The notes beneath the pieces are model-generated. The model saw only the letters and a list, made by a program, of their open reading frames with translations, ran no database searches and was not told the origin of the DNA. Positions 1-64,000 of a stretch of 64,000 nucleotides of DNA are shown here, piece by piece (the first letter of the stretch is position 1; the number at the start of each line of letters is the position of its first letter). Source of the DNA: Candidatus Kryptoniota bacterium. Lineage in GTDB: Bacteria > Bacteroidota > Ignavibacteria > Kryptoniales > Kryptoniaceae. The position numbers and the translations under genes were made by a program. The stretch spans positions 1 to 64,000 of the forward strand of contig CALJEK010000031.1 of NCBI GenBank assembly GCA_938074445.1, in the 5' to 3' direction.

Positions 1-574
1 AAAAACTTCTGAATATAAATGGATAATCGACCCGCTTGATGGAACAACAAATTACACTCACTCTTTTCCCGTCTTCTGCGTGTCAATAGCACTTGAATAC
101 AAAGGTGAAGTGATACTTGGGGTTGTCTATGACCCGAACCTCGATGAATTATTTTACGCTGAAAAAGGAAAAGGCGCATTCCTCAATGGCAAAAAGATCT
201 CAGTATCGAAAACCGACAAACTTATCAAAAGTATGCTCGCAACTGGATTCCCCTACAATGTTAAAGAAAATCCCGACAATTGCATTGAACATTTTGTTAA
301 TTTCCTAATGGAAGCGCAGGCTATAAGAAGACTTGGCTCAGCTGCGCTTGATCTCGTGTATGTTGCCTGTGGACGACTTGATGGATTTTGGGAGGTCAAC
401 CTAAACCCATGGGATGTAGCAGCTGGAAAGATAATAATTGAAGAGGCTGGTGGGAAGATCACTGATTTTTACGGAAATAAATTCAACATCTACACAAAGG
501 GCGTCGTCGCAAGCAATGGTTTAATTCACCAACAAATGCTGGAAGTAATAAAAAAAGGGCTTAATAAAAAATGA
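1..574 (+). CDS. suhB: Inositol monophosphatase family protein (5' end outside window)
   Basis: This is the C-terminal part of an inositol-1-monophosphatase-like Mg-dependent sugar phosphatase. The reading frame is open from base 2, well upstream of the GTG that the ORF track uses, and the extra residues carry the metal-binding signature WIIDPLDGTTNYTHSFP, so the gene begins before the window. The second family motif, NPWDVAAG followed by EEAGG, lies near the end. The product dephosphorylates inositol phosphate or a related sugar phosphate in the cytoplasm; SuhB-type members also have roles in rRNA transcription in Enterobacteria, which cannot be judged here. The stop codon overlaps the next start (ATGA), so it is co-transcribed with nikR. 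The family is clear; the exact substrate is not. Confidence 0.9.
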   Translation, partial: KTSEYKWIIDPLDGTTNYTHSFPVFCVSIALEYKGEVILGVVYDPNLDELFYAEKGKGAFLNGKKISVSKTDKLIKSMLATGFPYNVKENPDNCIEHFVNFLMEAQAIRRLGSAALDLVYVACGRLDGFWEVNLNPWDVAAGKIIIEEAGGKITDFYGNKFNIYTKGVVASNGLIHQQMLEVIKKGLNKK

Positions 575-981
575 AGGGAAATAAACACATAGTTAGATTT
601 GGGGTCTCAATGGAAGATGAGCTCCTCGAAAAATTCGATAAATTGATACACCAAAAAGGCTACACAAATAGATCCGAAGCCATAAGAGACCTCATAAGGG
701 AAAAACTTATCGAACAAGCCATTGAAAAAGATAAGGTTTGCTTCGGGGTTTTTTCATTTGTATACGACCATAATGTGAGAGAACTCGAGGAAAAATTAAC
801 GGATTTTCAACACGAAAACTTCAACCTGATAACTTCAACAATGCATATCCACATAGATAAAGACCATTGCCTCGAAGTTATAATAATGAAAGGGAAAGCA
901 AGCGAGCTAAAAAAGTTAACAGATAAAGTTTTAAGTTTTAGAGGCGTCAAAAACGGCAACCTCGTCTTAACATCTGTTTGA
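571..981 (+). CDS. nikR: Nickel-responsive transcriptional regulator NikR
   Basis: NikR is a ribbon-helix-helix repressor with a C-terminal ACT-like nickel-sensing domain. The N-terminal 45 residues have the RHH pattern (VRFGVSMEDELLEKFDKL, then YTNRSEAIRDLIRE). The square-planar nickel ligands of E. coli NikR (H76, H87, H89, C95) align with H81, H92, H94 and C100 here, in TMHIHIDKDHCLEV. Length (136 aa) is normal. The start overlaps the upstream stop as ATGA. No nickel transporter or nickel enzyme is in the window, so its target is elsewhere, and I see no NikR-type operator nearby. The stop codon abuts the stop of the convergent queF with no spacer. Confidence 0.95.
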   Translation: MKGNKHIVRFGVSMEDELLEKFDKLIHQKGYTNRSEAIRDLIREKLIEQAIEKDKVCFGVFSFVYDHNVRELEEKLTDFQHENFNLITSTMHIHIDKDHCLEVIIMKGKASELKKLTDKVLSFRGVKNGNLVLTSV

Positions 982-1377
982 TCATCTCGGGCTTTGTTCA
1001 TCCTTAGATGAGACCGTGATTATCGTTTTTACATTGCCCCGCGGATTCCAATCACCAACAACCTCAAGAAACCTTGGCTTCAAGAGCTTATAAAGATCAT
1101 CGTATATTTTGTTTGTCGCTGCTTCGTGAGAGATGTATTCCCCTCGGTATTTGTTAAGGTAAAGTTTTAAAGAGCGAAGCTCAACAATGTATTTATCGGG
1201 TATATACACTATCTTTATCGTTGCGAAATCAGGATACCCAGACCTCGGACAAAGACAGGTAAATTCTGGAAAAGTTATCTCAATCTTGTAGTCCCTATCG
1301 GGATATGGGTTTTCCCAAGTTTCAAGTTGTGCATTTAGTATTGCTTCTTCGCCATACTTAAGTTTTCTTTCCTCCAT
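982..1377 (-). CDS. queF: NADPH-dependent 7-cyano-7-deazaguanine reductase QueF
   Basis: QueF reduces preQ0 to preQ1 in the cytoplasm, a late step in queuosine tRNA modification. The protein is the short single-domain (Bacillus-type) form of 131 aa. The catalytic cysteine sits in [14 protein letters not shown] (C43) with the conserved Asp (D50), and the QueF motif for NADPH binding appears as [13 protein letters not shown], followed by HEAATNKI. The gene stands alone on the minus strand between plus-strand genes. No preQ1 riboswitch could be recognised in the short upstream region. Confident from motifs alone. Confidence 0.95.
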
Positions 1378-1501
1378 AACATCGCAACAATTTTATTTTT
1401 ACTCCCGTAAATCTAATCAAAAGATTTCGCATTTAAAAAATTGAATATTGACCTCGCTTTGCTTAATTTTAAACGAAACAAAAACAAACGCTGAGACAAC
1501 T

Positions 1502-3868
1502 ATGAAGCTAAAATTTCTACCCCCACTGCTTTTACTAATTGCGACTTTAAACGCTCAAAATCTTTACCTGCCTAATCTTGAAAGATATCTTTTCACCGCA
1601 ACTTCAGATGGTTCAGAAGCTTTGAGGCTTAATCCAGCAGCTATGGGTTTTAAACATAAAACAAATTTCACTCTTTATCTATCGCCATCCGAAAAATTAT
1701 CTCTCAAAAATTATGACGCTGGTCTATTCATTCAAATGATGCGCTTCGGTTTAGGGATGAAAAACAGCAGGGTTGGCGATTCAACCGCATTTTTAATTTC
1801 ATACTCAACTGGATTTGGTGGGGAAGATTTTTCGCTCGGGCTTGGTCTTGATTATCTTAAAATTAATGACGAAAAATTCAAAGCGTCAATAAACGCTGGG
1901 GTGATTTCAAGACCTTTTAATTTCATATCAATTTCTTTCGTCGCATATAATCTAACCGGACGATACTTTCAAAGCACACCTCTTGAAAAAAGATATACCG
2001 CTGGGATTGGAATTCGTCCATTTGGAAACGACATCTTGACACTATCATCGGATTTGATTCTCAAGGAAAAACAAAAACCAAGAAATTTTAAATTTGGGGC
2101 TGATCTTAAAATAGTCAACGGTCTTAACATATACGCAATTATTGACAACTCAAAAATTTTTTCCGATAAAAAAACTTTTGCCATTGGACTCTCAATAAAT
2201 CTTCAAAACCTCGGCTTCAAAATCTTTACTGACTTTGAAAACTCAAACACAAAAGCAACAGCATCAACTTTTTACACCCGAGAAATTATGAATACATTCA
2301 TTCATCCCGTTAGGAGGATCGCTGAAGTTGAAATTCGTGGCGCCATACCAGATTATAAGGAGCAACCGTCGATTTTCGCAAAGCCAAGAAAGAGCGTGCA
2401 TGACTTAATAAATGAAATTGAGAGATCAGCAGTGGATAAAGATATAAATGGTTTGCTTTTGAAAATTTATTCGTTCACAGGCGAGATTAAACTCTACGAG
2501 CTTGAGGGTTTAACCCAAGAACTTGTTGAGGCGGTTAAAAAAGTTAAAAAGGCAGGAAAACCTGTGGTCGCTTATCTTGGCGGGGAAATGGCTGGTGTAA
2601 ACGAACTTTATCTTGCAAGCTCGGCTGATAAAATTGTCATTGCACCAGAATGTATGATAGTAGGATATGGAGCTGTTATAGATGTATCAAGATTAAAAAG
2701 TTTCTTTGAAAAATTTGGTATCGAATGGGATGCGATGACAGCAGGCGAATATAAATCAACTTTTCATTCACTCTATACCGACTCAGCAACCCCAAACCAA
2801 GCGAAACTAATTGAAGGTCTCGTTGATGAGATACACAAGCAAATGATAGAGCAAATTTCAAAGTCAAGAAATATAGACCTTACCGATGAACTTGTTGAGG
2901 AAATCTCTGGTGGCTTGATACCCCCCAGAGCTAAAGAACTTGGGATTGTTGACGAGATCGGATTTTATAATGAAGCAAAAAAATTAATTAATAAGCTCGC
3001 CAATAACCGAGACGATGAAAATGTTAACTTGACAAAACTTGATAAAAGAGCGTACTGGAATAAAACTTGGGGAATTGTTCCAAAGATTGCTGTCATAGGT
3101 GTTCATGGTGCAATAACCACCGGGGAAAGCCAACCCCCGCTACCCTTCCCATTGCTCGATGAAAGATTAACTGGTTCAGAAACTGTCGTTAAACAAATTA
3201 ATTCAGCGGTGAAAGATAAAAGCGTAAAAGCGATAATTTTAAGGGTCAACAGCGGTGGTGGCTCAGCGCTTGCTTCAAATGAAATCTATACCGCTTTAAA
3301 AGAGGCAAGAAAGAAAAAACCAGTTATAGTATCATTTGGCAATGTCGCTGCAAGTGGCGGTTATTATGTCGCTTGTAGCTCCGATAGAATTTTCGCGAAT
3401 CCTGGAACTTTAACAGGAAGCATAGGGGTTGTTTACTCGAAGCCGGTGCTTGAGAAACTTTACGAGACGATGAAAATAAAAATTGAAACCTACAAAAAGG
3501 GCGACCACGCTGATATGTTCTCAATGACGAGGCATTGGGATGAGGTTGAGAGGAAAGCGATTGAAAACGCACTTCAATACACTTACCTTGGATTTAAACA
3601 AAAAGTTGCGGAAAATAGAAATATGACAATTGATGAAGTTGAAAAATTAGCACAAGGCAAGGTCTATACAGGAACGCAGGCGTTAAGTTTAAAACTTATA
3701 GATGATCTCGGCGGGCTAAAAAGCGCCATTGACTTTGCGAAGGAAAAAGCAAAGATAAAAGAAAAGTATGAAGTTAAGTTTTATCCCGTGCCATCGCTTT
3801 TTGGAATCCAAAGTGAGTTTATTAACTCATGGTTAAAAAATTTGTTTCTAAATAAACTTTTTGAATAA
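1502..3868 (+). CDS. sppA: SppA-type signal peptide peptidase fused to an outer-membrane-like beta-barrel
   Basis: The start is set at the ATG at 1502 rather than the TTG at 1448, because [19 protein letters not shown] then forms a clean signal peptide. Residues of about 20-270 are rich in alternating strands and contain [10 protein letters not shown], the kind of opening seen in PorV/UPF0164-like barrels. Two peptidase S49 domains follow. The presumed general-base lysine is in [10 protein letters not shown] (about K418) and the nucleophilic serine in [17 protein letters not shown] (about S618); the 200-residue spacing equals that of E. coli SppA K209/S409. The enzyme should degrade cleaved signal peptides or other periplasmic peptides. 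Fusion to a barrel-like domain is unusual and could tether the protease to the outer membrane. The barrel call is inferred from pattern, not alignment. Confidence 0.88.
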
Positions 3869-3869
3869 A

Positions 3870-5456
3870 ATGGAGAAATTCATCGCGGTCATTGGCTCCG
3901 GAGACTGGGGCAAAAACCTCGTGAGAAACTTCTTTGAATTAAATGCCCTGAAAACGGTGTGTGATATCAATGAGACGAACTTTGACCAACTAAAAAATAA
4001 ATTCCCAGCCGAATACACTAACTCAATTGATGAAGTTATAAACGACCCTGATATCAAAGCGGTCGCAATTGCGACGCCGTCCGAGACACATTTTGAACTT
4101 GCTAAAATGTTTCTTCTATCGGGAAGAGATGTTTTCGTAGAGAAACCGCTCGCACTAAAACTTGATGAGGCAATTGAACTCGTGAAAATTTCAGAGGAGA
4201 AAAATTTAATTTTAATGGTCGACCACGTCCTTCACTATCACCCCGCTGTTATAAAGTTAAAAAATTTAATTCAATCTGGAGAAATTGGCGAGATAAAATA
4301 CATTTACTCCAACAGATTAAACTTTGGCAAATTTAGAAAAGAAGAAAATATACTCTGGAGCTTTGCCCCACACGATGTTTCACTTATACTCTCAATCGTC
4401 GGCGATATGCCAAATAAAATTTCGTCAATTGGAAAAAATTATCTTTTCCAAAGCATCGTTGGTAAAAACTTAAATTCCAAAATTCCATACGACGTCACCC
4501 TAACATACCTTGAGTTTAAAAACGATATAAGAGCTCACATTTTCGTAAGCTGGCTTCACCCGTATAAGGAACAAAAGTTGGTTATAATTGGAACTCAAAA
4601 AATGGCTGTTTTCGATGACACCGAGCCAGAAAATAAGCTTGCCCTTTATCCCCACAAAGTCGAATGGGTTGGTGATCTACCCATCGCTAAAAAAGCGGAT
4701 GCTGAAATAGTTAAGATTGAAAAATCAGAGCCATTAAAAAACGCTTGCCTGCACTTTATCGAATGCGTTGATAAAAGAACTAAACCTTTAACTGATGGAT
4801 ACGAAGCCCTGCGTGTTTTAAAAATACTTGATCTTGCAAGCAAATCATTACAAAACAATGGGACAACACTAAAGATGAACGAAAAATTTTATGCCCATGA
4901 AACAGCAATAATTGATGAACCATGTGAGATCGGCGAAGGGACAAAAATATGGCATTTTTCCCACATAATGAAAGGTGCAAAAATTGGGAAAAATTGCATT
5001 ATCGGACAAAATTGCTTCATTGGCTCGAGAGCGATAATCGGAAATTGGGTTAAACTTCAAAATAATGTTTCTGTTTATGACCTCATCACACTTGAAGATT
5101 ATGTTTTCGTTGGACCCTCAGCTGTTTTCACAAACGATTTAAACCCGAGAGCAAAATATCCAAAGGGAGGAAAATGGATTCCGACATTGGTCAAGGAGGG
5201 AGCAACAATTGGAGCAAATGCAACAATATTATGTGGTATAACGATCGGAAAATGGGCAATGATTGGCGCTGGAGCTGTTGTCACAAAAGATGTTCCCGAT
5301 TATGCAATTGTAACAGGCGTCCCAGCGAAAATAAGCGGTTGGGTGTGTGAATGCGGTGAAAAATTGAACTTCAAAAAGGGAAAAGCAAAATGCGAAAAAT
5401 GCGGGAGAGTTTACCAAAAGAAAAGAAATAAAGTAACCGAAATTAAAAACAATTAA
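3870..5456 (+). CDS. Bifunctional Gfo/Idh/MocA oxidoreductase - hexapeptide N-acetyltransferase with zinc ribbon
   Basis: Residues 1-330 are a Gfo/Idh/MocA dehydrogenase: Rossmann motif [12 protein letters not shown] and the catalytic-lysine motif VEKPLAL. Residues of about 345-495 form a left-handed beta-helix of hexapeptide repeats ([20 protein letters not shown]) ending in PAKISGW, as in WbpD/WlbB acetyltransferases. A CxCx(n)CxxC zinc ribbon (CECGEKL then CEKCGRVY) closes the protein. The two halves match WbpB and WbpD, consecutive-pathway enzymes for UDP-2,3-diacetamido uronic acid in O-antigen synthesis; the 3-aminotransferase (WbpE) is not in the window. I prefer the ATG at 3870, one base after the sppA stop, over the overlapping TTG at 3861. 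Confidence 0.87.
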
Positions 5457-5466
5457 GGAGCAAAAC

Positions 5467-6306
5467 ATGGAAATACTTGAGAAAGCGAAAGACTTGAAAT
5501 TGAACACTAAAATAGTCAGAAAAATTCTGGTTGATTTCATAAAAAAGGAAACAACAAGATTTGGATTTAAAAGGGGCGTCATCGGGGTCTCTGGCGGAGT
5601 TGATTCCGCCGTATCTGCTTATCTTTCCGCCGAGGCGCTCGGTCCAGAAAATGTCTTAGGCGTTATAATGCCATATAAAACAAGTTCACCGGATAGCATT
5701 GAAGACGCAAACCTTGTAATCTCAAATCTCGGGATCAAAAGTGAATTTGTTGATATAACACCGATGTGCGACCCATACTTTGAAAAATTTCCAGACATGG
5801 ATAATGTCAGACGTGGGAATGTGATGGCAAGGATGAGAATGATTGTTCTTTACGATCTCTCCGCAAGAGAAAAAGCCCTCGTCATTGGAACAAGCAATAA
5901 AACAGAACTCCTGCTTGGATATGGAACTCTCTACGGCGATATGGCAAGCGCAATAAATCCACTTGGCGACCTCTACAAAACGCAGGTTTGGCAACTCGCT
6001 GAAGAGCTCGGTGTCCCCAAAAAGATAATAGACAAAAAACCAACTGCCGACCTTTGGGCTGGACAAACCGACGAAGATGAACTTGGATTATCCTATAGAA
6101 CCGTTGATAAACTTTTATATTTTATGGTTGACGAACGAAGAACGGATGACGAGTTAATTGAACTTGGCTTTGACAAAAAGATGATCGAAAAAGTAAGGCT
6201 AATGATTCAGAAAAGTCAATTCAAAAGGAGACCACCTATAATTGCAAAAATTTCCTATAGAACGATAAACATCGATTTCAGATACGCCCGCGATTGGGGA
6301 AGTTAA
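5467..6306 (+). CDS. nadE: NAD(+) synthase (ammonia- or glutamine-fed synthetase domain)
   Basis: NadE adenylates and amidates nicotinate adenine dinucleotide to NAD. The ATP-pyrophosphatase P-loop SGGVDS is at residues 42-47, and the synthetase signatures [20 protein letters not shown] and [16 protein letters not shown] are intact. At 279 aa it lacks a glutaminase domain, so it is the NH3-dependent form unless a separate amidase feeds it. An AAGGAG Shine-Dalgarno sits just ahead of the ATG, 10 bases after the previous stop, so it belongs to the sppA-oxidoreductase transcript. Its last 29 bases overlap the 3' end of the convergent membrane-protein gene. Confidence 0.96.
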
Positions 6307-7228
6307 ACTTAAACACGCTCAATTTATAAATTAAAATCACAGACGAAAACAAAAGCAAAAACTGAAAAACAAAAAAAGAAAATAACTTCACAATCGCAAA
6401 TGCCCTTCCGAATTGCAAAATCAAAAGACCACCCAAATTATCAAGCAAAGCTGAGACAAATAGCAAAACCGTTAACGCAATGTTAAATTTATCGTTGACG
6501 ATGTAGACGAAATGCACAAGCGCTGTCAAATAGAGAGCCATTGGCAGAAAATGAAAATAAGCGATCTCAACAAGCCCAGCAATGGATTTAGGTTTTAAAA
6601 ACTTTTCTGAATTACCAAGATAGTAATCAAAAACATCCGAAACAGCAAAACCAATCTTATCTGCAAACAACGCAAAATTCAACCCAGTGAAAACAAGATT
6701 GAAAATGGCAAAAATGAAAATTAAAACAGCGAGGAACTTAGAAATTTTGTTATTTTTCTGACGCCCAAAATTTTTAAACCAAACGACAAGCAATGATAGA
6801 AAAATCATCGCTTGAAAGAATAAAAACACAAAAATCTTCAAAACCGCATATCTTCTCCCAAGCAAAATAATGATAAAATCAGACATAGCATAAAGAAAGC
6901 CCGAAATTGCAAAGCCAAGCGTCAATATAAACTTAAATCTAACAGCAATGCTTGAGTATATAACCAAAGCACAAACACATAGAAATAGAAGCCCCACAAC
7001 GAAAAGATTTATGTGAGCTTCTTCTAAAACTTGGGCAGTTGAAATCTCAATCGGAAAATCAGGTTCGCCCCAAAAATAATTTTGAATTTTTTCAACTGAA
7101 TACTCAAATTTTATCCCGAAATAAACGAAATTCCCAATCCAAAACAGAAAAATAAAAGCTGTAAAAAGTAAGACCGCGACATATATCGGCTTGAAATTTT
7201 TTATATCCCCTGTCCAAAAGAACCTCAT
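6278..7228 (-). CDS. Multi-pass membrane protein with internal duplication, part of flavin cluster
   Basis: I do not recognise a named family. The 316-aa protein has about eight to ten hydrophobic segments and two homologous halves. Half one runs YFWGEPDF, then [17 protein letters not shown], then [18 protein letters not shown]; half two runs YYLGNSEKF, then [17 protein letters not shown], then [19 protein letters not shown]. Each half has a conserved Glu/Ala/His cluster ([16 protein letters not shown]) at the start of a helix that could hold a ligand or cofactor; that is a guess. Its start overlaps the stop of the FMN-binding protein gene (ATGA), so the two are translationally coupled and probably act together at the inner membrane. 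The 3' end overlaps nadE by 29 bp. Confidence 0.75.
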
Positions 7229-7737
7229 CTCCCCTCCTCAAAAATTACTTTCCACAGCGCAATGACCTTTCTCGCGTTGTCAGTTATCGCTTTGGCAGTT
7301 AAAGTTGCTCCAGTCATATTAGGCACATCTTTTCTAAGTCTAAGCAAATCTTTGCCGATTGTCTTGCCTTTAAGATATTTCAGCCAGTTTTCATCAGCCA
7401 TATACTCAGGAGGCTCCTTAAATGAAAGAATCTGAATCACCTCAATCTCACCTCTTTCATTCAAAACATACAGCACAACCTCGGGATGTGTTCTAACAAT
7501 GTGAATATCAACGTAAGCATAGGCTTTAACCTTTGAATCAGTTTTAACGATATAAAATGTGACAAGTTTTGTTTCAAGTTTAACTCCGGATATCTCCCTA
7601 ACCCTTTCAGCCTGTGGATCGGAAATTACAATGTTTCTGATTTCAATTTTTGAATTAGGATAAATTTCCGCTAAAACTTTTTCGGGTTTCTTGCCCTGAA
7701 ACATAAGAAGCAAAATCAACAAAAGTAGATTGACCAT
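7225..7737 (-). CDS. Membrane-anchored FMN-binding domain protein (RnfG/NqrC-like)
   Basis: The C-terminal region NMTGATLTAKAITDNAR matches the FMN-binding domain whose Thr receives covalent FMN from ApbE (consensus around SGATxT); the Asp usually found three residues before the Ser/Thr is replaced by Pro. I place the start at the ATG at 7737, giving MVNLLLLILLLMF as a membrane anchor or signal; the ORF track's GTG at 7800 falls inside a 27-bp tandem repeat and adds a repeat-encoded peptide. The protein should be a periplasmic flavoprotein passing single electrons. Upstream in the same transcript are apbE and a porin; the downstream membrane protein overlaps it by 4 bp. Confidence 0.85.
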   Translation of the reverse strand: MVNLLLLILLLMFQGKKPEKVLAEIYPNSKIEIRNIVISDPQAERVREISGVKLETKLVTFYIVKTDSKVKAYAYVDIHIVRTHPEVVLYVLNERGEIEVIQILSFKEPPEYMADENWLKYLKGKTIGKDLLRLRKDVPNMTGATLTAKAITDNARKVIALWKVIFEEGR

Positions 7738-7760
7738 TTTAACCCAATCGTTGTCTTTTA

Positions 7761-7814
7761 AAAAATTTACCACGGGCGAACGCCCACAAAAATTTACCAC
7801 GGACGAACGCCCGC
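7761..7814. repeat. 27-bp tandem direct repeat, two copies
   Basis: Two adjacent 27-base units (7761-7787 and 7788-7814) share AAAAATTTACCACGG and CGAACGCCC and differ at two positions; a partial third unit (AAAAATT) follows. Each unit contains a GGGCGAACGCCC-type inverted repeat (perfect in the first, one mismatch in the second). It lies between the porin stop and the start of the FMN-binding gene, so it could be a processing or attenuation hairpin, or simply a slippage product. If the upstream GTG were used, it would encode a repeated NFCGRSPVV peptide. Confidence 0.8.
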
Positions 7815-7830
7815 AAAAATTCCAATGATG

Positions 7831-9198
7831 CTAAAATATGAAACCAACACCTATATTAAACTGATCGATTTTCCATTCATCTTTTCCAGCCCCAACACCT
7901 GCTGGAAGATTCGAAGAAGTATTGCGAAATTGATAATCAGCCTTTATAACAACCTGAGGATGTGGTTTGAAGTCAAGTCCAAACGTTAACACTGCTCTAT
8001 CCTTTGTTAGATCCGAACTCCCAGAGAAAACATTTTTATTTAAATCGTATCGCTCATATCTTATAAACGGAGCAAGCGAAACTATTGATTCTGGGTAAAC
8101 AAGCGGGATTAAATTACATCCCGCTTCCATATACCATCCGTAAACTTTACTTGCTCTCCCTGATACAGCTGTATACGAGTTATTACCCTTTGCATTCCCA
8201 TAAGCAAACAAACCTTTTACAATAAAATCTTTAAACTGAATTTGTCCATCAAATGTTAGCAACCTAAATTTCGCATCTTCGCTCCCCTTTGGACTTGCAC
8301 CAGCCTTATCGCTTCCACCGCCATAATAAAGTGAAGTTCCAAGCGTTAAATTCTTAATACCATCAAATTCAACTCTAAAAACGCCTGCAAATTTATCAAA
8401 ATTAACCGTCGCCCCTCTTTGCCTCCCACCAGAAATCCAATCCTTTATCAAATCTGTTCTCAATCCATTCACAATCCCTGCTTTATATGAAAATCCAGAC
8501 GCCAACTCTCCATAAACCATAACGCCGAGCTCCCTCCATACGGTTGGAATCACAAACCTCTCTACATCAGGTCTCAATGTTCCAAAATAAACCGGCGGCT
8601 CATGGTATTCGTTCATTCTACTTATGGGAAGAAGAATCAATCCCGTTCTTACGTTAAACTTTTTCGTCAAGATAAAATCTAAATACAAAAACTCAACATA
8701 AACTTCAGGTTTTCTGGGTTCAACATTTCCAATGCCAGCATGTTCAATTTCAAGTTCAGAATTCACCAAAATGTTATCCGTAAACTTATACCCAATATAG
8801 GGTATAAATCTTAACACATCTCCTCTGTCCGTTTTTAAAGAGTCGCGATAATTTTCATAAGTTATCTCACCATATCCAGCGATCGATAATCCCCGAGGGG
8901 TATAGTAAATTTTTGAAGCAGCCGGACCAAGTCCGAAATACGATTTTAACTCAATCTCCGGCATTGCGACTTCAAGCCGAAGACGCCTTATCTCCTCCTT
9001 TAAAATTTCAATCTCCTGAAGAACTTCCTGACTTCGGTTTTCCAGAGTTTGAATCTTTAAAATTTCAGCTTCAAGTTGTTTAATCCGCTCTTCAAGCCAT
9101 TTTATTTTTTCCTCCTGCGACTGAGCAAATATAAGGCTTGATAACAACACAAATAGAGTGACGCTAAAAATGAAGATTTTCAAAATGACCTTGTTCAT
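7831..9198 (-). CDS. Outer-membrane porin with N-terminal coiled coil (OprO/P-like)
   Basis: A signal peptide (MNKVILKIFIFSVTLFVLLSSLIFAQ) is followed by a heptad-rich coiled coil (about residues 28-75, QEEKIKWLEERIKQLEAEIL), then a long beta-strand region with alternating aromatic residues and a terminal FNIGVGFIF, the outer-membrane insertion signal. The organisation matches phosphate-selective porin O/P-type trimers with a coiled-coil stalk. It starts two bases after the apbE stop and precedes the FMN-binding gene, so it probably gives the flavin cluster its outer-membrane component. The substrate is not evident from sequence; the phosphate-porin label is only a fold-family resemblance. 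Confidence 0.85.
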   Translation of the reverse strand: MNKVILKIFIFSVTLFVLLSSLIFAQSQEEKIKWLEERIKQLEAEILKIQTLENRSQEVLQEIEILKEEIRRLRLEVAMPEIELKSYFGLGPAASKIYYTPRGLSIAGYGEITYENYRDSLKTDRGDVLRFIPYIGYKFTDNILVNSELEIEHAGIGNVEPRKPEVYVEFLYLDFILTKKFNVRTGLILLPISRMNEYHEPPVYFGTLRPDVERFVIPTVWRELGVMVYGELASGFSYKAGIVNGLRTDLIKDWISGGRQRGATVNFDKFAGVFRVEFDGIKNLTLGTSLYYGGGSDKAGASPKGSEDAKFRLLTFDGQIQFKDFIVKGLFAYGNAKGNNSYTAVSGRASKVYGWYMEAGCNLIPLVYPESIVSLAPFIRYERYDLNKNVFSGSSDLTKDRAVLTFGLDFKPHPQVVIKADYQFRNTSSNLPAGVGAGKDEWKIDQFNIGVGFIF

Positions 9199-9200
9199 TT

Positions 9201-10127
9201 TTATCTGTTTTTTGTTTTTGAAATATATTGATCGCCACCCTTGAAAATTATCAACTCAAAAAACTCTCTGAATTTCCCATTAATAAAAACCGATCCATCT
9301 CTGTAAAGTATCAAAACCCCTACATCTCCATTTTCGATTAAAAATTTTCTCCTAAAATCCCCCGACATTGCAAATATAGCTGTTGCATAAGCATCTGCAA
9401 ATGTTGCGTTTTCATGAGCAACTGTCACTTGAACAATTTCATCATCTTTCGTTTCGATATGCTTTTTTATATAATTCCCAGATGTTGATATGCTGACATC
9501 CCTTGAATTAACCATTTGAACGAGCACATCGCCATTTATAGGGTCTTTAATTGCAAGCGTTCTTTTATGTCCCCAAACTTTCATATCCCCTCCAACTGAG
9601 ATAAAACCATAACTTGTTCTTAAATGATTGAATGTTTTTTCAATTGCAAAGCCCTTTCCTATTCCCCCAAGATCTATCGCCATTCCTTCTTTTAACAATT
9701 TTACACTATCCCCAGCAATTACTATATCCTTGAAATTAACAAGCTTGCGGGCGCTATCTTCCGATATTTTCTTTAACCTTCTGGCGTTAATTGTCAAAGC
9801 CCCGATAGTAACATCAAAAACACCATTTGTCTTCCCCGAAACTTCAATTGCATTTTTCACAGCCTCAATGGTGACATCCGAAACTTTCACAAATTCTTTT
9901 CCTGCGTTTAGATTAATTTTTGATATGTCCGACGAGTCGACATAATCTGAAAGTTTTGCTTCAATCTCTCTCAAATATTTATATGCGGTATAATTCAATT
10001 TTTCATCCGGAAGCTCAATGTAAGCATATGTTCCCATAAGGTAATAGCTCGCTCCTTGAGCCACAACCAACTCAATGGCGAAAGACAACAGCACAACCTT
10101 GACAAATTTATCCATAGGGCACTGCAT
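9201..10127 (-). CDS. apbE: FAD:protein FMN transferase ApbE
   Basis: ApbE covalently attaches FMN from FAD to Thr/Ser of exported flavoproteins. Visible motifs are DVTIGALTINARR, IDLGGIGKGFAIEKT, FISVGGDMKVWG and the Mg-binding TFADAYATAIFAM near the end. A hydrophobic N-terminus (VKVVLLSFAIELVVAQGAS) indicates export to the periplasm; either M1 or the ATG at residue 5 could start. The natural target in this operon is the FMN-binding protein two genes downstream. A 21-bp perfect palindrome begins two bases upstream of the start codon, so a repressor probably controls the operon. At 308 aa it is normal length. Confidence 0.93.
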   Translation of the reverse strand: MQCPMDKFVKVVLLSFAIELVVAQGASYYLMGTYAYIELPDEKLNYTAYKYLREIEAKLSDYVDSSDISKINLNAGKEFVKVSDVTIEAVKNAIEVSGKTNGVFDVTIGALTINARRLKKISEDSARKLVNFKDIVIAGDSVKLLKEGMAIDLGGIGKGFAIEKTFNHLRTSYGFISVGGDMKVWGHKRTLAIKDPINGDVLVQMVNSRDVSISTSGNYIKKHIETKDDEIVQVTVAHENATFADAYATAIFAMSGDFRRKFLIENGDVGVLILYRDGSVFINGKFREFFELIIFKGGDQYISKTKNR

Positions 10128-10128
10128 T

Positions 10129-10149
10129 TATTTAGATTTAATCTAAATA
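10129..10149 (-). promoter_or_regulatory. DtxR-like 21-bp palindromic operator upstream of apbE
   Basis: TATTTAGATTTAATCTAAATA is a perfect inverted repeat around a single central base. It lies directly before the apbE start codon and overlaps an AT-rich stretch (TATATTATATT on the minus strand) that could be a -10 region. The TTAG...CTAA arms resemble sites of DtxR/IdeR/MntR metal repressors; that resemblance is from general knowledge of the family, and the regulator itself is not in the window. Confidence 0.6.
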
Positions 10150-10225
10150 TAATATAATCCGAAAAAACTTAAAAGTCAAGTTTAAATGCTGAAAATGCCC
10201 TCCTGTGGATCAAGATGAAGTGGAT

Positions 10226-11770
10226 TTAAAACTCAATCAAGCCAAAAGTAAACACAATGTAGAAAAACAGCACTATATAAAGCCACATAACTATATCAAG
10301 TACGATGCCCACTTTCACCATATCCTTTAATGTGACATATTTGCTTCCATAAACAATTGCATTTGGTGGAGTCGCAACGGGAAGCATAAACGCCATAGAG
10401 GAAGCAACAGCTGCAGGCAGAACAAGAAGAATGGAATTGACATTAAGTTCGGAACATATTGAAATCAGTATCGGAACCATCATTGAAGTCACAGCAGTAT
10501 TTGAAGTGACCTCAGTTAAAAGGTCCATAAAAATCACAACTACGAAAACAAGAAACATTGGGGATGGATGCCCGAAAAGATTTACAAATTCAGTTGAAAT
10601 TACACTTGCAAGTCCTGTTTTAAACAAAGCATCAGATAAAGCTATACCACCACCGAACAAAAGCAAAGTTCCCCAGTCAACATATTTCGAATCCCCCCAA
10701 TCGAGAACGAACTTTCTTTTTGATAAATCAATAGGCAAAACAAACAAAACTATACTTCCAAAGACCGCTATCAAATACTCATCAAACCACTCGAGTTTCT
10801 TCCCGATGAATGGTATAAGTTTCCATAGTGGGTTTGTAATCCAAAGAAAGACAGTCAACAAAAAACCAAATAATGTTAACTTCTCAGGTTTTGACAACTT
10901 ACCAAGGTTATTCTTTTCGTAAAGCAAGGCTTCTTTTACCTCCTCACCAAGGTAAACATCTGATTTAAAAACAAATTTTAAAACGATCCACAATATTGGC
11001 AGAGCGAAAATTACAAACGGAACACCAAACATCATCCATTCAAGAAAATTTATATGCGCGATCTTTTCCTTCGCAAGAATTGATACAGCGATACCATTTG
11101 GCGGGGTTCCGATTATAGTTCCAACTCCCCCAATAGAGGAAGCATAAGCTATGGCGAGCATCGTGGATTTAGCAAATTTCGAGTTCAAATTGACACTTAA
11201 TTTGTTCAATATCCCAAGTCCAATTGGAAGCATCATAGCGGTTGTAGCGGTATTAGAAACCCACATCGATATAAAAGCAGTTGCAACAATTAACCCGAAC
11301 AAAATCCTATCAGGATTTTTGGCAATATTTCCACGAGTTAAAATCCACAAAGCAATCCTTCTATCAAGTTCCCACTTCTGCATAGCGCCAGCTATTAAAA
11401 ACCCAGCAAGAAATAAAAAAATTATCGGATTTGCATAGTTTAAAAAGACATTTCTGCCGTTCAACTCAATAAATTTTCCATCCTGAAATCCATAAGCATG
11501 AAAGATAGGCAAAATCACACCAGGCAGAAGGGATGTCACGGGAATTGGCACCGCCTCACTTATCCACCAGATTATCATCAAGCACATAAGGGCAAGGGTG
11601 ACCTTCATACTATATGATAGTTTTAAAACCTCCGGTGTTAAACCGCTGGCATCAAGCTTTTGTATTGAATAATCGATAAACGCTTTCGGAGTAGGGATGA
11701 GCAAAATGATTATAAAAACAATCAATCCAAGAAAAAAGCCAACATTACCTCGTATCCTGTCAAACTCCAT
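10226..11770 (-). CDS. DASS/SLC13-family anion (dicarboxylate) transporter
   Basis: A 514-aa inner-membrane protein with about 12 hydrophobic segments. It has the two inverted-repeat SNT sodium/substrate motifs of the divalent-anion:sodium symporter family: WVSNTATTAMMLPI and VTSNTAVTSMMVPI, plus GTIIGTPPNGIAVSIL and PVATPPNAIVYGS. It likely imports C4-dicarboxylates (succinate, malate, fumarate) with sodium, but sulfate or other anions are possible. The gene follows the radical SAM gene by 18 bases and is probably in its transcript; the flavin operon downstream has its own control region. Dicarboxylate uptake would feed the succinate dehydrogenase and malic enzyme encoded elsewhere in the window. 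Confidence 0.9.
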   Translation of the reverse strand: MEFDRIRGNVGFFLGLIVFIIILLIPTPKAFIDYSIQKLDASGLTPEVLKLSYSMKVTLALMCLMIIWWISEAVPIPVTSLLPGVILPIFHAYGFQDGKFIELNGRNVFLNYANPIIFLFLAGFLIAGAMQKWELDRRIALWILTRGNIAKNPDRILFGLIVATAFISMWVSNTATTAMMLPIGLGILNKLSVNLNSKFAKSTMLAIAYASSIGGVGTIIGTPPNGIAVSILAKEKIAHINFLEWMMFGVPFVIFALPILWIVLKFVFKSDVYLGEEVKEALLYEKNNLGKLSKPEKLTLFGFLLTVFLWITNPLWKLIPFIGKKLEWFDEYLIAVFGSIVLFVLPIDLSKRKFVLDWGDSKYVDWGTLLLFGGGIALSDALFKTGLASVISTEFVNLFGHPSPMFLVFVVVIFMDLLTEVTSNTAVTSMMVPILISICSELNVNSILLVLPAAVASSMAFMLPVATPPNAIVYGSKYVTLKDMVKVGIVLDIVMWLYIVLFFYIVFTFGLIEF

Positions 11771-11788
11771 TTTAATTTCCGAAATTTA

Positions 11789-13015
11789 TTAGTAAATAAA
11801 TTCCTGTATGTCATAAAGCGTCACCCTAACCCCAAGATTGCTTAAACTTTTAAGTCCATCTTTAATCTCTTGAATTTGATCCGCTATTTCAAATTTGTCA
11901 AGCGTTCTGGAACCAAGTTCCTCCATGATTTTAACATATTCAGCTTCACCATCTAAAACCAACGGCGAAATATATACTATATCACCATTTTCAAGGGGCA
12001 TTTTTAGTATTGTGCTTACGGTATTTTCAACATGATCTTCGTAAAACTTTTTCCCTCCTGCGCCAGCGAGCACTATGACCCCAACATTTATTCCAGCGTT
12101 TTTTATTGTCGAGACAACCTCAACACATTCATCTGGGGATCCGGGCTTGTTAAGATATCTAAACAAATTTATATCTCCGGTTTCCAAGCCTATGTAAATC
12201 CTTTTCACAAGCAAATTTTTAAGCTCGACATACTCAGCGTAACTTTTTCGCTCAGCCCCGAAGATATCAAGAAATGAATAAATCCCATCAAAAACATAAT
12301 CGTATCCATCTTTTGCCTCACCAACTGGAAATTCATCGCGGACAATTTTTATAAGTTCAACCAACCGCTTTTGTGGAATTATCAACGCATTCGCATCTCC
12401 AAGAAAAATTGATTTCCTGAGCCCAATAGCTCTGCCAAAGAACTCCTTGACTTTCCTGATGTGATTTAAAAATTCATCGGGCGATTTTACTCTAAATTTT
12501 CTATCCTGGTAAAAACTGCAAAATGTGCATTTGTTCCACGAGCAACCTTCGGCGGGCTGAAGAACGAGAGAGAAATATTGATCAGGCGGGAGAATGCTTA
12601 TTGGTTTATAGACCGAGAAAAACTTAATTCCGTCTTCCTCAAGTTGTTTATAACCCCACTTTAAAATTTCATCAATCCGTCTCAAAACCTCATCGCTGTG
12701 CTCACTTAACACATTCCTTATTTTTGAAACCCTACGGATTACATCCTCAATAACTTTTCTTTTTTCATTCTCATCAACGAAAACTTTCACCTTAAATCCG
12801 TCCTTATCAAAAAACTTTTTCATCAATCTATTATCAAGCCCACGTCTATAACTTACGCCGTCAAAAAAGCCCCCCATAAATCTTCCCTCAGCGTCAAAGT
12901 AGTAAATAAACCTATGTTCTTCAGAAATAGTGGTTGAGTATCTTTGCAGGTTAAAATAAACATCGCCCACACCATTTATAAAAGTCTTAACAACATTATC
13001 ACTTACCCTTTCCAT
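11789..13015 (-). CDS. Radical SAM protein of unknown function
   Basis: The iron-sulfur motif is EGCSWNKCTFCSFY, in which four residues separate the first two cysteines (CX4CX2C) instead of the canonical CX3CX2C. GDANALI and IYIGLETGDINLFRYLNKPG further on fit the strands of a radical SAM TIM barrel. The N-terminal 130 residues have no recognised domain and include YYFDAEGRFMGGFFDG. No B12-binding or TRAM domain is visible. The substrate is unknown; the following dicarboxylate-type transporter gives no real hint. Start ATG at 13015, divergent from the DUF971 gene. Confidence 0.82.
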   Translation of the reverse strand: MERVSDNVVKTFINGVGDVYFNLQRYSTTISEEHRFIYYFDAEGRFMGGFFDGVSYRRGLDNRLMKKFFDKDGFKVKVFVDENEKRKVIEDVIRRVSKIRNVLSEHSDEVLRRIDEILKWGYKQLEEDGIKFFSVYKPISILPPDQYFSLVLQPAEGCSWNKCTFCSFYQDRKFRVKSPDEFLNHIRKVKEFFGRAIGLRKSIFLGDANALIIPQKRLVELIKIVRDEFPVGEAKDGYDYVFDGIYSFLDIFGAERKSYAEYVELKNLLVKRIYIGLETGDINLFRYLNKPGSPDECVEVVSTIKNAGINVGVIVLAGAGGKKFYEDHVENTVSTILKMPLENGDIVYISPLVLDGEAEYVKIMEELGSRTLDKFEIADQIQEIKDGLKSLSNLGVRVTLYDIQEFIY

Positions 13016-13090
13016 CCGAAGTTGAAATTTGAATTTTAAATTGATATCTTCTCACAAAGTAAATTTAAAAACAAACCAAATTTTTTGCCA

Positions 13091-13393
13091 ATGCTTTATC
13101 CAACCAAAATTGAAAGAATAGATGACAAACTTAAATTCACGTGGAGCGATGGATATGAAAACACGATTTCATTGAAATTTCTTCGCGACCATTGCCCCTG
13201 CGCCACCTGCTCTGCCGAAAGAGATGAAAGCCCATTGCTCGTCAAATTGCCTATTTCAGGTCAATACGAGATAAAAGAAATAAATCTGGTTGGGAATTAT
13301 GCCATCCAAATAACTTGGGGAGATGGTCATAACACGGGGATTTACAACTTTGATTACCTACGAGGATTAAAAGAAGAGCAGGGCGGTGTTTAA
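13091..13393 (+). CDS. DUF971 domain protein
   Basis: A 101-aa protein consisting of one DUF971 domain (the fold at the N-terminus of gamma-butyrobetaine hydroxylase). Typical features are the initial PTKIERIDDKLKFTWSDG, the cysteine cluster LRDHCPCATCSAE that may bind zinc, and ITWGDGHNTGIYNFDYLR. Stand-alone members are widespread in bacteria, sometimes next to iron-sulfur assembly genes, and have no settled function. I use the ATG at 13091 rather than the TTG two codons earlier. It is a single gene facing the sdh operon tail to tail. Confidence 0.88.
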   Translation: MLYPTKIERIDDKLKFTWSDGYENTISLKFLRDHCPCATCSAERDESPLLVKLPISGQYEIKEINLVGNYAIQITWGDGHNTGIYNFDYLRGLKEEQGGV

Positions 13394-13400
13394 ACCGCCC
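13381..13400. terminator. Hairpin between DUF971 and sdhB
   Basis: GGGCGGT and ACCGCCC form a perfect 7-bp stem with a 6-base loop containing the DUF971 stop codon. It lies between convergent genes and could end both transcripts; the T-tract is weak on both sides. Confidence 0.6.
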
Positions 13401-13406
13401 CACGAT

Positions 13407-14132
13407 TTAAATCTCCCTCTCAACGAGTTTTTTCTTAAGTTGAGAGATATGCCAAGTGATGTTAATTTCTTTTGGACACGCTTGGACACAGTGAAAGATA
13501 GTGTGGCAACGCCATATTCCGTTAGGTGTGTCAATTATATCAAGGCGTTCATCGGTTGCTTCATCTCTCGAATCAAAAATGAATCTATAAGCCTTCAAAA
13601 GCGCAGCTGGTCCAAGATAATCTTCATTTGACCATGTTGATGGACAACTTGTTGTACAGCAGGCGCAAAGGATACATTTAGATGCTTCCATTATAAGTTC
13701 AGCGTCTTCAGGGCTTTGAAGCCGTTCTCTTTCAGGGGGTTGAGATTTGGTTATAAGATATGGTTTAACGGTTTCATATTTCTTCCAAAAGTCGGTGAAA
13801 TCAGTCACCAAATCCTTTATTATCGGCATCCCAGGTAAAGGCTCAATGACAAGGGGTTTTTTATAAGTTTTATTCGCATCCGAATAACCAAGGTCCTGCA
13901 AAAGAATTGAGCAAGCAAGCATGTTTTTACCATTTATTCTCATGCCATCAGAACCGCAAATTCCATGAAGGCAAGACCGACGAAATGTCAAAGTCCCATC
14001 AATCTCATTTTTTATGTAATGTAAAACATCAATGACTCTATCTTTCGGATCAGCCTCAATTTCGTAATCTTTGTAATAAGGTTTGCTATCTGTTTCAGGG
14101 TTAAACCTGAAAATTCTTAAGGTCACCTTCAT
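13407..14132 (-). CDS. sdhB: Succinate dehydrogenase/fumarate reductase iron-sulfur subunit
   Basis: SdhB carries electrons from the flavoprotein to quinone through three clusters. The [2Fe-2S] site is SCLHGICGSDGMRINGKN with a downstream LAC, the [4Fe-4S] site is CILCACCTTSCPS, and the third group is CHTIFHCVQACPKEIN. The 241-aa length is normal. It is the last gene of sdhCDAB, 21 bases after sdhA. With a menaquinone pathway (mqnA/mqnE in this window), the complex may run as succinate:menaquinone oxidoreductase or as fumarate reductase; direction cannot be told from sequence. Confidence 0.96.
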   Translation of the reverse strand: MKVTLRIFRFNPETDSKPYYKDYEIEADPKDRVIDVLHYIKNEIDGTLTFRRSCLHGICGSDGMRINGKNMLACSILLQDLGYSDANKTYKKPLVIEPLPGMPIIKDLVTDFTDFWKKYETVKPYLITKSQPPERERLQSPEDAELIMEASKCILCACCTTSCPSTWSNEDYLGPAALLKAYRFIFDSRDEATDERLDIIDTPNGIWRCHTIFHCVQACPKEINITWHISQLKKKLVEREI

Positions 14133-14153
14133 TTTTAAACCTCGTTTATTATT

Positions 14154-15911
14154 TTAGTATTTTCTTTCCATTGGTTGAATTTTCGTTATGACGACAGGTT
14201 TATACTTTATGATTGGTTCTTTATCACCATTCTTATAAATCAGGGTATGCTTGAGCCAATTTTGGTCATCACGCTTCGGATAATCCTCACGATAGTGAGC
14301 GCCTCTGCTTTCAGTTCTATTTAATGCGCTATAAGCGATAGATTCAGCTGTGTCAAGAAGATTACCAAGCTCAATCGCTTCAATCAAATCAGTGTTAAAC
14401 TTCTTCCCTTTGTCATCAATTTTAATTTCAAGATATCTTTCTTTCAACTCCTTGATTTTCTCAATAGCTTTTTTAATCCCCTCGCCTGTCCTAAATACGG
14501 ATACATTATCCATCATTATTTCTTGAAGTTCTTTTCTAATTCTTGAAACGCGCTCTTTCCCATTGCTATTCAAAATTCGCTCGACTGTTCTTCTCGTCCA
14601 CTCATCCGCATCCTTTGGAAGCGGTGGGAAATCATGTTCTTTCACATATTCAGCCATTTTCTTTCCTCCGCGACGTCCAAAGACAATTATATCAAGCAAT
14701 GAGTTTGTTCCAAGTCGATTTGCCCCGTGCACTGACACACATGCAACTTCACCAGCTGCATAAAATCCTTCTATTTTTGTTCCTTTATCATCGATCACAA
14801 CTTCGGCGTCAACATTAGTCGGTATCCCACCCATCGCATAATGAGTTGTTGGTTGAACTGGGATCGGCTCTCTCAACGGGTCAACACCGAGATAAATTCT
14901 TGCAAAGCCAGTTATTTCTGGAAGTTTTTTATTTATGATTTCCGCCCCCAAATGTGTTAAATCGAGCAACAAATAATATGTTCCATCTGGACCCTGAATC
15001 CCTCGCCCTTCACGGATTTCCGTATACATTGCTCTTGAGATAACATCTCGTGGTGCAAGGTCCTTTATTGTTGGAGCGTATTTCTCCATAAATCTTTCGC
15101 CAAACTTATTCTTCAACACTCCACCTTCACCTCTTGCTGCTTCAGAGACCAAAATTCCAAGTCTCCATAAACCAGTCGGATGAAATTGAACAAATTCCAT
15201 ATCTTCAAGTGGTATCCCCCTGCGATAAACGATAGCAAAACCATCACCTGTCCCAACTACAGCGTTTGAAGTTATCCTATAAACTCTGCCGTATCCACCG
15301 GTTGCAAACATAACGGTCTTTGCGTGAAAAATGTGAATTTCACCAGTTGCTATCTCAATAGCAACTACACCGCGGACAACATTATCTTGAACAATTAAAT
15401 CAGTTACGAAAAACTCGGGAAAGAATTTAACACCTCGTTTAATGCAATTTTCATATAAAGTTTGAATCATCACGTGTCCCGTTCTATCAGCTGAAAAGCA
15501 GGCTCTTTTAACAGGAACTCTCTCACCAAATGGATTATTTGGATCTTTTGGCTTTGTATGCCCTCCGAACGGTCTTTGAGCGATCAAACCTTTTTCATTT
15601 CTTGAAAATGGCATCCCCATATGTTCAAGTTCAATTATAGCGCGAATCGCATCATAACACATTATTTCAATGGCATCTTGATCCCCAAGGAAATCGCTAC
15701 CTTTTACGGTATCAAAAAAGTGATATTCCCAAGAATCTTCTTCTTCATTACCAAGTGCTGCGCAGACACCACCTTGAGCTGTCCCCGTATGTGATCTTGT
15801 TGGATAGACCTTTGTTAAAACAGCGCAGGTATAACCTTCAGGAATTTCGAGCGCTGCGCGAAGTCCAGCCCCACCTGCGCCAACTATTACTGCATCAAAC
15901 TGATGTATCAT
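14154..15911 (-). CDS. sdhA: Succinate dehydrogenase/fumarate reductase flavoprotein subunit
   Basis: SdhA holds covalent FAD and the dicarboxylate site. The dinucleotide fold is VIVGAGGAGLRAALE, the FAD-linking histidine is in TRSHTGTAQGG, the substrate-binding His/Arg regions are QFHPTGL and LAPRDVISRAMYTE, and HGANRLGTNSLLDI is intact. The C-terminal RTESRGAHYREDYPKRDD is typical. At 585 aa it is full length with no missing key residue. It is the third gene in the sdhCDAB order and faces the cytoplasm on the inner membrane. Confidence 0.97.
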   Translation of the reverse strand: MIHQFDAVIVGAGGAGLRAALEIPEGYTCAVLTKVYPTRSHTGTAQGGVCAALGNEEEDSWEYHFFDTVKGSDFLGDQDAIEIMCYDAIRAIIELEHMGMPFSRNEKGLIAQRPFGGHTKPKDPNNPFGERVPVKRACFSADRTGHVMIQTLYENCIKRGVKFFPEFFVTDLIVQDNVVRGVVAIEIATGEIHIFHAKTVMFATGGYGRVYRITSNAVVGTGDGFAIVYRRGIPLEDMEFVQFHPTGLWRLGILVSEAARGEGGVLKNKFGERFMEKYAPTIKDLAPRDVISRAMYTEIREGRGIQGPDGTYYLLLDLTHLGAEIINKKLPEITGFARIYLGVDPLREPIPVQPTTHYAMGGIPTNVDAEVVIDDKGTKIEGFYAAGEVACVSVHGANRLGTNSLLDIIVFGRRGGKKMAEYVKEHDFPPLPKDADEWTRRTVERILNSNGKERVSRIRKELQEIMMDNVSVFRTGEGIKKAIEKIKELKERYLEIKIDDKGKKFNTDLIEAIELGNLLDTAESIAYSALNRTESRGAHYREDYPKRDDQNWLKHTLIYKNGDKEPIIKYKPVVITKIQPMERKY

Positions 15912-15947
15912 TTTTTACACCTCTTGGAATTTTGTTTTAAAAGTGCT

Positions 15948-16301
15948 TTAAAATTTTAAAGCTGTGCTTACACCTAAAACCCAAAAAGCAAACCCAGAAA
16001 TTACAATTATCCCATAAAGAGTAATCGCAAGCCATGGTTTCATTTTAAAATCCCTTAAAATTGACCAAACACCATTTAACCCATGCCATAAACCAAGGCT
16101 TATAAAGGTAAGGTAAAACATCTTCCAATACACGCTTGAGAACCTTGCGACGGACTGTTCATAGGAATGCCCCGTTTCAGGGGTATAGTGCATAAGTATA
16201 TAATGTCCAACCATTGCAAAAATTAAAAATATCCCAGTTATCCTTTGAAGAAGCCACCCAATTGAACCACTTTTTCTTGAGCCATAATGCTTGAATGACA
16301 T
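15948..16301 (-). CDS. sdhD: Succinate dehydrogenase membrane anchor subunit SdhD
   Basis: A 117-aa protein with three membrane helices. GSIGWLLQRITGIFLIFAMVGHYILMHY and GLWHGLNGVWSILRDF fit the heme and quinone-contact positions of SdhD-type anchors (His in helices one and two). It lies between sdhC and sdhA in one transcript. Together with SdhC it holds the SdhAB head on the inner membrane. The two short anchors make this a four-subunit enzyme rather than the single fused cytochrome of Bacteroidota type B enzymes. Confidence 0.9.
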   Translation of the reverse strand: MSFKHYGSRKSGSIGWLLQRITGIFLIFAMVGHYILMHYTPETGHSYEQSVARFSSVYWKMFYLTFISLGLWHGLNGVWSILRDFKMKPWLAITLYGIIVISGFAFWVLGVSTALKF

Positions 16302-16333
16302 TTGAAAACCTCCAATAATTTATTTTTAGGTTC

Positions 16334-16747
16334 TTAAATTAAACCTGCAAAAATTTGGCTAATCTCATGGCTGAATATGAAATAACCCATGACAAGAAAT
16401 GCTATCACTCCAATTATCATAAGATAGGCAAATGCTTTCTTTTGATAATAAGAGCCTCTTCCAAAGTCAACAAGGACAATTCTTATACCGTTTAAAGTAT
16501 GAGCCAAAACAAAGGCAAATAATAACCACTCAAGAAATTTAAAAAGTGGCTTTTGAAACAAAGCCATTTCCGCATCAAAAGCTTCTTTACCTTTCGTGAG
16601 ATTCGACAGAGCATAAATGTGAACGTAAAGATAAGCAGTTAAAGCAAGCCCTGAAATTCTGTGAATTATCCAAGCCCACCCCCCAGTTTCTTTTCTGTAG
16701 GATGCGACAAGTTTGAAGTAACCCTCATGGGTTTTCTCTACCTTCAT
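16334..16747 (-). CDS. sdhC: Succinate dehydrogenase cytochrome b subunit SdhC
   Basis: A 137-aa three-helix membrane protein. The first helix begins with WAWIIHRISGLALTAYLYVHIYALS and the second has VLAHTLNGIRIVLVDFG, matching the SdhC HRxSG and heme-ligand histidine regions. It is the first gene of sdhCDAB. The 142-base gap upstream, shared with the divergent glycosyltransferase, must contain the operon promoter; I could not pick a convincing -35/-10 pair. Confidence 0.92.
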   Translation of the reverse strand: MKVEKTHEGYFKLVASYRKETGGWAWIIHRISGLALTAYLYVHIYALSNLTKGKEAFDAEMALFQKPLFKFLEWLLFAFVLAHTLNGIRIVLVDFGRGSYYQKKAFAYLMIIGVIAFLVMGYFIFSHEISQIFAGLI

Positions 16748-16889
16748 ATAAGTGCTCCACTATGTTTTTTGATTTTTCGCCTTAAATTAAGAAAAAATCA
16801 ACTCATTTTCAATTAACCGATAGATTTTGAAAACTCAACGCTTTAAACTATTTTTATTTAGCAAGGAAAAAATTAACACGGAAATTTTA

Positions 16890-17858
16890 ATGCCCGTCAA
16901 GAGTAGAAAAACCGCCAAAAGCAATAAGCGACACATTTCAATCGTAATCCCACTTTATAACGAGGTCGAATCTCTACCTGAGCTTTATTCGCAAATAAAA
17001 GAGGTCGTAACGGAAAATCGTTATGAATATGAAATTATATTTGTCGACGATGGCTCAACTGATGGTTCACTTGAGGTTTTGAAAAAAATTCGTCAAAATG
17101 ATAAAAAAGTGAAAATTATAAGCTTTAGAAGAAACTATGGCAAATCCGCAGCTCTCGCAGTTGGTTTCGAGCATGCAAATGGCGATGTCATTATAACAAT
17201 GGACGCTGACCTCCAAGATGACCCTCACGAAATCCCAAATTTGCTGAAAAAGCTTGACGAAGGTTTTGATCTCGTCTCGGGATGGAAAAAGAAAAGATAC
17301 GATCCAATATCTAAAACAATCCCGTCAAAAATTTTCAACTTTGTCGTTTCAACCTTAACAGGTATCAAAATTCATGATTTCAATTGCGGTTTAAAAGCAT
17401 ATAGAAGATCGGTTACAAAGGACATAAAAGTTTACGGAGAACTTCATCGCTATTTGCCCGTCCTTGCGCATTGGGCTGGGTATAAAATTGGTGAGATCGT
17501 GGTTCAACATCACCCCAGAAAATATGGAAAAACCAAATTTGGCGTCAGCAGGTTTTTAAAAGGATTTCTCGATCTTTTAACTGTTATGTTCACGACGAGA
17601 TACTTCAAACGACCCCTTCATCTTTTTGGAACATTGGGAATTTTGATCTTCGCCTTGGGCTTCGGGATTACTTTCTATCTATCTCTTTTAAAAATCATTG
17701 AAAATATTTCGCTCAGCAACAGACCTCTATTCATCCTTGGCGTTATGCTTACAATCGTCGGAGTGCAGTTTATCTCAATTGGTTTACTCGGAGAGATGAT
17801 AACGAAAGCTTATCAACACCTTGAAACATATTCGATCAAGGAAATATATATCGACTGA
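16890..17858 (+). CDS. Polyprenyl-phosphate-type glycosyltransferase, family 2
   Basis: The GT2 catalytic domain is clear: ISIVIPLYNEVESLPEL, FVDDGSTDGS, and the metal-binding TMDADLQDDPHEI. Two C-terminal hydrophobic helices (FGTLGILIFALGFGITFY and LFILGVMLTIVGVQFISIGLLGE) give the DPM1/GtrB-like layout that loads sugar onto undecaprenyl phosphate at the inner membrane. I use the ATG at 16890 (MPVKSRKTAKS) instead of the TTG at 16827, because the extra residues are not family-like. The next gene, a GT4, starts three bases after the stop, so they form a pair in glycan or glycolipid assembly. Confidence 0.9.
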   Translation: MPVKSRKTAKSNKRHISIVIPLYNEVESLPELYSQIKEVVTENRYEYEIIFVDDGSTDGSLEVLKKIRQNDKKVKIISFRRNYGKSAALAVGFEHANGDVIITMDADLQDDPHEIPNLLKKLDEGFDLVSGWKKKRYDPISKTIPSKIFNFVVSTLTGIKIHDFNCGLKAYRRSVTKDIKVYGELHRYLPVLAHWAGYKIGEIVVQHHPRKYGKTKFGVSRFLKGFLDLLTVMFTTRYFKRPLHLFGTLGILIFALGFGITFYLSLLKIIENISLSNRPLFILGVMLTIVGVQFISIGLLGEMITKAYQHLETYSIKEIYID

Positions 17859-17861
17859 TCA

Positions 17862-18989
17862 ATGAAGATAATTATCATAGGTCCTGCTTACCCATATCGC
17901 GGTGGGATAGCGCATTTCACGGGATTGCTTTACAAAAATCTGATCAAAAGAAATCACAACGCTAAAATTTTCAACTTTAAAAGATTATATCCAAAGTTCC
18001 TATTTCCAGGAAAAACTCAATTTGAAAGTTCTTCCGAAGAATTGGAAAAAATTGAAAGCGAAAGGATAATTGACTCGATCAATCCTATAAATTGGCTTAT
18101 CACAGGCTCGAAAATTATAAAAGAAAAGCCAGATGTCGTAATTTTTAAATACTGGCTTCCATTTTTTGCGCCTTGTTTTGGGGTTATCTCCTGCATTGTG
18201 AAACTTTTTTCAAACTCAAAGATAATTTTCATCTGCCATAATATCATCCCTCATGAGAAATTTCCTTTCACCAAAATTCTCACAAAATTTGCCTTCTCAT
18301 TTGTTGATCATTTCATAGTTCAATCTACAGCCGTTGAAAGAGATTTGCTCAATATAAAACCCAAATCAAGTTACAGGAAAGTCTTTCACCCAGTTTATGA
18401 GATCTTCGGTAAGCCGATCGATAAAAACGAAGCGAGAAGACTTATCGGCATCAAACCAGATGAAAAAGTGCTATTATTTTTTGGATATATCAGGGAATAT
18501 AAAGGACTTGACATTCTTTTAAAAAGTATGGGTTTAATTTTAAGCAAATTTCCGGTCAAACTTCTCGTAGTTGGTGAATTCTACGAAGACCCAAAACGAT
18601 ATTATAAAATCGTTGAGGAAGAAGGGATTTCAGATTTTGTCATCTTTAAAAGTGAGTATATCCCAAATGATGAGGTAAAAGTTTATTTCTCCGCTTCCGA
18701 TCTCGTGGTATTGCCGTATGTTTCAGCGACACAAAGTGGAATCGTTCAAATCGCATATAATTTTAACAAACCCGTGATCACAACAAACGTTGGTGGATTG
18801 CCAGAAGTTGTAATTAACAATGTGACAGGATTTGTGGTCGAGCCGTCATCTCAAAGGTTAGCTGAAGCGGTTATAATGTTTTTCACGGAAAATTTTGGTG
18901 AGATTTTTTCAAAAAATATTGAAAATGTGAAAGAAAAATTTTCTTGGGGAAACCTAATTCAAACTATAGAGGAGCTGTCCAGTAAATGA
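17862..18989 (+). CDS. Glycosyltransferase family 4 protein
   Basis: A 375-aa GT-B fold enzyme. The N-terminal GPAYPYRGGIAHFTGLLY is the acceptor-domain glycine loop; the C-terminal domain has LFFGYIREYKGLDILLKS, VVLPYVSATQSGIVQIAY and TNVGGLPEVVINNVTGFVVEP, the nucleotide-sugar binding E-x7-E-like region of GT4. It should transfer an activated hexose on the cytoplasmic face during polysaccharide or glycolipid synthesis. It is coupled to the upstream GT2 with a 3-base gap and ends before a strong bidirectional hairpin. Confidence 0.92.
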   Translation: MKIIIIGPAYPYRGGIAHFTGLLYKNLIKRNHNAKIFNFKRLYPKFLFPGKTQFESSSEELEKIESERIIDSINPINWLITGSKIIKEKPDVVIFKYWLPFFAPCFGVISCIVKLFSNSKIIFICHNIIPHEKFPFTKILTKFAFSFVDHFIVQSTAVERDLLNIKPKSSYRKVFHPVYEIFGKPIDKNEARRLIGIKPDEKVLLFFGYIREYKGLDILLKSMGLILSKFPVKLLVVGEFYEDPKRYYKIVEEEGISDFVIFKSEYIPNDEVKVYFSASDLVVLPYVSATQSGIVQIAYNFNKPVITTNVGGLPEVVINNVTGFVVEPSSQRLAEAVIMFFTENFGEIFSKNIENVKEKFSWGNLIQTIEELSSK

Positions 18990-19021
18990 GGTGGGAAGGT
19001 CGCGATCGGTTTAATAAAATT

Positions 19022-19048
19022 GCGAGCCTGCCTTTAAAGCAGGCTCGC
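19022..19048. terminator. Bidirectional terminator hairpin
   Basis: GCGAGCCTGC pairs perfectly with GCAGGCTCGC across a 7-base loop. It sits between the convergent GT4 gene and the EF-G-like gene; on the minus strand it runs into an AATTTTATT tract, and on the plus strand into TTTGATAT. Confidence 0.88.
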
Positions 19049-19064
19049 TTTGATATAGAGCGGG

Positions 19065-21164
19065 TTATTCTTCTTCAACAGCCTCTTTCTGCTTCTGTGC
19101 CTCCGCTATAATTTTGTCGGCGATTTCTTTCGGAACTTCTTCATAGTGCGAAAATCTGGCTGTAAAAACTCCACGACCTTGTGTCAGGGACCTCAAAACG
19201 GACGAATATCTATAAAGTTCTTTTTGAGGGACATAAGCTTTCACAACTTGATAAGAACCCTCCGCCGTCATACCAATCACCTTACCTCTTTTGCTTGAAA
19301 TGTCGCCAATCACACTGCCCATATATTCTTCGGGAACTTTAACTTCAACTTCATAAATCGGTTCAAGTAAAACAGGATTTGCGTTCATAAATGCTTTCTT
19401 GAAAGCCATTGAAGCTGCTATCTGAAACGCAAGATCGGATGAATCAACAGGATGATATGACCCGTAATCAAGCGTGACTTTAACATCAATTACTGGATAT
19501 CCAGCCAAGATTCCCTTTGCCATAGTGTCGCGCACACCTTTTTCAACCGCTGGGATATAGTTTCTTGGAACAACGCCTCCAACGATTGCATCGACAAATT
19601 CAAATCCACCGCCTCTTGGCAACGGTTCAAGCACAAGCCAAACATCACCGTATTGTCCTCTTCCTCCAGTTTGCCTTTTATATTTGCCCTGTTCCCTTGC
19701 TTTTCCTTTAATCGTCTCGCGATACGGGATCTTCGGTTCACCAAGTTCAACCTCAACCCCATATTTTTCTTTTAACCGCTTCGCTATGATCGTCAAATGC
19801 ATTTCACCTTGACCACTTATCAAGGTTTGCTGTAGTTCATTATCAACTGTGAAAACGAAGGTCGGATCTTCTTCGTGAAGTGCGTGCAAACCAGCGGCGA
19901 TTTTTTCTTCCTCCCCTTTATTCTTTGAGATGATTGCAAATTGAATAACTGGCTCGGGGAACTTGATTGGCGGGATCACAACTGGAAATGTTTTTGTCGA
20001 TAGCGTGTCATTCGTATGAGTATTTTTCAACTTAACAACAGCCCCAATGTCGCCAGCATAAAACTTTTGAACTTCTTTTCTGTCTTTTCCATTTATAATA
20101 TAGAGCTGGCTTAATCTCTCAGTATTTCCGTTGCTTTGATTTACAAGATCAATCCCACGCGTGATTGTGCCAGAAAAAACTTTGAAGAATGAAAACTCAC
20201 CGACATGGGCTTCTGAAATAGTTTTAAAAATGAAAATAACAGGCTCAGCTGAGGAATCGTGATTTAATTTTATTATTTGAGATGAATCGTTTTTTGACGT
20301 TGCTTCAACCGCTTTACTATTTGGTGCTGGGCAGTAGTCGACGATAAAATCAAGGATCGGTTTAATCCCAATGTTGTGATACGCATCGGCACAAAAGATA
20401 GGATAGATTTTTCTTTCGACAATAGCCTTAGTAAATCCAGTCCTTAATTCTTCATCAGTTAAACCTCCGTTTTCAAAAAACTTATTTAACAACTCTTCGT
20501 CGGTTTCAGCTATGGCTTCGATTAACTCTTCGCGTAATTTGTTTGCTTTGTCGCTCAAATTCTGCGGAATTTCTTCTTCAGTATAATTTCCGGATAAATC
20601 TTTTGAAAACTTCAAAACTTTCATCCTGATAATATCAACAATTGAGTCAAAATTTGTCCCTTGGTTTACAGGGAATTGGACCACAACCGCTTCATGACCG
20701 AATCTTTCCCGTATTTGATTCACAACATTATCAAAATTTGAATGTTCAGCGTCAAGCTTGTTGACAACAAATACAACGCTATTATTAGCCTCCTTAGCCA
20801 GGTCCCAAGCAGTTTCAGTGCCAATCTCAACCCCTTCAATTGATTTGACTAAAAGAAGCGCTGTATCCGCAACCTTCAAACCACATTTAACCTCACCGAT
20901 GAAATCAGCATAACCAGGCATATCAATTATGTTGAGCTTCGTGTCCTTCCACTCGCAGTGCAAAAGAGATAGATTGATTGATACTTGTTGTGCAATTTCA
21001 TCTGGGTGGTAATCTGAAACAGTATTTCCCTCTGCAACTCTCCCAAGTCTTGTTGTTACACCAGCACTATAGAGTATTGCCTCTGCAAAAGATGTTTTAC
21101 CTGAACCTCCATGACCGATTAAACCGATATTTCTAATTTTTCCCGTTGGGTACTCCTTCACCAC
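19065..21164 (-). CDS. Elongation factor G-like translational GTPase (non-canonical EF-G paralogue)
   Basis: All EF-G domains are present in 699 aa. The P-loop is GHGGSGKTS rather than the AHIDAGKTT of canonical EF-G, and G3 reads DMPGYADF, so Tyr85 replaces the catalytic His of EF-Tu/EF-G. NKLDAEHSN is G4. Domain IV has the GGRGQYGDVWLVLEPLPRG region. These features define the EF-G-like (type II/EF-G2) subgroup, whose role in translocation or recycling is unsettled. It is monocistronic in context, not beside rpsL/rpsG/tuf. The GTG start is supported by an AAGGAGG Shine-Dalgarno seven bases upstream. Confidence 0.9.
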   Translation of the reverse strand: MVKEYPTGKIRNIGLIGHGGSGKTSFAEAILYSAGVTTRLGRVAEGNTVSDYHPDEIAQQVSINLSLLHCEWKDTKLNIIDMPGYADFIGEVKCGLKVADTALLLVKSIEGVEIGTETAWDLAKEANNSVVFVVNKLDAEHSNFDNVVNQIRERFGHEAVVVQFPVNQGTNFDSIVDIIRMKVLKFSKDLSGNYTEEEIPQNLSDKANKLREELIEAIAETDEELLNKFFENGGLTDEELRTGFTKAIVERKIYPIFCADAYHNIGIKPILDFIVDYCPAPNSKAVEATSKNDSSQIIKLNHDSSAEPVIFIFKTISEAHVGEFSFFKVFSGTITRGIDLVNQSNGNTERLSQLYIINGKDRKEVQKFYAGDIGAVVKLKNTHTNDTLSTKTFPVVIPPIKFPEPVIQFAIISKNKGEEEKIAAGLHALHEEDPTFVFTVDNELQQTLISGQGEMHLTIIAKRLKEKYGVEVELGEPKIPYRETIKGKAREQGKYKRQTGGRGQYGDVWLVLEPLPRGGGFEFVDAIVGGVVPRNYIPAVEKGVRDTMAKGILAGYPVIDVKVTLDYGSYHPVDSSDLAFQIAASMAFKKAFMNANPVLLEPIYEVEVKVPEEYMGSVIGDISSKRGKVIGMTAEGSYQVVKAYVPQKELYRYSSVLRSLTQGRGVFTARFSHYEEVPKEIADKIIAEAQKQKEAVEEE

Positions 21165-21189
21165 TTATCAACCTCCTTATCTTTTTGTG

Positions 21190-21570
21190 TTATGCTTTTA
21201 ACTTTGAGATAACTGTACGGATTGCCTTTATTAAAGCAAATATCTTCGTTAAGCCAGACGGCAAACCTTCGGGAGAACTATCAAATGAAAAGACATTTTT
21301 GAAACGCTGAAAGTATGATTGAGCTGTTTCATACAGGTTTTGAATCGTCTCAAATTGAGACTGCGCCTTCGTTGTCATATCCAAAAGTTGCTCAGATACC
21401 TTTTGAAAATTTTCAAGGATTGCCGGAAATCTGGAGTTGAACTCCTCGCTCGTTTTATTCAAATTTTCAAGCAATGTTTTCAATCTCACGAAGACAATAA
21501 CGAGATAAACAATGGCAACAACCGCACTGGCGAGCAATAAGACAGTCAGGATTTGAATTAACAGTTCCAT
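21190..21570 (-). CDS. DUF948-like membrane-anchored coiled-coil protein
   Basis: A 126-aa protein with one N-terminal membrane helix (ILTVLLLASAVVAIVYLVIVFVRL) followed by an amphipathic helix region with few glycines (LLENLNKTSEEFNSRFPAILENFQKVSEQL). This is the DUF948 layout, often found beside YtxH genes, as here. It may be a general stress or envelope-associated protein; no enzymatic motif is present. A terminator separates it from the upstream YtxH gene, so it may have its own promoter. Confidence 0.75.
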   Translation of the reverse strand: MELLIQILTVLLLASAVVAIVYLVIVFVRLKTLLENLNKTSEEFNSRFPAILENFQKVSEQLLDMTTKAQSQFETIQNLYETAQSYFQRFKNVFSFDSSPEGLPSGLTKIFALIKAIRTVISKLKA

Positions 21571-21603
21571 TTTTACAATCTCTCGGTTAATTTTAAAAAT
21601 AAA

Positions 21604-21628
21604 AAGGCAAGACTTAAAGTCTTGCCTT
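21604..21628 (-). terminator. Rho-independent terminator after the YtxH gene
   Basis: AAGGCAAGAC pairs with GTCTTGCCTT around a short TTAAA loop, and the minus strand continues TTTTTATTTTT, a good U-tract. It ends the YtxH transcript before the DUF948 gene. Confidence 0.88.
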
Positions 21629-21640
21629 ATCTAACAGGAT

Positions 21641-21991
21641 TTAAGATTTCTTCTTCGTTTCTTCTTTATAAGTTTCAACTCCCGACTTCACCGCTTCCTT
21701 AATCGTGTCCACCTTTTGTTTTGCTGAAGCGATTATTTCATCAACTTCTTTCTTGATCTTCTCTGCTTCTTCTTTTGCTTTTTCAACTATTTCCTCAGTC
21801 TTTACCTTAGCCTCGCCAATATATTCATCTGCTTTCTCTTTTGCCCGCGCAACCTTTTCCTTCACTAAAGTTCTCATTTCACTCCCACTCTTCGGTGTGA
21901 ACAACATAGCGAGGATCGCTCCCAAAGCGCTCCCTGCTAAAAAGCCAATTAAAAATCCCTTAAACATTCCCTCATTGTTATTTCGTGCCAT
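21641..21991 (-). CDS. YtxH domain protein
   Basis: The start is the ATG at 21991 (MARNNNEGMFKG): a GGAGG Shine-Dalgarno lies five bases upstream, and the TTG in the ORF track overlaps that site. A glycine-rich membrane segment (GFLIGFLAGSALGAILAMLFTPKSG) is followed by a highly charged helix of about 75 residues (EKVARAKEKADEYIGEAKV), the standard YtxH arrangement. These small proteins are linked to general stress in Firmicutes; here the function is unknown. It pairs with the DUF948 gene downstream. Confidence 0.85.
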   Translation of the reverse strand: MARNNNEGMFKGFLIGFLAGSALGAILAMLFTPKSGSEMRTLVKEKVARAKEKADEYIGEAKVKTEEIVEKAKEEAEKIKKEVDEIIASAKQKVDTIKEAVKSGVETYKEETKKKS

Positions 21992-22162
21992 ATCATCCTC
22001 CAAAATTTATTTTGACAAGTCAAAGATAAGATAAAAAGTAAAGCATAAAAAATCAAGAAACTGCAAACAACCCTTGCGCAAAACCCGCCTATTGAAGTTT
22101 TACTTGAAAATTTTTAACTTTACAAAGGTAAACTCTTCCAGAACAAAAATCGGGGTAAAACT

Positions 22163-22333
22163 ATGATGGAAGAAAAAAATTTAAACTTGCCGGAAGAACT
22201 TTGCAGGGAAATTGAAAATATTATCAAAACCGCTGGTCTCACAATTGAGGAAAAAATAAAACTATGGAATGATATAGTTGAGTTTATATCCAAATGGATT
22301 GAAATGAACACGGAACATCACGAAGGGGGTTAA
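22163..22333 (+). CDS. Small hypothetical protein (56 aa)
   Basis: An open frame too short for the ORF track encodes MMEEKNLNLPEELCREIENI and continues to a charged end, EMNTEHHEGG. Helix-rich, acidic, with a CxxxI and a KLWNDIVEFISKWIE amphipathic stretch. A GGGG sequence nine bases before the ATG could serve as ribosome site, and a perfect hairpin terminator follows eight bases after the stop, which supports a real gene. It is divergent from the YtxH gene. I do not recognise it. Confidence 0.5.
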   Translation: MMEEKNLNLPEELCREIENIIKTAGLTIEEKIKLWNDIVEFISKWIEMNTEHHEGG

Positions 22334-22342
22334 TATTTAGAA

Positions 22343-22364
22343 GAGGGGCTTAAAAAAGCCCCTC
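22343..22364. terminator. Bidirectional terminator hairpin
   Basis: GAGGGGCTT pairs perfectly with AAGCCCCTC across an AAAA loop, between the small plus-strand ORF and the minus-strand fbp gene. It probably serves both. Confidence 0.8.
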
Positions 22365-22371
22365 GCCCAGT

Positions 22372-23379
22372 TCAATCTTCTGCTTTCCCTTGCAAAAACT
22401 TCTCTGCAAGTTTTACATCTTCCTCGCTTCCGATGAAAAGCGGGGTCCTTTGATGTAGACTTGTTGGTTTTATATCAAGTATGTTTTGAAAGCCATTACT
22501 CGCTCTACCGCCTGCCTTTTCAACTACATAAGCTAATGGCGCTGCTTCATAAATTAATCTCAATTTCCCCTCTGGATTTTTTGCATCCCCAGGATACATA
22601 AAGATTCCCCCATATAAAAGCGTCCGATGAAAATCAGCGACGAGAGTTCCAACATATCTTAACTTGTAAGGTCTACCCGTTGCTTTATCCTCCGCCTTGA
22701 GATAATTGATAAATTTTTTCATATTCTCATCCCATCTCTCGTAATAACCCTCGTTCACACTATAAATATCCCCCTTCTTCGGGATTTTGATGTTTTCGTG
22801 GGACAGCAAAAATTCACCTATACTTGGATCAAGCGTGAACCCATGAACACCGTTGCCAGTGGTATAAACAAAGATTGTGCTTGAACCATAAACAATATAA
22901 CCAGCAGCGACGAGATTTCGCCCAGGCTGCAACACATCCTCTTCAGTTCCTTTACCCGATTGAGTTACGCGACGGAAAATTCCGAATATAGAGCCAATAG
23001 ATACATTAACATCAATATTCGAGCTACCATCAAGTGGATCAAAAATGAGAACATACTTACCCTTCGCAAGCTCCTCTGGAATTTCAATTAATTCCTTGCT
23101 CTCCTCACTCGCCATGACGCAAAGATGTCCCCCTTTTTGCATAACATTAATGAAAATTTCATTCGCAAATTCATCAAGTTTTTGAACAACATCCCCCGAG
23201 ATGTTAACTTTACCTGTTGAACCAATGATATCTACAAGACCAGCTTTAGAAACCTCACGCCAGACGATCTTTGCTGCAAGAGCGATATCAGTTAAAAGCT
23301 TTGAAAATTCGCCCGTTGCCCCGGGAATTTCGTGTTCCCTTTCAATTATGAATCGCTCAATTGTGATGATGCGTTGCAT
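22372..23379 (-). CDS. fbp: Fructose-1,6-bisphosphatase class 1
   Basis: Fbp removes the 1-phosphate of fructose 1,6-bisphosphate in gluconeogenesis. The class I metal and phosphate signature FDPLDGSSNIDVNVSIGSIF is intact, as are YVGTLVADFHRTLLYGGIF and KLRLIYEAAPLAYVVEKAGG. At 335 aa it is full length. A GGAGGG Shine-Dalgarno precedes the ATG. It sits just downstream of the ABC exporter pair but is functionally unrelated. With the malic enzyme-PTA fusion in this window it suggests growth on organic acids with gluconeogenic flow. Confidence 0.96.
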   Translation of the reverse strand: MQRIITIERFIIEREHEIPGATGEFSKLLTDIALAAKIVWREVSKAGLVDIIGSTGKVNISGDVVQKLDEFANEIFINVMQKGGHLCVMASEESKELIEIPEELAKGKYVLIFDPLDGSSNIDVNVSIGSIFGIFRRVTQSGKGTEEDVLQPGRNLVAAGYIVYGSSTIFVYTTGNGVHGFTLDPSIGEFLLSHENIKIPKKGDIYSVNEGYYERWDENMKKFINYLKAEDKATGRPYKLRYVGTLVADFHRTLLYGGIFMYPGDAKNPEGKLRLIYEAAPLAYVVEKAGGRASNGFQNILDIKPTSLHQRTPLFIGSEEDVKLAEKFLQGKAED

Positions 23380-23447
23380 AGTTGAGCCCTCCTTGATTTT
23401 TAATTTTTAATTTTCAATTTTCAAAGGGTCATCTTCTTAAGATGACA

Positions 23448-25283
23448 TCACTTCGCCGTCCCCGATACATTGACAAGTTTTGATTTTCTCTCTTTATACT
23501 GCAATTGATAAAGACGATAGTAAATTCCTTTTAACGCGAGCAACTCATCATGTGTCCCAATTTCGCGAACCTCGCCCTTATGAAGAACAATTATTTTATC
23601 AACATTTTGAATCGTCGACAATCTGTGAGCAATCACTATCGCAGTTCTATTTTCAAGAAGTTTTCCAATCGCATTCTGGATCACTCTTTCAGTTTCAACA
23701 TCAACACTTGATGTCGCCTCGTCGAGGACAAGAATTTTAGGGTCATAAACCAAGGCTCGAACAAACGAGATAAGTTGTTTTTCCCCAACCGATAAATTTG
23801 CTCCTCTTTCTTGAACAACCTCAAAGTAACCATTTGGTAATCTTTCGATGAATTGATCTGCTCCGATCAACCGTGCGGATTCGATAACTTTTTCAATCTT
23901 TATATTCTCATTTCCAAGCGTTATGTTTGTAAAAATATCCCCTGAAAAGAGCAAAACATCCTGTAAAACTACAGCGATGTGCTTTCTTAATTCTTTCTCA
24001 TCAATGTTTTTTATATCTATCCCGTCAATTAAAATTCGTCCCTTTTGGACAGTATAAAACTTGCATATCAAATTTATAATCGTGCTTTTCCCTGAACCAG
24101 TCGCTCCAACTATGGCGACCTTCTCTCCAGCATTAATTTTAAAAGAAACATTTTTCAAAATCCAGTCATCGTCAGATATCATTTCACCATCATGTTTATA
24201 TGCAAACCAAACATTTTCAAATTCGATCTCACCGCAAAGTTTTTCAAGTTTTACGGGATTTTCAGGCTGTTTTATAAAAATTTTCGTGTCAAGCAATTTA
24301 AAAATTCTCTCAGCTGAAGCCATCGCTGTTTGAAAAATATTGTATTTCTCAGACAAATCTCTTACAGGTCTGAAAAACATTTCAGTATACTGGAGGAATG
24401 AAATCAAAACACCAATGGTCACTGTACCCTTGATGACTTCGCCACCCCCATACCAGATTATAAGCCCAATTCCAAGTGCACTGATTAACTCAACCGCTGG
24501 GTAAAAAACAGCATAATAAAAAATTGATTTTATATTTGCGTCCCTATATTTCGCATTTATCCGATCAAATTTCTCAAATTCTTTCTCCTCCCTATGAAAA
24601 ACTTGAACTACACTTATGCCAGAAAAACGTTCTTGCAAGAAAGCGTTTATTCTTGCAATTAATGTTCTTACCTCTCTGTACGCTTCCCTCGCCTTCTTCC
24701 TGAACAAAAAAGTCGCATAAAAAAGCAACGGCAAAACGCTCAAAGTGACAAGTGAAAGTTCGAAACTCAACTTGAACATAAAGTATAAAATCCCCAAGAT
24801 TGTAAATATATCCCCGAAGACGAGAACTATCCCAGATGAATACATTTCATTTAAAGATTCCACATCGTTGGTAACCCTTGTCACAAGCCGACCCGTTGGA
24901 TTTTTATCAAAAAACCTCAAAGCGAGCCTCTGCAAATGATTAAAAATTTCCATCCTTAAATCAAAGATCGTTTTTTGCCCAATCCATTCAGTTATATAAC
25001 TCAAAAGATATTGCAACCCCCCTTGCAAAAACAAAATACCAAGAAGAAGCAAAGTCAATTTTGTAAGTCCAGAATAGTCTGACTTTAAAATGTAATCATC
25101 TATCGCAAACTTTGTTATATAAGGTCGCAATGGGTTTAAAACCGCAAGGATCAACACAAGCAAGATTGAAATTAAAACTTGCTTCCAATATGGCTTCACA
25201 TATTTTAGAAGTCGCTTCATTAACCTTGAGTCATAAGCCTTGCCAAGTATTTCGTCATCTCTGAAATCATGCATAAGTTGCAA
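23448..25283 (-). CDS. ABC exporter subunit, catalytically competent half
   Basis: A 611-aa half-transporter: six membrane helices (residues about 30-320) then a nucleotide-binding domain with Walker A GATGSGKST, signature LSVGEKQ and Walker B ILVLDEATSSVD, which keeps the catalytic Glu. It lies 11 bases after the companion subunit, whose Walker B ends in Asp-Asp. The pair therefore resembles heterodimeric exporters such as TM287/288 or TmrAB. Substrates of such pumps are lipids or drugs; nothing here identifies one. MNKVI-type signal absent; start MQLMHDFRDDE at 25283. Confidence 0.9.
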   Translation of the reverse strand: MQLMHDFRDDEILGKAYDSRLMKRLLKYVKPYWKQVLISILLVLILAVLNPLRPYITKFAIDDYILKSDYSGLTKLTLLLLGILFLQGGLQYLLSYITEWIGQKTIFDLRMEIFNHLQRLALRFFDKNPTGRLVTRVTNDVESLNEMYSSGIVLVFGDIFTILGILYFMFKLSFELSLVTLSVLPLLFYATFLFRKKAREAYREVRTLIARINAFLQERFSGISVVQVFHREEKEFEKFDRINAKYRDANIKSIFYYAVFYPAVELISALGIGLIIWYGGGEVIKGTVTIGVLISFLQYTEMFFRPVRDLSEKYNIFQTAMASAERIFKLLDTKIFIKQPENPVKLEKLCGEIEFENVWFAYKHDGEMISDDDWILKNVSFKINAGEKVAIVGATGSGKSTIINLICKFYTVQKGRILIDGIDIKNIDEKELRKHIAVVLQDVLLFSGDIFTNITLGNENIKIEKVIESARLIGADQFIERLPNGYFEVVQERGANLSVGEKQLISFVRALVYDPKILVLDEATSSVDVETERVIQNAIGKLLENRTAIVIAHRLSTIQNVDKIIVLHKGEVREIGTHDELLALKGIYYRLYQLQYKERKSKLVNVSGTAK

Positions 25284-25294
25284 AAAAATTTATT

Positions 25295-27040
25295 TCACAT
25301 TTTTTCGAGCTCCTCTTCAAGGATCTGCTTTAGATAAAGGTCTGCGTAAATCCCACCAAGTTCAAGGAGTTCATCATGGGTTCCTCGCTCAACAATTTTA
25401 CCATCATCAAGCACAATGATTAAATCAGCATCCTTAACCGCAGTTATTCTATGGCTTATAATTATCGTTGTCCTTCCCTTCCTAAACTCTTTTAAATTTT
25501 TTAAAATCATCTCTTCCGTATAAGCATCGACTGATGAGAACGAATCATCAAGTATTAAAATTTTCGGCTTTTTTATCAAAGCCCGAGCAAGCCCAACCCT
25601 TTGCCTCTGCCCACCGGATAGTGTTATACCTCTTTCTCCGACAACCGTATCAAATCCGTTTGGAAATTCAAGCACCTCATCGTAAATATGAGCAATTTTT
25701 GCAACTTCGAAAACTTCCTCATCGCTTACACTATCAACCCCAAATGTTATGTTGTTTTTTACCGAATCAGAAAATAAAAAGACCTCTTGCTGGACATAAC
25801 CAATGCTTTCCCTCAAAACTTTGAGCGGAATTTTCTTAACATTAATCCCATCTATCAAAACCTCCCCCTTATCTGGATCAAATAATCTTGGGATCAAATT
25901 GACCAAAGTTGTTTTTCCGCTTCCTGTATATCCAACTATTCCGACTGTTTGCCCCTGTTTGATCTCAAAGTCTATGCCTTTTAAAACATAACTTTCGGAG
26001 TCGGGATATTTAAACCATACATTTTTAAATTTGACCTCGCCTTTTATCTCCTTGATTGAGAAATCAGTTTCACTTGTGTCCCTTATCTGCGGTTCAACTT
26101 TGAGAACCTCAAGCAATCTATCCATAGAAGCTGAAGCCCTTTGCGTCAGATTAACAATCCATCCAAACGCAATCATCGGCCAGATTAAATAACCAAGGTA
26201 AATCAAAAACGATGTTATTTGCCCAAGCGTCATTGCGCCCTTAATAACTTGATAACCGCCATACCACACGACAATTATGATTGAAATCCCCGTTATCAAA
26301 ATCATCAATGGGTAAGTTAAAGATTGAACCTTGATAAGTTTTATATTTTTCATCATGTAGTCAAAGTTCAATTTCCTAAATTTTTCAACCTCGTAATCTT
26401 CCCTGACATAGGATTTTACAACCCTTATCCCAGCGATGTTCTCCTGCGCTACTGTTGTTATGGTTCCAAAATGCTCCTGTATATCTTCGTACTTTTCATG
26501 CAAAATTTTACCAACTCTATAAACAAGATAGGAAATCAACGGAAGTGGCATTAAAGTTAAAAGCGTAAGTTTAAAATTCATCGAAAACATAATAGCGAGT
26601 ATCACGATGAATTCTATCACGGTCTCAATTGAATACATTATCCCTGGTCCCAAGAAGTTCCTCACAGAAGGTATATCATTTGTAGCATAAGCCATTATAT
26701 CTCCAACTCTTTTATTTCTGAAATAAAGATAATGGAGACTCTGCACATGGCGATAGAAATCATTTCGCAAATCATATTCAATTTTTCTCGATGCAACAAT
26801 TATAGTCTGTCGCGTGAAAAAAGAAGCAATTCCGCTCAGAAGGGTTGAACCAATCACAAGCGAAGCAAACCAAAGAAGCTTTTCCCCAGTTATTCCAAGC
26901 TTTAAATTATCAACCGCACGACCAATTAAAATTGGAATCACGACATAAAAAGCTTCGCTCACGAGGATAGACAAAATCCCCAGAAAAATTAACTTCTTGT
27001 ATTTTAAAATGTAAGGTTTAAGCTCGAATAATGAACGCAT
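25295..27040 (-). CDS. ABC exporter subunit with degenerate catalytic site
   Basis: A 581-aa ABC half-transporter with N-terminal six-helix membrane domain and ATPase domain: Walker A GYTGSGKTT, full signature LSGGQRQRVGLARAL, but Walker B ILILDDSFSSVD, where Asp replaces the catalytic Glu. In heterodimeric exporters one site is degenerate in exactly this way, so this subunit and the next gene should form one transporter with a single hydrolytic site. It is the first gene of the pair; 84 bases separate it from the CDGSH gene upstream. Confidence 0.9.
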   Translation of the reverse strand: MRSLFELKPYILKYKKLIFLGILSILVSEAFYVVIPILIGRAVDNLKLGITGEKLLWFASLVIGSTLLSGIASFFTRQTIIVASRKIEYDLRNDFYRHVQSLHYLYFRNKRVGDIMAYATNDIPSVRNFLGPGIMYSIETVIEFIVILAIMFSMNFKLTLLTLMPLPLISYLVYRVGKILHEKYEDIQEHFGTITTVAQENIAGIRVVKSYVREDYEVEKFRKLNFDYMMKNIKLIKVQSLTYPLMILITGISIIIVVWYGGYQVIKGAMTLGQITSFLIYLGYLIWPMIAFGWIVNLTQRASASMDRLLEVLKVEPQIRDTSETDFSIKEIKGEVKFKNVWFKYPDSESYVLKGIDFEIKQGQTVGIVGYTGSGKTTLVNLIPRLFDPDKGEVLIDGINVKKIPLKVLRESIGYVQQEVFLFSDSVKNNITFGVDSVSDEEVFEVAKIAHIYDEVLEFPNGFDTVVGERGITLSGGQRQRVGLARALIKKPKILILDDSFSSVDAYTEEMILKNLKEFRKGRTTIIISHRITAVKDADLIIVLDDGKIVERGTHDELLELGGIYADLYLKQILEEELEKM

Positions 27041-27124
27041 AAGATTTATAGAAAAAATTTAATTAACTTGGCTCAAGTTTTCGCACTTCGCACTGCTCAA
27101 AAATTCCCTGCAGGGTGGGAGGAT

Positions 27125-27355
27125 TTATATATTTCCAGAGGTTTCAATTATCTTTATGTTCACACCCTTTGCGGAAAAATTAATTTTTTTGTGCGTCCCA
27201 TCGCAAAACGGCTTATTCTCCGAGCCACCGCACCTGCAGAGAGCAACTGTTTTCTTTTCTATGAGCTCTTTCCCTGTATCTTTTTCAACTTCAAAAACCC
27301 CATTCTCTATTTCAATCACATACGGACCGTTTTCATTTGCCCTTATCCTGACCAT
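27125..27355 (-). CDS. CDGSH iron-sulfur domain protein
   Basis: CRCGGSENKPFCDGTH matches the CDGSH pattern (CxCx2Sx3PxCDGTH) that binds a [2Fe-2S] cluster through three Cys and one His. I start at the ATG at 27355 (MVRIRANENGPYVIE): a GAGGT ribosome site is just upstream, and the track's upstream leader is Lys/Leu-rich and not family-like. The 76-aa product would be a small cytoplasmic redox or Fe-S transfer protein. It is divergent from the DedA-type gene. Exact role unknown for single-domain bacterial members. Confidence 0.9.
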   Translation of the reverse strand: MVRIRANENGPYVIEIENGVFEVEKDTGKELIEKKTVALCRCGGSENKPFCDGTHKKINFSAKGVNIKIIETSGNI

Positions 27356-27494
27356 GATGACCTCACTTTTTATTAAACTTAACAAAACAGCTCGATTTTT
27401 ACAAACCAACAAATTGTCGCAACTTTTTATTAACTTGAATTTCACCTTTAACATTTTTAACTTTTTTCAAATTTGAAAAAATCAAATGTAATCG

Positions 27495-28094
27495 ATGCGG
27501 AAGATTTCAAAGATTTTATTTGAACTAAAAGTCTGGGTTGAGAACTTCGCCCAAAAGCCTTACGCGGGGCTCGCGTTGTTTATAATTGCCTTTGCGGAAT
27601 CCTCATTTTTCCCAATACCACCGGATGTCCTTTTGATTGCCCTTGCTCTTTTAAAACCAAATCTCTCATTCAGATACGCTTTGATATGTTCCGTTGGCTC
27701 TGTTCTCGGTGGAATGTTTGGATATTTGATAGGGTTTCAATTTTATGAAGTTATCGGGAAAAAAATAATCGAATTTTATCACCTTCAAAATGAGTATAAC
27801 ACGGTTAAAACACTGTATGATAGAAACGCATTTATTGCAATTGCGATTGCTGGTTTCACACCGATACCATACAAAGTTTTCACAATCGCTGCGGGCGCTT
27901 TTCAAGTTAATTTCTCAACCCTTGTGCTTGCATCCGCCATAAGCAGACCGATGAGATTTTTCCTCGTCGGCGGGATGATTTATCTATTTGGTCCAAGGGT
28001 AAAGACCTTTATCGATAAATATTTCGATTGGCTAACGATTGCATTTGTGGTTTTGTTGATACTTGGCTTCGCACTAATTAAATATTTGAAATAA
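27495..28094 (+). CDS. DedA/YqaA-family membrane protein
   Basis: A 199-aa inner-membrane protein with the VTT/SNARE-associated domain: FAESSFFPIPPDVLLIALAL, then a glycine-rich GSVLGGMFGYLIGFQF, then IAGFTPIPYKVFTIAAGAF and a conserved Arg in ASAISRPMRFFLVGG. This is the YqaA branch of DedA proteins, linked to undecaprenyl-phosphate or phospholipid flipping and membrane potential. It leads a plus-strand run of genes (udk, thioredoxin, nhaC, zip, ECF sigma factor), with 38 bases to udk. Confidence 0.88.
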   Translation: MRKISKILFELKVWVENFAQKPYAGLALFIIAFAESSFFPIPPDVLLIALALLKPNLSFRYALICSVGSVLGGMFGYLIGFQFYEVIGKKIIEFYHLQNEYNTVKTLYDRNAFIAIAIAGFTPIPYKVFTIAAGAFQVNFSTLVLASAISRPMRFFLVGGMIYLFGPRVKTFIDKYFDWLTIAFVVLLILGFALIKYLK

Positions 28095-28132
28095 CACGAA
28101 AAAGTCAAATAAACAGCGCTTAAACATTTCAA

Positions 28133-28756
28133 ATGAAACCACTTGTAATCGGCATAGCAGGCGGAACAGGGTCTGGAAAAACAACAGTTGCGAAAAAAAT
28201 CGCTCAAAAAATTGGAAATGATAAGGTCATCATACTTGAACATGACAGCTACTACAAAGATATTTCACAATTCAAAGGGAAAAGAATCGAAGAAATTAAT
28301 TTTGACCATCCCGATGCCCTTGACACAAAACTTTTAATTGAGCACGTGCAAAAATTGAAAAACTATCAACCAATTGATGCCCCCATTTATGATTTTACAA
28401 CATACAGGCGCCTCGAGCAAGTAAAACATGTCGAGCCAAAAGATGTAATAATAATCGAAGGCATACTCGTTTTCGTAGAAAAGGAATTGAGAGAACTGAT
28501 GGACATAAAAATTTTTGTTGACACCGATGCGGACGAAAGAGTGCTAAGAAGGATAAGAAGAGATATAATTGAAAGGGGAAGAAGCCTTGAATCTGTGATT
28601 AATCAATATATTTCAACCGTTAAACCTTCACACCTTGAGTTTGTGGAACCAAGTAAAAGATGGGCGGATGTAATCATACCCAGAGGCGGAGAAAATGAAA
28701 TCGCAATTGAGATGGTCGTCTCAAGAATAAAAACAATGTTGGAGGACGAAAAATGA
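28133..28756 (+). CDS. udk: Uridine kinase
   Basis: Udk phosphorylates uridine and cytidine in pyrimidine salvage. The P-loop is GIAGGTGSGKTTVAKKI at the N-terminus, followed by EHDSYYKD, NFDHPDALDT, PIYDFTTYRR and the lid region RRIRRDIIERGRSLESVINQY, all diagnostic. Length 207 aa is standard. Its stop overlaps the start of the thioredoxin-like lipoprotein (ATGA), so they are cotranscribed. No unusual residues. Confidence 0.96.
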   Translation: MKPLVIGIAGGTGSGKTTVAKKIAQKIGNDKVIILEHDSYYKDISQFKGKRIEEINFDHPDALDTKLLIEHVQKLKNYQPIDAPIYDFTTYRRLEQVKHVEPKDVIIIEGILVFVEKELRELMDIKIFVDTDADERVLRRIRRDIIERGRSLESVINQYISTVKPSHLEFVEPSKRWADVIIPRGGENEIAIEMVVSRIKTMLEDEK

Positions 28757-29259
28757 AAAAATTTTTCATCTTAGTAATCTTACCCTTGATGATTCTCCAT
28801 TCTTGCTCAACTAAAAAATATTCGGTAATACACCGAAACAACACTTCAATCATTGTCGGCGAATTTCCAGTCACACTGCTTGAGTCCGAAAACTTTAAAT
28901 GGTACATTGATGGCTACTCAAAATATGTCATTGATGACTCGGCAAGTTTAAATATGGTAAAATCAAAAGTGGGTAAGTTTAATGTTTTGGTTTTCATTGG
29001 AACTTGGTGCCCGGATAGCAGAGAACATTTCCCAAGGTTTATGAAAATAATGGACGAGGCGGGGGTTTCAAGAAAACATATAAAAGTCATCGGACTTGAC
29101 AGAGATAAAAAACTTAAGGGTTTAACAGACAAATACGACATAAGTAGAGTTCCAACATTTATTTTCTTTGAAAACGACAAAGAAATTGGCAGAATAGTTG
29201 AACATCCGCGAGAAACACTTATCAAACACATTGCAAAAATTTTGAGCCAGGTAAAATGA
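28753..29259 (+). CDS. Thioredoxin-fold lipoprotein with CPDS motif
   Basis: The N-terminus MKKFFILVILPLMILHSC is a lipoprotein signal with a Cys at +1. The rest is a thioredoxin fold: LVFIGTWCPDSREHFPRF and cis-proline RVPTFIFF. The active site is CPDS rather than CxxC, so it has one cysteine and would act as a monothiol oxidoreductase, peroxiredoxin-like protein or binding protein rather than a classical disulfide reductase. It overlaps udk upstream and nhaC downstream by four bases each, so all three share a transcript. Confidence 0.85.
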   Translation: MKKFFILVILPLMILHSCSTKKYSVIHRNNTSIIVGEFPVTLLESENFKWYIDGYSKYVIDDSASLNMVKSKVGKFNVLVFIGTWCPDSREHFPRFMKIMDEAGVSRKHIKVIGLDRDKKLKGLTDKYDISRVPTFIFFENDKEIGRIVEHPRETLIKHIAKILSQVK

Positions 29260-30668
29260 ACACATGGCTTTCGGTTCTCCCACCGCTTTCGGCAATAGTT
29301 TTAGCCTTGATAACAAAACAAGTCTATGTTTCGCTATTTGTAGGCATATGGTTTGGCTGGACAATTCTCTCGGGCTTTAATCCGCTTACTGGGCTTGTCA
29401 ATTCAATCGATGCGATAATAAATGTCTTTAAAGAACCAAGCAATACAAGGGTTATAATTTTCAGCACTCTCGTCGGTGCCTTGATAGCATTAACACAGCG
29501 CTCAGGCGGGGTTCAGGGGTTTGTAAATTTAATTTCAAATCGTGGTTTTATAAACTCACGCAGAAAAGCACAACTTTTTGCATGGGCTATCGGGATGAGC
29601 ATATTTGTTGAATCAAGTATAACTTGTCTTGTCACAGGAACAGTTTCAAGACCGGTTTTTGATCGACTTAAAATATCAAGGGAAAAGCTTGCCTACATCT
29701 GCGACTCAACTTCCGCTCCCATTTGCATTATGATACCGCTTAATGCGTGGGGTGCTTATGTCATCGGGCTATTAACACAACTTGGCGTTAAAAATGAAAT
29801 TCAGCTTTTCATCTACGCTTTGCCACTTAACTTCTACGCAATCTTTGCCATCCTTCTTGTTTTATTTATCGCGTTAACAGGATTTGATTTTGGACCGATG
29901 AGAAAAGCAGAAATTAGAGCAATTCGTGAAGGAAAAGTTATCGCAGATGATGCTATGCCACTTATAGCGGATGAAGTAATAAATATCCAACCTAAAACAG
30001 GAGCAAATCCAAAAGCGAGAAATATGCTCATCCCAATTTTAACGATGATTTTAATGATGCCAGTTGGACTTTACATAACTGGGAAAGGCAACCTTGTAAA
30101 TGGCTCAGGTTCAACATCAGTGCTTTGGGCTGTGATGGCATCAATTCTTGTTGCAGGAATTCTTTACAAAGTTCAAAAGATTCTATCCTTTCGCGAGACG
30201 ATTGAACTTACGCTCAAAGGCATGGGTGGACTCATCCCACTCGCAGTTCTTATGACATTCGCATTTGCAATCGGTGCTGTATGCAAAGAACTGAAAACGG
30301 GCGAATATATATCTCAAATCGCAAGCAAGTTTATAAATCCAGCACTTTTGCCAAGCATAATTTTTGCGACTTCGGCTTTTATTTCATTTTCAACTGGAAC
30401 AAGTTGGGGAACTTTCGCTATAATGATGCCAATAGCTGTCCCAACCGCTATTGCGCTTAACTCGAACTTACCACTTGTTGTAGCAAGTGTTTTAAGCGGG
30501 GGCGTCTTCGGAGACCATTGCTCTCCAATCTCAGATACAACAATCGTCTCTTCAATGGCATCAGCTTGCGATCACCTTGACCATGTTGAGACGCAACTAC
30601 CTTATGCTATAACCGCAGGTATAATTGCGTTAATATTTTTCGCAATCTTTGGTTTCATCTTAAACTAA
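29256..30668 (+). CDS. nhaC: NhaC-family Na+/H+ antiporter
   Basis: A 470-aa inner-membrane protein with about 11-12 helices. GIWFGWTILSGFNPLTGLVNS, TSAPICIMIPLNAWGAYVIG, and the paired SFSTGTSWGTFAIMMPIAVP and GGVFGDHCSPISDTTIVSS stretches match the NhaC/YuiF group (COG1757). It would exchange sodium for protons, fitting a sodium-coupled physiology with the DASS transporter; malate-lactate exchange is known for some NhaC relatives, so substrate is not certain. ATGA overlap with the upstream gene; 15 bases to the ZIP gene. Confidence 0.9.
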   Translation: MNTWLSVLPPLSAIVLALITKQVYVSLFVGIWFGWTILSGFNPLTGLVNSIDAIINVFKEPSNTRVIIFSTLVGALIALTQRSGGVQGFVNLISNRGFINSRRKAQLFAWAIGMSIFVESSITCLVTGTVSRPVFDRLKISREKLAYICDSTSAPICIMIPLNAWGAYVIGLLTQLGVKNEIQLFIYALPLNFYAIFAILLVLFIALTGFDFGPMRKAEIRAIREGKVIADDAMPLIADEVINIQPKTGANPKARNMLIPILTMILMMPVGLYITGKGNLVNGSGSTSVLWAVMASILVAGILYKVQKILSFRETIELTLKGMGGLIPLAVLMTFAFAIGAVCKELKTGEYISQIASKFINPALLPSIIFATSAFISFSTGTSWGTFAIMMPIAVPTAIALNSNLPLVVASVLSGGVFGDHCSPISDTTIVSSMASACDHLDHVETQLPYAITAGIIALIFFAIFGFILN

Positions 30669-30683
30669 ACTAAATCAAGTAAA

Positions 30684-31430
30684 ATGACCTCTTTAATTTT
30701 AACGCTCGGATTAATAGCGACACTTGCTGAAATTTTAGGAGGTTTCATCATAATCCTAACCCAAAAATGGCCTCGGAAATTTCAAGATTATACGCTCTCT
30801 ATCGCTGCTGGCTTCATAATTGCGCTTGTTCTAACAAATCTCATTCCCGAGTCAATAGAATCAATTGGTGAAGCAGCCTCAATCTTGATCATGGTCGGAT
30901 ACGCGACGCTTCACCTCTTTGAACATACACTTGTCCCACATCTTCATTTCGGCGAAGAAACTCACTCCGAACATGTGCTCTCGAAAACGGCGAGTTTATC
31001 AATCTTTTTTGGTCTTTTCGTTCACGCTTTTTTTGATGGAATGGCGATCGCAATAAGTTTAAAATTCAACTACATACTCGGGCTATTGGTTTTTATGGGC
31101 GTCTTTTTACATAAATTCCCAGAAGGGATGACAGTAGCATCTATTCTTTCAGCATCGGGTAAAAAAGTTATCACATCTTTAATCCTTACTTCAATTGTTG
31201 GCTTTGCCACATTCGCTGGGGTTTTAAGCGCTTTTGCAATACCATTAATAAATCCGAAACTTGTAGGCTATCTTTTCGCGTTTATCTCCGGGATCGCTCT
31301 TTATGTCGGCACAACTGATTTAATCCCCGAAATCAACAATTCAAAAACAAAATTTGCTCCGATTGTCGTCTTCATTGGAATGCTAATTTTTTACATAGCT
31401 TCGGATTTTTTACACAAAACAATTCATTAA
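30684..31430 (+). CDS. ZIP-family divalent metal transporter
   Basis: A 248-aa protein with about eight helices. The metal-binding helices carry LVLTNLIPESIES, VHAFFDGMAIAISL and HKFPEGMTVASIL, the ZIP HxxxD/HxxPEG signatures. The loop between helices three and four is histidine-rich (HLFEHTLVPHLHFGEETHSEH), as usual in ZIP transporters. It should import zinc or iron. It is two bases ahead of the ECF sigma factor gene, so the two are cotranscribed; whether the sigma factor controls metal uptake is inference only. Confidence 0.92.
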   Translation: MTSLILTLGLIATLAEILGGFIIILTQKWPRKFQDYTLSIAAGFIIALVLTNLIPESIESIGEAASILIMVGYATLHLFEHTLVPHLHFGEETHSEHVLSKTASLSIFFGLFVHAFFDGMAIAISLKFNYILGLLVFMGVFLHKFPEGMTVASILSASGKKVITSLILTSIVGFATFAGVLSAFAIPLINPKLVGYLFAFISGIALYVGTTDLIPEINNSKTKFAPIVVFIGMLIFYIASDFLHKTIH

Positions 31431-31432
31431 AA

Positions 31433-32032
31433 ATGAAAAAAAGCGAAAAAGACCATAAAAAATTGACGGACGCAGAACTTGTTAAACTCGCCCTCAAAAA
31501 AGATGAGCTTGCCTATGTTGAATTAATGAATAGATATAAAAGAAAAGTTGAAACAATTGTCCTTCGGATCGTAAAACAAAAAAGCGAAGTTGATGATTTA
31601 GTTCAGGAAATTTTCACAAAAGCCTTTACCTCAATATCAAAATTTAAACTCGAGTTCTCATTTTCAACATGGCTTTATAAAATCGCAACGAATCATTGCA
31701 TAGATTTTGTTCGGCGTAAAAAACTATCAACCTATTCGCTTGATGAGGAATATGAACTTGAGGAAAACTCAATCCAGCGTGAAATCCCCGACTGGAGCAG
31801 ACTCCCGGATTATGAACTCTTTCAAAAACAAAGAAATGAAATTATTCAGGAAGCAATTAATTCACTCCCCGAGCATTATCGCAAGGTTATTATAATGCGT
31901 CATTTTGAGGATAAGTCTTACGAAGAAATCGCAAAAGAATTGAAACTTCCGATCGGAACAGTTAAGGTCCATATTTTCAGGGCAAGGGAATTGCTCTATA
32001 AAAAATTGAAAGACAAATTGTCGAACTATTGA
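31433..32032 (+). CDS. ECF-type RNA polymerase sigma factor
   Basis: A 199-aa sigma-70 family protein with region 2 (VDDLVQEIFTKAFTSISKFK and FSTWLYKIATNHCIDFVRRKK) and region 4 (HYRKVIIMRHFEDKSYEEIAKELKLPIGTVKVHIFRARE). The layout is typical of envelope-stress ECF factors. No anti-sigma factor (zinc-finger or RskA-like) follows; the next gene, 60 bases on, encodes an exported toastrack-like protein. It starts two bases after the ZIP stop. Confidence 0.95.
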   Translation: MKKSEKDHKKLTDAELVKLALKKDELAYVELMNRYKRKVETIVLRIVKQKSEVDDLVQEIFTKAFTSISKFKLEFSFSTWLYKIATNHCIDFVRRKKLSTYSLDEEYELEENSIQREIPDWSRLPDYELFQKQRNEIIQEAINSLPEHYRKVIIMRHFEDKSYEEIAKELKLPIGTVKVHIFRARELLYKKLKDKLSNY

Positions 32033-32092
32033 AACTGAACCGTTAAATTTATCGTAAAACTACTCACAGAGCCAAAAATAAAAACAAGCCAA

Positions 32093-32944
32093 GTGAAGAT
32101 TCGCGGATCCGAAATAATTTTAATGGCAATTCTACTCTTTCAGATAGCAAGTTCCCAAGAAGAATTTTTTCAACCAAGATTTCACAAAGAGATACCAAGA
32201 AAAAACGAAAAAGAGTTAAAGATAAAAATCTCCGGGGACATTGGTGTTTTTTATATTTTGCCAGGGAGCAATGATAAAATAGTGGTTATAGATGGCTACA
32301 GCAGAATTGCCGAAAGAAATTTGGTCAACGTTGAGTATTTCGTCGATGATGATATAGGATACCTTGATTTTGAGCTAACTCGAGGACCGTCTATAAAAGG
32401 CTCAGGGGATGAAAAATGGTATATAAAACTTTGTAGAGATCTTCCAACGACGCTTAACATTGAGCTGGGAGCAGGTAAAGCAGATATAGAACTTGGTGGT
32501 TTGAGCCTAAAAAATCTTAAAATCTCAACGGGAGTAAGCAGCACCAATCTTAAGTTCACAACTCCAAATAAAATAACGATGCGAAGATTCGAAATCGGAG
32601 CTGGCATCGTTAAATTTAATGGAGAAAAACTTGGAAATGCGAGATTCAAAAATCTTAAGATCTCTAGCGGAATGGGCTCATTAAACATTGATCTTTCGGG
32701 GGACCTTCTTAATGATGCTGATATAAATTTTGAAATTGGCTTTGGAAATCTCGATATTTATCTGCCAAAAGATGTTGGCGCGATTATAACTTCATCTCTG
32801 AGCTTTTTCACATCAAAAAAATTTGACAACTTCTACAAAAGGGGGAATAAATTTATAAGTTTCAACTACGAAAACGCACCGAAAAAAATTAATATTTTCA
32901 TCGAATCAGGGCTTGGGAATGTTGGGGTGAGGTGGGTTGAGTGA
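32093..32944 (+). CDS. Exported toastrack/DUF4097-like beta-rich protein
   Basis: A GTG start gives a short signal peptide (MKIRGSEIILMAILLFQIASSQ), then about 255 residues of repeated short beta-strands. Repeats such as NIELGAGKADIELGGLSLKNL, FEIGAGIVKFNGEKLG, LKISSGMGSLNIDLSGDL and FEIGFGNLDIYLPKDVG resemble the LiaF/DUF4097 'toastrack' right-handed repeat fold. Such proteins are often cotranscribed with ECF sigma/anti-sigma genes and thought to sense envelope stress. It follows an ECF sigma gene here. The last 39 bases overlap the convergent flavodoxin gene. Confidence 0.78.
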   Translation: MKIRGSEIILMAILLFQIASSQEEFFQPRFHKEIPRKNEKELKIKISGDIGVFYILPGSNDKIVVIDGYSRIAERNLVNVEYFVDDDIGYLDFELTRGPSIKGSGDEKWYIKLCRDLPTTLNIELGAGKADIELGGLSLKNLKISTGVSSTNLKFTTPNKITMRRFEIGAGIVKFNGEKLGNARFKNLKISSGMGSLNIDLSGDLLNDADINFEIGFGNLDIYLPKDVGAIITSSLSFFTSKKFDNFYKRGNKFISFNYENAPKKINIFIESGLGNVGVRWVE

Positions 32945-33445
32945 AAGTAAAACTTCAAAACAGAATTTGTTTATTTTCTCAACCGCTTTTCCGTTTTCAA
33001 TTTCGCTTCGCTTAAATTTACCCACCACAGGAACGCTAAAACCACTTATTTCCAGGTCCATTTTTAACTTTTGAATATAACTATCCTCTCGAAACCCACC
33101 ATATGTGATAAATAAAAAAATTTTTGATGGGGATTTAGCTTTTAGCCTTTCTCTTTTCAAAAAGCGAACAAAATAAGTCACGGATGGGCAATTAAACGTC
33201 CACTTTGGGGAGCCAAGTATGAGTGCATCATAGTTTTCCAAATCAAGCGATTTTAAATTTTTCACAGGAAAGGGCAAACCTGGAATAAATGAGAGAAGAA
33301 GCCAGAATGGATAACTAAGTTTAAAAACTGGCTCAATTCTAAAAACATCACAATTGATTTCGTTCCCATGAAGATATCTCAAAATGGCTTCGGAAACTTT
33401 TTCGGTATTGCCCGTAAACGAAAAATATGTAAGTAGAATCTTCAC
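32906..33445 (-). CDS. Flavodoxin-fold protein
   Basis: A 179-aa protein with the flavodoxin phosphate loop near the N-terminus (LLTYFSFTGNTEKVSEAIL) and LILGSPKWTFNCPSVTYFVRFLK for the isoalloxazine-binding loop, so it binds FMN. It also has ITYGGFRED, as in flavodoxin-like oxidoreductases. Its role could be an electron carrier or a small quinone or iron reductase. It is the last gene of the mqnE-TPR-mqnA-mgtE run, two bases after mgtE. The 3' end overlaps the toastrack gene by 39 bp. Confidence 0.82.
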   Translation of the reverse strand: MKILLTYFSFTGNTEKVSEAILRYLHGNEINCDVFRIEPVFKLSYPFWLLLSFIPGLPFPVKNLKSLDLENYDALILGSPKWTFNCPSVTYFVRFLKRERLKAKSPSKIFLFITYGGFREDSYIQKLKMDLEISGFSVPVVGKFKRSEIENGKAVEKINKFCFEVLLSLNPPHPNIPKP

Positions 33446-33447
33446 CC

Positions 33448-34809
33448 TTAACTTAAGAACTTTAATAGCAATGTTGCAACGGTCAAATAAGTTGCGGAGC
33501 TTAAAATATCAGTTCCAGTTGTGACAAGTGGACCAACTGCAGTGGCTGGGTCTCTTTTCAATTTTATTAAAACAAATGGTTCAACCGTTCCCATTATAGA
33601 AGAAAAAGTCATTGACGCAAGACACCCGACAAAGGCGCTTAAGGGCAAAACAAACGAGTATTTAAGCCCATATACCAGAAGCGTTATAATCGCAAGAGCG
33701 AAACCATAAATAGCTCCCATAATGGAGCCAGCCATTGTTTCTTTTACAAGGACTTTCCCTAAATCGTTCATTTTTATACTTCCTAAGGCAAGACCACGAA
33801 CACAAATCGTTGAAGCTTGAGTCCCTACATTTCCCCCCATAGCTGCGATAAGTGGCATATAGGAAGCCAAAGCTATAACCTGTTGCAATGTCGGTTCAAA
33901 ATGCTTTACGATAAAGGAAACTAATATCTCGCCGATATAAGTCAATATCAACCATGGCATCCTTAATCTTGCTGACTTCAAGGGTGAAAGCAATGTCTCT
34001 ATATCCTCAAGTTGGGTTCCAACCATCTTCGCAATATCTTCAGATGCCTCCTCGTGAATGACATCAATTATATCATCAATCGTGATTATACCGAGAAGTT
34101 TACGGTATTCATCAACAACTGGAATAACTGTTAAGTTGTATTTTTTCATAATTGAGGCGACTTCTTCTTGATCCGCACTAACCTCAACACTTATCACCTT
34201 CTCATCCATTATGTCGCTTATTCTCTTTTTGGGGTCAGATAAAATCAAATCTTTTAACTGGACAACGCCAACAAGAATTCCTTTTTCGCTTGTGACATAG
34301 ATTGAGTAAATCGTTTCCTTATCTGGAGCTGTCATCCTTAAAAACTCAATTGCTTCCCCGACGGTCATACTTTCAACAACAGAAGCAAATTCCGTCGTCA
34401 TCAATCCACCAGCGGTCTCGGAAGGATAAGATGTTAAAATTTCAACCTCGCGCCTGACTTCTTCAGTCATCAACGCCTCATATTCCCGCGTTTTGTCCGC
34501 GCTTAATTCCTCAAATAAATCAGCTCTCTCATCTGGCGACATCTCATTTAAAAGAAAAGATTTATCCTCATTGGGGAGATTTTCAAGTATCAAAATCTGG
34601 TCGCTCTCGTCGAGCTCATCAAAAATCTCAATGGCTTTTTCCCTTCGAATTAGTTTAAAAAGTTTTATCTTTTCGTCCTCTGGTAATTCAGAAATTATTT
34701 CGGCAATGTCAACCGGATGCAAATCGTCAAGAATATCGATAAGGTCTTCATTCCGCCCAGCTTGAATTAACTCCCTTATATCTGGCAATAAAATTAGTAT
34801 AGTCTTCAT
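33448..34809 (-). CDS. mgtE: Magnesium transporter MgtE
   Basis: A 453-aa protein with the full MgtE order: cytoplasmic N domain (DDLHPVDIAEIISELPEDEK with acidic repeats), two CBS domains (about residues 140-260, TVIPVVDEYRKLLGIITIDD), the plug helix, and five membrane helices with the P-A/MGGNVGTQASTICVRG selectivity segment and the final VTTGTDILSSATYL. It imports Mg2+ and gates by intracellular Mg2+ sensing in the N/CBS domains. A GGGAGG ribosome site precedes the ATG, 13 bases after mqnA. No magnesium riboswitch is visible, consistent with its internal operon position. Confidence 0.96.
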   Translation of the reverse strand: MKTILILLPDIRELIQAGRNEDLIDILDDLHPVDIAEIISELPEDEKIKLFKLIRREKAIEIFDELDESDQILILENLPNEDKSFLLNEMSPDERADLFEELSADKTREYEALMTEEVRREVEILTSYPSETAGGLMTTEFASVVESMTVGEAIEFLRMTAPDKETIYSIYVTSEKGILVGVVQLKDLILSDPKKRISDIMDEKVISVEVSADQEEVASIMKKYNLTVIPVVDEYRKLLGIITIDDIIDVIHEEASEDIAKMVGTQLEDIETLLSPLKSARLRMPWLILTYIGEILVSFIVKHFEPTLQQVIALASYMPLIAAMGGNVGTQASTICVRGLALGSIKMNDLGKVLVKETMAGSIMGAIYGFALAIITLLVYGLKYSFVLPLSAFVGCLASMTFSSIMGTVEPFVLIKLKRDPATAVGPLVTTGTDILSSATYLTVATLLLKFLS

Positions 34810-34822
34810 ATGAAACCTCCCT

Positions 34823-35644
34823 TTACTTTTTCAAAGTTCTTTCCTCAAATTCGTAAAATTTTATCTCAGGTATAAATTCAATCACACCGTAGTAAAACGC
34901 GTAAGTGAAAAACTCTTTCATCCCATTTATCTCAGCCTCACCAAGATCATAGTGCAAATTCCGTGTCAAATAGGTTTTGCAAAATTCAAAATCAATTCTA
35001 TATCTTTCACTTGCTTCGTTTGAAATCACATCAATGTTTTGGATTCCGTATTTTTTTGCCTCTGCCAACGCAATTATATCTTTTTCACTTAAACTTTCCC
35101 TCCTTCCAACCCACAAAGCATAAACAAAAGGCAAACCTGTCAAATCATCCCATTCATCACCAAGGTCGATATAAGATTCATAACCGCTTCCCTCAAAAAG
35201 AGCATGATCCCCGATTAAAAGCGCTGCATCCGCCTGCGAAAGCATCTCAACAAGGTTTGGTCTCATAGCCATAAATTTTGGGTTTACACCATATTTCTCC
35301 GAAAGTATAATCCTTGCAAGTATCACGGATGTCATCGAGCTTATATCTACTGCAACTGTCTTTATGTCGGTTAAATCCCTCCTAAAATAAAGCCGAATGC
35401 TATTCACCGCACCATGCGATGCGATACAAATGCCCGGAACAATTCGGTATTTAACTGAATACTTCGCATAGTGTATCGATGGGACAAGCCCAGCATTTAT
35501 CTCTTTGTTTAAAAGCTTTACCGCAATTTGAGATGGGATATCATAAACAAGTTCAAAGTTATGCTGAATTTTATCTTTTTCAATCGCGTAAATCAATGGT
35601 TTCGCGTTTAAAAAATCAAAAACACCAAGTTTTGCCTTCACCAC
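34823..35644 (-). CDS. mqnA: Chorismate dehydratase (futalosine pathway)
   Basis: MqnA turns chorismate into 3-enolpyruvylbenzoate, the first step of the futalosine route to menaquinone. The 273-aa periplasmic-binding-protein fold has the expected openings KLGVFDFLNAKPLIYAIE, DIPSQIAVKLLNKEINAGLVPSIHYAK, then SHGAVNSIRLYF and DISSMTSVILARIIL, and LLIGDHALFEG. There is no signal peptide, as expected for the cytoplasmic enzyme. mqnE is two genes upstream in the same transcript. It provides the electron carrier for succinate dehydrogenase. GTG start. Confidence 0.94.
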   Translation of the reverse strand: MVKAKLGVFDFLNAKPLIYAIEKDKIQHNFELVYDIPSQIAVKLLNKEINAGLVPSIHYAKYSVKYRIVPGICIASHGAVNSIRLYFRRDLTDIKTVAVDISSMTSVILARIILSEKYGVNPKFMAMRPNLVEMLSQADAALLIGDHALFEGSGYESYIDLGDEWDDLTGLPFVYALWVGRRESLSEKDIIALAEAKKYGIQNIDVISNEASERYRIDFEFCKTYLTRNLHYDLGEAEINGMKEFFTYAFYYGVIEFIPEIKFYEFEERTLKK

Positions 35645-35667
35645 TTAAGGAAACCAAAATTTAATTT

Positions 35668-36756
35668 TTATGGCAAGTTTAACGGAATTTTAACATCTAT
35701 CCTCTCAAGAAACCTCGAGCCAAGCCTCTTACATTCATTGTAAAGTTGGTCGATCTTTTCACCTCTCATTACCTTTTCAACAAGAGTGATATAAAGTCGC
35801 TCAAAATTATAACCGTATTTTTCTGCGATTGCGAGAAGCGAGTTAAATTTTCTGGCGACTTTCCCATTACGAATAAACCCCACTTCAATCTTTCCCAGCT
35901 CTGAGTATATTAAACCACGTTTATCCCCAGTTTCGGTGAAAATTTTTTCAGCCTTTAAAAACTTTTCCATCGCCATATCAACATCACCTATAACCTTCGC
36001 AAGAGTTCCCTCGCCCCATAGAGTATAGGCATAACTTATCTTATCTCCGATCTTCTCATAATTTTTTGTGGCAAGAGCAAAATATTTTTTCGCTTTTTCA
36101 AAATTTCCCAACATTCTATTTGCGTTTGCGATGCCACAGTAAGAGTAAGCAATTCCAAATTTATCTTTTATTTTCCTAAAAACAGCGTTGGCTTTTGTAT
36201 AAAATTCAAGAGACATTTCGAAGTCACCCATTATCCTCGATACCCCCCCAAGCCCGCAGAGAGAATATCCAATTCCAGATTTATCCCCAAGATTTTCGTA
36301 AAGCACCAATGATTTTTTAAAAGACTTTAAGGCATGCTCAAGTGCTCCCATAAATCTTAAAGTTCCTCCCCTCGCCCATAAAATATACGCCTGCCCTTCT
36401 AAGTCACCAATCTTTTTATAAATTCCCCATGCGATATCAAAAACTTCAATTGCTTTATGCAATTTCCCAATCGCCCTCAAAGCAGTTCCAAGTCCGGCAT
36501 ATGCATCAGCAACCGCTCTTTCGTCAATTCTCCGTGCCAATTTTAAAGCGAGTCGATAATAACTTATGGATTTTTTAAAATTGCCAGCCAACCTTGCGCA
36601 GTGTCCTTCGCTCAACCGAAGATAAAAAAGCCCATCCTCATCAAAAGAATCATTGCGTAAATTTTTATCAATTTTCTCGTAAATCAAAAGCGCCTTCGCA
36701 AACTTGCTTTCACTTTGCAACTTTTCAGCTTTCTTGATCTCGTCAATAATTTTCAT
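35668..36756 (-). CDS. Tetratricopeptide repeat protein between mqnE and mqnA
   Basis: A 362-aa protein made of about eight TPR units; examples are ALKSFKKSLVLYENLGDKSG and MSLEFYTKANAVFRKIKDKF. The repeats share a short GLGGVSRIMGDFE-like linker with high glycine content. No signal peptide or enzymatic domain is seen, so it is probably a cytoplasmic scaffold. Its place between two menaquinone genes (39 and 23 base gaps) suggests it may organise or regulate that pathway, but this is only context. Confidence 0.85.
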   Translation of the reverse strand: MKIIDEIKKAEKLQSESKFAKALLIYEKIDKNLRNDSFDEDGLFYLRLSEGHCARLAGNFKKSISYYRLALKLARRIDERAVADAYAGLGTALRAIGKLHKAIEVFDIAWGIYKKIGDLEGQAYILWARGGTLRFMGALEHALKSFKKSLVLYENLGDKSGIGYSLCGLGGVSRIMGDFEMSLEFYTKANAVFRKIKDKFGIAYSYCGIANANRMLGNFEKAKKYFALATKNYEKIGDKISYAYTLWGEGTLAKVIGDVDMAMEKFLKAEKIFTETGDKRGLIYSELGKIEVGFIRNGKVARKFNSLLAIAEKYGYNFERLYITLVEKVMRGEKIDQLYNECKRLGSRFLERIDVKIPLNLP

Positions 36757-36795
36757 CTCAAGACCCTTTATATTAAGTCACTCAAATTTTTCTTT

Positions 36796-37908
36796 TTAAT
36801 ACTCTGCAATGACATTGTAATAAGCGTCCCTTTCAACTGGCGTTCTCCCGGCATCTTTGATAAGTTTAATGAGCTGGTTTTTTGAGAGATATTGCGCCGT
36901 ATCAGCACCTGCCATATGATAAATTCTTTCCTCGCGAACCGTGCCATCCAAATCATCAACACCAAAGTTCTGCGAGATTTGCGCTATCTTTACACCTGTT
37001 GAAACCCAAAAGCATTTTATATGAAGGAAATTATCAAGCATCAACCTCGCAACGGCGAAACTTTTCAGATTCTGTAAACCTGTAACCCAATCACCAGCAT
37101 ACTTGTTATTCTTGGGGTGATACGGCAGAGGGATAAAAGTTAAAAAACCACCCGTTTCATCCTGTAACTCACGAAGTTTTATTAAATGTTCAACTCTTTC
37201 TTCAACTGTCTCCATATGCCCATAAAGCATTGTCGCATTGGTTTTTATACCAAGTTTATGCGCGGTTCTATGCACCTCAAGCCATTCCTCCGCACCGATT
37301 TTATCTGGAAATAATTTCTGTCTAACCCTTTCACTAAAAACCTCAGCACCGCCACCAGGCATCGTATCAAGTCCAGCCTCTTTTAGCTCCGAAAGAACTT
37401 CCTCATAAGTCTTTTTAAAGAGTTTTGCAAAATAATCTATCTCAACCGCGGTGAAAGCCTTTATATTAATCCTCTGGTTTATGTCTTTTATACCCCGCAT
37501 CATATCCAGATAGTATTCCCATGGCAATCTCGGATCAAGCGCCCCAACTATATGAACCTCAACAATCTCATCTTTTAAAGCCCGAATTTTCTCAAAAATT
37601 TGCTCAAGCGAAAACCTATATGCCCCCTCTTGACCCTCTTTTCTGTAAAATGAACAAAATTTGCAATCAAGCTCACAGATGTTTGAGTAATTTATGATGT
37701 GATTCTTCACAAAATAAGTTCTATTGCCATTTAACCTCTCACGAACTATATTCGCAAGAAATCCAAGTGAAAGGATATCGTTCGTGCTGTAAAGCATAAT
37801 TCCATCTTCAAATGTTAATCTTTCGCCCTCAACAATCTTTTCAAAAATATGCATTAACCCCGACTTTTGGATATGTCTTTTTTGCACGGGTAAGATTTCT
37901 ATTTCCAT
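36796..37908 (-). CDS. mqnE: Aminodeoxyfutalosine synthase (radical SAM)
   Basis: MqnE joins 3-enolpyruvylbenzoate-derived substrate and SAM to give aminodeoxyfutalosine. The iron-sulfur motif CELDCKFCSFYRKEG has normal CX3CX2C spacing; VEVHIVGALDPRLPWEYYLDM, KAFTAVEIDYFAKLF and DTMPGGGAEVFSERVRQKLFP are characteristic of the MqnE/MqnC/CofH group. I choose MqnE over MqnC from the HIVGxLxP and AVEIxxFAK segments and the neighbouring mqnA. ATG at 37908; transcription probably starts in the 60-base gap after the rplS terminator. Confidence 0.88.
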   Translation of the reverse strand: MEIEILPVQKRHIQKSGLMHIFEKIVEGERLTFEDGIMLYSTNDILSLGFLANIVRERLNGNRTYFVKNHIINYSNICELDCKFCSFYRKEGQEGAYRFSLEQIFEKIRALKDEIVEVHIVGALDPRLPWEYYLDMMRGIKDINQRINIKAFTAVEIDYFAKLFKKTYEEVLSELKEAGLDTMPGGGAEVFSERVRQKLFPDKIGAEEWLEVHRTAHKLGIKTNATMLYGHMETVEERVEHLIKLRELQDETGGFLTFIPLPYHPKNNKYAGDWVTGLQNLKSFAVARLMLDNFLHIKCFWVSTGVKIAQISQNFGVDDLDGTVREERIYHMAGADTAQYLSKNQLIKLIKDAGRTPVERDAYYNVIAEY

Positions 37909-37970
37909 TTAGCCATATTCTTTATTTTTGATAAAAACCAAACTCCGGCGGTTGTTCTAAATTAATAAAA

Positions 37971-37994
37971 AAGGACACGCACAAGCGTGTCCTT
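37971..37994 (-). terminator. Terminator after rplS
   Basis: AAGGACACGC pairs perfectly with GCGTGTCCTT around an ACAA loop; the minus strand then reads TTTTTATTAATTT. It ends the ffh-rplS ribosomal operon. Confidence 0.9.
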
Positions 37995-37998
37995 AAAT

Positions 37999-38340
37999 TT
38001 ACTCTGAAGTTTTTTGACGTACCTGCTTGGCGCTCATCTCACGCAAATAATAAAGCTTCGCTCTCCTTACAGCACCACGCTTTTTTACCTCAATTTTTGC
38101 AATTGAAGGAGAATGAAGCGGGAAGATTCTTTCAACTCCAACGCCATCGCTTATCTTACGAACTGTAAATGTTTCATTTAACCCGCTACCTCTTCTTGAG
38201 ATAACAATGCCCTCAAATTCTTGAATTCTTTCCTTATCACCCTCAACAACACGGACATGAACTGAAACAGTGTCACCAGGCTTAAAGTCTGGTATATCCG
38301 TTTTAAGATATTTTGACTCGACAAGCTTTACTTTATCCAT
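37999..38340 (-). CDS. rplS: 50S ribosomal protein L19
   Basis: L19 sits at the 30S-50S interface. The sequence [58 protein letters not shown] and [10 protein letters not shown] is diagnostic. I start at the ATG at 38340 (MDKVKLVES), because a GGGAG ribosome site lies nine bases upstream; the track's ATG at 38349 is right against that site. Last gene of the ffh-rpsP-khpA-rimM-trmD-rplS operon, overlapping the trmD end by eight bases. Confidence 0.97.
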
Positions 38341-39034
38341 TTTTATCATCTCCCATTATTTTGTTTAATAAATCACGCCTTCTTTTTATCGTTTTTTCAA
38401 GCGCTTTTTCATATCGCCACTTCCTTATTAACTCATGGTTCCCAGAAAGCAAAACCTCTGGAACTTTCATCCCTCTGTATTCAGCGGGTCTCGTGTAATG
38501 CGGATGATCTAAAAGACCCACTTGAAAAGAATCAGTCATAGCCGATTCAATGTCATTCAAAACGCCGGGAATCAACCTAATGGTTGCGTCAATAACAACG
38601 AGAGCTGGGAGCTCCCCACCTGTTAGAACATAATCACCAATAGAAACTTCCCTTGTCACAAGCGCTTCCCTAACTCTTTCATCAACTCCTTTATAATGAC
38701 CACAGAGAAAAATTACATTATTAAGTTTCGCAAATTCATTAGCCATTTTTTGATTAAAAAGTTCACCATCTGGCGTCAAAAAAATCACCTCGTCATATTC
38801 CCTTTCACTTTTTAATTTCTCGATGCATTCAAAAATTGGCTCAGGTCTTAAAATCATTCCGGGACCTCCACCGTATGGGTGATCGTCAATTTGTCTATAT
38901 CTCCCGATACCATAATCATGCAAATCATGAACGTATATTTCTACTATACCTTTCTCACGAGCTCTTTTAATTATGCTCGAATTCAAAGGGCTTTCAAATA
39001 TCTGCGGAACCGCTGTTATTATATCAATTCTCAT
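38333..39034 (-). CDS. trmD: tRNA (guanine-N1)-methyltransferase TrmD
   Basis: TrmD makes m1G37 in tRNAs, preventing frameshifting. The knotted SPOUT fold motifs are clear: [55 protein letters not shown], and [20 protein letters not shown]. 233 aa is standard. Its ribosome site is a perfect AAGGAGGTGAT, one of the strongest in the window. It lies between rimM and rplS, the classical order, and overlaps the first codons of rplS. Confidence 0.97.
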
Positions 39035-39049
39035 CCCTTATCACCTCCT

Positions 39050-39559
39050 TCAATCGATCAAGCCTTCCATTAACTCAATTATAACCATCTTCTTCTCAAG
39101 GTCAACCTTTTTAACAACATCGCTTATAGCCGGAATTAAAACTTCCTTGCCCTTTGATTCCACAACATAAACATCGTTTGCTGGCAGAAGCCAAACATCC
39201 GTTATCATACCTATCTTATTCCCATTCACATCATAAACCTTTAAGCCGATCAAGTCATGAACATAATAAAAGCCATCAGGCAATGAGACAAGTTCTTCCT
39301 CAGGTATATAGATAAATTTTCCAGAGAACGATTCAGCAGTAGTTCTATCGTTCACATTTTTAAATTTCAAAATGACATTTTCATGACGCAAAAACGAACT
39401 CACAACATAATATTCTTCAACCTCAACTGGATTATCACCAATGTAAACACGTTTTAACTTCTTAAATCTTTCAACAAAATCAGTTATAGGCTTTACGCAA
39501 ACTTGTCCTTTTAGACCGTAGGGTCCTAAAATCTTGCCAATTATACACAAATCGCCCAT
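39050..39559 (-). CDS. rimM: 16S rRNA processing protein RimM
   Basis: RimM assists 30S head assembly through S19. The N-terminal RimM domain starts IIGKILGPYGLKGQVCVKPITD, and the PRC-barrel domain has YVHDLIGLKVYDVNGNKIGMITDVW and LIPAISDVVKKVDLEKKMVIIELMEGL. The length of 169 aa is normal. It is upstream of trmD in the ribosomal operon, with a secreted unknown gene just before it. No anomaly in the gene itself. Confidence 0.95.
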   Translation of the reverse strand: MGDLCIIGKILGPYGLKGQVCVKPITDFVERFKKLKRVYIGDNPVEVEEYYVVSSFLRHENVILKFKNVNDRTTAESFSGKFIYIPEEELVSLPDGFYYVHDLIGLKVYDVNGNKIGMITDVWLLPANDVYVVESKGKEVLIPAISDVVKKVDLEKKMVIIELMEGLID

Positions 39560-39576
39560 AAAAACTTTAAAATCTC

Positions 39577-39936
39577 CTACTTAAAAATTGGCATATTAAA
39601 CTTTTCCTTCGGTGGATGCCTCCAGATTCGGATGAAATACTTAACATTACCACGGATTAAACCTGTATCATCAAATCTTTCGATATGCACAAACTTCTTT
39701 TCAATTTCCCGCCTTATTTCATCGCTCATTGTTTTCAGGTCCTTTAACCTTTCTTTCAACTTCTCCAAATTTCCGAACCTCACTGAATCAACGAACAATT
39801 TTTGAATTTTTTCGCAATCCGAAATCGAATCTGAAGGCAAAGCCAAGTATTTTGTCTTATTCTCAGAATTCGCAAAACCTTCCAAGGCAAAGAAGCATAA
39901 TAAAGTTGCAAACTTTTTAATTACAGATTGCCTCAC
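39577..39936 (-). CDS. Secreted protein of unknown function inserted in the rpsP-trmD operon
   Basis: I do not recognise this 119-aa protein. A GTG start gives a plausible signal peptide (MRQSVIKKFATLLCFFALEGFANS) followed by a helical charged region (CEKIQKLFVDSVRFGNLEKLKERLKDLK) and VKYFIRIWRHPPKEKF near the end. It lies between khpA and rimM, where most bacteria have nothing, with 17 bases to rimM. Start codon choice is uncertain because no strong ribosome site precedes it. It could be a lineage-specific insertion or a poorly conserved envelope protein. Confidence 0.65.
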   Translation of the reverse strand: MRQSVIKKFATLLCFFALEGFANSENKTKYLALPSDSISDCEKIQKLFVDSVRFGNLEKLKERLKDLKTMSDEIRREIEKKFVHIERFDDTGLIRGNVKYFIRIWRHPPKEKFNMPIFK

Positions 39937-39983
39937 TTCATCGTTTAAGATTGAGTGGAAGCAATTTCAGAACTAAAAATACC

Positions 39984-40214
39984 TCATTGTAAAATTTCCA
40001 ACACCGCTTTTTTGCCTTCTTTGGCAGCGACAGCGCTCAACAACACACGCATAGCATTTGCCGTCCTTCCTCTCCTCCCGATAACCTTTCCAACATCATC
40101 TCGACCGACCTGCAATCTAAAAATCACACGATTCTCCCTGTCCTCCATCGTTATCTTTACATCTTCAGGTTTGTCAACCAGATGTTTTGCGATGAATTCA
40201 AGAAATTCGCGCAT
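39984..40214 (-). CDS. khpA: KH-domain RNA-binding protein KhpA
   Basis: A 76-aa single KH domain with the IGRRGRTANAMRVLLSAVA loop (GxxG variant GRRG) after FRLQVGRDDVGKV. The ATG at 40214 (MREFLEFIAKHLVD) is preferred: a GGAGGG ribosome site lies upstream, which the track's earlier ATG would overlap. KhpA forms a complex with KhpB/Jag in Gram-positives and binds many RNAs. It follows rpsP, the usual place. Confidence 0.94.
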   Translation of the reverse strand: MREFLEFIAKHLVDKPEDVKITMEDRENRVIFRLQVGRDDVGKVIGRRGRTANAMRVLLSAVAAKEGKKAVLEILQ

Positions 40215-40271
40215 TTTCAAGCCCTCCATAATGTTTCAATTTATACCATGGAGGGCGTCACCATCAAGAAA

Positions 40272-40697
40272 TTAACTTTCCTGAGATGGCGCCTCTCCCT
40301 GCTCAGAGCTCTTCTCTTTCTGTTTTTTCCTCAATCTCCTTCTCTCTTTCTTCTCTGCCTCTTTCTTCTCCTTGTTCATTTGAAGATTAAGCCATTTTTC
40401 ATACTCAGCCTGAATGAATGCTTCATCTTTACCTTGCTTCATTAAAGACCACTTTAACCATATCCCCTTCCTTCTCAAAAGAGATTTAACGGTATCGGTC
40501 GGAATTGCGCCTTTTTTAAGCCAATGTATAACTCTGTCTTCTTTAACTTCAATTTGCATCGGCATTGGAAGAGGGTTATACCAACCAATTGATTCGATAT
40601 ACTTCCCATCTCTTGGTTCCTTTGCATCAGCGACAACAATTCTGTAAAAAGGTTGTTTCTTCTTTCCAAATCTTTGCAACCGAATCTTTACAGCCAA
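40272..40697 (-). CDS. rpsP: 30S ribosomal protein S16 with extended charged tail
   Basis: S16 core is standard: VKIRLQRFGKKKQPFYRIVVADA, then RDGKYIESIGWYNPLP and DRVIHWLKKGAIPTDTVKSLL. A TTG start is used, set by the GGGGAG ribosome site six bases upstream and by the conserved MAVKIRL opening. The 141-aa length exceeds the usual 80-100 because of a Lys/Glu-rich tail (EKKEAEKKERRRLRKKQKEK) typical of Bacteroidota/Chlorobi relatives. Second gene in the ffh operon. Confidence 0.96.
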   Translation of the reverse strand: MAVKIRLQRFGKKKQPFYRIVVADAKEPRDGKYIESIGWYNPLPMPMQIEVKEDRVIHWLKKGAIPTDTVKSLLRRKGIWLKWSLMKQGKDEAFIQAEYEKWLNLQMNKEKKEAEKKERRRLRKKQKEKSSEQGEAPSQES

Positions 40698-40727
40698 ATT
40701 TTTCTCCCCATTTGTTTTTAATTTTAT

Positions 40728-42053
40728 CTAAAATGGAATTTTAAAATTCTTAAACCTTCCGCGATTTAACTGCTTGATCAACTTTTGCATCTCCTCAAAT
40801 TGCCTCAACAACACATTAACATCCTGCACCGTGGTTCCACTTCCCATAGCAATTCTTCTTTTACGGCTTGCGTTGATAATTTGCGGTCTTTGCCTTTCCT
40901 CGGGTGTCATCGAGTTTATTATCGCTTCCAACTTAACAAGTTGCTTTTCATCTATATCGATATTCCTCAATGCACTTCCAACTCCAGGGATCATACTTAA
41001 CAATTCCTTTAGCGGTCCCATCTTTCTTATTTCTCTTATCTGATCTCTGAAATCCTCGAGGGTAAATTGATTTTTTTTAAGTTTTTCTTCGAGCTTCTTT
41101 GCTTTCTCTTCATCAACTTGCTTCTGGGCTTTTTCAACAAGTGTTATTATATCACCCATTCCCAAAATCCTCGAAGCCATGCGGTCAGGATAAAACGGTT
41201 CAAGAGCATCGAGCTTTTCGCCAACACTTACAAATTTTATCGGCTTGTTCACAACCGCTTTAATTGAAAGAGCAGCGCCACCGCGAGCATCCCCATCAAG
41301 CTTCGTTAAAACAACACCATCAAAATTCAATCTATCGTTAAACTCCTTTGCGACATTAACCGCTTCCTGCCCAGTCATTGAATCAACAACGAAAAGAATT
41401 TCATGAGGTTTCACGGCGTCTTTTATCCTTTCAACCTCCTGCATCATTTCCTCATCTATGTGCATTCTACCTGCAGTATCAATTATAACAATGTCTCTGT
41501 AATTTTTTCTCGCGAAATCAATAGAACCCACCGCAATTTGAACAGGGTCTACGCCTGAATCCATTGAAAAAACAGGAACCTGAATCTGGTCACCCAATTG
41601 TTTCAGTTGCTCAATCGCAGCTGGACGATATATATCAGCTGCAACTAAAAGCGGGTGTCTGCCCTTATGCTTTAAATGATTTGCAAGCTTCGCACAAAAA
41701 GTTGTTTTACCAGAACCCTGAAGCCCAACTATCATTATCACAGTTGGTGGATTTGAAGAAAATTTTATATCCGCACGCGTTGACCCCATCAAATTTACAA
41801 GCTCGTCATAAATAATCTTTATCAACATCTGCCCTGGCGTAACACTTCTCAATACCTCCTGCCCCAGCGCCTTTTGCTGAACCTTCTCGGTAAAATCTTT
41901 AACTACTTTGTAATTAACATCTGCTTCAAGAAGAACGCGCCTGACCTCACGCATCGTCTCAGCAATGTTAGACTCAGTGATCCTGGCCTGACCACGAATC
42001 TTCTTAAAAAGCAATTCAAATTTTTGGGTTATCTCCTCAAACATCTTGCTCAA
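40728..42053 (-). CDS. ffh: Signal recognition particle protein Ffh
   Basis: Ffh is the SRP54 GTPase that targets membrane proteins. The N domain is followed by the G domain (P-loop GLQGSGKTTFCAKLA, then DTAGRMHIDEEMMQEV and LTKLDGDARGGAALS), and the methionine-containing M domain at the C-terminus (MGPLKELLSMIPGVG, GSGTTVQDVNVLLRQFEEMQ). 441 aa is full length. First gene of the ffh-rpsP-khpA-rimM-trmD-rplS run, with a 30-base gap to rpsP. Confidence 0.97.
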   Translation of the reverse strand: MSKMFEEITQKFELLFKKIRGQARITESNIAETMREVRRVLLEADVNYKVVKDFTEKVQQKALGQEVLRSVTPGQMLIKIIYDELVNLMGSTRADIKFSSNPPTVIMIVGLQGSGKTTFCAKLANHLKHKGRHPLLVAADIYRPAAIEQLKQLGDQIQVPVFSMDSGVDPVQIAVGSIDFARKNYRDIVIIDTAGRMHIDEEMMQEVERIKDAVKPHEILFVVDSMTGQEAVNVAKEFNDRLNFDGVVLTKLDGDARGGAALSIKAVVNKPIKFVSVGEKLDALEPFYPDRMASRILGMGDIITLVEKAQKQVDEEKAKKLEEKLKKNQFTLEDFRDQIREIRKMGPLKELLSMIPGVGSALRNIDIDEKQLVKLEAIINSMTPEERQRPQIINASRKRRIAMGSGTTVQDVNVLLRQFEEMQKLIKQLNRGRFKNFKIPF

Positions 42054-42144
42054 ATTTTATCTTTAAACTCGGAAAGAGAAACTTTCCTTTTTGCTTTGCA
42101 AATTTAAAAAAAATCAATTTCTTTTACAAAATGAGCGCTTCAAA

Positions 42145-43311
42145 TCAACTAACCCGTCTTAAATAAACAAAACAAACCAGCGACAAAACCTGAAGCCCAA
42201 TTGAAAAAATAATCAAATAAACGATCGAAACCTCGTATAACCATCCAATAGCCAATCCCCCAACAAACCACGCAACCCCAAACAAACTATGAAATATCCC
42301 ATAAGCCAAACCTCGCCTTTGGAATGGAACGATTATCGCTATAGCCGATTTCATCACCGTTTCCTGAAATCCCATCACTACACCCCACAAAATTACCCCA
42401 ATAATCACTAATATTAAATTCCCCCAAACAAATGCGAAAATTGACACAGGCATAGCAAAAATAGGAATAAGAAAAAGAACCTTAAGCTTAAATCTGTCGA
42501 ACAACCCACCGACAATAAGCGCGGTTACCGCGTCAATCGCCATAGCCAGAGCGAATAAAGACGGAATTATCTCATCAGGCATGATTTGGATTTTCTTAAA
42601 GTGGTAAGATATAATCTGAAAATGCGGATAACCACATATCGTGAGCATGCTAAATAAAAGATAAAGATAAAAAGTCTTGCCAAATTTTTTATCGCTTGAG
42701 CCCGTACTTTCGGTCTCCAAAAGCTCTGGTTTTGGATAAATTGCCACAGTTGTAAAAAGCGTCAAAAGAGATAAAATTGCAGGAATCCCAAGGGACAGGA
42801 AAGCCAAAGCATAACTTTTGCTTGAGTAAATCACTCCAGCGACAACCAATGGTCCAACAACTGCACCAATTTGGTCAAGCGCTTCATGTAATCCAAAACC
42901 CTTTCCATATCCGATGTTCGAGGAGGCATAGGAAAGAATCGTATCTCGTGCTGGAGTTCTTACAGCTTTGCCAAATCTCTCAGCTATAATTAAAATAGAT
43001 GCGATTTCCCAACTCCCAGCAAAAGCGAGCAATGGCACCGCGACAAGATTAATTAAATATCCAGCAACTGTTATAAACCAATGTTTTTTCGTTTTGTCAA
43101 CAACATAGCCAGAGATCAAACGAAATCCATATCCAACCAACTCTCCTAACCCACTAATTAAACCAACCGCTGTTGCACTTGCACCTAAAGTGAACAAAAA
43201 AGGACCCAAAATTCCCCGAGACCCTTCATAAGTTATATCCGCAAACAAACTAACAAATCCAAGCAATATAACAACTTTAAACGCTCTCCTAACATCGATT
43301 TTACTTTGCAT
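42145..43311 (-). CDS. Major facilitator superfamily transporter
   Basis: A 388-aa protein with about 12 membrane helices in two six-helix halves. The MFS A-motif region is seen in GELVGYGFRLISGYVVDKTKKH and its counterpart LIVGGLFDRFKLKVLFLIP. ERFGKAVRTPARDTILSYAS is a loop pattern I associate with drug or sugar exporters of this superfamily. The substrate is not identifiable. It sits after the S9 peptidase gene beyond a hairpin and ends close to ffh. Confidence 0.85.
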   Translation of the reverse strand: MQSKIDVRRAFKVVILLGFVSLFADITYEGSRGILGPFLFTLGASATAVGLISGLGELVGYGFRLISGYVVDKTKKHWFITVAGYLINLVAVPLLAFAGSWEIASILIIAERFGKAVRTPARDTILSYASSNIGYGKGFGLHEALDQIGAVVGPLVVAGVIYSSKSYALAFLSLGIPAILSLLTLFTTVAIYPKPELLETESTGSSDKKFGKTFYLYLLFSMLTICGYPHFQIISYHFKKIQIMPDEIIPSLFALAMAIDAVTALIVGGLFDRFKLKVLFLIPIFAMPVSIFAFVWGNLILVIIGVILWGVVMGFQETVMKSAIAIIVPFQRRGLAYGIFHSLFGVAWFVGGLAIGWLYEVSIVYLIIFSIGLQVLSLVCFVYLRRVS

Positions 43312-43355
43312 GTTGCTAAACTTTTTATTTTGTTTAATTTTTTTAAAACAAAAAG

Positions 43356-43391
43356 CCCCACCCTTTAGCCATTCAAAGGCTAAAAGATGGG
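43356..43391 (-). terminator. Terminator after the S9 peptidase gene
   Basis: TTTAGCC pairs with GGCTAAA across a seven-base loop, with an outer CCCA/TGGG stem and an internal loop between. On the minus strand it runs into GGGGCTTTTTGTTTT, so it ends the peptidase transcript before the MFS gene. Confidence 0.75.
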
Positions 43392-43419
43392 AGCAACTTG
43401 TGAAACAAAACTTAAAAAT

Positions 43420-45459
43420 TTATTTTTTCAAATACATATCAAGCCAATCTAAAACAATCGTCCACCACAATCTTGCATTTTGTGGCTTTAAGATATGATG
43501 TCCTTCGTCCGGAAAATAAAGCATCTTCGAGGGAACGCCCATCCTTTGTAAAGCTGTAAACATCATAAATCCTTGGCTGACATCAACTCTGTAATCAAGT
43601 TGTCCATGAATTACAAGCGTCGGCGTTTTAAAATTCTTGACATAATAACTTGGGGACCATTTCTTATACTGTTCTGGATTTGTCCACGGTGTCCCTTTAA
43701 ATTCCCATTCAGGGAACCACAACTCCTCCGTCGAGCCATACATACTTTGGAGATCAAATACGCCAGCATGCGAAACAAGACATTTAAATATTCCCCTATC
43801 ATTATGCCCAGCGATCCAATTTATCATATATCCACCATAAGAAGCCCCAGCAGCACCAATTCTGTCTTTATCAACAAAATCAAACTTCTTTATAACGTAA
43901 TCAACACCTTTCATTAAATCCTCAAAAACTTTCCCACCCCAATCTCCGCTTATTTCATCTGTAAACTTCTGCCCGTAGCCCGTCGAACCACGCGGATTTA
44001 TCATCACAACGACATAACCTCTTGAAGCAAACATTTGCGCATTCCATCTATAGTGAAAATTATCACCCCACATCGACTGCGGACCCCCGTGAATTAAAAA
44101 AACAGTCGGATATTTCACGCCGAATTTAAAAAATGGCGGTTTTAAAATAAACCCATGAACTTTTGTCCCACCAGCCCCAGCAAACCAAAAATCCTCAAGC
44201 GCGTTCATCTCAAGTTGAAGAAGTAAAGAATCATTATGATGTGTAAGTTGAACCGTTTCGAAATTAGAAAGATCAAGGCGATAAATTTCGGCTGGCTTAT
44301 TTATTGACTCCCTTTTAAAAATCAAGAACCTACCATCAGAAGTTATACCAATCTCCGTGTTGTAACTTCTCTGCGTTATCTGTTTAATCTCCCCTGTTTG
44401 AATGTTAATCCTGTAAATTGAGTTGTAACCTTGATCCTCCGCGGTGAAAAATATAAACTTGCTATCTGGAGACCAAATGACCTCTTCAACTGAGCGATCA
44501 AAATTTTCTGTTAAGTTAATTGTCTTCCCAGTTTCCCTTTCATAAAGCATCAATCTATATTTATCTGATTCGAAACCAGCTCTAAATTGCGCTCTGTAAG
44601 CTATATATCTCCCATCTGGGGAGTAAACGGGCTGATTGTCATTTGCCTTGTTCGTTGTGATTCTTTTTATACTTCCACCCTCGGGGGTTGTGATAAAAAG
44701 GTCATTGTTGGTGCTTATAGCGATCATCGTATCGGTGTTTCGAACAAAACAAATTTCTTTTCCATCGGGTGAAAAGGCATAATCAACCTTACCGCCAAGG
44801 TCTATGGGCGGTGTGTCGTAGTCCCCAGGAGTTACGTCAACTATCTTTCCAGTGTTAATCTCAACGGTAAATAGATGACTTCTTTTATCATCGATCCATC
44901 TGTTCCAGATTCTGAATGGTAATCTTGTGAAAATTTTAGCTTTTACCTTACTTGTCTCCTTTTCCTTTTCCCTTTTTAAATTACAATCGTTATCTGGACA
45001 ATCCGGGTAAACCTGTGATACAAAGGCAAGATATTTCCCATCCGGAGACCATATAACACCATCGGCACCAAGAGCCATATTCGTTATTTTCCTAACCTCC
45101 CCGCTTTCAAGCTCCGTAATGTAAACTTGGGGTTCGCCGTCCCGCGCTGAAATAAATGCAAGTTTTTTCCCATCAGGAGACCATGTTGGCGAATAACTTG
45201 AACCATCTTTTGTCAATTGCATAACTTTATCCCCATCAATTGAAACAAGATAAATATCTCTTCGCCCTTTATTCTCTTCCATACTATAAGATGTGACCAC
45301 ATAAGCAATCCACTTCCCATCAGGTGAAACAGACAAACCAGACACCCTTTTCATAGCCCAGAGGTCCTCAACAGTTATAGCTCTTTTCTGAGCATATGAT
45401 GGGAGAACAGTTAGGATAACCAACGAAAGGATGAAGATCAGGTAAATTTTCCTTGCCAT
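43420..45459 (-). CDS. Exported S9 family prolyl oligopeptidase/acylaminoacyl-peptidase
   Basis: A signal peptide (MARKIYLIFILSLVILTVLPSYAQ) directs export. Residues about 35-420 form a PD40/WD40-like beta-propeller (repeats SPDGKWIAYV, SPDGKKLAFISARDG, SPDGKYLAFVSQ, SPDGRYIAYRAQ). The C-terminal alpha/beta-hydrolase domain has the nucleophile in GAAGASYGGYMINW, the Asp in HGQLDYRVDVSQG and the His in DEGHHILKPQN. It would trim oligopeptides in the periplasm or outside. ATG at 45459, divergent from aroF. Confidence 0.95.
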   Translation of the reverse strand: MARKIYLIFILSLVILTVLPSYAQKRAITVEDLWAMKRVSGLSVSPDGKWIAYVVTSYSMEENKGRRDIYLVSIDGDKVMQLTKDGSSYSPTWSPDGKKLAFISARDGEPQVYITELESGEVRKITNMALGADGVIWSPDGKYLAFVSQVYPDCPDNDCNLKREKEKETSKVKAKIFTRLPFRIWNRWIDDKRSHLFTVEINTGKIVDVTPGDYDTPPIDLGGKVDYAFSPDGKEICFVRNTDTMIAISTNNDLFITTPEGGSIKRITTNKANDNQPVYSPDGRYIAYRAQFRAGFESDKYRLMLYERETGKTINLTENFDRSVEEVIWSPDSKFIFFTAEDQGYNSIYRINIQTGEIKQITQRSYNTEIGITSDGRFLIFKRESINKPAEIYRLDLSNFETVQLTHHNDSLLLQLEMNALEDFWFAGAGGTKVHGFILKPPFFKFGVKYPTVFLIHGGPQSMWGDNFHYRWNAQMFASRGYVVVMINPRGSTGYGQKFTDEISGDWGGKVFEDLMKGVDYVIKKFDFVDKDRIGAAGASYGGYMINWIAGHNDRGIFKCLVSHAGVFDLQSMYGSTEELWFPEWEFKGTPWTNPEQYKKWSPSYYVKNFKTPTLVIHGQLDYRVDVSQGFMMFTALQRMGVPSKMLYFPDEGHHILKPQNARLWWTIVLDWLDMYLKK

Positions 45460-45778
45460 GGTTTAAGTAACCTTTTGTTTTTAAACGTGCACAAAATTTT
45501 AATCAAAATTTGAAACTAATCCAACATACACTTGCAAAATGGGTATAAACTTTATATATTTTAGCAAAAAGCGAAATATCACGAGCAAATTAAAAATGAA
45601 ACGAAAAAGCCGAAACGGCAAAAATTTACTAATCCCCTTCCAATTTTACGCCCACTATTTCGCCCAATGGTGGCGCCACCATTGGGCATAAGATAAAATT
45701 CCAACCTCAAATAATTTATTTTTCAATGCAAAAATTTGCTATTTACACAAAACTATCATAAAAATGGAGGTGAAAAAT
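45460..45778. other. Intergenic region between S9 peptidase and aroF
   Basis: This is the only gene-free stretch above 300 bases. It holds a small GCCG-AAA-CGGC hairpin at 45609-45619, the 26-bp palindrome listed separately, and the GGAGGTGA ribosome site for aroF at 45766-45773. Both flanking genes point outward, so it must contain two promoters, but I could not choose -10/-35 boxes with confidence. Confidence 0.7.
45662..45687. repeat. 26-bp perfect palindrome upstream of aroF
   Basis: GCCCAATGGTGGCGCCACCATTGGGC is self-complementary over all 26 bases with no spacer. It is much more GC-rich than its surroundings and lies about 90 bases before the aroF start. It could be an operator for a dimeric regulator, a hairpin in the aroF leader, or a mobile palindromic element. 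No U-tract follows on the plus strand. Confidence 0.85.
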
Positions 45779-46801
45779 ATGATCGTTGTTATGGAACCCG
45801 ACGCAACGGAGGAAGAAATTCAAAATGTCATAAAAATTTTAAACGAATACGGCTTTGATGTCCACCGTTCAACCGGCGTCACAAGAACTGTGCTCGGAGC
45901 AATAGGGGTAAAGCCTGATTTCGACCATAGAAATATCCAACTCCTACCGGGCGTTGCCGAAGTGTATAGAATAACAGAACCTTATAAACTCGCAAATCGC
46001 GCCTTTAAACACGAAGGAACGGTAATAAATATAAACGGGGTAAAAATAGGCAGTAACATCGAAGAGATAGTCATAATGGCTGGTCCGTGCGCCGTTGAAA
46101 GCGAAGAACAGATATTCACAATAGCAAAACATGTAGCCGAGCATGGCGCTAAAATTTTAAGAGGCGGGGCATTTAAACCCAGAACTTCACCGTATTCATT
46201 TCAGGGACTTGGTGAAGAGGGATTAAAGCTTTTAAGGTCAGCTGCCGATGAATATGGACTGCTTGTTATCACCGAGGTCCTTGATACTAAAGACATAGAC
46301 CTCGTTGCAAAATATGCTGATATACTTCAAGTAGGTGCAAGGAACATGCAAAATTTCTCATTGTTAAAAGAACTTGGTAAAATTAATAAACCTGTGATGC
46401 TAAAAAGAGGACTCGCTGCAACAATTGAGGAATGGCTTATGGCTGCTGAATACATACTCGCCGGAGGAAACCATAATGTTATACTTTGCGAGAGAGGAAT
46501 TAGAACCTTTGAAACATCAACAAGAAATACGCTCGATATAAATGCAATTCCAGTTATACACAAAAAAAGCCACCTACCAATTGTCGCTGACCCATCACAT
46601 GCAACAGGAATAAGAGATAAAGTTATACCTATAGCAAGAGCTGCGATCGCAGCAGGTGCTGATGGGTTAATCGTTGAAGTGCATCATCAACCAGAAAAAG
46701 CGAAATCAGATGGACCTCAATCTCTATACCTTGAACAATTCACACAACTTATGAATGAAGTAAGAAAAATAGCTGAGGCGATAGGAAGGAAAATTCAATA
46801 A
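45779..46801 (+). CDS. aroF: 3-deoxy-7-phosphoheptulonate (DAHP) synthase, type I-beta
   Basis: This enzyme condenses PEP with erythrose 4-phosphate to start the shikimate pathway. The N-terminal ferredoxin-like regulatory domain ([33 protein letters not shown]) resembles that of Thermotoga DAHP synthase, which confers aromatic amino acid inhibition. The TIM barrel has [41 protein letters not shown] and ADPSHATG. Start at the ATG at 45779, because GGAGGTGA lies five bases upstream, rather than the ATG at 45764 that overlaps that site. It heads aroF-tyrA. Confidence 0.95.
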
Positions 46802-46816
46802 ATTTTGCCAAACACA

Positions 46817-47908
46817 ATGATATTTAGAAAAATTTCAATCATAGGAACTGGCTTAATTGGGGGCTCGATAGCCCTCTCTTTGAGACAATCAAAGGAATAT
46901 AATTTCACAATCACAGGGTTTGACACTAACCCTGATGCCCTTAATCTTGCACTTGAGCTCGGTGCAATTGACAAAAAAGCCGATTCAATTGAAGAAGCAG
47001 TGAAAGACGCCGATGTGGTGTTTTTATGCACACCCATTAGCGAAATCTTACAACAACTTCACACAGTATCGAAACATGTAAAACCTGGAACAGTAATAAC
47101 AGATGTCGGAAGCGTCAAGAAAATTATTTTAAAGGAAGCTGAAAAAATTAAAAACGATGTTTATTTCATCGGCGGTCACCCTATGGCTGGGTCAGAAAGA
47201 AAAGGTATATTATCTGCAGACCCATTCCTCTTTGAGAACGCAGTATATGTATTATGTCCGAAATTCAATGTCCCAATAAAAATGGTAAACGAATTCATCG
47301 AACTAATAAAGTTAACAGGAGCAAACATAATCCTGCTTGATCCAGAAATTCATGACAGAATAGCTGGCTATATCAGCCATCTGCCACAATTAATCGCCGT
47401 CTTGCTTGTCAACACTGTCGGGAGTATGGGACCTGATTACCTTTCACTGTCAGGAGGTGGATTTAAGGACTTAACACGAATTGCATCAAGCCAATTTGAA
47501 ATATGGCACGATATAATCTCGTTCAATAGAGAAAAAATAATTGAAGCGCTTGATAACTTTATAAACGGGCTTAGCAAATACAGAGAGATTATCAAATCCG
47601 ACAAAATAGGCGAATTAAAATCTGAGTTTGACAATGCTTTTAAACTTCGAAACGAAATTCCATCCAGCCGAAAGGGCTTTCTCAATGTCCTATACGATGT
47701 GTTCATAATGGTTGAGGATAAACCGGGCGTTTTAAGCAAAATCTCAACAGCGTTATATAAAGGGGGATTAAACATAAAGGATATCGAACTTCTGCGCGTC
47801 AGAGAGGGAATAGGTGGAACATTTCGCCTCTCGTTTGGAAGTGAAAGCGACGCAAGAAAAGCTATTGAGATAATAAACGAACTGGGATACAAAGTTTTCA
47901 CGAGATGA
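46817..47908 (+). CDS. tyrA: Prephenate dehydrogenase with C-terminal ACT domain
   Basis: TyrA oxidatively decarboxylates prephenate to hydroxyphenylpyruvate. The Rossmann fold begins ISIIGTGLIGGSIALSL; the catalytic regions are VVFLCTPISEI, TDVGSVKK, GGHPMAGSERKGI and ISHLPQLIAVLL. Residues about 290-363 form an ACT domain (VEDKPGVLSKISTALYKGGL), the usual site of tyrosine feedback. I use the ATG at 46817 instead of the TTG four codons earlier. It follows aroF by 15 bases and overlaps the next gene by four. Confidence 0.95.
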   Translation: MIFRKISIIGTGLIGGSIALSLRQSKEYNFTITGFDTNPDALNLALELGAIDKKADSIEEAVKDADVVFLCTPISEILQQLHTVSKHVKPGTVITDVGSVKKIILKEAEKIKNDVYFIGGHPMAGSERKGILSADPFLFENAVYVLCPKFNVPIKMVNEFIELIKLTGANIILLDPEIHDRIAGYISHLPQLIAVLLVNTVGSMGPDYLSLSGGGFKDLTRIASSQFEIWHDIISFNREKIIEALDNFINGLSKYREIIKSDKIGELKSEFDNAFKLRNEIPSSRKGFLNVLYDVFIMVEDKPGVLSKISTALYKGGLNIKDIELLRVREGIGGTFRLSFGSESDARKAIEIINELGYKVFTR

Positions 47909-48498
47909 TAGAAAAGATTTTAAACATATTCAAAAGAAAAACCGAACAAGAAGAAAATCCCGAGATAAAAATAACACCAAGAACCCTCGTCGTCCTGTGT
48001 GGCGTTGCGGGAAGTGGAAAATCAACATTTGCTAAGAAATTTTTTAAAAGAACTCAAATAGTATCATCCGACAATTGCAGAGCTGTTATCTCCGATAACC
48101 CAGCAAACCAAGCGGTATCCAAACATGCATTTGACCTCTTTTATTTCATAATCGAGAAAAGATTACTCGTCGGAAGATTGACAGTTGCAGATGCAACATC
48201 ACTTTCAAAAGAAACAAGGCGACAACTAATTGAGATAGCAAGGAAATACGGGTTTAAAGTTGTAATAATCATTTTTGACATCCCACTTGAGATTTGCATA
48301 GAAAGGGATCAAAAAAGACCAAGAAAAGTAGGTGAACAAGTCATACGAAATCAATACATAAATTTTCTCGAAGCGAAAAAATCGATCCCAACCGAAGGAT
48401 TTGATGAAATTTTTATTTTAAATGAAAAAACACTCGACACAGCAACCGTCAGAATTATCCCCCCTTATACAACCTCGAATAACTCAGCAAGCCTTTGA
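47905..48498 (+). CDS. P-loop kinase resembling bacterial polynucleotide kinase (Pnkp kinase domain)
   Basis: A 197-aa AAA_33-type P-loop protein. Walker A is GVAGSGKSTFAKKFF, then VSSDNCRAVI, VADATSLSKETRRQLIEIARKYG and RDQKRPRKVGEQVIRNQY. These match the 5'-kinase domain of bacterial Pnkp, but the phosphatase and ligase domains are absent. It might phosphorylate RNA/DNA ends or a small molecule. ATGA overlap couples it to tyrA, with no obvious functional link. The last 34 bases overlap the convergent membrane-protein gene. Confidence 0.8.
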   Translation: MIEKILNIFKRKTEQEENPEIKITPRTLVVLCGVAGSGKSTFAKKFFKRTQIVSSDNCRAVISDNPANQAVSKHAFDLFYFIIEKRLLVGRLTVADATSLSKETRRQLIEIARKYGFKVVIIIFDIPLEICIERDQKRPRKVGEQVIRNQYINFLEAKKSIPTEGFDEIFILNEKTLDTATVRIIPPYTTSNNSASL

Positions 48499-49307
48499 TT
48501 TTTCCTCAATATAGCGATTAAAAAATTCTGCATTGAATAAACTTCTACAGCAAAAGCCGGAAATCCAAGATATCCTAAAAGTGGCATTTCAAAAATCTTA
48601 GGACCAGCGAACGGAATCGGAACAGTATAAATCCATTTACCAATAGCCCAATAATTCCAAAATTCCCAAAGCACACCACATATCAAACCAGCAAGAAAAA
48701 GAGAAAGCAATGTAGTCACCTTACCTTTCTCAAATTCTCTGAATAAGCTTTCTCCACCAAGTTTGTAATTTAACGGCTCGAGAAGAAAGACAAAACCAAC
48801 CCAAACGAAAGCAAAAAGATAAGAAGCCACTTCAGATGGCAAAACCAAAGGAACAACTAAAAAAAGCAAACCTAAAATAAAATAAACTGTCAATTTTCTA
48901 TCCGTCGTTCTCGAAGGTTTCTTATTCACATTCTTAAAAAATGGGGTGATAAGCTGACTTGTCTCAAGTATAGCAGGGAAAATTGTAGCAAATGACCAAA
49001 CATAACCAACTGTCCTTGCAAACGCATTCTCTGGCAAACCAACATAGTACCAATTTTTAAGATGAAAATTATATGCTTCAAAAATCAACCAACATATAAT
49101 CGACCACGGCAACATAATTAAAAACTCGGTAGTGCGAGTTTTAATTAAAGAACTTTTGTAAAGCTTGAAATTTAACGCATCGACGAATAAAATATATCCA
49201 GTCCAAACAATTGGAGTGAAATAAATCCCGACAACTTCAACCTTGAGGAAAAGTAAAACTTCAGCGGTCAAGATTATGAATATCCCCAAATACCCATAAA
49301 ACGGCAT
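48465..49307 (-). CDS. Duplicated multi-pass membrane protein of unknown function
   Basis: A 280-aa protein with about eight hydrophobic helices and two related halves. Half one: FTPIVWTGYILFVDALNFKLYKSSL, then WSIICWLIFEAYNFHLKNWYYVG. Half two: FAFVWVGFVFLLEPLNYKLGGESL, then GLICGVLWEFWNYWAIGKWIYTVP. The repeated D/E-x-LN-x-KL and W-x-(I/E)-F-E/W-x-YN-x-(H/W) motifs in the membrane are unusual. I do not recognise the family; carotenoid-cyclase-like small membrane enzymes are a loose comparison only. It lies after two TPM-domain genes. Confidence 0.7.
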   Translation of the reverse strand: MPFYGYLGIFIILTAEVLLFLKVEVVGIYFTPIVWTGYILFVDALNFKLYKSSLIKTRTTEFLIMLPWSIICWLIFEAYNFHLKNWYYVGLPENAFARTVGYVWSFATIFPAILETSQLITPFFKNVNKKPSRTTDRKLTVYFILGLLFLVVPLVLPSEVASYLFAFVWVGFVFLLEPLNYKLGGESLFREFEKGKVTTLLSLFLAGLICGVLWEFWNYWAIGKWIYTVPIPFAGPKIFEMPLLGYLGFPAFAVEVYSMQNFLIAILRKNQRLAELFEVV

Positions 49308-49336
49308 AGGATTCTAAGGCTTTATTTTTCAGATTA

Positions 49337-49789
49337 TCATCTTACCTCAACATCGTTTGAGAGTTCATTTTTATCGTCGGGCTTTATCGGAAAATGTTGC
49401 GAAAGGATTTCGCCGATTTCGTCAAGCCCTTCCATAATTCCATCAAGATATTTACCTTGCTTAAATTGTTCAGCTATTTTATTCGCAATCTTCTGCCATG
49501 TTTCATTCTCAACTTTTTCATTTATCCCCTTGTCCGCAACTATTTGAAGTTTCCTCTCGGAAAGAAGTATATAAACGAGCACACCTGTTTGATCCCGTGT
49601 TTTATCCATTTCAAGTCTATAAAATTCCTTCACAGCCATATCAAAAACAGACATTTTTCTCTCAAGCAAGCTCCTCTTTTCGTGAATTGAAACTCTAATT
49701 TCACCACTTGTTCTTTTTTCTATCTGCGCAATCTTTTCAGAAATTTTTCTTAAATCTTCTTTCGTGAAAATATCTTTTACTTTGAGCAC
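49337..49789 (-). CDS. TPM-domain protein, cytoplasmic or peripheral form
   Basis: A 150-aa TPM (DUF477) domain without a signal peptide: IAQIEKRTSGEIRVSIHEKRS, GVLVYILLSERKLQIVADKGIN and LDGIMEGLDEIGEIL. This is the COG3762 form that usually accompanies a membrane TPM protein of the YgcG type, as here, 22 bases upstream in the transcript. The function is not established; TPM domains in plants act in photosystem repair as phosphatases. Confidence 0.88.
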   Translation of the reverse strand: MLKVKDIFTKEDLRKISEKIAQIEKRTSGEIRVSIHEKRSLLERKMSVFDMAVKEFYRLEMDKTRDQTGVLVYILLSERKLQIVADKGINEKVENETWQKIANKIAEQFKQGKYLDGIMEGLDEIGEILSQHFPIKPDDKNELSNDVEVR

Positions 49790-49811
49790 GCTATTTTAGA
49801 AACTTTGTTTT

Positions 49812-50606
49812 TTACCAGCTGCTGCTCGCCCCTCCACCTCCGAAGCTTCCACCTCCGCCAGACCAGCCACCACCGCTAAATCCACCACCTGATGACCACC
49901 CACCCCAGTATCCGCCACCTCTTCTTCTCTCACTCATTGAGCTCAACAACCAAAGCCATAACAAAGATGAATCATGCCCTTTTGAATGAACTGAATAATG
50001 CCTCACGTTCGCTATCATAGAACCAAAAAATGCCAACAAAACGAGACCAACTATAATAAGCGCAAGAATTGTTCCAACTTTTGTTTCTGCTTTTTTGCGT
50101 GGATCGGCTTTAAACTCACCTTTTGTCGCTGAAATTATAGCGTCAATCCCAGCGTCTATCCCACCGTAATAATCCCCTTGCCTAAATTTCGGACGCACTA
50201 TGTTCCTCAAAATCTGATCACACAAAGCATCTGGCAAAGCACCCTCAAGCCCATAGCCAACCTCAAGGCGCATTTTTCTATCTTGGATTGCTATCAAAAA
50301 AAGAACACCGTTATCCTTTCCAACTTGACCAAGTCTATTTTTCTCGACAACTTTGATCGAAAAATCTTCAAGGTCTTCGCCCTCAAGAGATGGAATGATC
50401 AAAATAGCAATCTGATTTGTTGTCTCGTTTTCAAACTTAGCAAGTTTATGCTCAAGCGCACTTATTTGCCCAGCAGTTAAAACTCCTGCTAAATCTGTCA
50501 CACGCTGCGTTAATTTAGGTATCTCGAGCTTAGCGAAGGCAAACGTAAAGCAAAACAGAAACAGTAAAGCCAAATAAAACCTTTTCACCAAAATGAATTC
50601 CTTCAC
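49812..50606 (-). CDS. TPM-domain membrane protein with glycine/serine-rich tail (YgcG-like)
   Basis: Signal peptide (KRFYLALLFLFCFTFAFA), periplasmic TPM domain (residues about 30-165; RVTDLAGVLTAGQISALEHKL, NQIAILIIPSLEGEDLE, MRLEVGYGLEGALPD), one membrane helix (ILALIIVGLVLLAFFGSMI) and a C-terminal Gly/Ser/Trp low-complexity tail of about 40 residues (YWGGWSSGGGFSGGGW). This is the COG1512 layout. A LemA gene normally lies next to it; none is here. It starts downstream of a terminator after the malic enzyme gene. Confidence 0.9.
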   Translation of the reverse strand: MKEFILVKRFYLALLFLFCFTFAFAKLEIPKLTQRVTDLAGVLTAGQISALEHKLAKFENETTNQIAILIIPSLEGEDLEDFSIKVVEKNRLGQVGKDNGVLFLIAIQDRKMRLEVGYGLEGALPDALCDQILRNIVRPKFRQGDYYGGIDAGIDAIISATKGEFKADPRKKAETKVGTILALIIVGLVLLAFFGSMIANVRHYSVHSKGHDSSLLWLWLLSSMSERRRGGGYWGGWSSGGGFSGGGWSGGGGSFGGGGASSSW

Positions 50607-50621
50607 TTTATTTTCAATCTA

Positions 50622-50650
50622 ACTGGGGGACTTTAATAAGTCCCCCTAGT
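50622..50650 (-). terminator. Terminator after malic enzyme gene
   Basis: GGGGGACTT pairs with AAGTCCCCC across a TAAT loop, with an additional ACT/AGT base. It ends the malic enzyme transcript six bases after its stop and precedes the YgcG-like gene. The following tract is only moderately T-rich. Confidence 0.8.
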
Positions 50651-50655
50651 TTCTA

Positions 50656-52944
50656 TTACCTGCCGTTAACTCTTTCTTTTTCAATTGCCTCAGCAACTGC
50701 TATAGCTGCCATATTTACGATCTCACTCACTTCAGCTCCCGTTTGAAGAACATGAACAGGCTTCTTCATTCCCATAAGAATTGGTCCAATCACATCGGCA
50801 CCGCCAATTCTATAAACAAGCTTATAAGCAATGTTTGCAGAGTTAAGGTCTGGGAATATCAAAACATTTGCTGGACCTTTACCTCTTAAAGCTGAAAACG
50901 GATACATCTCTTCTATTATCTCTGGGACAACTGCGGTGTCAGCCTGCATCTCACCATCAACTATAAGGTCTGGAGCTTTCTGCTTTACAATTTCAACCGC
51001 TTTCTTAACCTTCAAAGAGTATGAATTTTCCGTGCTTCCAAAATTGCTGAACGAAAGCAAAGCAACGACTGGTTCAATGTTAAATCTTTTTGCCGTTTCA
51101 GCAGATGCAATCGCTATCTCAGCAAGTTCCTCGGGAGTTGGATCAATGTTAACAGTTGTATCTGCAAAGAAAAATGTACCCTTCTTCGTTATCATAATAT
51201 AAAGTCCTGAAACCCGCGTAAATCTTTCATCCATTCTTATAATTTGAAGAGCTGGGCGAATTGTATCAGGATAGTGAGATGTCAAACCAGAAATCAATCC
51301 ATCGGCATCTCCCATTCTTACCATCATCGCGCCAAAATAATTTGGCAGAGCCATAATTTTACGAGCCTCTTTCAAAGTCACACCCTTACGTTGACGCAAG
51401 CGATAATACTCATAAACATATTCATCGAATTTCGGATATTTCAACGGCTCAACAATTTTAACATCTTTCAAACTAAGTTTATTTTCCTCAATCTTTTGCT
51501 TTATCAAGCTCTCTGAACCAATTAAAATTGGCTTCGCTATCCCTTCGTCAATCAAAATTTGACTTGCCTTCAAAATTTTTACTTCCTCGCCCTCTGGGAA
51601 AACAATTCGTTTTGGATTCTTCTTAGCAATTGCAAAGATTGGTCGCATAATCTCACGCGATATACCCAGGCGAACCTCAAGTTGATGTTTATACTCTTCC
51701 CAATCCGTAATTTGAACTCTTGCAACTCCACTTTCAATTGCAGCCTTTGCAACCGCTGGAGCAACCCATGTCAAAACACGCGGATCGAACGGCTTTGGAA
51801 TTATGTAACTTCTCCCAAACTCAAGTTTTTCCCCGCCGTAAGCGCGAATGACCGAGTCGGGGACATCCTGCTTTGCAAGTTGAGCAAGTGCCCTAGCTGC
51901 TGCAAGCTTCATCTCTTCATTTATCGCCTTCGCCCTAACATCAAGCGCGCCCCTGAAAATAAACGGAAAACCAAGAACATTGTTAACTTGATTCGGATAG
52001 TCCGACCGCCCAGTTGCCATTATTACATCATCGCGCGCTTCAATTGCGTCTTCATAACTTATCTCAGGGTCGGGATTTGCCATCGCGAAAACAATTGGAT
52101 TATCCGCCATTGTTTTCAACATTTCCTTAGTAACAACATTACCAATTGATAAGCCAACAAATACATCAGCTCCAACAAGCGCGTCTTTCAAAGTTGCACC
52201 ATCACCAAATCTTGTGGTCGCAAACTCTTCCTTGTATGGGTTCATACCTTCTTTTCTTCCCTTGTAAATGACACCTTTAGTATCGCACATAATTATGTTC
52301 TCTCTCTTAACGCCGAGAAGAACATAAAATCTTGCACATGCTATAGCAGATGCGCCCGCACCGTTGAAAACAACCACAACTTCATCAATTTTCTTTCCAG
52401 CAAGTTCAAGCGCGTTCAAAAGTGCAGCCCCACTTATGATTGCTGTCCCATGTTGATCATCGTGAAAAACCGGAATGCTCATTCTCCTCTTCAACTCCTC
52501 CTCAATATAAAAACATTCAGGTGCTTTAATATCTTCAAGATTAATTCCACCGAAAGTTGGTTCAAGAGCTGCAACTATCTCAATTATCTTGTCCGGGTCC
52601 TTTTCATTGATCTCAATATCAATCGCGTCAATATCGGCGAATTTTTTGAACAAAACCGCTTTCCCCTCCATAACAGGTTTTCCCGCAAGCGCTCCAATAT
52701 CTCCAAGTCCTAAAACCGCTGTGCCATTGGAAATTACCGCAACAAAATTTCCTTTCATAGTATACTCATACGCTAAATCCGGATTCTTATATATCTCTTT
52801 GCACGGCTCAGCTACTCCAGGAGTATAAGCAAGCGAGAGGTCCCTTTGTGTTAAACACGGCTTTGAAGGTATAATTTCAAGCTTACCTTTTCGTCCACTG
52901 CTGTGGTACTCGAGGGCTTCCTCGCGACGAATTTTGACTCCCAT
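50656..52944 (-). CDS. maeB: NADP-dependent malic enzyme fused to phosphate acetyltransferase-like domain
   Basis: Residues 1-410 are malic enzyme: [51 protein letters not shown] and the dinucleotide fold [16 protein letters not shown]. Residues about 430-760 are a PTA-like domain ([20 protein letters not shown], and [26 protein letters not shown]), which in MaeB binds acetyl-CoA as regulator. The 762-aa length is typical. It makes pyruvate and NADPH from malate. An AAAGGAGG ribosome site precedes the ATG. Consistent with dicarboxylate use together with the DASS transporter and succinate dehydrogenase. Confidence 0.96.
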
Positions 52945-53125
52945 AGTGGGTCCTCCTTTAAGGATTTGTTTTAAAGTTTTTAACTAAATAAAGGCAAGCA
53001 AGGTGCTTGTAAAAGCATATGTGGTTTTCCATAAAAACTCAAAGATTTATTTTTCGAGGTTAATTTACCAAAATTAAAGAAAACAGACAAGACCCCGCCG
53101 AATCAAGACTTTGAAAACTCGGAAA

Positions 53126-55813
53126 ATGTTCTTTAAATTTAGATACGTCCAGAAACTTTTAAAAGTGAAAATGAGAGCCAAACTACTTATCGCCTCCTTA
53201 ACATCGCTCATTATTTTAGCACTTGAAACGGCAAAAATTCCATTCCTTGAAAATTTAGATTCATCCTTCAAACAGCTGAAGTTCACACTTCGCGGACAAC
53301 AACAGGTTGACACGTCAATTATCTTTCTTTATATCGATGATATCGCAATTCACACCCTTGGTGGTTACCCTTTGAAGCGAAGCTATTATGCGCTCCTTAT
53401 CGATTTGCTTACCCAATTAAATGTAAAAGCAATCGCATTTGACATACTTCTATTGGATAAAAACCCAGATTATCCAGAGAGAGACAATCTTCTCATTTCA
53501 ACAATAGAAAAATCAAAAAGAGTTTATCTTGGCGGAAGCTTTACAAATTTCGAAAAGTCAACTCACGATACGCTCCAACCTTCGAAAATTCTGCAGAAAT
53601 TTTTAATATCCTCAAATGATAAAAAATTAAATTTCCTTAAAGGCTCAAACTTCCTTGCACCATTCGATGAATTACTTCAAAGTTGCGCAGGGCTGGGTCA
53701 CCTAAACTACATCCAACGCGATTTCCCCGAAGAAATCCCATTGCTTGTTCAATTCGGGAAAAACCAATATCTGCCATCACTTTCGCTCGAACTCGCAAGA
53801 ATTTATTACGAAACCCCGAAAGATTCAGTGAAGATTTTTAAAGATGAAATTCAACTTGGAAACTTTAAAATCCCCACCAAAAACGGGAAAATACAGATAA
53901 ATTACAGCGGTGGAGTAGATGTTTTGAAAATGTATTCCGCTTTAGACTTTATAAAATCTTATGACGCGCTTAGATCTGGCTTTGAGCCGGAAATTAACCT
54001 TGGAGAGTTTAAAAATAAGATTGTGTTCATCGGAATTTTCAGCGATGTCCTTGGACAAACGCTCAAAAGCCCATTCCAAGATAAATTCCCCGCCACAGGG
54101 ATTCACATAATGACATTAAACACCATCATCCAAAGAAAATTTATATTTGAAACCACGCCAGTTTTTAACTTTGCCCTATCTTTAATTTTTTCAATCTTAA
54201 TTCTACAACTCATCTCGATGCGAAACTTTAAAAACATTTTTAGATTCGGGTTCTTCCCTATAACTGCGCTTTCACTATTCTTAGTGCTTGTCCTTTTCTC
54301 CTTCGCACTTGGAATTTCAATCCCAATTTACCCAATTCTTACCGCAATCGCATCAGCATTTCTGGGGATGCTCTATGTTTTTGAAATTGAAAGGAAGAAA
54401 ATGATTGAAATCGAGAACGAGAAAAAGAAAATTGAAGAAATGATAAAAGAAAAGGAATTGGAAATAATCGAACTACAAAGGGAGATTGAAAATTTAAAGG
54501 TTGCTGAAGATAAAGCAACTGCGCTCTCAAACCTTGAGAAAACTTACAATGAGATAAAAGAATTAACTTCTAAATTTGAAGACCTATCTGAATTCACCGA
54601 ACCTGAAAAAACGGAAAAGGCTGAGTTCGAAGGTATAGTTTATTCAAAGGGCGGAAAAATGGAAAAAATAATTTCAGATGTAAAGAAAGTTGCATCATCA
54701 GATGTGCCAATCCTGATAACGGGAGAAAACGGGGTTGGCAAAGAGCTAATCGCAATGGCTATACATAAATTAAGCAAAAGAAAAGATAAAAAATTCATCG
54801 CAATAAATTGTTCAGCAATACCAGAAACACTGCTTGAAAGTGAACTTTTCGGATATGAAAAAGGAGCCTTCACCGGAGCAACACAACAAAAAAGAGGGTT
54901 ACTTGAAACCGCCGATGGTGGGACGATCTTCCTCGATGAAATTGCAGAAACAAGCGAATCTTTTCAGGCGAAAATTTTAAGATTCCTTCAATCTGGAGAA
55001 TTTAATAGAGTCGGTGGAACTGAAACCTTAAAAGTTGACATTAGAATTATCGCTGCAACAAATCGCGATATCGAGAAAGCTATAAGAGAAGGTAAATTTA
55101 GAGAAGACCTTTATTATAGGTTAAATGTCGTCAGAATCCATATTCCACCTTTGCGCGATAGAAAGGAGGATATTCCTTTTCTCGTTGGATATTTTTTGAA
55201 AAAATTTAAAGCTGGTGATATGAAAGTTTCACACGGCGTTATGAACGCATTTTTAAATTACGAATGGCCCGGAAACGTTCGCCAACTTGAAAACGCCATA
55301 AAAAGGGCAATTATATTCGCAAAATCAGAAGATAGAAATCTAATCCAAATTAAAGATTTGCCCGAGGAAATCGCAAGAGTAGCAAGAGGAAAAGAAAATA
55401 TTGAGGAAAAAATTCTAAACTTACTTAAGGCGAAAAAATTCTCGCACAGTGCAATTTCTGAAACCGCCAGTGAACTTGGTTTGAACAGAGGGACTGTAAG
55501 TGAGTATCTCCGGGGAATATGCTTTAAAAATTTATACGAGTGTGAATTTGATATCGACAAAGCATCTGTGAAAATAGCTGGAAATGACGTCGAAGCTGTT
55601 GAAAAGATAAAGAAAAAAACCCTCGAATACATCCAAAACTTCATAGAAACCATCAACCAATGCAAATCTGAAGACGAAATCAAACCACTGATTAAACTAA
55701 AATACAAAAACCTTCCAATGAGATATCATTTTTACCTTGAGGAATTCGCTTTAAAATTTCGCCGAGGCGATCTCCCCTTGGAAAAATTAAATCTAAATGA
55801 TTGGAACCCCTAA
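53126..55813 (+). CDS. Membrane sigma54-dependent activator with CHASE2 sensor domain
   Basis: An N-terminal membrane helix (AKLLIASLTSLIILALETAKI) is followed by an extracytoplasmic CHASE2 domain (about residues 40-340; SIIFLYIDDIAIHTLGGYPLKR, VKAIAFDILL, KNKIVFIGIFSDVLGQ), three more helices (to FLGMLYVFEI), and a coiled coil. The sigma54-interaction AAA+ domain follows: Walker A GENGVGKEL, GAFTGA loop in EKGAFTGATQQKRG, FLDEIAE, RIIAATNRDIEKA. The C-terminus has a Fis-like or other helix-turn-helix (ASELGLNRGTVSEYLRG) and a further 100 residues. No receiver or kinase domain is present. The ATG at 53126 is preferred over the TTG at 53111. A sigma54-type promoter lies 72 bases past the stop. 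Confidence 0.92.
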   Translation: MFFKFRYVQKLLKVKMRAKLLIASLTSLIILALETAKIPFLENLDSSFKQLKFTLRGQQQVDTSIIFLYIDDIAIHTLGGYPLKRSYYALLIDLLTQLNVKAIAFDILLLDKNPDYPERDNLLISTIEKSKRVYLGGSFTNFEKSTHDTLQPSKILQKFLISSNDKKLNFLKGSNFLAPFDELLQSCAGLGHLNYIQRDFPEEIPLLVQFGKNQYLPSLSLELARIYYETPKDSVKIFKDEIQLGNFKIPTKNGKIQINYSGGVDVLKMYSALDFIKSYDALRSGFEPEINLGEFKNKIVFIGIFSDVLGQTLKSPFQDKFPATGIHIMTLNTIIQRKFIFETTPVFNFALSLIFSILILQLISMRNFKNIFRFGFFPITALSLFLVLVLFSFALGISIPIYPILTAIASAFLGMLYVFEIERKKMIEIENEKKKIEEMIKEKELEIIELQREIENLKVAEDKATALSNLEKTYNEIKELTSKFEDLSEFTEPEKTEKAEFEGIVYSKGGKMEKIISDVKKVASSDVPILITGENGVGKELIAMAIHKLSKRKDKKFIAINCSAIPETLLESELFGYEKGAFTGATQQKRGLLETADGGTIFLDEIAETSESFQAKILRFLQSGEFNRVGGTETLKVDIRIIAATNRDIEKAIREGKFREDLYYRLNVVRIHIPPLRDRKEDIPFLVGYFLKKFKAGDMKVSHGVMNAFLNYEWPGNVRQLENAIKRAIIFAKSEDRNLIQIKDLPEEIARVARGKENIEEKILNLLKAKKFSHSAISETASELGLNRGTVSEYLRGICFKNLYECEFDIDKASVKIAGNDVEAVEKIKKKTLEYIQNFIETINQCKSEDEIKPLIKLKYKNLPMRYHFYLEEFALKFRRGDLPLEKLNLNDWNP

Positions 55814-55884
55814 ACCCAGCAATTTTCAAGTAAAACCCAGCATTTTAACAGGAAATTCTACATTGAAAAACAATCAATTTTTTC

Positions 55885-55900
55885 TGGCATTACAGTTGTT
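55885..55900 (+). promoter_or_regulatory. Sigma54 (-24/-12) type promoter
   Basis: TGGCATTACAGTTGTT fits the sigma54 consensus TGGCAC-N5-TTGCT, with GG and GT ten bases apart; the one weak position is T for C in the -12 GC. It is between the sigma54 activator gene and the envelope operon, 51 bases before the lipoprotein start codon, leaving a leader of about 40 bases. Enhancer sites for the activator are not evident. Confidence 0.72.
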
Positions 55901-55950
55901 TTATATATAAGTGTGAACGCAAAAACAAAACAAAATTTAAGGTTGTCGCC

Positions 55951-56750
55951 ATGCTAAAAAAATTATTTCTCCTCGGCTTAATTTCGATTGCAATTATAAT
56001 CAAATTATAATCAATGGATGCACAAAAGGAACAGAGCCATCAGAAACAACCGCAGTCCCAATTGAACTCAAAGCAGTAGGTGAAACATCGGGAAATATAA
56101 CCTTTGCAAAAGCAGCTGGTCAAGTTGACTCAATAAAGATTGATTTCGCTATACTTGTTCTCCGATGGATTCAATTTAAACAAAATATCGACACTGTTAA
56201 AGAAGACTCCCTCTGGGATGACCACGATATGAATAGGATGCGGGAAAAGATGAGGAAAATGGATAATGACCCAACTATAAGATTTAAAGGACCCTTTTTC
56301 GTAACATTGAGAAATAATGAACCGACGCCGATTGCTGTTGATAGCCTTCCACCCGGAAATTACAATGGTATCAAATTTAAAGTTCACGCTATTGTCCCCT
56401 ACGATTTACAGGTAAATCCCGCAGTTCCAGACTCGTTCCTCGGCAAGAGCATTTATGTTAAGGGTCAAATCTATCAAAATGGCGCATGGAAAGAATTCAT
56501 CTTTACAACCGGAAAGGTTAACACCGAGTTCAAGATCAAAGGAGATTTCACAATTACGGAAACGGATAGAAATATCCCGTACGTACTTGTTTTCGATTTG
56601 AATTCCTGGTTCATAGAATTGAATACAGGGAGATTACTTGATCCGAATGACCCTGGAGATCAGGGTAAGATAATAAGCAACATCGTTGCTTCATTGAAAA
56701 ACAAAGCGCGCGGTGGTAAGGATAGAAATAGAGATGGCAAACCAGATTGA
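55951..56750 (+). pseudogene. Lipoprotein gene (DUF4382-like) interrupted by an 11-bp tandem duplication
   Basis: The ATG at 55951 opens MLKKLFLLGLISIAIII and stops at TAA after 19 codons. In the frame two bases off, NGCTKGTEPSETTAVPIELK continues without a start codon and without a stop to 56750. Exactly at the switch the bases AATTATAATCA occur twice in tandem (55992-56002 and 56003-56013). Removing one copy restores a single frame with signal and lipobox IAIIINGC. The body (FKGPFFVTLRNNEPTPIAVDSL, PGNYNGIKFKV) resembles DUF4382 outer-membrane lipoproteins. The ORF track only shows 56229-56750 because no start exists earlier. It is either a real (possibly switchable) mutation or an assembly error. 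Confidence 0.85.
55992..56013. repeat. Exact 11-bp tandem duplication causing a frameshift
   Basis: AATTATAATCA appears twice back to back inside the signal-peptide coding region. Eleven is not a multiple of three, so copy number sets the reading frame: one copy is in frame, two copies are out. Confidence 0.9.
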
Positions 56751-56772
56751 GCGCTGAGGGCGCAGTTCACCC

Positions 56773-56809
56773 AGTGCAAGTCCCGGGCTATCCGGGCTTG
56801 CACTTTTTT
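56773..56809 (+). terminator. Rho-independent terminator with U-tract
   Basis: GTGCAAG and CCCGG pair with CCGGG and CTTGCAC (one bulged T, five-base loop), followed by TTTTTTG. It should end the sigma54 transcript after the broken lipoprotein gene, unless read-through occurs into the next lipoprotein gene 46 bases on. Confidence 0.9.
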
Positions 56810-56854
56810 GTTTGAAATTATAATTTGATTGTGAAAGACACAGAATAGCAGAAA

Positions 56855-57739
56855 ATGAGAAAGGTCTTTTACATAATAATCGCCTTAGCATTGATAGGAT
56901 GCGGTAAAAACTCGCTGATAATAACGCCAGAAGAAGATGAAAAACTTAATGTCGAGGTTATTTACCTTGACGAAACTGAGCCAGTTGTTGAGTTTCTTAA
57001 TTCAGCACAAACTGGTCTTTTAACATCCGAGATGATGAATTCTATGGGTTTAATCGTGTTAAGCTACTCTCAGTTTGTTTCCGAATTAGGCAATAAATAT
57101 GACACAACCTTAGCTTATGCACTTTTTCGCGATGCCCAATCCCCGCCAATAATTATGGGACGCTGGCGTGAAAGGAAAGGGCTTGACATTGGGGATCTTT
57201 ACCTCGAAAATATAAAACTTGAAAAATCACAGAGAAAAATTAAAATTCCATCGCAACACCCAAGAGTTGACCCAAGCTACGGTGTGGAGTATAAGTTTAA
57301 AGCGACAAACTTTGAGTTCAAACACTCCGCAAAACATAAATTTAAAATTATCACTAAATCAGGTAGCGAATTTTTCTTTGAATTAGATACACCTGACAAA
57401 AAAGAGATTGACGACTTACCGAAATACGACGGTGAAAACTTAAAATTTAAATTTAAATTAAAAACTGACACCTTGACCATAGTTATAAACGTTCCCTTAC
57501 CAGGTGAAGATGAGTTTACTATGAAGCCAGTCATAATGTTAAAATTTAAAAACTTGAATAGCCCCAAAGTTCAGATCGGTTCCGAAATTTTAAGGCTTAT
57601 ACCGGATGAATACAAGCAAAATTATCTTATATTCAGCATAGTTCAAAAATATCAAAAAAGTGTAAATGTTCCTGGCTATTCAGAAAATGCCGTCGCTTTC
57701 GTGTCATCAACACTTTATTTTAAAGTGAAGTTAAGATGA
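56855..57739 (+). CDS. Lipoprotein of unknown function
   Basis: MRKVFYIIIALALIGCGKNS is a lipoprotein signal with Cys16. The 294-aa body is beta-rich (VEYKFKATNFEFKHSAKHKFKIITKSG, KFKFKLKTDTLTIVINVPLPGED) and may hold two Ig-like or jelly-roll-like sandwiches; I recognise no family. It precedes the barrel-transglutaminase gene, overlapping it by four bases (ATGA), so the two are coupled. It may be an outer-membrane partner of that protein. Confidence 0.78.
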   Translation: MRKVFYIIIALALIGCGKNSLIITPEEDEKLNVEVIYLDETEPVVEFLNSAQTGLLTSEMMNSMGLIVLSYSQFVSELGNKYDTTLAYALFRDAQSPPIIMGRWRERKGLDIGDLYLENIKLEKSQRKIKIPSQHPRVDPSYGVEYKFKATNFEFKHSAKHKFKIITKSGSEFFFELDTPDKKEIDDLPKYDGENLKFKFKLKTDTLTIVINVPLPGEDEFTMKPVIMLKFKNLNSPKVQIGSEILRLIPDEYKQNYLIFSIVQKYQKSVNVPGYSENAVAFVSSTLYFKVKLR

Positions 57740-59718
57740 AACTGCGCCTTTTCGTTTTATTTTTTACAGCGCTCAATCTGGCCGTGACGCAAAATTTAAC
57801 ATCGCCACAGGCAACTGCTGTTGCTAGTTTTTCAACATTTGCAAATTCTGCTTTGTCATCGGCAGTGAATCCAGCAGGTTTGATGAGAATTTATGACTGG
57901 AATATAGGGCTAACGGGTTACTACAAAATTTATTCTGGCACTAAAATGCACTCAATCGGAATAGCAAAAAGACTTACGGAAACGCAAAGCCTCGGGTTTA
58001 TTTACTCCCCAGGTTCGAGCATTGAATTTGTTTTTCCATCGATCTTGTCAATAAATATAGGGAATTCCATACTAAACGCCGAGTTTCAGCGAAAAATAAC
58101 TTATTCCGCAAATTATACCCTTGCATATGCCTTACGACTTTCGAACAAAATCTCACTTGGCTCATTAATCCAATACATTTCTCAAAATCTCATTGAAACT
58201 GGCTATAAAATTCAACCAACGGATTCGCTTCCGCAAGTAAGTATAGAAACAAAACAATACAGTTCTTCCCACTTGAGTTCTAAAATCTCATTGCTTTATG
58301 AAGTCACTTCAAAAGTATCATTTGCTTTACTGCTTGAAAACTTATCACTTCGACTTAAAAAGTTCCCAGAACAATTTAGAAACTTCGAATTCGAAAATAA
58401 TTTTAAAGTTAAAACCGCAGTAGGGCTGGATTTTAGAAATTTAAAATCGGGCATTGAAATCTCATCTATTGGTGAATCGCATGCCGGAATTGAAGCTCAA
58501 CCGATTAAAAATTTATTTTTTAGAGGGGGGTTGTTTTCTGAGAAGGGGAAACTTAGCGGTTTCTCAACTGGGCTCGGATTTAGAAGTGGGCTCTTTCAAT
58601 TTGACTTGGCTTATTTTAGAAACACATCAGATATTTGGAGGGATGGGAAGTTAACGCAAGATGAATTTTTTAAAAAACTTGTAAAAAATGCCGAGTTCGA
58701 AAAATTTGCTAAAGATGAAATCACGTTTTCAATTTCAGTTGATATGAGCAAATGGCATGAAAAAAGTTTACGAATAAAGAACCTCGCGATTAAAGATGAG
58801 GTCTTTCCGCATATGCTGAGTAACTTTGAAAAAAGAAATATAGGCTCAGTTGAGATTGAAAATATATCTAACAAAGTTTTAAATGCAAAGATTGATTTCA
58901 AGCTTTCCTACCCTGTTGAAATTGAAGCTGAGCCGAACGAATTTGAAATAAAACCAAACGAGACAAAAACGATACCAATTTCAATATCACTTGGGACAAT
59001 TAATCCGGAAAACAACGAGCCAATTAAAATTAATGCTTGGCTAAATGTTAAATCGTCAAGCAACATTTCAGATGAAGTTAAAAAGTTTAAAATTCTTTTG
59101 CGCGGTCGAAACGATTGGAATGGAAATGTCGAAGAGCTGAAATTTTTCTTGAGATTTGACTCTCCAGAAATCTCTTCATTTGCCAGGAAAATAATTTGGG
59201 AACGCAAAGACACGCTCGAAAAGATAGATCCAATGTTAAGGAAATTTTATCAGGCAAAATTTATATTCGATGAACTCTCTAAGCACATAATCTATGTAAG
59301 CGATCCAAGCTTAAGCATAGATAAAGTTCAATTTCCGGAGGAAACACTGAAGCTTCGCACAGGTGATTGTGATGACCTTGCAATTTTATATGCGTCTCTA
59401 CTTGGATCAATTGGGATTAAAGTGGCTTTTGTCGATGTCAAAGATTTAAGAGAAATAAACGAATCACACGTCTATATCATCTTCGACTCCGAGATAGACA
59501 AAAAATTTGTTCAGGCTATAACAAGTAACGAGAAAAAATACATTATTATAAAAAACGAAAATGGAACTGAAACCGCATGGATCCCTATTGAGACAACACT
59601 TGTTCACGAGGGATTTGATAAGGCTTGGGCAACGGGAGCTGAGCAGTTTTTCAATGACTTTGAACTCAATCTTGGACACACAAAGGGAAAAGCTAAAATC
59701 GTTTTCATTGAAAAATAA
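57736..59718 (+). CDS. Outer-membrane barrel fused to Ig-like and transglutaminase-like domains
   Basis: A signal peptide (MKLRLFVLFFTALNLAVTQ) leads a PorV/UPF0164-like barrel (about residues 20-310; ALSSAVNPAGLMRIYDWNIGL), an Ig-like region (about 370-460; NFEKRNIGSVEIENISNK, NEFEIKPNETKTIPISISL) and a transglutaminase/cysteine-protease-like domain (about 510-640). The catalytic Cys is in RTGDCDDLAILYASLLGSIG (C545) and the His in ESHVYIIFDS (H578); the third residue would be in WIPIETTLV, with Glu where Asp is usual. The barrel may hold the enzyme at the outer membrane with the catalytic domain in the periplasm or outside. ATGA overlap with the lipoprotein gene. Confidence 0.85.
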   Translation: MKLRLFVLFFTALNLAVTQNLTSPQATAVASFSTFANSALSSAVNPAGLMRIYDWNIGLTGYYKIYSGTKMHSIGIAKRLTETQSLGFIYSPGSSIEFVFPSILSINIGNSILNAEFQRKITYSANYTLAYALRLSNKISLGSLIQYISQNLIETGYKIQPTDSLPQVSIETKQYSSSHLSSKISLLYEVTSKVSFALLLENLSLRLKKFPEQFRNFEFENNFKVKTAVGLDFRNLKSGIEISSIGESHAGIEAQPIKNLFFRGGLFSEKGKLSGFSTGLGFRSGLFQFDLAYFRNTSDIWRDGKLTQDEFFKKLVKNAEFEKFAKDEITFSISVDMSKWHEKSLRIKNLAIKDEVFPHMLSNFEKRNIGSVEIENISNKVLNAKIDFKLSYPVEIEAEPNEFEIKPNETKTIPISISLGTINPENNEPIKINAWLNVKSSSNISDEVKKFKILLRGRNDWNGNVEELKFFLRFDSPEISSFARKIIWERKDTLEKIDPMLRKFYQAKFIFDELSKHIIYVSDPSLSIDKVQFPEETLKLRTGDCDDLAILYASLLGSIGIKVAFVDVKDLREINESHVYIIFDSEIDKKFVQAITSNEKKYIIIKNENGTETAWIPIETTLVHEGFDKAWATGAEQFFNDFELNLGHTKGKAKIVFIEK

Positions 59719-59733
59719 AATTAGGTGTTTAAA

Positions 59734-60453
59734 ATGATACGTAAAACTTTAAGCCCGTTGATTTTAATACTTCTGTTTCTTTCGTCTGCACTATCAAAAG
59801 AAAATTCTGTTTACAAAGTAAAAAAATTAAACGGAACTGCGCAAGTAAGACATGGAACCAGCGAAGTATGGAAAACACTTTTAACTGGGGATACACTTCG
59901 ACCGGATGATACAATTTTTTTGGACAAGAACGCGTATATTGAAATAGTGGGAAATGAGGCATTCTTTAAATCAAACGGTAGCATAGTTGTTAACATCTCC
60001 GATTTAAGGCGATTAACAAAGGAAGAACTTTTACTACAACTTGCTTTTGAAGAAATGAAATCTTCCCCAGAGGTGAAGCGAAGCAAGCCGAGCACAAGGT
60101 CAACGGGAATTTATGGGGCTGATGTTGAAAAGGAGAAAACTAAGTTAAAATCTGGCTGGGATTTAGCCAAGTTTTGGGCTAATGGTGTGAGGGCTCTTTT
60201 TGAGAATGGCTTCTATGAAACAGCAGCGATAAGGGCTAAAAATTTAATGTCAAGATTTGACGAGTTAAAAGACGACATTGAGTTGAAAATGATAATCGCT
60301 ACATCACTTGAAAAACTTGAACTTTACGGAGAGGCAATCTCAGAGTTTAACAAAATAATTTTAACATCAAAAGACGCGAATTTAAATTTTAAAATTGAAA
60401 GAAAAATTCAAGAACTTAAGTCAAAACTTGCGTCTTTAAGGGAAAAACGATAA
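59734..60453 (+). CDS. FecR-like domain and helical-repeat protein
   Basis: Signal peptide (MIRKTLSPLILILLFLSSALS), then a FecR-like beta domain (VKKLNGTAQVRHGTSEVWKTLLTGDTLRPDDTIFL, then ALYVELVG-like FLDKNAYIEIVGNEAFF), and a C-terminal helical region (AANGVRALFENGFYETAAIRAKNL, EAISEFNKIILTSKD) that looks like one or two TPR-type units. I use the ATG at 59734 in preference to the GTG at 59725. It follows the transglutaminase gene by 15 bases and probably belongs to that operon; no TonB or ECF partner is here, so it is not a classical FecR regulator. Confidence 0.8.
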   Translation: MIRKTLSPLILILLFLSSALSKENSVYKVKKLNGTAQVRHGTSEVWKTLLTGDTLRPDDTIFLDKNAYIEIVGNEAFFKSNGSIVVNISDLRRLTKEELLLQLAFEEMKSSPEVKRSKPSTRSTGIYGADVEKEKTKLKSGWDLAKFWANGVRALFENGFYETAAIRAKNLMSRFDELKDDIELKMIIATSLEKLELYGEAISEFNKIILTSKDANLNFKIERKIQELKSKLASLREKR

Positions 60454-60476
60454 AAAACATAAAAACAGATTTAACC

Positions 60477-60776
60477 ATGAAATTAACGCGCTGGGATAAA
60501 CCACACAAACCAAATGTTGAGGAACTTAAGAGCATACTTCGTTCAGAAGGGATGACGCCTTACATTTGGATGGATGAACCGGGAACTTATTATGGTAATC
60601 ACTCTCACGCTTTTGATGAGGTTCGCTGGATTGTGAGCGGTAAGATGAGATATGGCGTCAAAGATGAGGAATTTGTTCTCGGTCCTGGAGATAGACTTGA
60701 TCTTCCGGCGGGGACAATTCATTGGGCGAAAGTTGAGGGAGACGAACCGGTTTTTTACTTATGCGCTTCGAAATGA
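60477..60776 (+). CDS. Cupin domain protein
   Basis: A 99-aa single-domain cupin. The two cupin motifs are GNHSHAFDEVRWIVSGKMRYGV and GDRLDLPAGTIHWAKVEG, with His and Glu residues that normally bind a divalent metal. Small single cupins of this form can be metal-dependent enzymes or sugar-binding proteins; the substrate is unknown. It follows the FecR-like gene by 23 bases and ends exactly at the csrA stop on the opposite strand. Confidence 0.85.
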   Translation: MKLTRWDKPHKPNVEELKSILRSEGMTPYIWMDEPGTYYGNHSHAFDEVRWIVSGKMRYGVKDEEFVLGPGDRLDLPAGTIHWAKVEGDEPVFYLCASK

Positions 60777-61004
60777 TCATTTTTTAAATTTTTTTGCAAA
60801 ACTTTTCAAAGAATCGCGGCGAACTTTAGACGCTGCTTTGTTTTCCTTCATCACACTTTTATAAACCTCCTCACGATAAATTGATACATTGCTTGGGGCT
60901 TCGAAGCCAAGCTTTATTTGGTTTCCCGAAATTTCAAGTATGGTCACCTTTATATCATTTCGTATTATGACCGATTCCCCAACTTTTCTCGAAAGCACAA
61001 GCAT
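60777..61004 (-). CDS. csrA: Carbon storage regulator CsrA
   Basis: A 75-aa RNA-binding regulator with the CsrA core MLVLSRKVGESVIIRNDIKVTIL and SNVSIYREEVY. It binds GGA motifs in leader RNAs. Its antagonist FliW is encoded just upstream in the same operon, so flagellar assembly and CsrA activity are linked as in other FliW-CsrA systems. The C-terminal KAASKVRRDSLKSFAKKFKK tail is longer than usual. Last gene of the flagellar run. Confidence 0.96.
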   Translation of the reverse strand: MLVLSRKVGESVIIRNDIKVTILEISGNQIKLGFEAPSNVSIYREEVYKSVMKENKAASKVRRDSLKSFAKKFKK

Positions 61005-61032
61005 TTCTAAACTCTCGTAAATTTTTCTTTAT

Positions 61033-61428
61033 TTATCCGAATAAAAAATGAGATATTTCAAAATCAGCATTTTCAAGTATAACCTGCTTACCTAAATTTT
61101 TAACCTTATCGATTACAACTGGTGCCTTTAAATTAACGCTTATTTTTGAAATATCAGAGCTTAATGTCACTATCACGAAAAGAGCGTAAACTTTGGGATC
61201 AAACCCAGCACGAATATAATAATCTCGAACGATGAAAGAGGGTTCGAGAATCGCGAAACCAACCTCGGGTTCATCAACTGAAATTAACCAACGAAATGGT
61301 TCACAGTCCTCGTCTTGTATTATGATAAACCTTTTCAAATCTTCAAATCCTATTATCCCCTCAGGGAAATTAATTATTATCTTCTCCTCGAATTCAACTT
61401 CTCCGAATTGTGAGTTTTTTATCTTCAT
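61033..61428 (-). CDS. fliW: Flagellar assembly factor FliW
   Basis: FliW binds CsrA and flagellin in a partner switch. The 131-aa protein has the FliW motifs FPEGIIGFEDLKRFIIIQDE, PFRWLISVDEPEVGFAILEP and KVYALFVIVTLSSD, ISVNLKAPVVIDKVKNLGKQV. A GGAG ribosome site lies ahead of the ATG. It is 15 bases after motB and 28 bases before csrA. Confidence 0.94.
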   Translation of the reverse strand: MKIKNSQFGEVEFEEKIIINFPEGIIGFEDLKRFIIIQDEDCEPFRWLISVDEPEVGFAILEPSFIVRDYYIRAGFDPKVYALFVIVTLSSDISKISVNLKAPVVIDKVKNLGKQVILENADFEISHFLFG

Positions 61429-61443
61429 TTCATCTCCAAAACT

Positions 61444-62190
61444 TTAATTTGAAATTTTTCCAAGCACTCCACTTTGAGTTGAAACTATAACTATATCAAC
61501 CCTTCTATTTTTTGCTCTGTTCTCCTCAGTATCGTTCGGTGCAATAGGTTTATACTCCGAGTGCCCAACAATTGAAATTTTCTCCGGGGGAACACCTTTG
61601 CTAATCAAATGATATGCTGTGTTTAAAGCTCTTGCAACTGAAAGGTGCCAGTTTGATGGAAATCTTACAGTATTGATCGGTTTGTTATCCGTATGTCCCT
61701 CAACTCTTATTTTATTTGGTAAAAATTTTAAAATTTCAGCAAGAGTGTCAAGAACCGCCTTTGCCTCCGGTTTTAAATCCGCGCTCCCCGATTCAAAAAG
61801 TAATCTTTCTAGAAGATGAATTGTTAAACCTTCCGTAGATGTTGTTATTATTATTTTCTTTGATTGAATGTTGGAGCTTAAAATCGCGCTGATCTGAACC
61901 TCAAGGTTTTGTTGACGTGGCAATTGAGATGAACTCGCAATCGCATCTGAACTTGATTTCGGAGGCGTTGGAGCTACAAGGATACCTTTGCCACCAGCAA
62001 GAACACCACTGCCTCCGAAAAGTTGGCTAAAAGCCGAGACCCACTGTTGATACTTGTTCAAATCAATTTGCGACATTGAATAAAGAACGACAAAAAGTCC
62101 AAGAAGAAGCGTGATAAGGTCAGCGTAAGTTATAAGCCACCTTTCAAGATTTTCGTGCTCCTCACCATGTTGCTTTTTTCTTCTTGACAT
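61444..62190 (-). CDS. motB: Flagellar motor stator protein MotB
   Basis: MotB has one membrane helix with the proton-conducting Asp (D24 in LITYADLITLLLGLFVVLYS), a plug/linker, and an OmpA-like peptidoglycan-binding domain (AVLDTLAEILKFLPNKIRVEGHTDNKPI, then RAKNRRVDIVI). 248 aa is normal. It is one base after motA. With MotA it forms the stator; whether H+ or Na+ is used cannot be read here, though other Na+ transporters occur in this window. Confidence 0.95.
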   Translation of the reverse strand: MSRRKKQHGEEHENLERWLITYADLITLLLGLFVVLYSMSQIDLNKYQQWVSAFSQLFGGSGVLAGGKGILVAPTPPKSSSDAIASSSQLPRQQNLEVQISAILSSNIQSKKIIITTSTEGLTIHLLERLLFESGSADLKPEAKAVLDTLAEILKFLPNKIRVEGHTDNKPINTVRFPSNWHLSVARALNTAYHLISKGVPPEKISIVGHSEYKPIAPNDTEENRAKNRRVDIVIVSTQSGVLGKISN

Positions 62191-62191
62191 A

Positions 62192-62977
62192 TCAAATTTC
62201 TATTGCTTGTTCACTTATTGGAAACATTGAATAAAGCTTTGTTTTAATTATTGTCGGAACTTCACCGGCTTGAATCGCAAGGACACCTTCAACGATAATT
62301 TCAAGCAAAATTTTCTCCTCAGCATGGATTGATTTTAACCTATCTGAAATCGGAAGCCAAATGATATTTGCAGAGAATACACCCCAAAGCGTCGCTATAA
62401 AGGCACTTGCTATATGACGAATTAATTCATTCGGGTCGCCCCCAGCATTTGCAAGCGTTGAAATTAACCCCATAACTGTTCCAATTATCCCCATAGTCGG
62501 TGCATATCCGCCCATCTTCTGAAATACCATCGCATTTGTCATATGTCTCTCGGTTATATAATTTATCTCAATATCTGCAATCTCCCGAATTGTCTCGGGA
62601 TCGGTTCCATCAATCGCAAGGCGTAATATCTTTTTCAAAAATGGATGCGATATATTGTTAACCTCTTTCTCAAGTGCAAGGATTCCGTCTTTCCTTGCTA
62701 TAATTGCAAAATTCACGATCAAGTCAACTGTTTCAACTATATTAAATTTTGGCGGGAAAAGCGCAAGTTTTATAAAGCTCGGAATTCTAAAAAATATCTT
62801 CGCAGGTGAACCAATCATAGCCGTTGCAATCGTCCCACCAAAAACAATAAGCATTGCCGGAATTAAAATTAAAGCACCAAGTGTTCCCCCTTCAAGCAAA
62901 AATGAACCAAAAATTGATAACACACCAAGTATGAGTCCAACGATAGTTCCAAATTCAAAGTTTGAACTATTTTTCAT
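62192..62977 (-). CDS. motA: Flagellar motor stator protein MotA
   Basis: A four-helix protein of 261 aa. FGTIVGLILGVLSIFGSFLLEGG, the cytoplasmic loop with IREIADIEINYITERH, and MGGYAPTMGIIGTVMGLISTLANAG and HIASAFIATLWGVFSANIIWLP are typical of MotA/PomA, including the conserved Pro-containing APTMGIIGT helix. Its start overlaps the flgL stop by four bases; motB follows after one base. Confidence 0.95.
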   Translation of the reverse strand: MKNSSNFEFGTIVGLILGVLSIFGSFLLEGGTLGALILIPAMLIVFGGTIATAMIGSPAKIFFRIPSFIKLALFPPKFNIVETVDLIVNFAIIARKDGILALEKEVNNISHPFLKKILRLAIDGTDPETIREIADIEINYITERHMTNAMVFQKMGGYAPTMGIIGTVMGLISTLANAGGDPNELIRHIASAFIATLWGVFSANIIWLPISDRLKSIHAEEKILLEIIVEGVLAIQAGEVPTIIKTKLYSMFPISEQAIEI

Positions 62978-63867
62978 CTTAGATAATCAATAATTGTTTT
63001 TTGAACTATCTTTCCGGCAATTTCGTAAGCCGATTCAAGAATTAATCTATCCCTTTGCAAATTTATTGCTTGTTGAGCTACGTCTGTATCCTGGCGAAGC
63101 GATAAAATCTCCTTTAAAATGATGTTCTGCTTCTCAATTTGCTTCTGCAAGAGCAAAAATCTATTCATTAAAGCCCCGACATTCGATGCTTGACTTGTGA
63201 TAAAGTCGAAAATTTCGCCAAACCTTTGTAAAAGCAAATCATTCGGTCTTACCCTATCTCTTAAAGAATTTTTTATCTGAAGTATCAAATCGAAAACCTC
63301 CCGCCCGCCAAACAATTCTTCAACCGTGAAATTAACTTTTTCGTAAACCCCATCGTTAACCTCGAATTTTATCACACCGTTAGATAAGTCTGCGCTCAAA
63401 AAATCTGTGCTTTCATTGTAATTAAATGGCTTCACGTTTGTTTTTGTCCCATTGAATATGTATTTCCCCTTAAACTTCGTATTGGCAGAATCAAGCAATT
63501 GTTTGAACAGCTCATTCAACCTGTTAGCATATGTTTGATAATCTGGCTGTCTGGATGGATTCGAAATTTCAACAAGCAATGTCTTAATCTCCGTTAAAGT
63601 ATTAATAAAATTATCAACAGCGTCCTCAGTTGCCCTCAAAAAATCAATCGCATCATTTATATTTTTTTGAAATTGCTCGTTTCCACTTATCATACTTCTC
63701 AAACTCATCACAGAATTTGCGACATACGGGTCATCCGAAACAGCGTTGATATTTCTACCCGTTGCAATTTTAAGTTGGGTTTCGTTAAACCTTTCTCTAG
63801 TTCTGTTTATGTTTTCGATTAAGTTTTTTATAACTGTTAACTCAGTAACTCTCATAATTTCACTCAA
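62974..63867 (-). CDS. flgL: Flagellar hook-filament junction protein FlgL
   Basis: A 297-aa flagellin-like protein: MRVTELTVIKNLIENINRTRER and IATGRNINAVSDDPYVANSVM at the N-terminus, and NIILKEILSLRQDTDVAQQAINLQRD at the C-terminus form the flagellin D0/D1 helices, with a short centre. It is the HAP3 adaptor between hook and filament. It follows flgK after six bases and precedes motA with an ATGA overlap. The N-terminal motif distinguishes FlgL from flagellin in this setting. Confidence 0.92.
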   Translation of the reverse strand: MSEIMRVTELTVIKNLIENINRTRERFNETQLKIATGRNINAVSDDPYVANSVMSLRSMISGNEQFQKNINDAIDFLRATEDAVDNFINTLTEIKTLLVEISNPSRQPDYQTYANRLNELFKQLLDSANTKFKGKYIFNGTKTNVKPFNYNESTDFLSADLSNGVIKFEVNDGVYEKVNFTVEELFGGREVFDLILQIKNSLRDRVRPNDLLLQRFGEIFDFITSQASNVGALMNRFLLLQKQIEKQNIILKEILSLRQDTDVAQQAINLQRDRLILESAYEIAGKIVQKTIIDYLR

Positions 63868-63873
63868 TTATTT

Positions 63874-64000
63874 TTATCTTACCATTGAAAGAATCGCATC
63901 TAGCATCTCATTCACCGTTTGTATAACCTTTGCCGACGCTTCAAACATTCTTTGAAATTTTATCATATTAAGCATTTCCTCATCAATCGAAACCCCAGAG
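63874..64000 (-). CDS. flgK: Flagellar hook-associated protein FlgK (C-terminal end only)
   Basis: Forty-one residues reading SGVSIDEEMLNMIKFQRMFE and continuing ASAKVIQTVNEMLDAILSMVR are visible before the stop, matching the conserved FlgK C-terminal helix. The rest lies beyond the window edge. It is the first visible gene of the flgK-flgL-motA-motB-fliW-csrA run. Confidence 0.9.
   Translation of the reverse strand, partial: SGVSIDEEMLNMIKFQRMFEASAKVIQTVNEMLDAILSMVR

Follow-up and report, generated by a model that had tools for sequence, protein, structure and literature searches.

A CHASE2-sigma54 activator and its candidate lipoprotein promoter at an envelope-gene locus of a Kryptoniota bacterium

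Genes and proteins of the locus

The window (the whole stretch of DNA that was analysed, 64,000 nucleotides from a Candidatus Kryptoniota genome) carries a locus in which the gene for a membrane-bound sigma54 activator is followed by genes for two lipoproteins (LpA and LpB), for a barrel protein with a transglutaminase-like domain (Tgl) and for a TPR protein. Its features are listed here, with the grounds for the assignment in brackets where there are several:

53171–55813, plus strand: activator gene (Pfam, alignment, a stop upstream in the sister genome, hydropathy)
55814–55846, plus strand: tandem direct repeat ACCCAGCAATTT...ACCCAGCATTTT, candidate activator site, or UAS (genus conservation, genome-wide uniqueness, class-wide layout)
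55885–55900, plus strand: candidate −24/−12 promoter, TGGCAT-N5-TTGT (genus conservation, strand-biased boxes in related loci)
55951–56750, plus strand: lipoprotein gene LpA (weak DUF4382), frameshifted here
55992–56013, plus strand: 11-bp tandem duplication, AATTATAATCA twice, in the signal-peptide region of LpA (absent in six of six congeners)
56773–56810, plus strand: predicted intrinsic terminator between LpA and LpB (hairpin conserved in congeners despite sequence change)
56855–57739, plus strand: LpB, lipoprotein of unknown fold (lipobox Cys)
57736–59718, plus strand: Tgl, with a signal peptide, FadL/PorV-type outer-membrane barrel, Ig-like domain and transglutaminase-like domain
59725–60453, plus strand: TPR protein (periplasmic), with a signal peptide, small beta (retention/FecR-like) domain, helix, linker motif and TPR

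From its N-terminus, the activator consists of a transmembrane segment, a periplasmic CHASE2 domain, a transmembrane bundle, a coiled coil, a sigma54 AAA+ domain with its lid, and an atypical HTH with a C-terminal helical domain. Pfam matched CHASE2 (E 4e-31), Sigma54_activat (E 1e-71) and AAA_lid_14 on this one chain, the GAFTGA loop is intact in both the translation and the alignment, and hydropathy shows CHASE2 flanked by one N-terminal and by C-terminal transmembrane segments, which is the layout of a CHASE2 receptor. Kinase and receiver domains had zero matches in the Pfam scan of the chain, so the protein does not classify as part of a two-component system. Pfam, hydropathy and the GAFTGA loop thus agree with the preliminary description of a single membrane protein that joins CHASE2 to a sigma54 AAA+ domain with neither kinase nor receiver. 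The same scan left the activator C-terminus unmatched by the Fis-type HTH_8 that is usual, though not obligatory, in sigma54 activators; an atypical HTH is conserved there among homologues, and we found no convincing PDB relative for this domain. The reading frame is open from 53111/53126, and since a stop lies 5′ of the ATG at 53171 in the closest relative, that ATG is probably the true start. In one relative (G002) a frameshift near residue 525 breaks the activator gene in two (L042:5533-7847). A single copy of rpoN is present in the source genome and the gene was also found in 20 of 20 relatives searched, so the proposal does not fail for want of rpoN. Judged by sequence, the AAA+ domain with GAFTGA, rpoN, and a candidate UAS and −24/−12 box at the target are together those of a sigma54 enhancer-binding protein.

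Two lipoproteins had been described after the activator, and both genes do follow it, although the first is broken in this genome: the 11-bp duplication shifts the lipobox out of the frame of ATG 55951. LpA is intact in six congeners, and here its mature part (56016–56747) is intact in its own frame. Because the coding part is still 93% identical to the sister protein, above every other gene of the locus, the break would be recent or an assembly error. Treating LpA as a single class-wide family was tried and dropped, the Kryptonium LpA being DUF4382-like and most others resembling another family.

LpB matched no known domain, and its lipobox Cys is invariant in 28 homologues. The predicted structure of Tgl (pLDDT 86) consists of a FadL/PorV-type barrel, an Ig-like domain and a transglutaminase-like domain, and PF01841, matched in 44 of 45 homologues, places the protein in the transglutaminase-like superfamily; the barrel-Ig-transglutaminase architecture first read from the sequence was thereby confirmed. 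C545 and H578 are invariant and E619 is nearly invariant among the 45 homologues. The barrel fold is shared with PorV/FadL outer-membrane proteins, to which Tgl adds the Ig and transglutaminase-like domains, and its match to the NCBIfam PorV family falls below the cut-off. As for the TPR protein, originally described as FecR-like/TPR, the model (pLDDT 90) shows a small beta domain followed by a helix, a linker and the TPR part, which accords with the general architecture, whereas the FecR assignment was not upheld: Pfam FecR (PF04773) matched 0 of 40 homologues, and a FecR profile alignment was weak (prob 16%). A structure match with the whole protein returned only generic TPR.

Promoter, tandem repeat and terminator

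The sequence TGGCATTACAGTTGTT (55885–55900) matches eight of the ten core positions of a −24/−12 promoter. The corresponding box of the sister genome, TGGCACGATAATTGCA, is perfect, and a box 5′ of LpA is kept across the genus although the flanking DNA diverges. The near-consensus promoter that had been proposed is therefore present and conserved, although the copy in this genome, at 8/10, deserves that name only roughly. Counting boxes with at least 9/10 matches in the 3.6 kb that precede Tgl in the named loci gave 29 on the coding strand against 2 on the opposite one, and the sigma54 boxes upstream of Tgl cluster before LpA in the named related loci. The strict TGGCACGNNNNTTGCW was dropped as proof by itself, being unspecific (22 genome matches at ≤1 mismatch, 1 in the control).

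In Kryptonium the units of the tandem repeat, which lies directly past the activator stop, are 21 bp apart (ACCCAGCAWTTT). This repeat is conserved in seven congeners and, in each of those seven genomes, is the sole copy at 0–2 mismatches. Across the class the layout is one of TTCCCGCACTT pairs, 21 or 22 bp apart, and of 40 activator loci, 21 have a tandem UAS no further than 420 bp from the activator stop, against two matches in 1.33 million strand-bases elsewhere, one of which again precedes LpA (L061). In Melioribacteraceae-type loci the pairs read TTCAGGCAWTT, TTCCATGCA or CAGGCA pairs occur in several loci that lack a neighbouring activator, and some related loci have no recognisable −24/−12 box or repeat. 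The version of the repeat varies with the HTH of the activator, such that CCCGCA pairs with NRGTVAEY (SRGTVAEY in L070), CAGGCA with an RTxVSEN-type HTH and CCCAGCA with an HTH shorter by one residue; this covariation tracks clades and hence is not fully independent evidence.

Where activator and lipoprotein genes have come apart, the position of the repeat is informative. In Ignavibacteriaceae-type loci without a neighbouring activator, tandem repeats of the same layout are still found before LpA; in G164 the activator lies 0.9 Mb off, and a tandem repeat still precedes LpA; and in L061 (activator displaced) and L130 (activator on the other strand) the repeat stays upstream of the lipoprotein/Tgl genes. 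Because it stays with these genes in L061, L130 and G164, we assign the repeat to the target. The same observation bears on whether the cluster is merely co-inherited, with the activator governing other genes. Such an arrangement would accommodate the activators without Tgl in G010, G019, G026 and G195, as well as the additional UAS sites elsewhere in two genomes, each of which has one extra tandem site with a −24/−12 box (G031:C65:88426-88455, L135; G169:C57:71914-71943, L136). These precede genes for two secreted proteins, one with a beta-lactamase fold and one with CarboxypepD_reg, both with type IX secretion tails. Given that the UAS precedes LpA even with the activator displaced, and that it is near-unique genome-wide, we consider mere co-inheritance highly improbable.

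LpA is separated from LpB in every genus member examined by a strong hairpin and a subsequent T-run, while the sequence varies, and a terminator-like hairpin was present at this junction in 38 of 53 related loci having both genes, in a scan run without a shuffled control. In view of this terminator, sigma54 probably yields mainly LpA, with LpB-Tgl-TPR transcribed separately or by read-through. The preliminary description had instead drawn a single sigma54 operon through to the FecR/TPR gene, in which the activator would drive LpA, LpB, Tgl and TPR jointly as an envelope-remodelling effector set. All genes of the locus are indeed co-directional, LpB and Tgl overlap, Tgl and TPR are 6 bp apart and the gene order is conserved, all of which would suit such an operon. 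However, it would have to run through an intrinsic terminator that is strong in the genus and has a counterpart in most loci, and in some loci of other classes activator and Tgl overlap, so that they can share a transcript without a sigma54 site between them. On balance, we hold the single operon to be rather unlikely.

Conservation and periplasmic partners

The order activator-LpA-LpB-Tgl-TPR is kept in those members of the genus (Candidatus Kryptonium group) that have intact contigs, and the genes are also together across much of the class. Among 197 class genomes, Tgl was found in 47 (truncated at a contig end in one), the activator in 51 and both in 45 (Fisher p about 3e-35, kinship ignored); six genomes have an activator without a full-length Tgl match, some of them incomplete or with the gene at a contig edge. 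When both genes are on the same contig they are adjacent, that is, within 3.4 kb, in 32 of 35 pairs. The 80 named loci found through Tgl have a TPR gene in 79 cases and an activator upstream on the same strand in 40. In further classes of the phylum, the activator gene either overlaps Tgl or shares a cluster with it and with lipoprotein genes. Homologues of the activator thus do adjoin lipoprotein and transglutaminase genes in relatives, a comparison that could have overturned the proposal.

In distant relatives (loci L039, L041 and L043) the genes upstream of the activator encode a TPR-type protein or lipoprotein, a DUF4292-like lipoprotein and an EnvC-like coiled-coil protein (names read from the sequence); genes of this type are absent from that position in Kryptonium. 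Behind the locus, a small cupin gene (60477–60776) is syntenic in three genus genomes, and fliW, motB, motA and flgL (61033–63867, minus strand) adjoin the locus and are conserved there in three congeners.

CHASE2 also occurs with other outputs next to comparable genes. One CHASE2 cyclase of the source genome adjoins a second transglutaminase protein (Tgl2, TPR/transglutaminase; C22) and another lies one gene from a true FecR gene (C33), the two loci being L131:6294-11156 and L132:5177-11312; adjacency of Tgl2 and CHASE2 was seen in 14 of 18 genomes. Since CHASE2 tends to accompany such periplasmic partners whatever its output, we infer that LpB-Tgl-TPR lies on the CHASE2 input side.

Certain resemblances suggest one form that this input might take. 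The beta domain of the TPR protein resembles the cell-surface anchoring domain 5ix9 (structure match, TMt 0.73) and weakly matches the NCBIfam LapA retention module. After the helix, a low-confidence linker carries a T-x-[VI]-[HY]-G motif, the G of which is present in 39 of 40 homologues. The profile of Tgl weakly matches chain 4u65_E, a 'putative cystine protease' that we take to be LapG. In a Lap-like switch, the transglutaminase-like domain of Tgl would act as a protease on the beta-domain/TPR protein, cleaving it at the linker motif, and the cut would set CHASE2. The succession of helix and motif would then parallel the module, helix and cleavage site of LapG substrates, LapG cutting its adhesin after the retention module and targeting helix (PMC13090378), and both systems place a transglutaminase-like domain in the periplasm together with a beta domain of the retention type. 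We nevertheless consider this switch doubtful: every match is weak in sequence and the fold resemblance moderate, the apparent triad of Tgl is C-H-E rather than C-H-D, and Tgl is fused to an outer-membrane barrel, whereas LapG is a barrel-free periplasmic protease. The giant adhesin and LapD are likewise absent from the locus, a Pfam scan of the locus's own genes having found no LapD-type c-di-GMP receptor.

Proposed circuit and described systems

Taken as a whole, the sequence evidence makes it likely that the locus is a dedicated one-component switch, in which the activator directs sigma54 transcription of LpA and LpB-Tgl-TPR are conserved envelope partners. The activator would sit in the inner membrane with CHASE2 facing the periplasm, and, once CHASE2 is switched, a signal would reach the AAA+ ring by way of the transmembrane bundle and the coiled coil. 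With the C-terminal HTH on the tandem repeat just downstream of the activator's own gene, the ring would remodel sigma54-RNA polymerase at the −24/−12 box and thereby start transcription of LpA, which the terminator past it would make the main product. The three closely packed genes LpB, Tgl and TPR may be expressed as a unit by read-through or by basal transcription of its own; the encoded proteins would form the outer-membrane/periplasmic part, feeding CHASE2 or processing the cell surface. Direct binding, the direction of the signal, a ligand and the role of the transglutaminase domain are the elements of this scheme that we infer, and the envelope-remodelling role suggested by the protein types is putative.

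The link between sensor and target had first been put forward tentatively. It is now strongly supported by neighbourhood, co-occurrence, the −24/−12 box and a UAS that covaries with the HTH and stays with the lipoprotein promoter. Sequence comparisons also support the assignments of promoter, UAS, terminator and domain make-up; the part of the preliminary description that gave way is the single operon through the TPR gene.

Like sigma54 bEBPs of the NifA/NtrC/PspF/ZraR type, the activator has an AAA+ domain with GAFTGA, a lid, an upstream site and a −24/−12 promoter; unlike them, it spans the membrane, has CHASE2 in the same chain, an atypical C-terminal domain in place of a Fis-type HTH, and direct-repeat sites. 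CHASE2 adenylate/guanylate cyclases share the sensor domain, with a cyclase as output rather than sigma54 transcription. The nearest described arrangement is a CHASE2 histidine kinase with a LysM-FecR gene in Burkholderia (BiofilmReg; PMC5192318), where, as here, a CHASE2 sensor gene adjoins a periplasmic FecR-type gene. Its output is two-component, whereas in our locus the sensor itself bears the sigma54 activator, kinase and receiver are absent, and a barrel-transglutaminase and lipoproteins are added. Among the papers covered by our literature search, none mentioned CHASE2 together with sigma54 (RpoN), and a one-protein cell-surface signalling circuit with its own DNA target is apparently undescribed. 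Its parts are of known kinds; what is new is that they are combined with a dedicated target site that covaries.

CHASE2 occurs widely as a sensor, and no ligand of it is known (PMC5192318). Paired with one dedicated, near-unique promoter, it could be read out through a single reporter, which would make the ligand question testable. The locus would also add to the sigma54 activators a receptor-type one that spans the membrane and is conserved across a Bacteroidota class, and the circuit fits the proposal that sigma54 controls the bacterial exterior (PMC3162934).

A more far-reaching scheme, hitherto undescribed, would be surface sensing in three layers, in which an outer-membrane barrel with a periplasmic transglutaminase-like protease cuts the conserved linker motif of the retention-domain/TPR protein, the cut switches CHASE2, and CHASE2 directly fires sigma54 transcription of the surface lipoprotein and, in some lineages, of surface proteins exported by type IX secretion. 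The input kit would then recur with cyclase output. This is speculative, and in its full form we think it unlikely. The source Kryptonium genome encodes 47 type IX secretion tails.

What the first reader, a model, noticed from the sequence alone, without database searches (positions are those of the whole stretch)
57736..59718. Outer-membrane barrel fused to an Ig-like domain and a transglutaminase-like protease
A PorV-like barrel, an Ig-like spacer and a Cys-His transglutaminase domain in one protein is not an arrangement I know as named. The third catalytic position seems to be Glu (WIPIETT) instead of Asp. It could be an outer-membrane-tethered protease or cross-linker.
Basis: partly seen in the sequence, partly recalled or inferred. 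Interest (0 to 1): 0.6.

Follow-up and report, generated by a model that had tools for sequence, protein, structure and literature searches.

The report
Outer-membrane-anchored transglutaminase-fold enzyme in sensory operon
A hot-spring bacterium and its relatives carry a protein in which an outer-membrane barrel is joined to an enzyme of the transglutaminase/cysteine-protease fold, nearly always next to genes of a membrane sensor system, which points to an undescribed way of passing information from the outer to the inner membrane.

Summary
Window 57736-59718 encodes one 660-aa protein: signal peptide, 14-strand PorV/FadL-type barrel, Ig-like domain and transglutaminase-like (TG) domain with Cys545, His578 and Glu619 (conserved in 92, 92 and 91 of 92 relatives). 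It is not a one-off. Full-length orthologs occur across Ignavibacteria. In KSB1/Calditrichia relatives the PorV barrel is replaced by an OMP_b-brl-type barrel, while the Ig-TG part and its partner gene stay. The gene sits in an operon: CHASE2-sigma54 activator, two lipoproteins, barrel-Ig-TG, then a secreted FecR-like/TPR protein, which follows the TG gene in 77 of 80 loci. CHASE2 genes lie within 10 kb of 30 of 38 Ig-TG genes (0.6 expected). A sigma54 promoter lies between activator and operon in 23 of 34 loci (0.18 expected). The FecR-like protein's N-terminal domain is modelled like the retention domain of RTX adhesins, the domain type processed by LapG, a TG-fold protease. Best reading: a sigma54-controlled, outer-membrane-tethered cysteine hydrolase facing the periplasm, working with a FecR-like/CHASE2 sensor relay. 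Catalysis, substrate and signalling direction are untested. It is not LapG (no C93 match; Glu instead of Asp). I found no earlier description.

The parts
57736..59718 (+). Barrel-Ig-TG protein, 660 aa (signal peptide about 1-18; PorV/FadL-type barrel about 30-300; Ig-like 328-455; TG domain about 465-660; C545, H578, E619)
53111..55813 (+). CHASE2-sigma54 enhancer-binding protein (CHASE2 33-364, AAA+ with GAFTGA 514-677, AAA lid, C-terminal HTH-like region); presumed activator of the operon
   Evidence: Pfam CHASE2 E 4e-31, Sigma54_activat E 1e-71; GAFTGA and P-loop present
55885..55900 (+). Sigma54 -24/-12 promoter candidate TGGCATTACAGTTGTT ahead of the lipoprotein/TG operon
   Evidence: position conserved in six Kryptonium-group genomes; 23 of 34 loci have TGGCA[CT]N5TTG there, 0.18 expected. 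Alone in the window it is not above chance.
55812..55842 (+). Two AAACCCAGCA direct repeats (55812-55821, 55833-55842), candidate activator-binding sites
   Evidence: conserved in the Kryptonium-group alignment
56229..56750 (+). Lipoprotein 1 (weak DUF4382 match); the window copy is cut from its signal peptide by an 11-bp tandem duplication near 55990
56855..57739 (+). Lipoprotein 2 (lipobox ALIGC), stop overlaps the TG start
   Evidence: homolog directly upstream in 52 of 80 loci
59725..60453 (+). Secreted FecR-like / retention-module-like beta domain (30-90), helix 99-113, flexible linker with motif TGIYG (127-131), TPR-like helices (144-241)
   Evidence: AF2 pLDDT 87.7; Foldseek 5ix9; NF033682 weak matches in 15 of 20 orthologs; follows the TG gene in 77 of 80 loci

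Best explanation
The protein is an outer-membrane-anchored enzyme of the transglutaminase-like cysteine protease superfamily. The barrel is the anchor (and possibly a pore), the Ig-like domain is a spacer, and the TG domain sits in the periplasm with a Cys-His-Glu active site. It is produced from a sigma54 promoter switched on by the CHASE2-sigma54 activator encoded directly upstream, and it works with the secreted FecR-like/TPR protein encoded directly downstream. The likely job is envelope sensing: the TG domain acts on a periplasmic protein, most probably the FecR-like partner, and the state of that partner is read by the inner-membrane CHASE2 domain, which adjusts transcription of the operon. 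Shown by computation: architecture, conservation of the catalytic residues, operon linkage, promoter, exchange of the barrel type. Inferred: periplasmic side, catalysis, substrate, and direction of signalling.
For: Barrel fold. C/H/E conserved in 92/92/91 of 92, with acidic residues on both sides of the Cys (D544, D546) in all 92. The best solved-structure sequence match of the TG region is 4u65, a LapG-type protease (annotated 'putative cystine protease'), though only at E 0.033. FecR-like gene directly downstream in 77 of 80 loci, median gap 16 bp; in a whole-genome survey, all 23 barrel-type TG genes have it. CHASE2 within 10 kb of 30 of 38 Ig-TG genes, 0.6 expected; two other Ig-TG architectures are linked to CHASE2-adenylate cyclase genes. 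Sigma54 promoter in 23 of 34 loci against 0.18 expected, and in 13 of 38 loci without the linked activator, 0.14 expected; the genome encodes sigma54. FecR-like N-terminal domain modelled like the RTX-adhesin anchoring domain 5ix9: TM 0.73 on the target, 1.9 A over 66 columns. FecR-like genes without a TG gene also sit beside CHASE2 (21 of 22), which ties the FecR-like domain to CHASE2. KSB1/Calditrichia relatives swap the PorV barrel for an OMP_b-brl barrel but keep Ig-TG plus the FecR-like gene, as expected if the barrel is mainly an anchor.
Against: No activity, substrate or contact is demonstrated. The conserved linker motif in the FecR-like protein, first taken as a cleavage site, has a look-alike ([VI][YFLM]GAVRG) in FecR-like proteins that have no TG gene, so it does not point to the TG domain. 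Ignavibacteriaceae loci have the TG and FecR-like genes without an adjacent same-strand CHASE2 activator. The 5ix9 match has a modest E-value (3.9e-3), and FecR and LapA retention domains may simply share a fold. The chance estimates treat related genomes as independent.
Confidence: 0.55

Rival explanations
1. Envelope or peptidoglycan remodelling enzyme: the TG domain cuts cell-wall peptides or a wall-bound protein to adjust contact between outer membrane and wall, and the FecR-like/TPR protein is a CpoB/YbgF-like scaffold.
For: TPR part of 4 of 20 partners matches tol-pal YbgF (best E 2.3e-6); a published FecR-CHASE2 operon in Burkholderiales has FecR fused to the wall-binding LysM domain (PMC5192318).
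Against: No wall-binding domain in the operon's proteins in the Pfam and NCBIfam scans; the superfamily's wall-cutting members were not tested for closer similarity.
Confidence: 0.2
2. Part of type IX secretion: a single-chain analogue of the PorU-PorV attachment pair, with the barrel as shuttle and the TG domain as an acyl-transferring processing enzyme.
For: PorV-type barrel; the genome has the T9SS channel SprA.
Against: Barrel scores far below the T9SS PorV and PorQ cut-offs (17.9 of 250 and 14.5 of 220 bits); KSB1 relatives use a different barrel; the even strand number puts the TG domain in the periplasm, while attachment happens at the surface; the operon is tied to CHASE2/sigma54, not T9SS genes.
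Confidence: 0.07
3. The TG domain is a binding or structural module without catalysis.
For: Glu replaces Asp as third residue; many TG-fold domains have lost activity (general knowledge).
Against: Cys, His and Glu are conserved in 92, 92 and 91 of 92 divergent relatives, more strictly than most of the domain.
Confidence: 0.12
4. Protein cross-linking transglutaminase acting on outer-membrane proteins.
For: Fold superfamily name only.
Against: The GDCDD acidic cluster resembles LapG-type proteases (GDCED in 4u65) rather than true transglutaminases; no cross-linking substrate candidate found.
Confidence: 0.06

Closest known systems
LapG/DvhG (BTLCP, peptidase C93) with LapA retention module and LapD
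   Same: Periplasmic TG-fold cysteine protease; acidic residues flank the catalytic Cys (calcium site in DvhG D316/C317/E318, PMC13090378); partner protein with a retention-module-like domain; inner-membrane receptor with a periplasmic sensing domain.
   Different: No C93 match (none in 148 genomes of the phylum); Glu instead of Asp; enzyme anchored to an outer-membrane barrel through an Ig-like domain; partner is a small TPR protein, not an adhesin; receptor is CHASE2-sigma54, not c-di-GMP-binding.
PorV/PorQ and FadL barrels
   Same: 14-strand barrel, NPA motif, best Foldseek matches.
   Different: Below PorV family cut-offs; extra Ig-TG domains. About 19 other PorV-family matches in the same genome lie in shorter frames (226-474 aa) and none coincides with a TG match.
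FecR-CHASE2 operons (Burkholderia BiofilmReg operon, PMC5192318)
   Same: FecR-like secreted protein encoded beside a CHASE2 receptor.
   Different: There the CHASE2 receptor is a histidine kinase and no TG enzyme is described in the passages read; here the output is a sigma54 activator and the operon holds the barrel-TG protein.
Transglut_core family PF01841
   Same: Domain passes the curated cut-off.
   Different: Third residue Glu; fused to outer-membrane barrels.

Membership tests
Transglut_core (PF01841) | Score above curated cut-off | tested here: met
   24.3 bits against 23; 13 of 13 orthologs match
Transglut_core (PF01841) | Cys-His-Asp triad | tested here: not met
   Cys and His present, third residue Glu in 91 of 92
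Transglut_core (PF01841) | Profile similarity to other members | tested here: met
   hhalign 97% probability over 63 columns around the Cys; His and Glu lie outside the aligned part
LapG / peptidase C93 | PF06035 match | tested here: not met
   no match at E 1 in the window protein or at E 0.1 in 13 orthologs; no match in the own genome
LapG / peptidase C93 | Acidic calcium-ligand positions beside the Cys | tested here: met
   D544 and D546 in 92 of 92; calcium binding itself not testable
LapG / peptidase C93 | Cleavage at [T/A/P]AAG in an adhesin | not testable with these tools
   no TAAG-like site seen in the FecR-like partner; needs an enzyme assay
LapA retention module (NF033682) | Score above curated cut-off (partner protein) | tested here: not met
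   15.3 of 50 bits for the window copy; 15 of 20 orthologs match, at E up to 0.1
LapA retention module (NF033682) | Retention-domain fold | tested here: met
   Foldseek 5ix9, TM 0.73 on target, 1.9 A, E 3.9e-3
FecR (PF04773) | Pfam match in the partner protein | tested here: inconclusive
   2 of 20 orthologs, best E 0.07
PorV/PorQ family (NF033709) | Score above curated cut-off | tested here: not met
   39.8 of 90 bits
FadL/PorV fold | 14-strand barrel with NPA motif | tested here: met
Sigma54 enhancer-binding protein (upstream gene) | Sigma54 AAA+ domain with GAFTGA | tested here: met

The most novel reading that the evidence does not exclude
An undescribed outer-to-inner-membrane relay: an outer-membrane-anchored TG-fold protease processes a retention-module/FecR-like relay protein, which controls a CHASE2 receptor and through it sigma54 transcription, a wiring analogous to LapG-LapA-LapD but with transcriptional output.
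Probability: 0.3. Interest if true: 0.8.

Novelty: new variant of a known kind. Interest (0 to 1): 0.6.

Why it matters
CHASE2 receptors are widespread, but what they sense is unknown (stated in PMC5192318). Tight gene linkage of CHASE2 with a FecR-like protein and an outer-membrane-anchored TG enzyme gives a concrete, testable candidate for the periplasmic input. The exchange of one barrel type for another on the same Ig-TG module shows how outer-membrane anchoring of a periplasmic enzyme can be re-invented.

Tried and rejected
1) Linker motif T-h-h-[YH]-G in the FecR-like protein as TG cleavage site: conserved (Gly in 72 of 75) and absent as written from 19 TG-less FecR-like proteins, but most of those have a similar [VI][YFLM]GAVRG after a similar helix, so I dropped it as evidence for cleavage. 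2) True LapG/Lap system: rejected (no C93; no retention-module match in the genome at E 0.001). 3) Sigma54 promoter by a simple scan of the window: not above chance; only comparison across loci made it convincing. 4) Literature on PorV plus TG-like, on CHASE2 plus sigma-54 plus outer membrane, and on retention module plus FecR: no paper; CHASE2 plus transglutaminase gave one paper, which was not opened; FadL plus transglutaminase plus fusion returned unrelated papers. 5) Weak match to anti-phage ProA (E 0.002, 15 of 1500 bits): only the shared TG region, not followed. 6) Phage families: no match. 7) Laying the whole genome in the Python box was not available.

Full report
What is there. Window 57736-59718 is one intact 660-aa gene. 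The window lies in a genome of the Candidatus Kryptonium group: the nearest named relative, Ca. Kryptonium thompsonii, is 84% identical over the whole protein. The protein has a signal peptide, a barrel, an Ig-like region and a TG domain. The barrel is of PorV/FadL type by profile, by the AlphaFold2 model with 14 strands, by Foldseek (PorV 8gl6_F, E 5.8e-9; FadL and TbuX) and by an NPA-type motif. The TG domain passes Pfam's cut-off. Cys545, His578 and Glu619 are conserved in 92, 92 and 91 of 92 relatives, and the acidic GDCDD cluster in all. Pairing an even-stranded barrel with a C-terminal domain puts the TG domain in the periplasm (inference from barrel topology).

How widespread it is. In 60 relatives plus the own genome, 12 other genomes have full-length orthologs, from the same genus to other families of the class. 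A scan of 84,980 species genomes found 540 stretches encoding relatives of the query; the best 80 were kept. Most of these 80 are Ignavibacteria with the PorV-type barrel. In KSB1 and Calditrichia the N-terminal part is instead an OMP_b-brl-type barrel, often with a second copy of that barrel encoded just upstream. Two further Ig-TG architectures exist: one with an LpoB/TolB-like N-terminus and C-terminal TPRs, present as a paralog in this genome, and one with NHL and TPR repeats.

Surroundings. The gene order is CHASE2-sigma54 activator, lipoprotein 1, lipoprotein 2, barrel-Ig-TG, FecR-like/TPR protein. The FecR-like gene follows the TG gene in 77 of 80 loci, median gap 16 bp. In 119 genomes of the class, 30 of 38 Ig-TG genes have a CHASE2 gene within 10 kb, against 0.6 expected. 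The paralogous Ig-TG genes are linked to CHASE2-adenylate cyclases instead, so the link is to CHASE2 and not to one output. FecR-like genes without TG also lie next to CHASE2 in 21 of 22 cases. This matches the published FecR-CHASE2 operons of Burkholderiales (PMC5192318).

Regulation. A -24/-12 sigma54 promoter lies between the activator gene and the rest of the operon in all six Kryptonium-group genomes aligned and in 23 of 34 loci overall, against 0.18 expected. In the window it is at 55885-55900, preceded by two AAACCCAGCA repeats. The genome encodes sigma54, and the activator has the GAFTGA motif. The upstream activator therefore very probably controls this operon.

The partner protein. 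The FecR-like protein is modelled with high confidence as a beta domain, a helix, a flexible linker and TPR-like helices. The best beta-domain match among solved structures is 5ix9, annotated as a cell surface anchoring domain. PMC13090378 describes the Marinomonas primoryensis anchoring domain as the type found in LapG and DvhG substrates; that 5ix9 is this Marinomonas domain is my own knowledge. NCBIfam's LapA retention module is the most frequent match among 20 orthologs, but it is below its cut-off in the window copy and weak overall (best E 8.8e-5). LapG proteases share the TG fold and the acidic residues beside the Cys. The system thus resembles a Lap-like arrangement in its parts, but it is not a Lap system: C93 is absent from 148 genomes of the phylum, the third residue is Glu, and the receptor is CHASE2.

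Mechanism. I commit to a sigma54-controlled, outer-membrane-tethered cysteine hydrolase that works with the FecR-like/CHASE2 relay in the periplasm. The step 'TG acts on the FecR-like protein' rests on gene linkage and the Lap analogy alone. The linker motif that at first seemed a cleavage site also occurs, in a variant form, where there is no TG gene, so it may instead be a CHASE2 contact.

Limits. Genomes are related and not independent events. Neighbour calls rest on in-script ORFs and profiles seeded from these loci. No model coordinates were available to measure the active site. The literature search covered open-licence papers only.

Noticed in passing
window 55950-56000: The lipoprotein gene before the TG operon carries an 11-bp tandem duplication (AATTATAATCA twice) in its signal peptide, which breaks the frame; the five aligned relatives have one copy. 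It could be slippage, phase variation or an assembly error.
   Followed up: partly
G000:C22:45370-48306 (L037): A paralogous Ig-TG protein with an LpoB/TolB-like N-terminus and TPRs is encoded next to a CHASE2-adenylate cyclase.
   Followed up: partly
own genome: About 19 other PorV-family barrel matches plus SprA: a large expansion of PorV-like proteins in a small genome.
   Followed up: no
L164-L182: Most FecR-like proteins beside CHASE2 without a TG gene share a helix followed by a [VI][YFLM]GAVRG-like motif in a linker, a possible CHASE2-contact element.
   Followed up: partly
L095-L122 (KSB1, Calditrichia): A stand-alone barrel gene similar to the barrel of the TG protein often lies directly upstream, suggesting the fusion arose after tandem duplication.
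   Followed up: no
window 60477-60776: Conserved 99-aa ORF directly after the FecR-like gene in three same-genus genomes (81-91% identity), function unknown.
   Followed up: no
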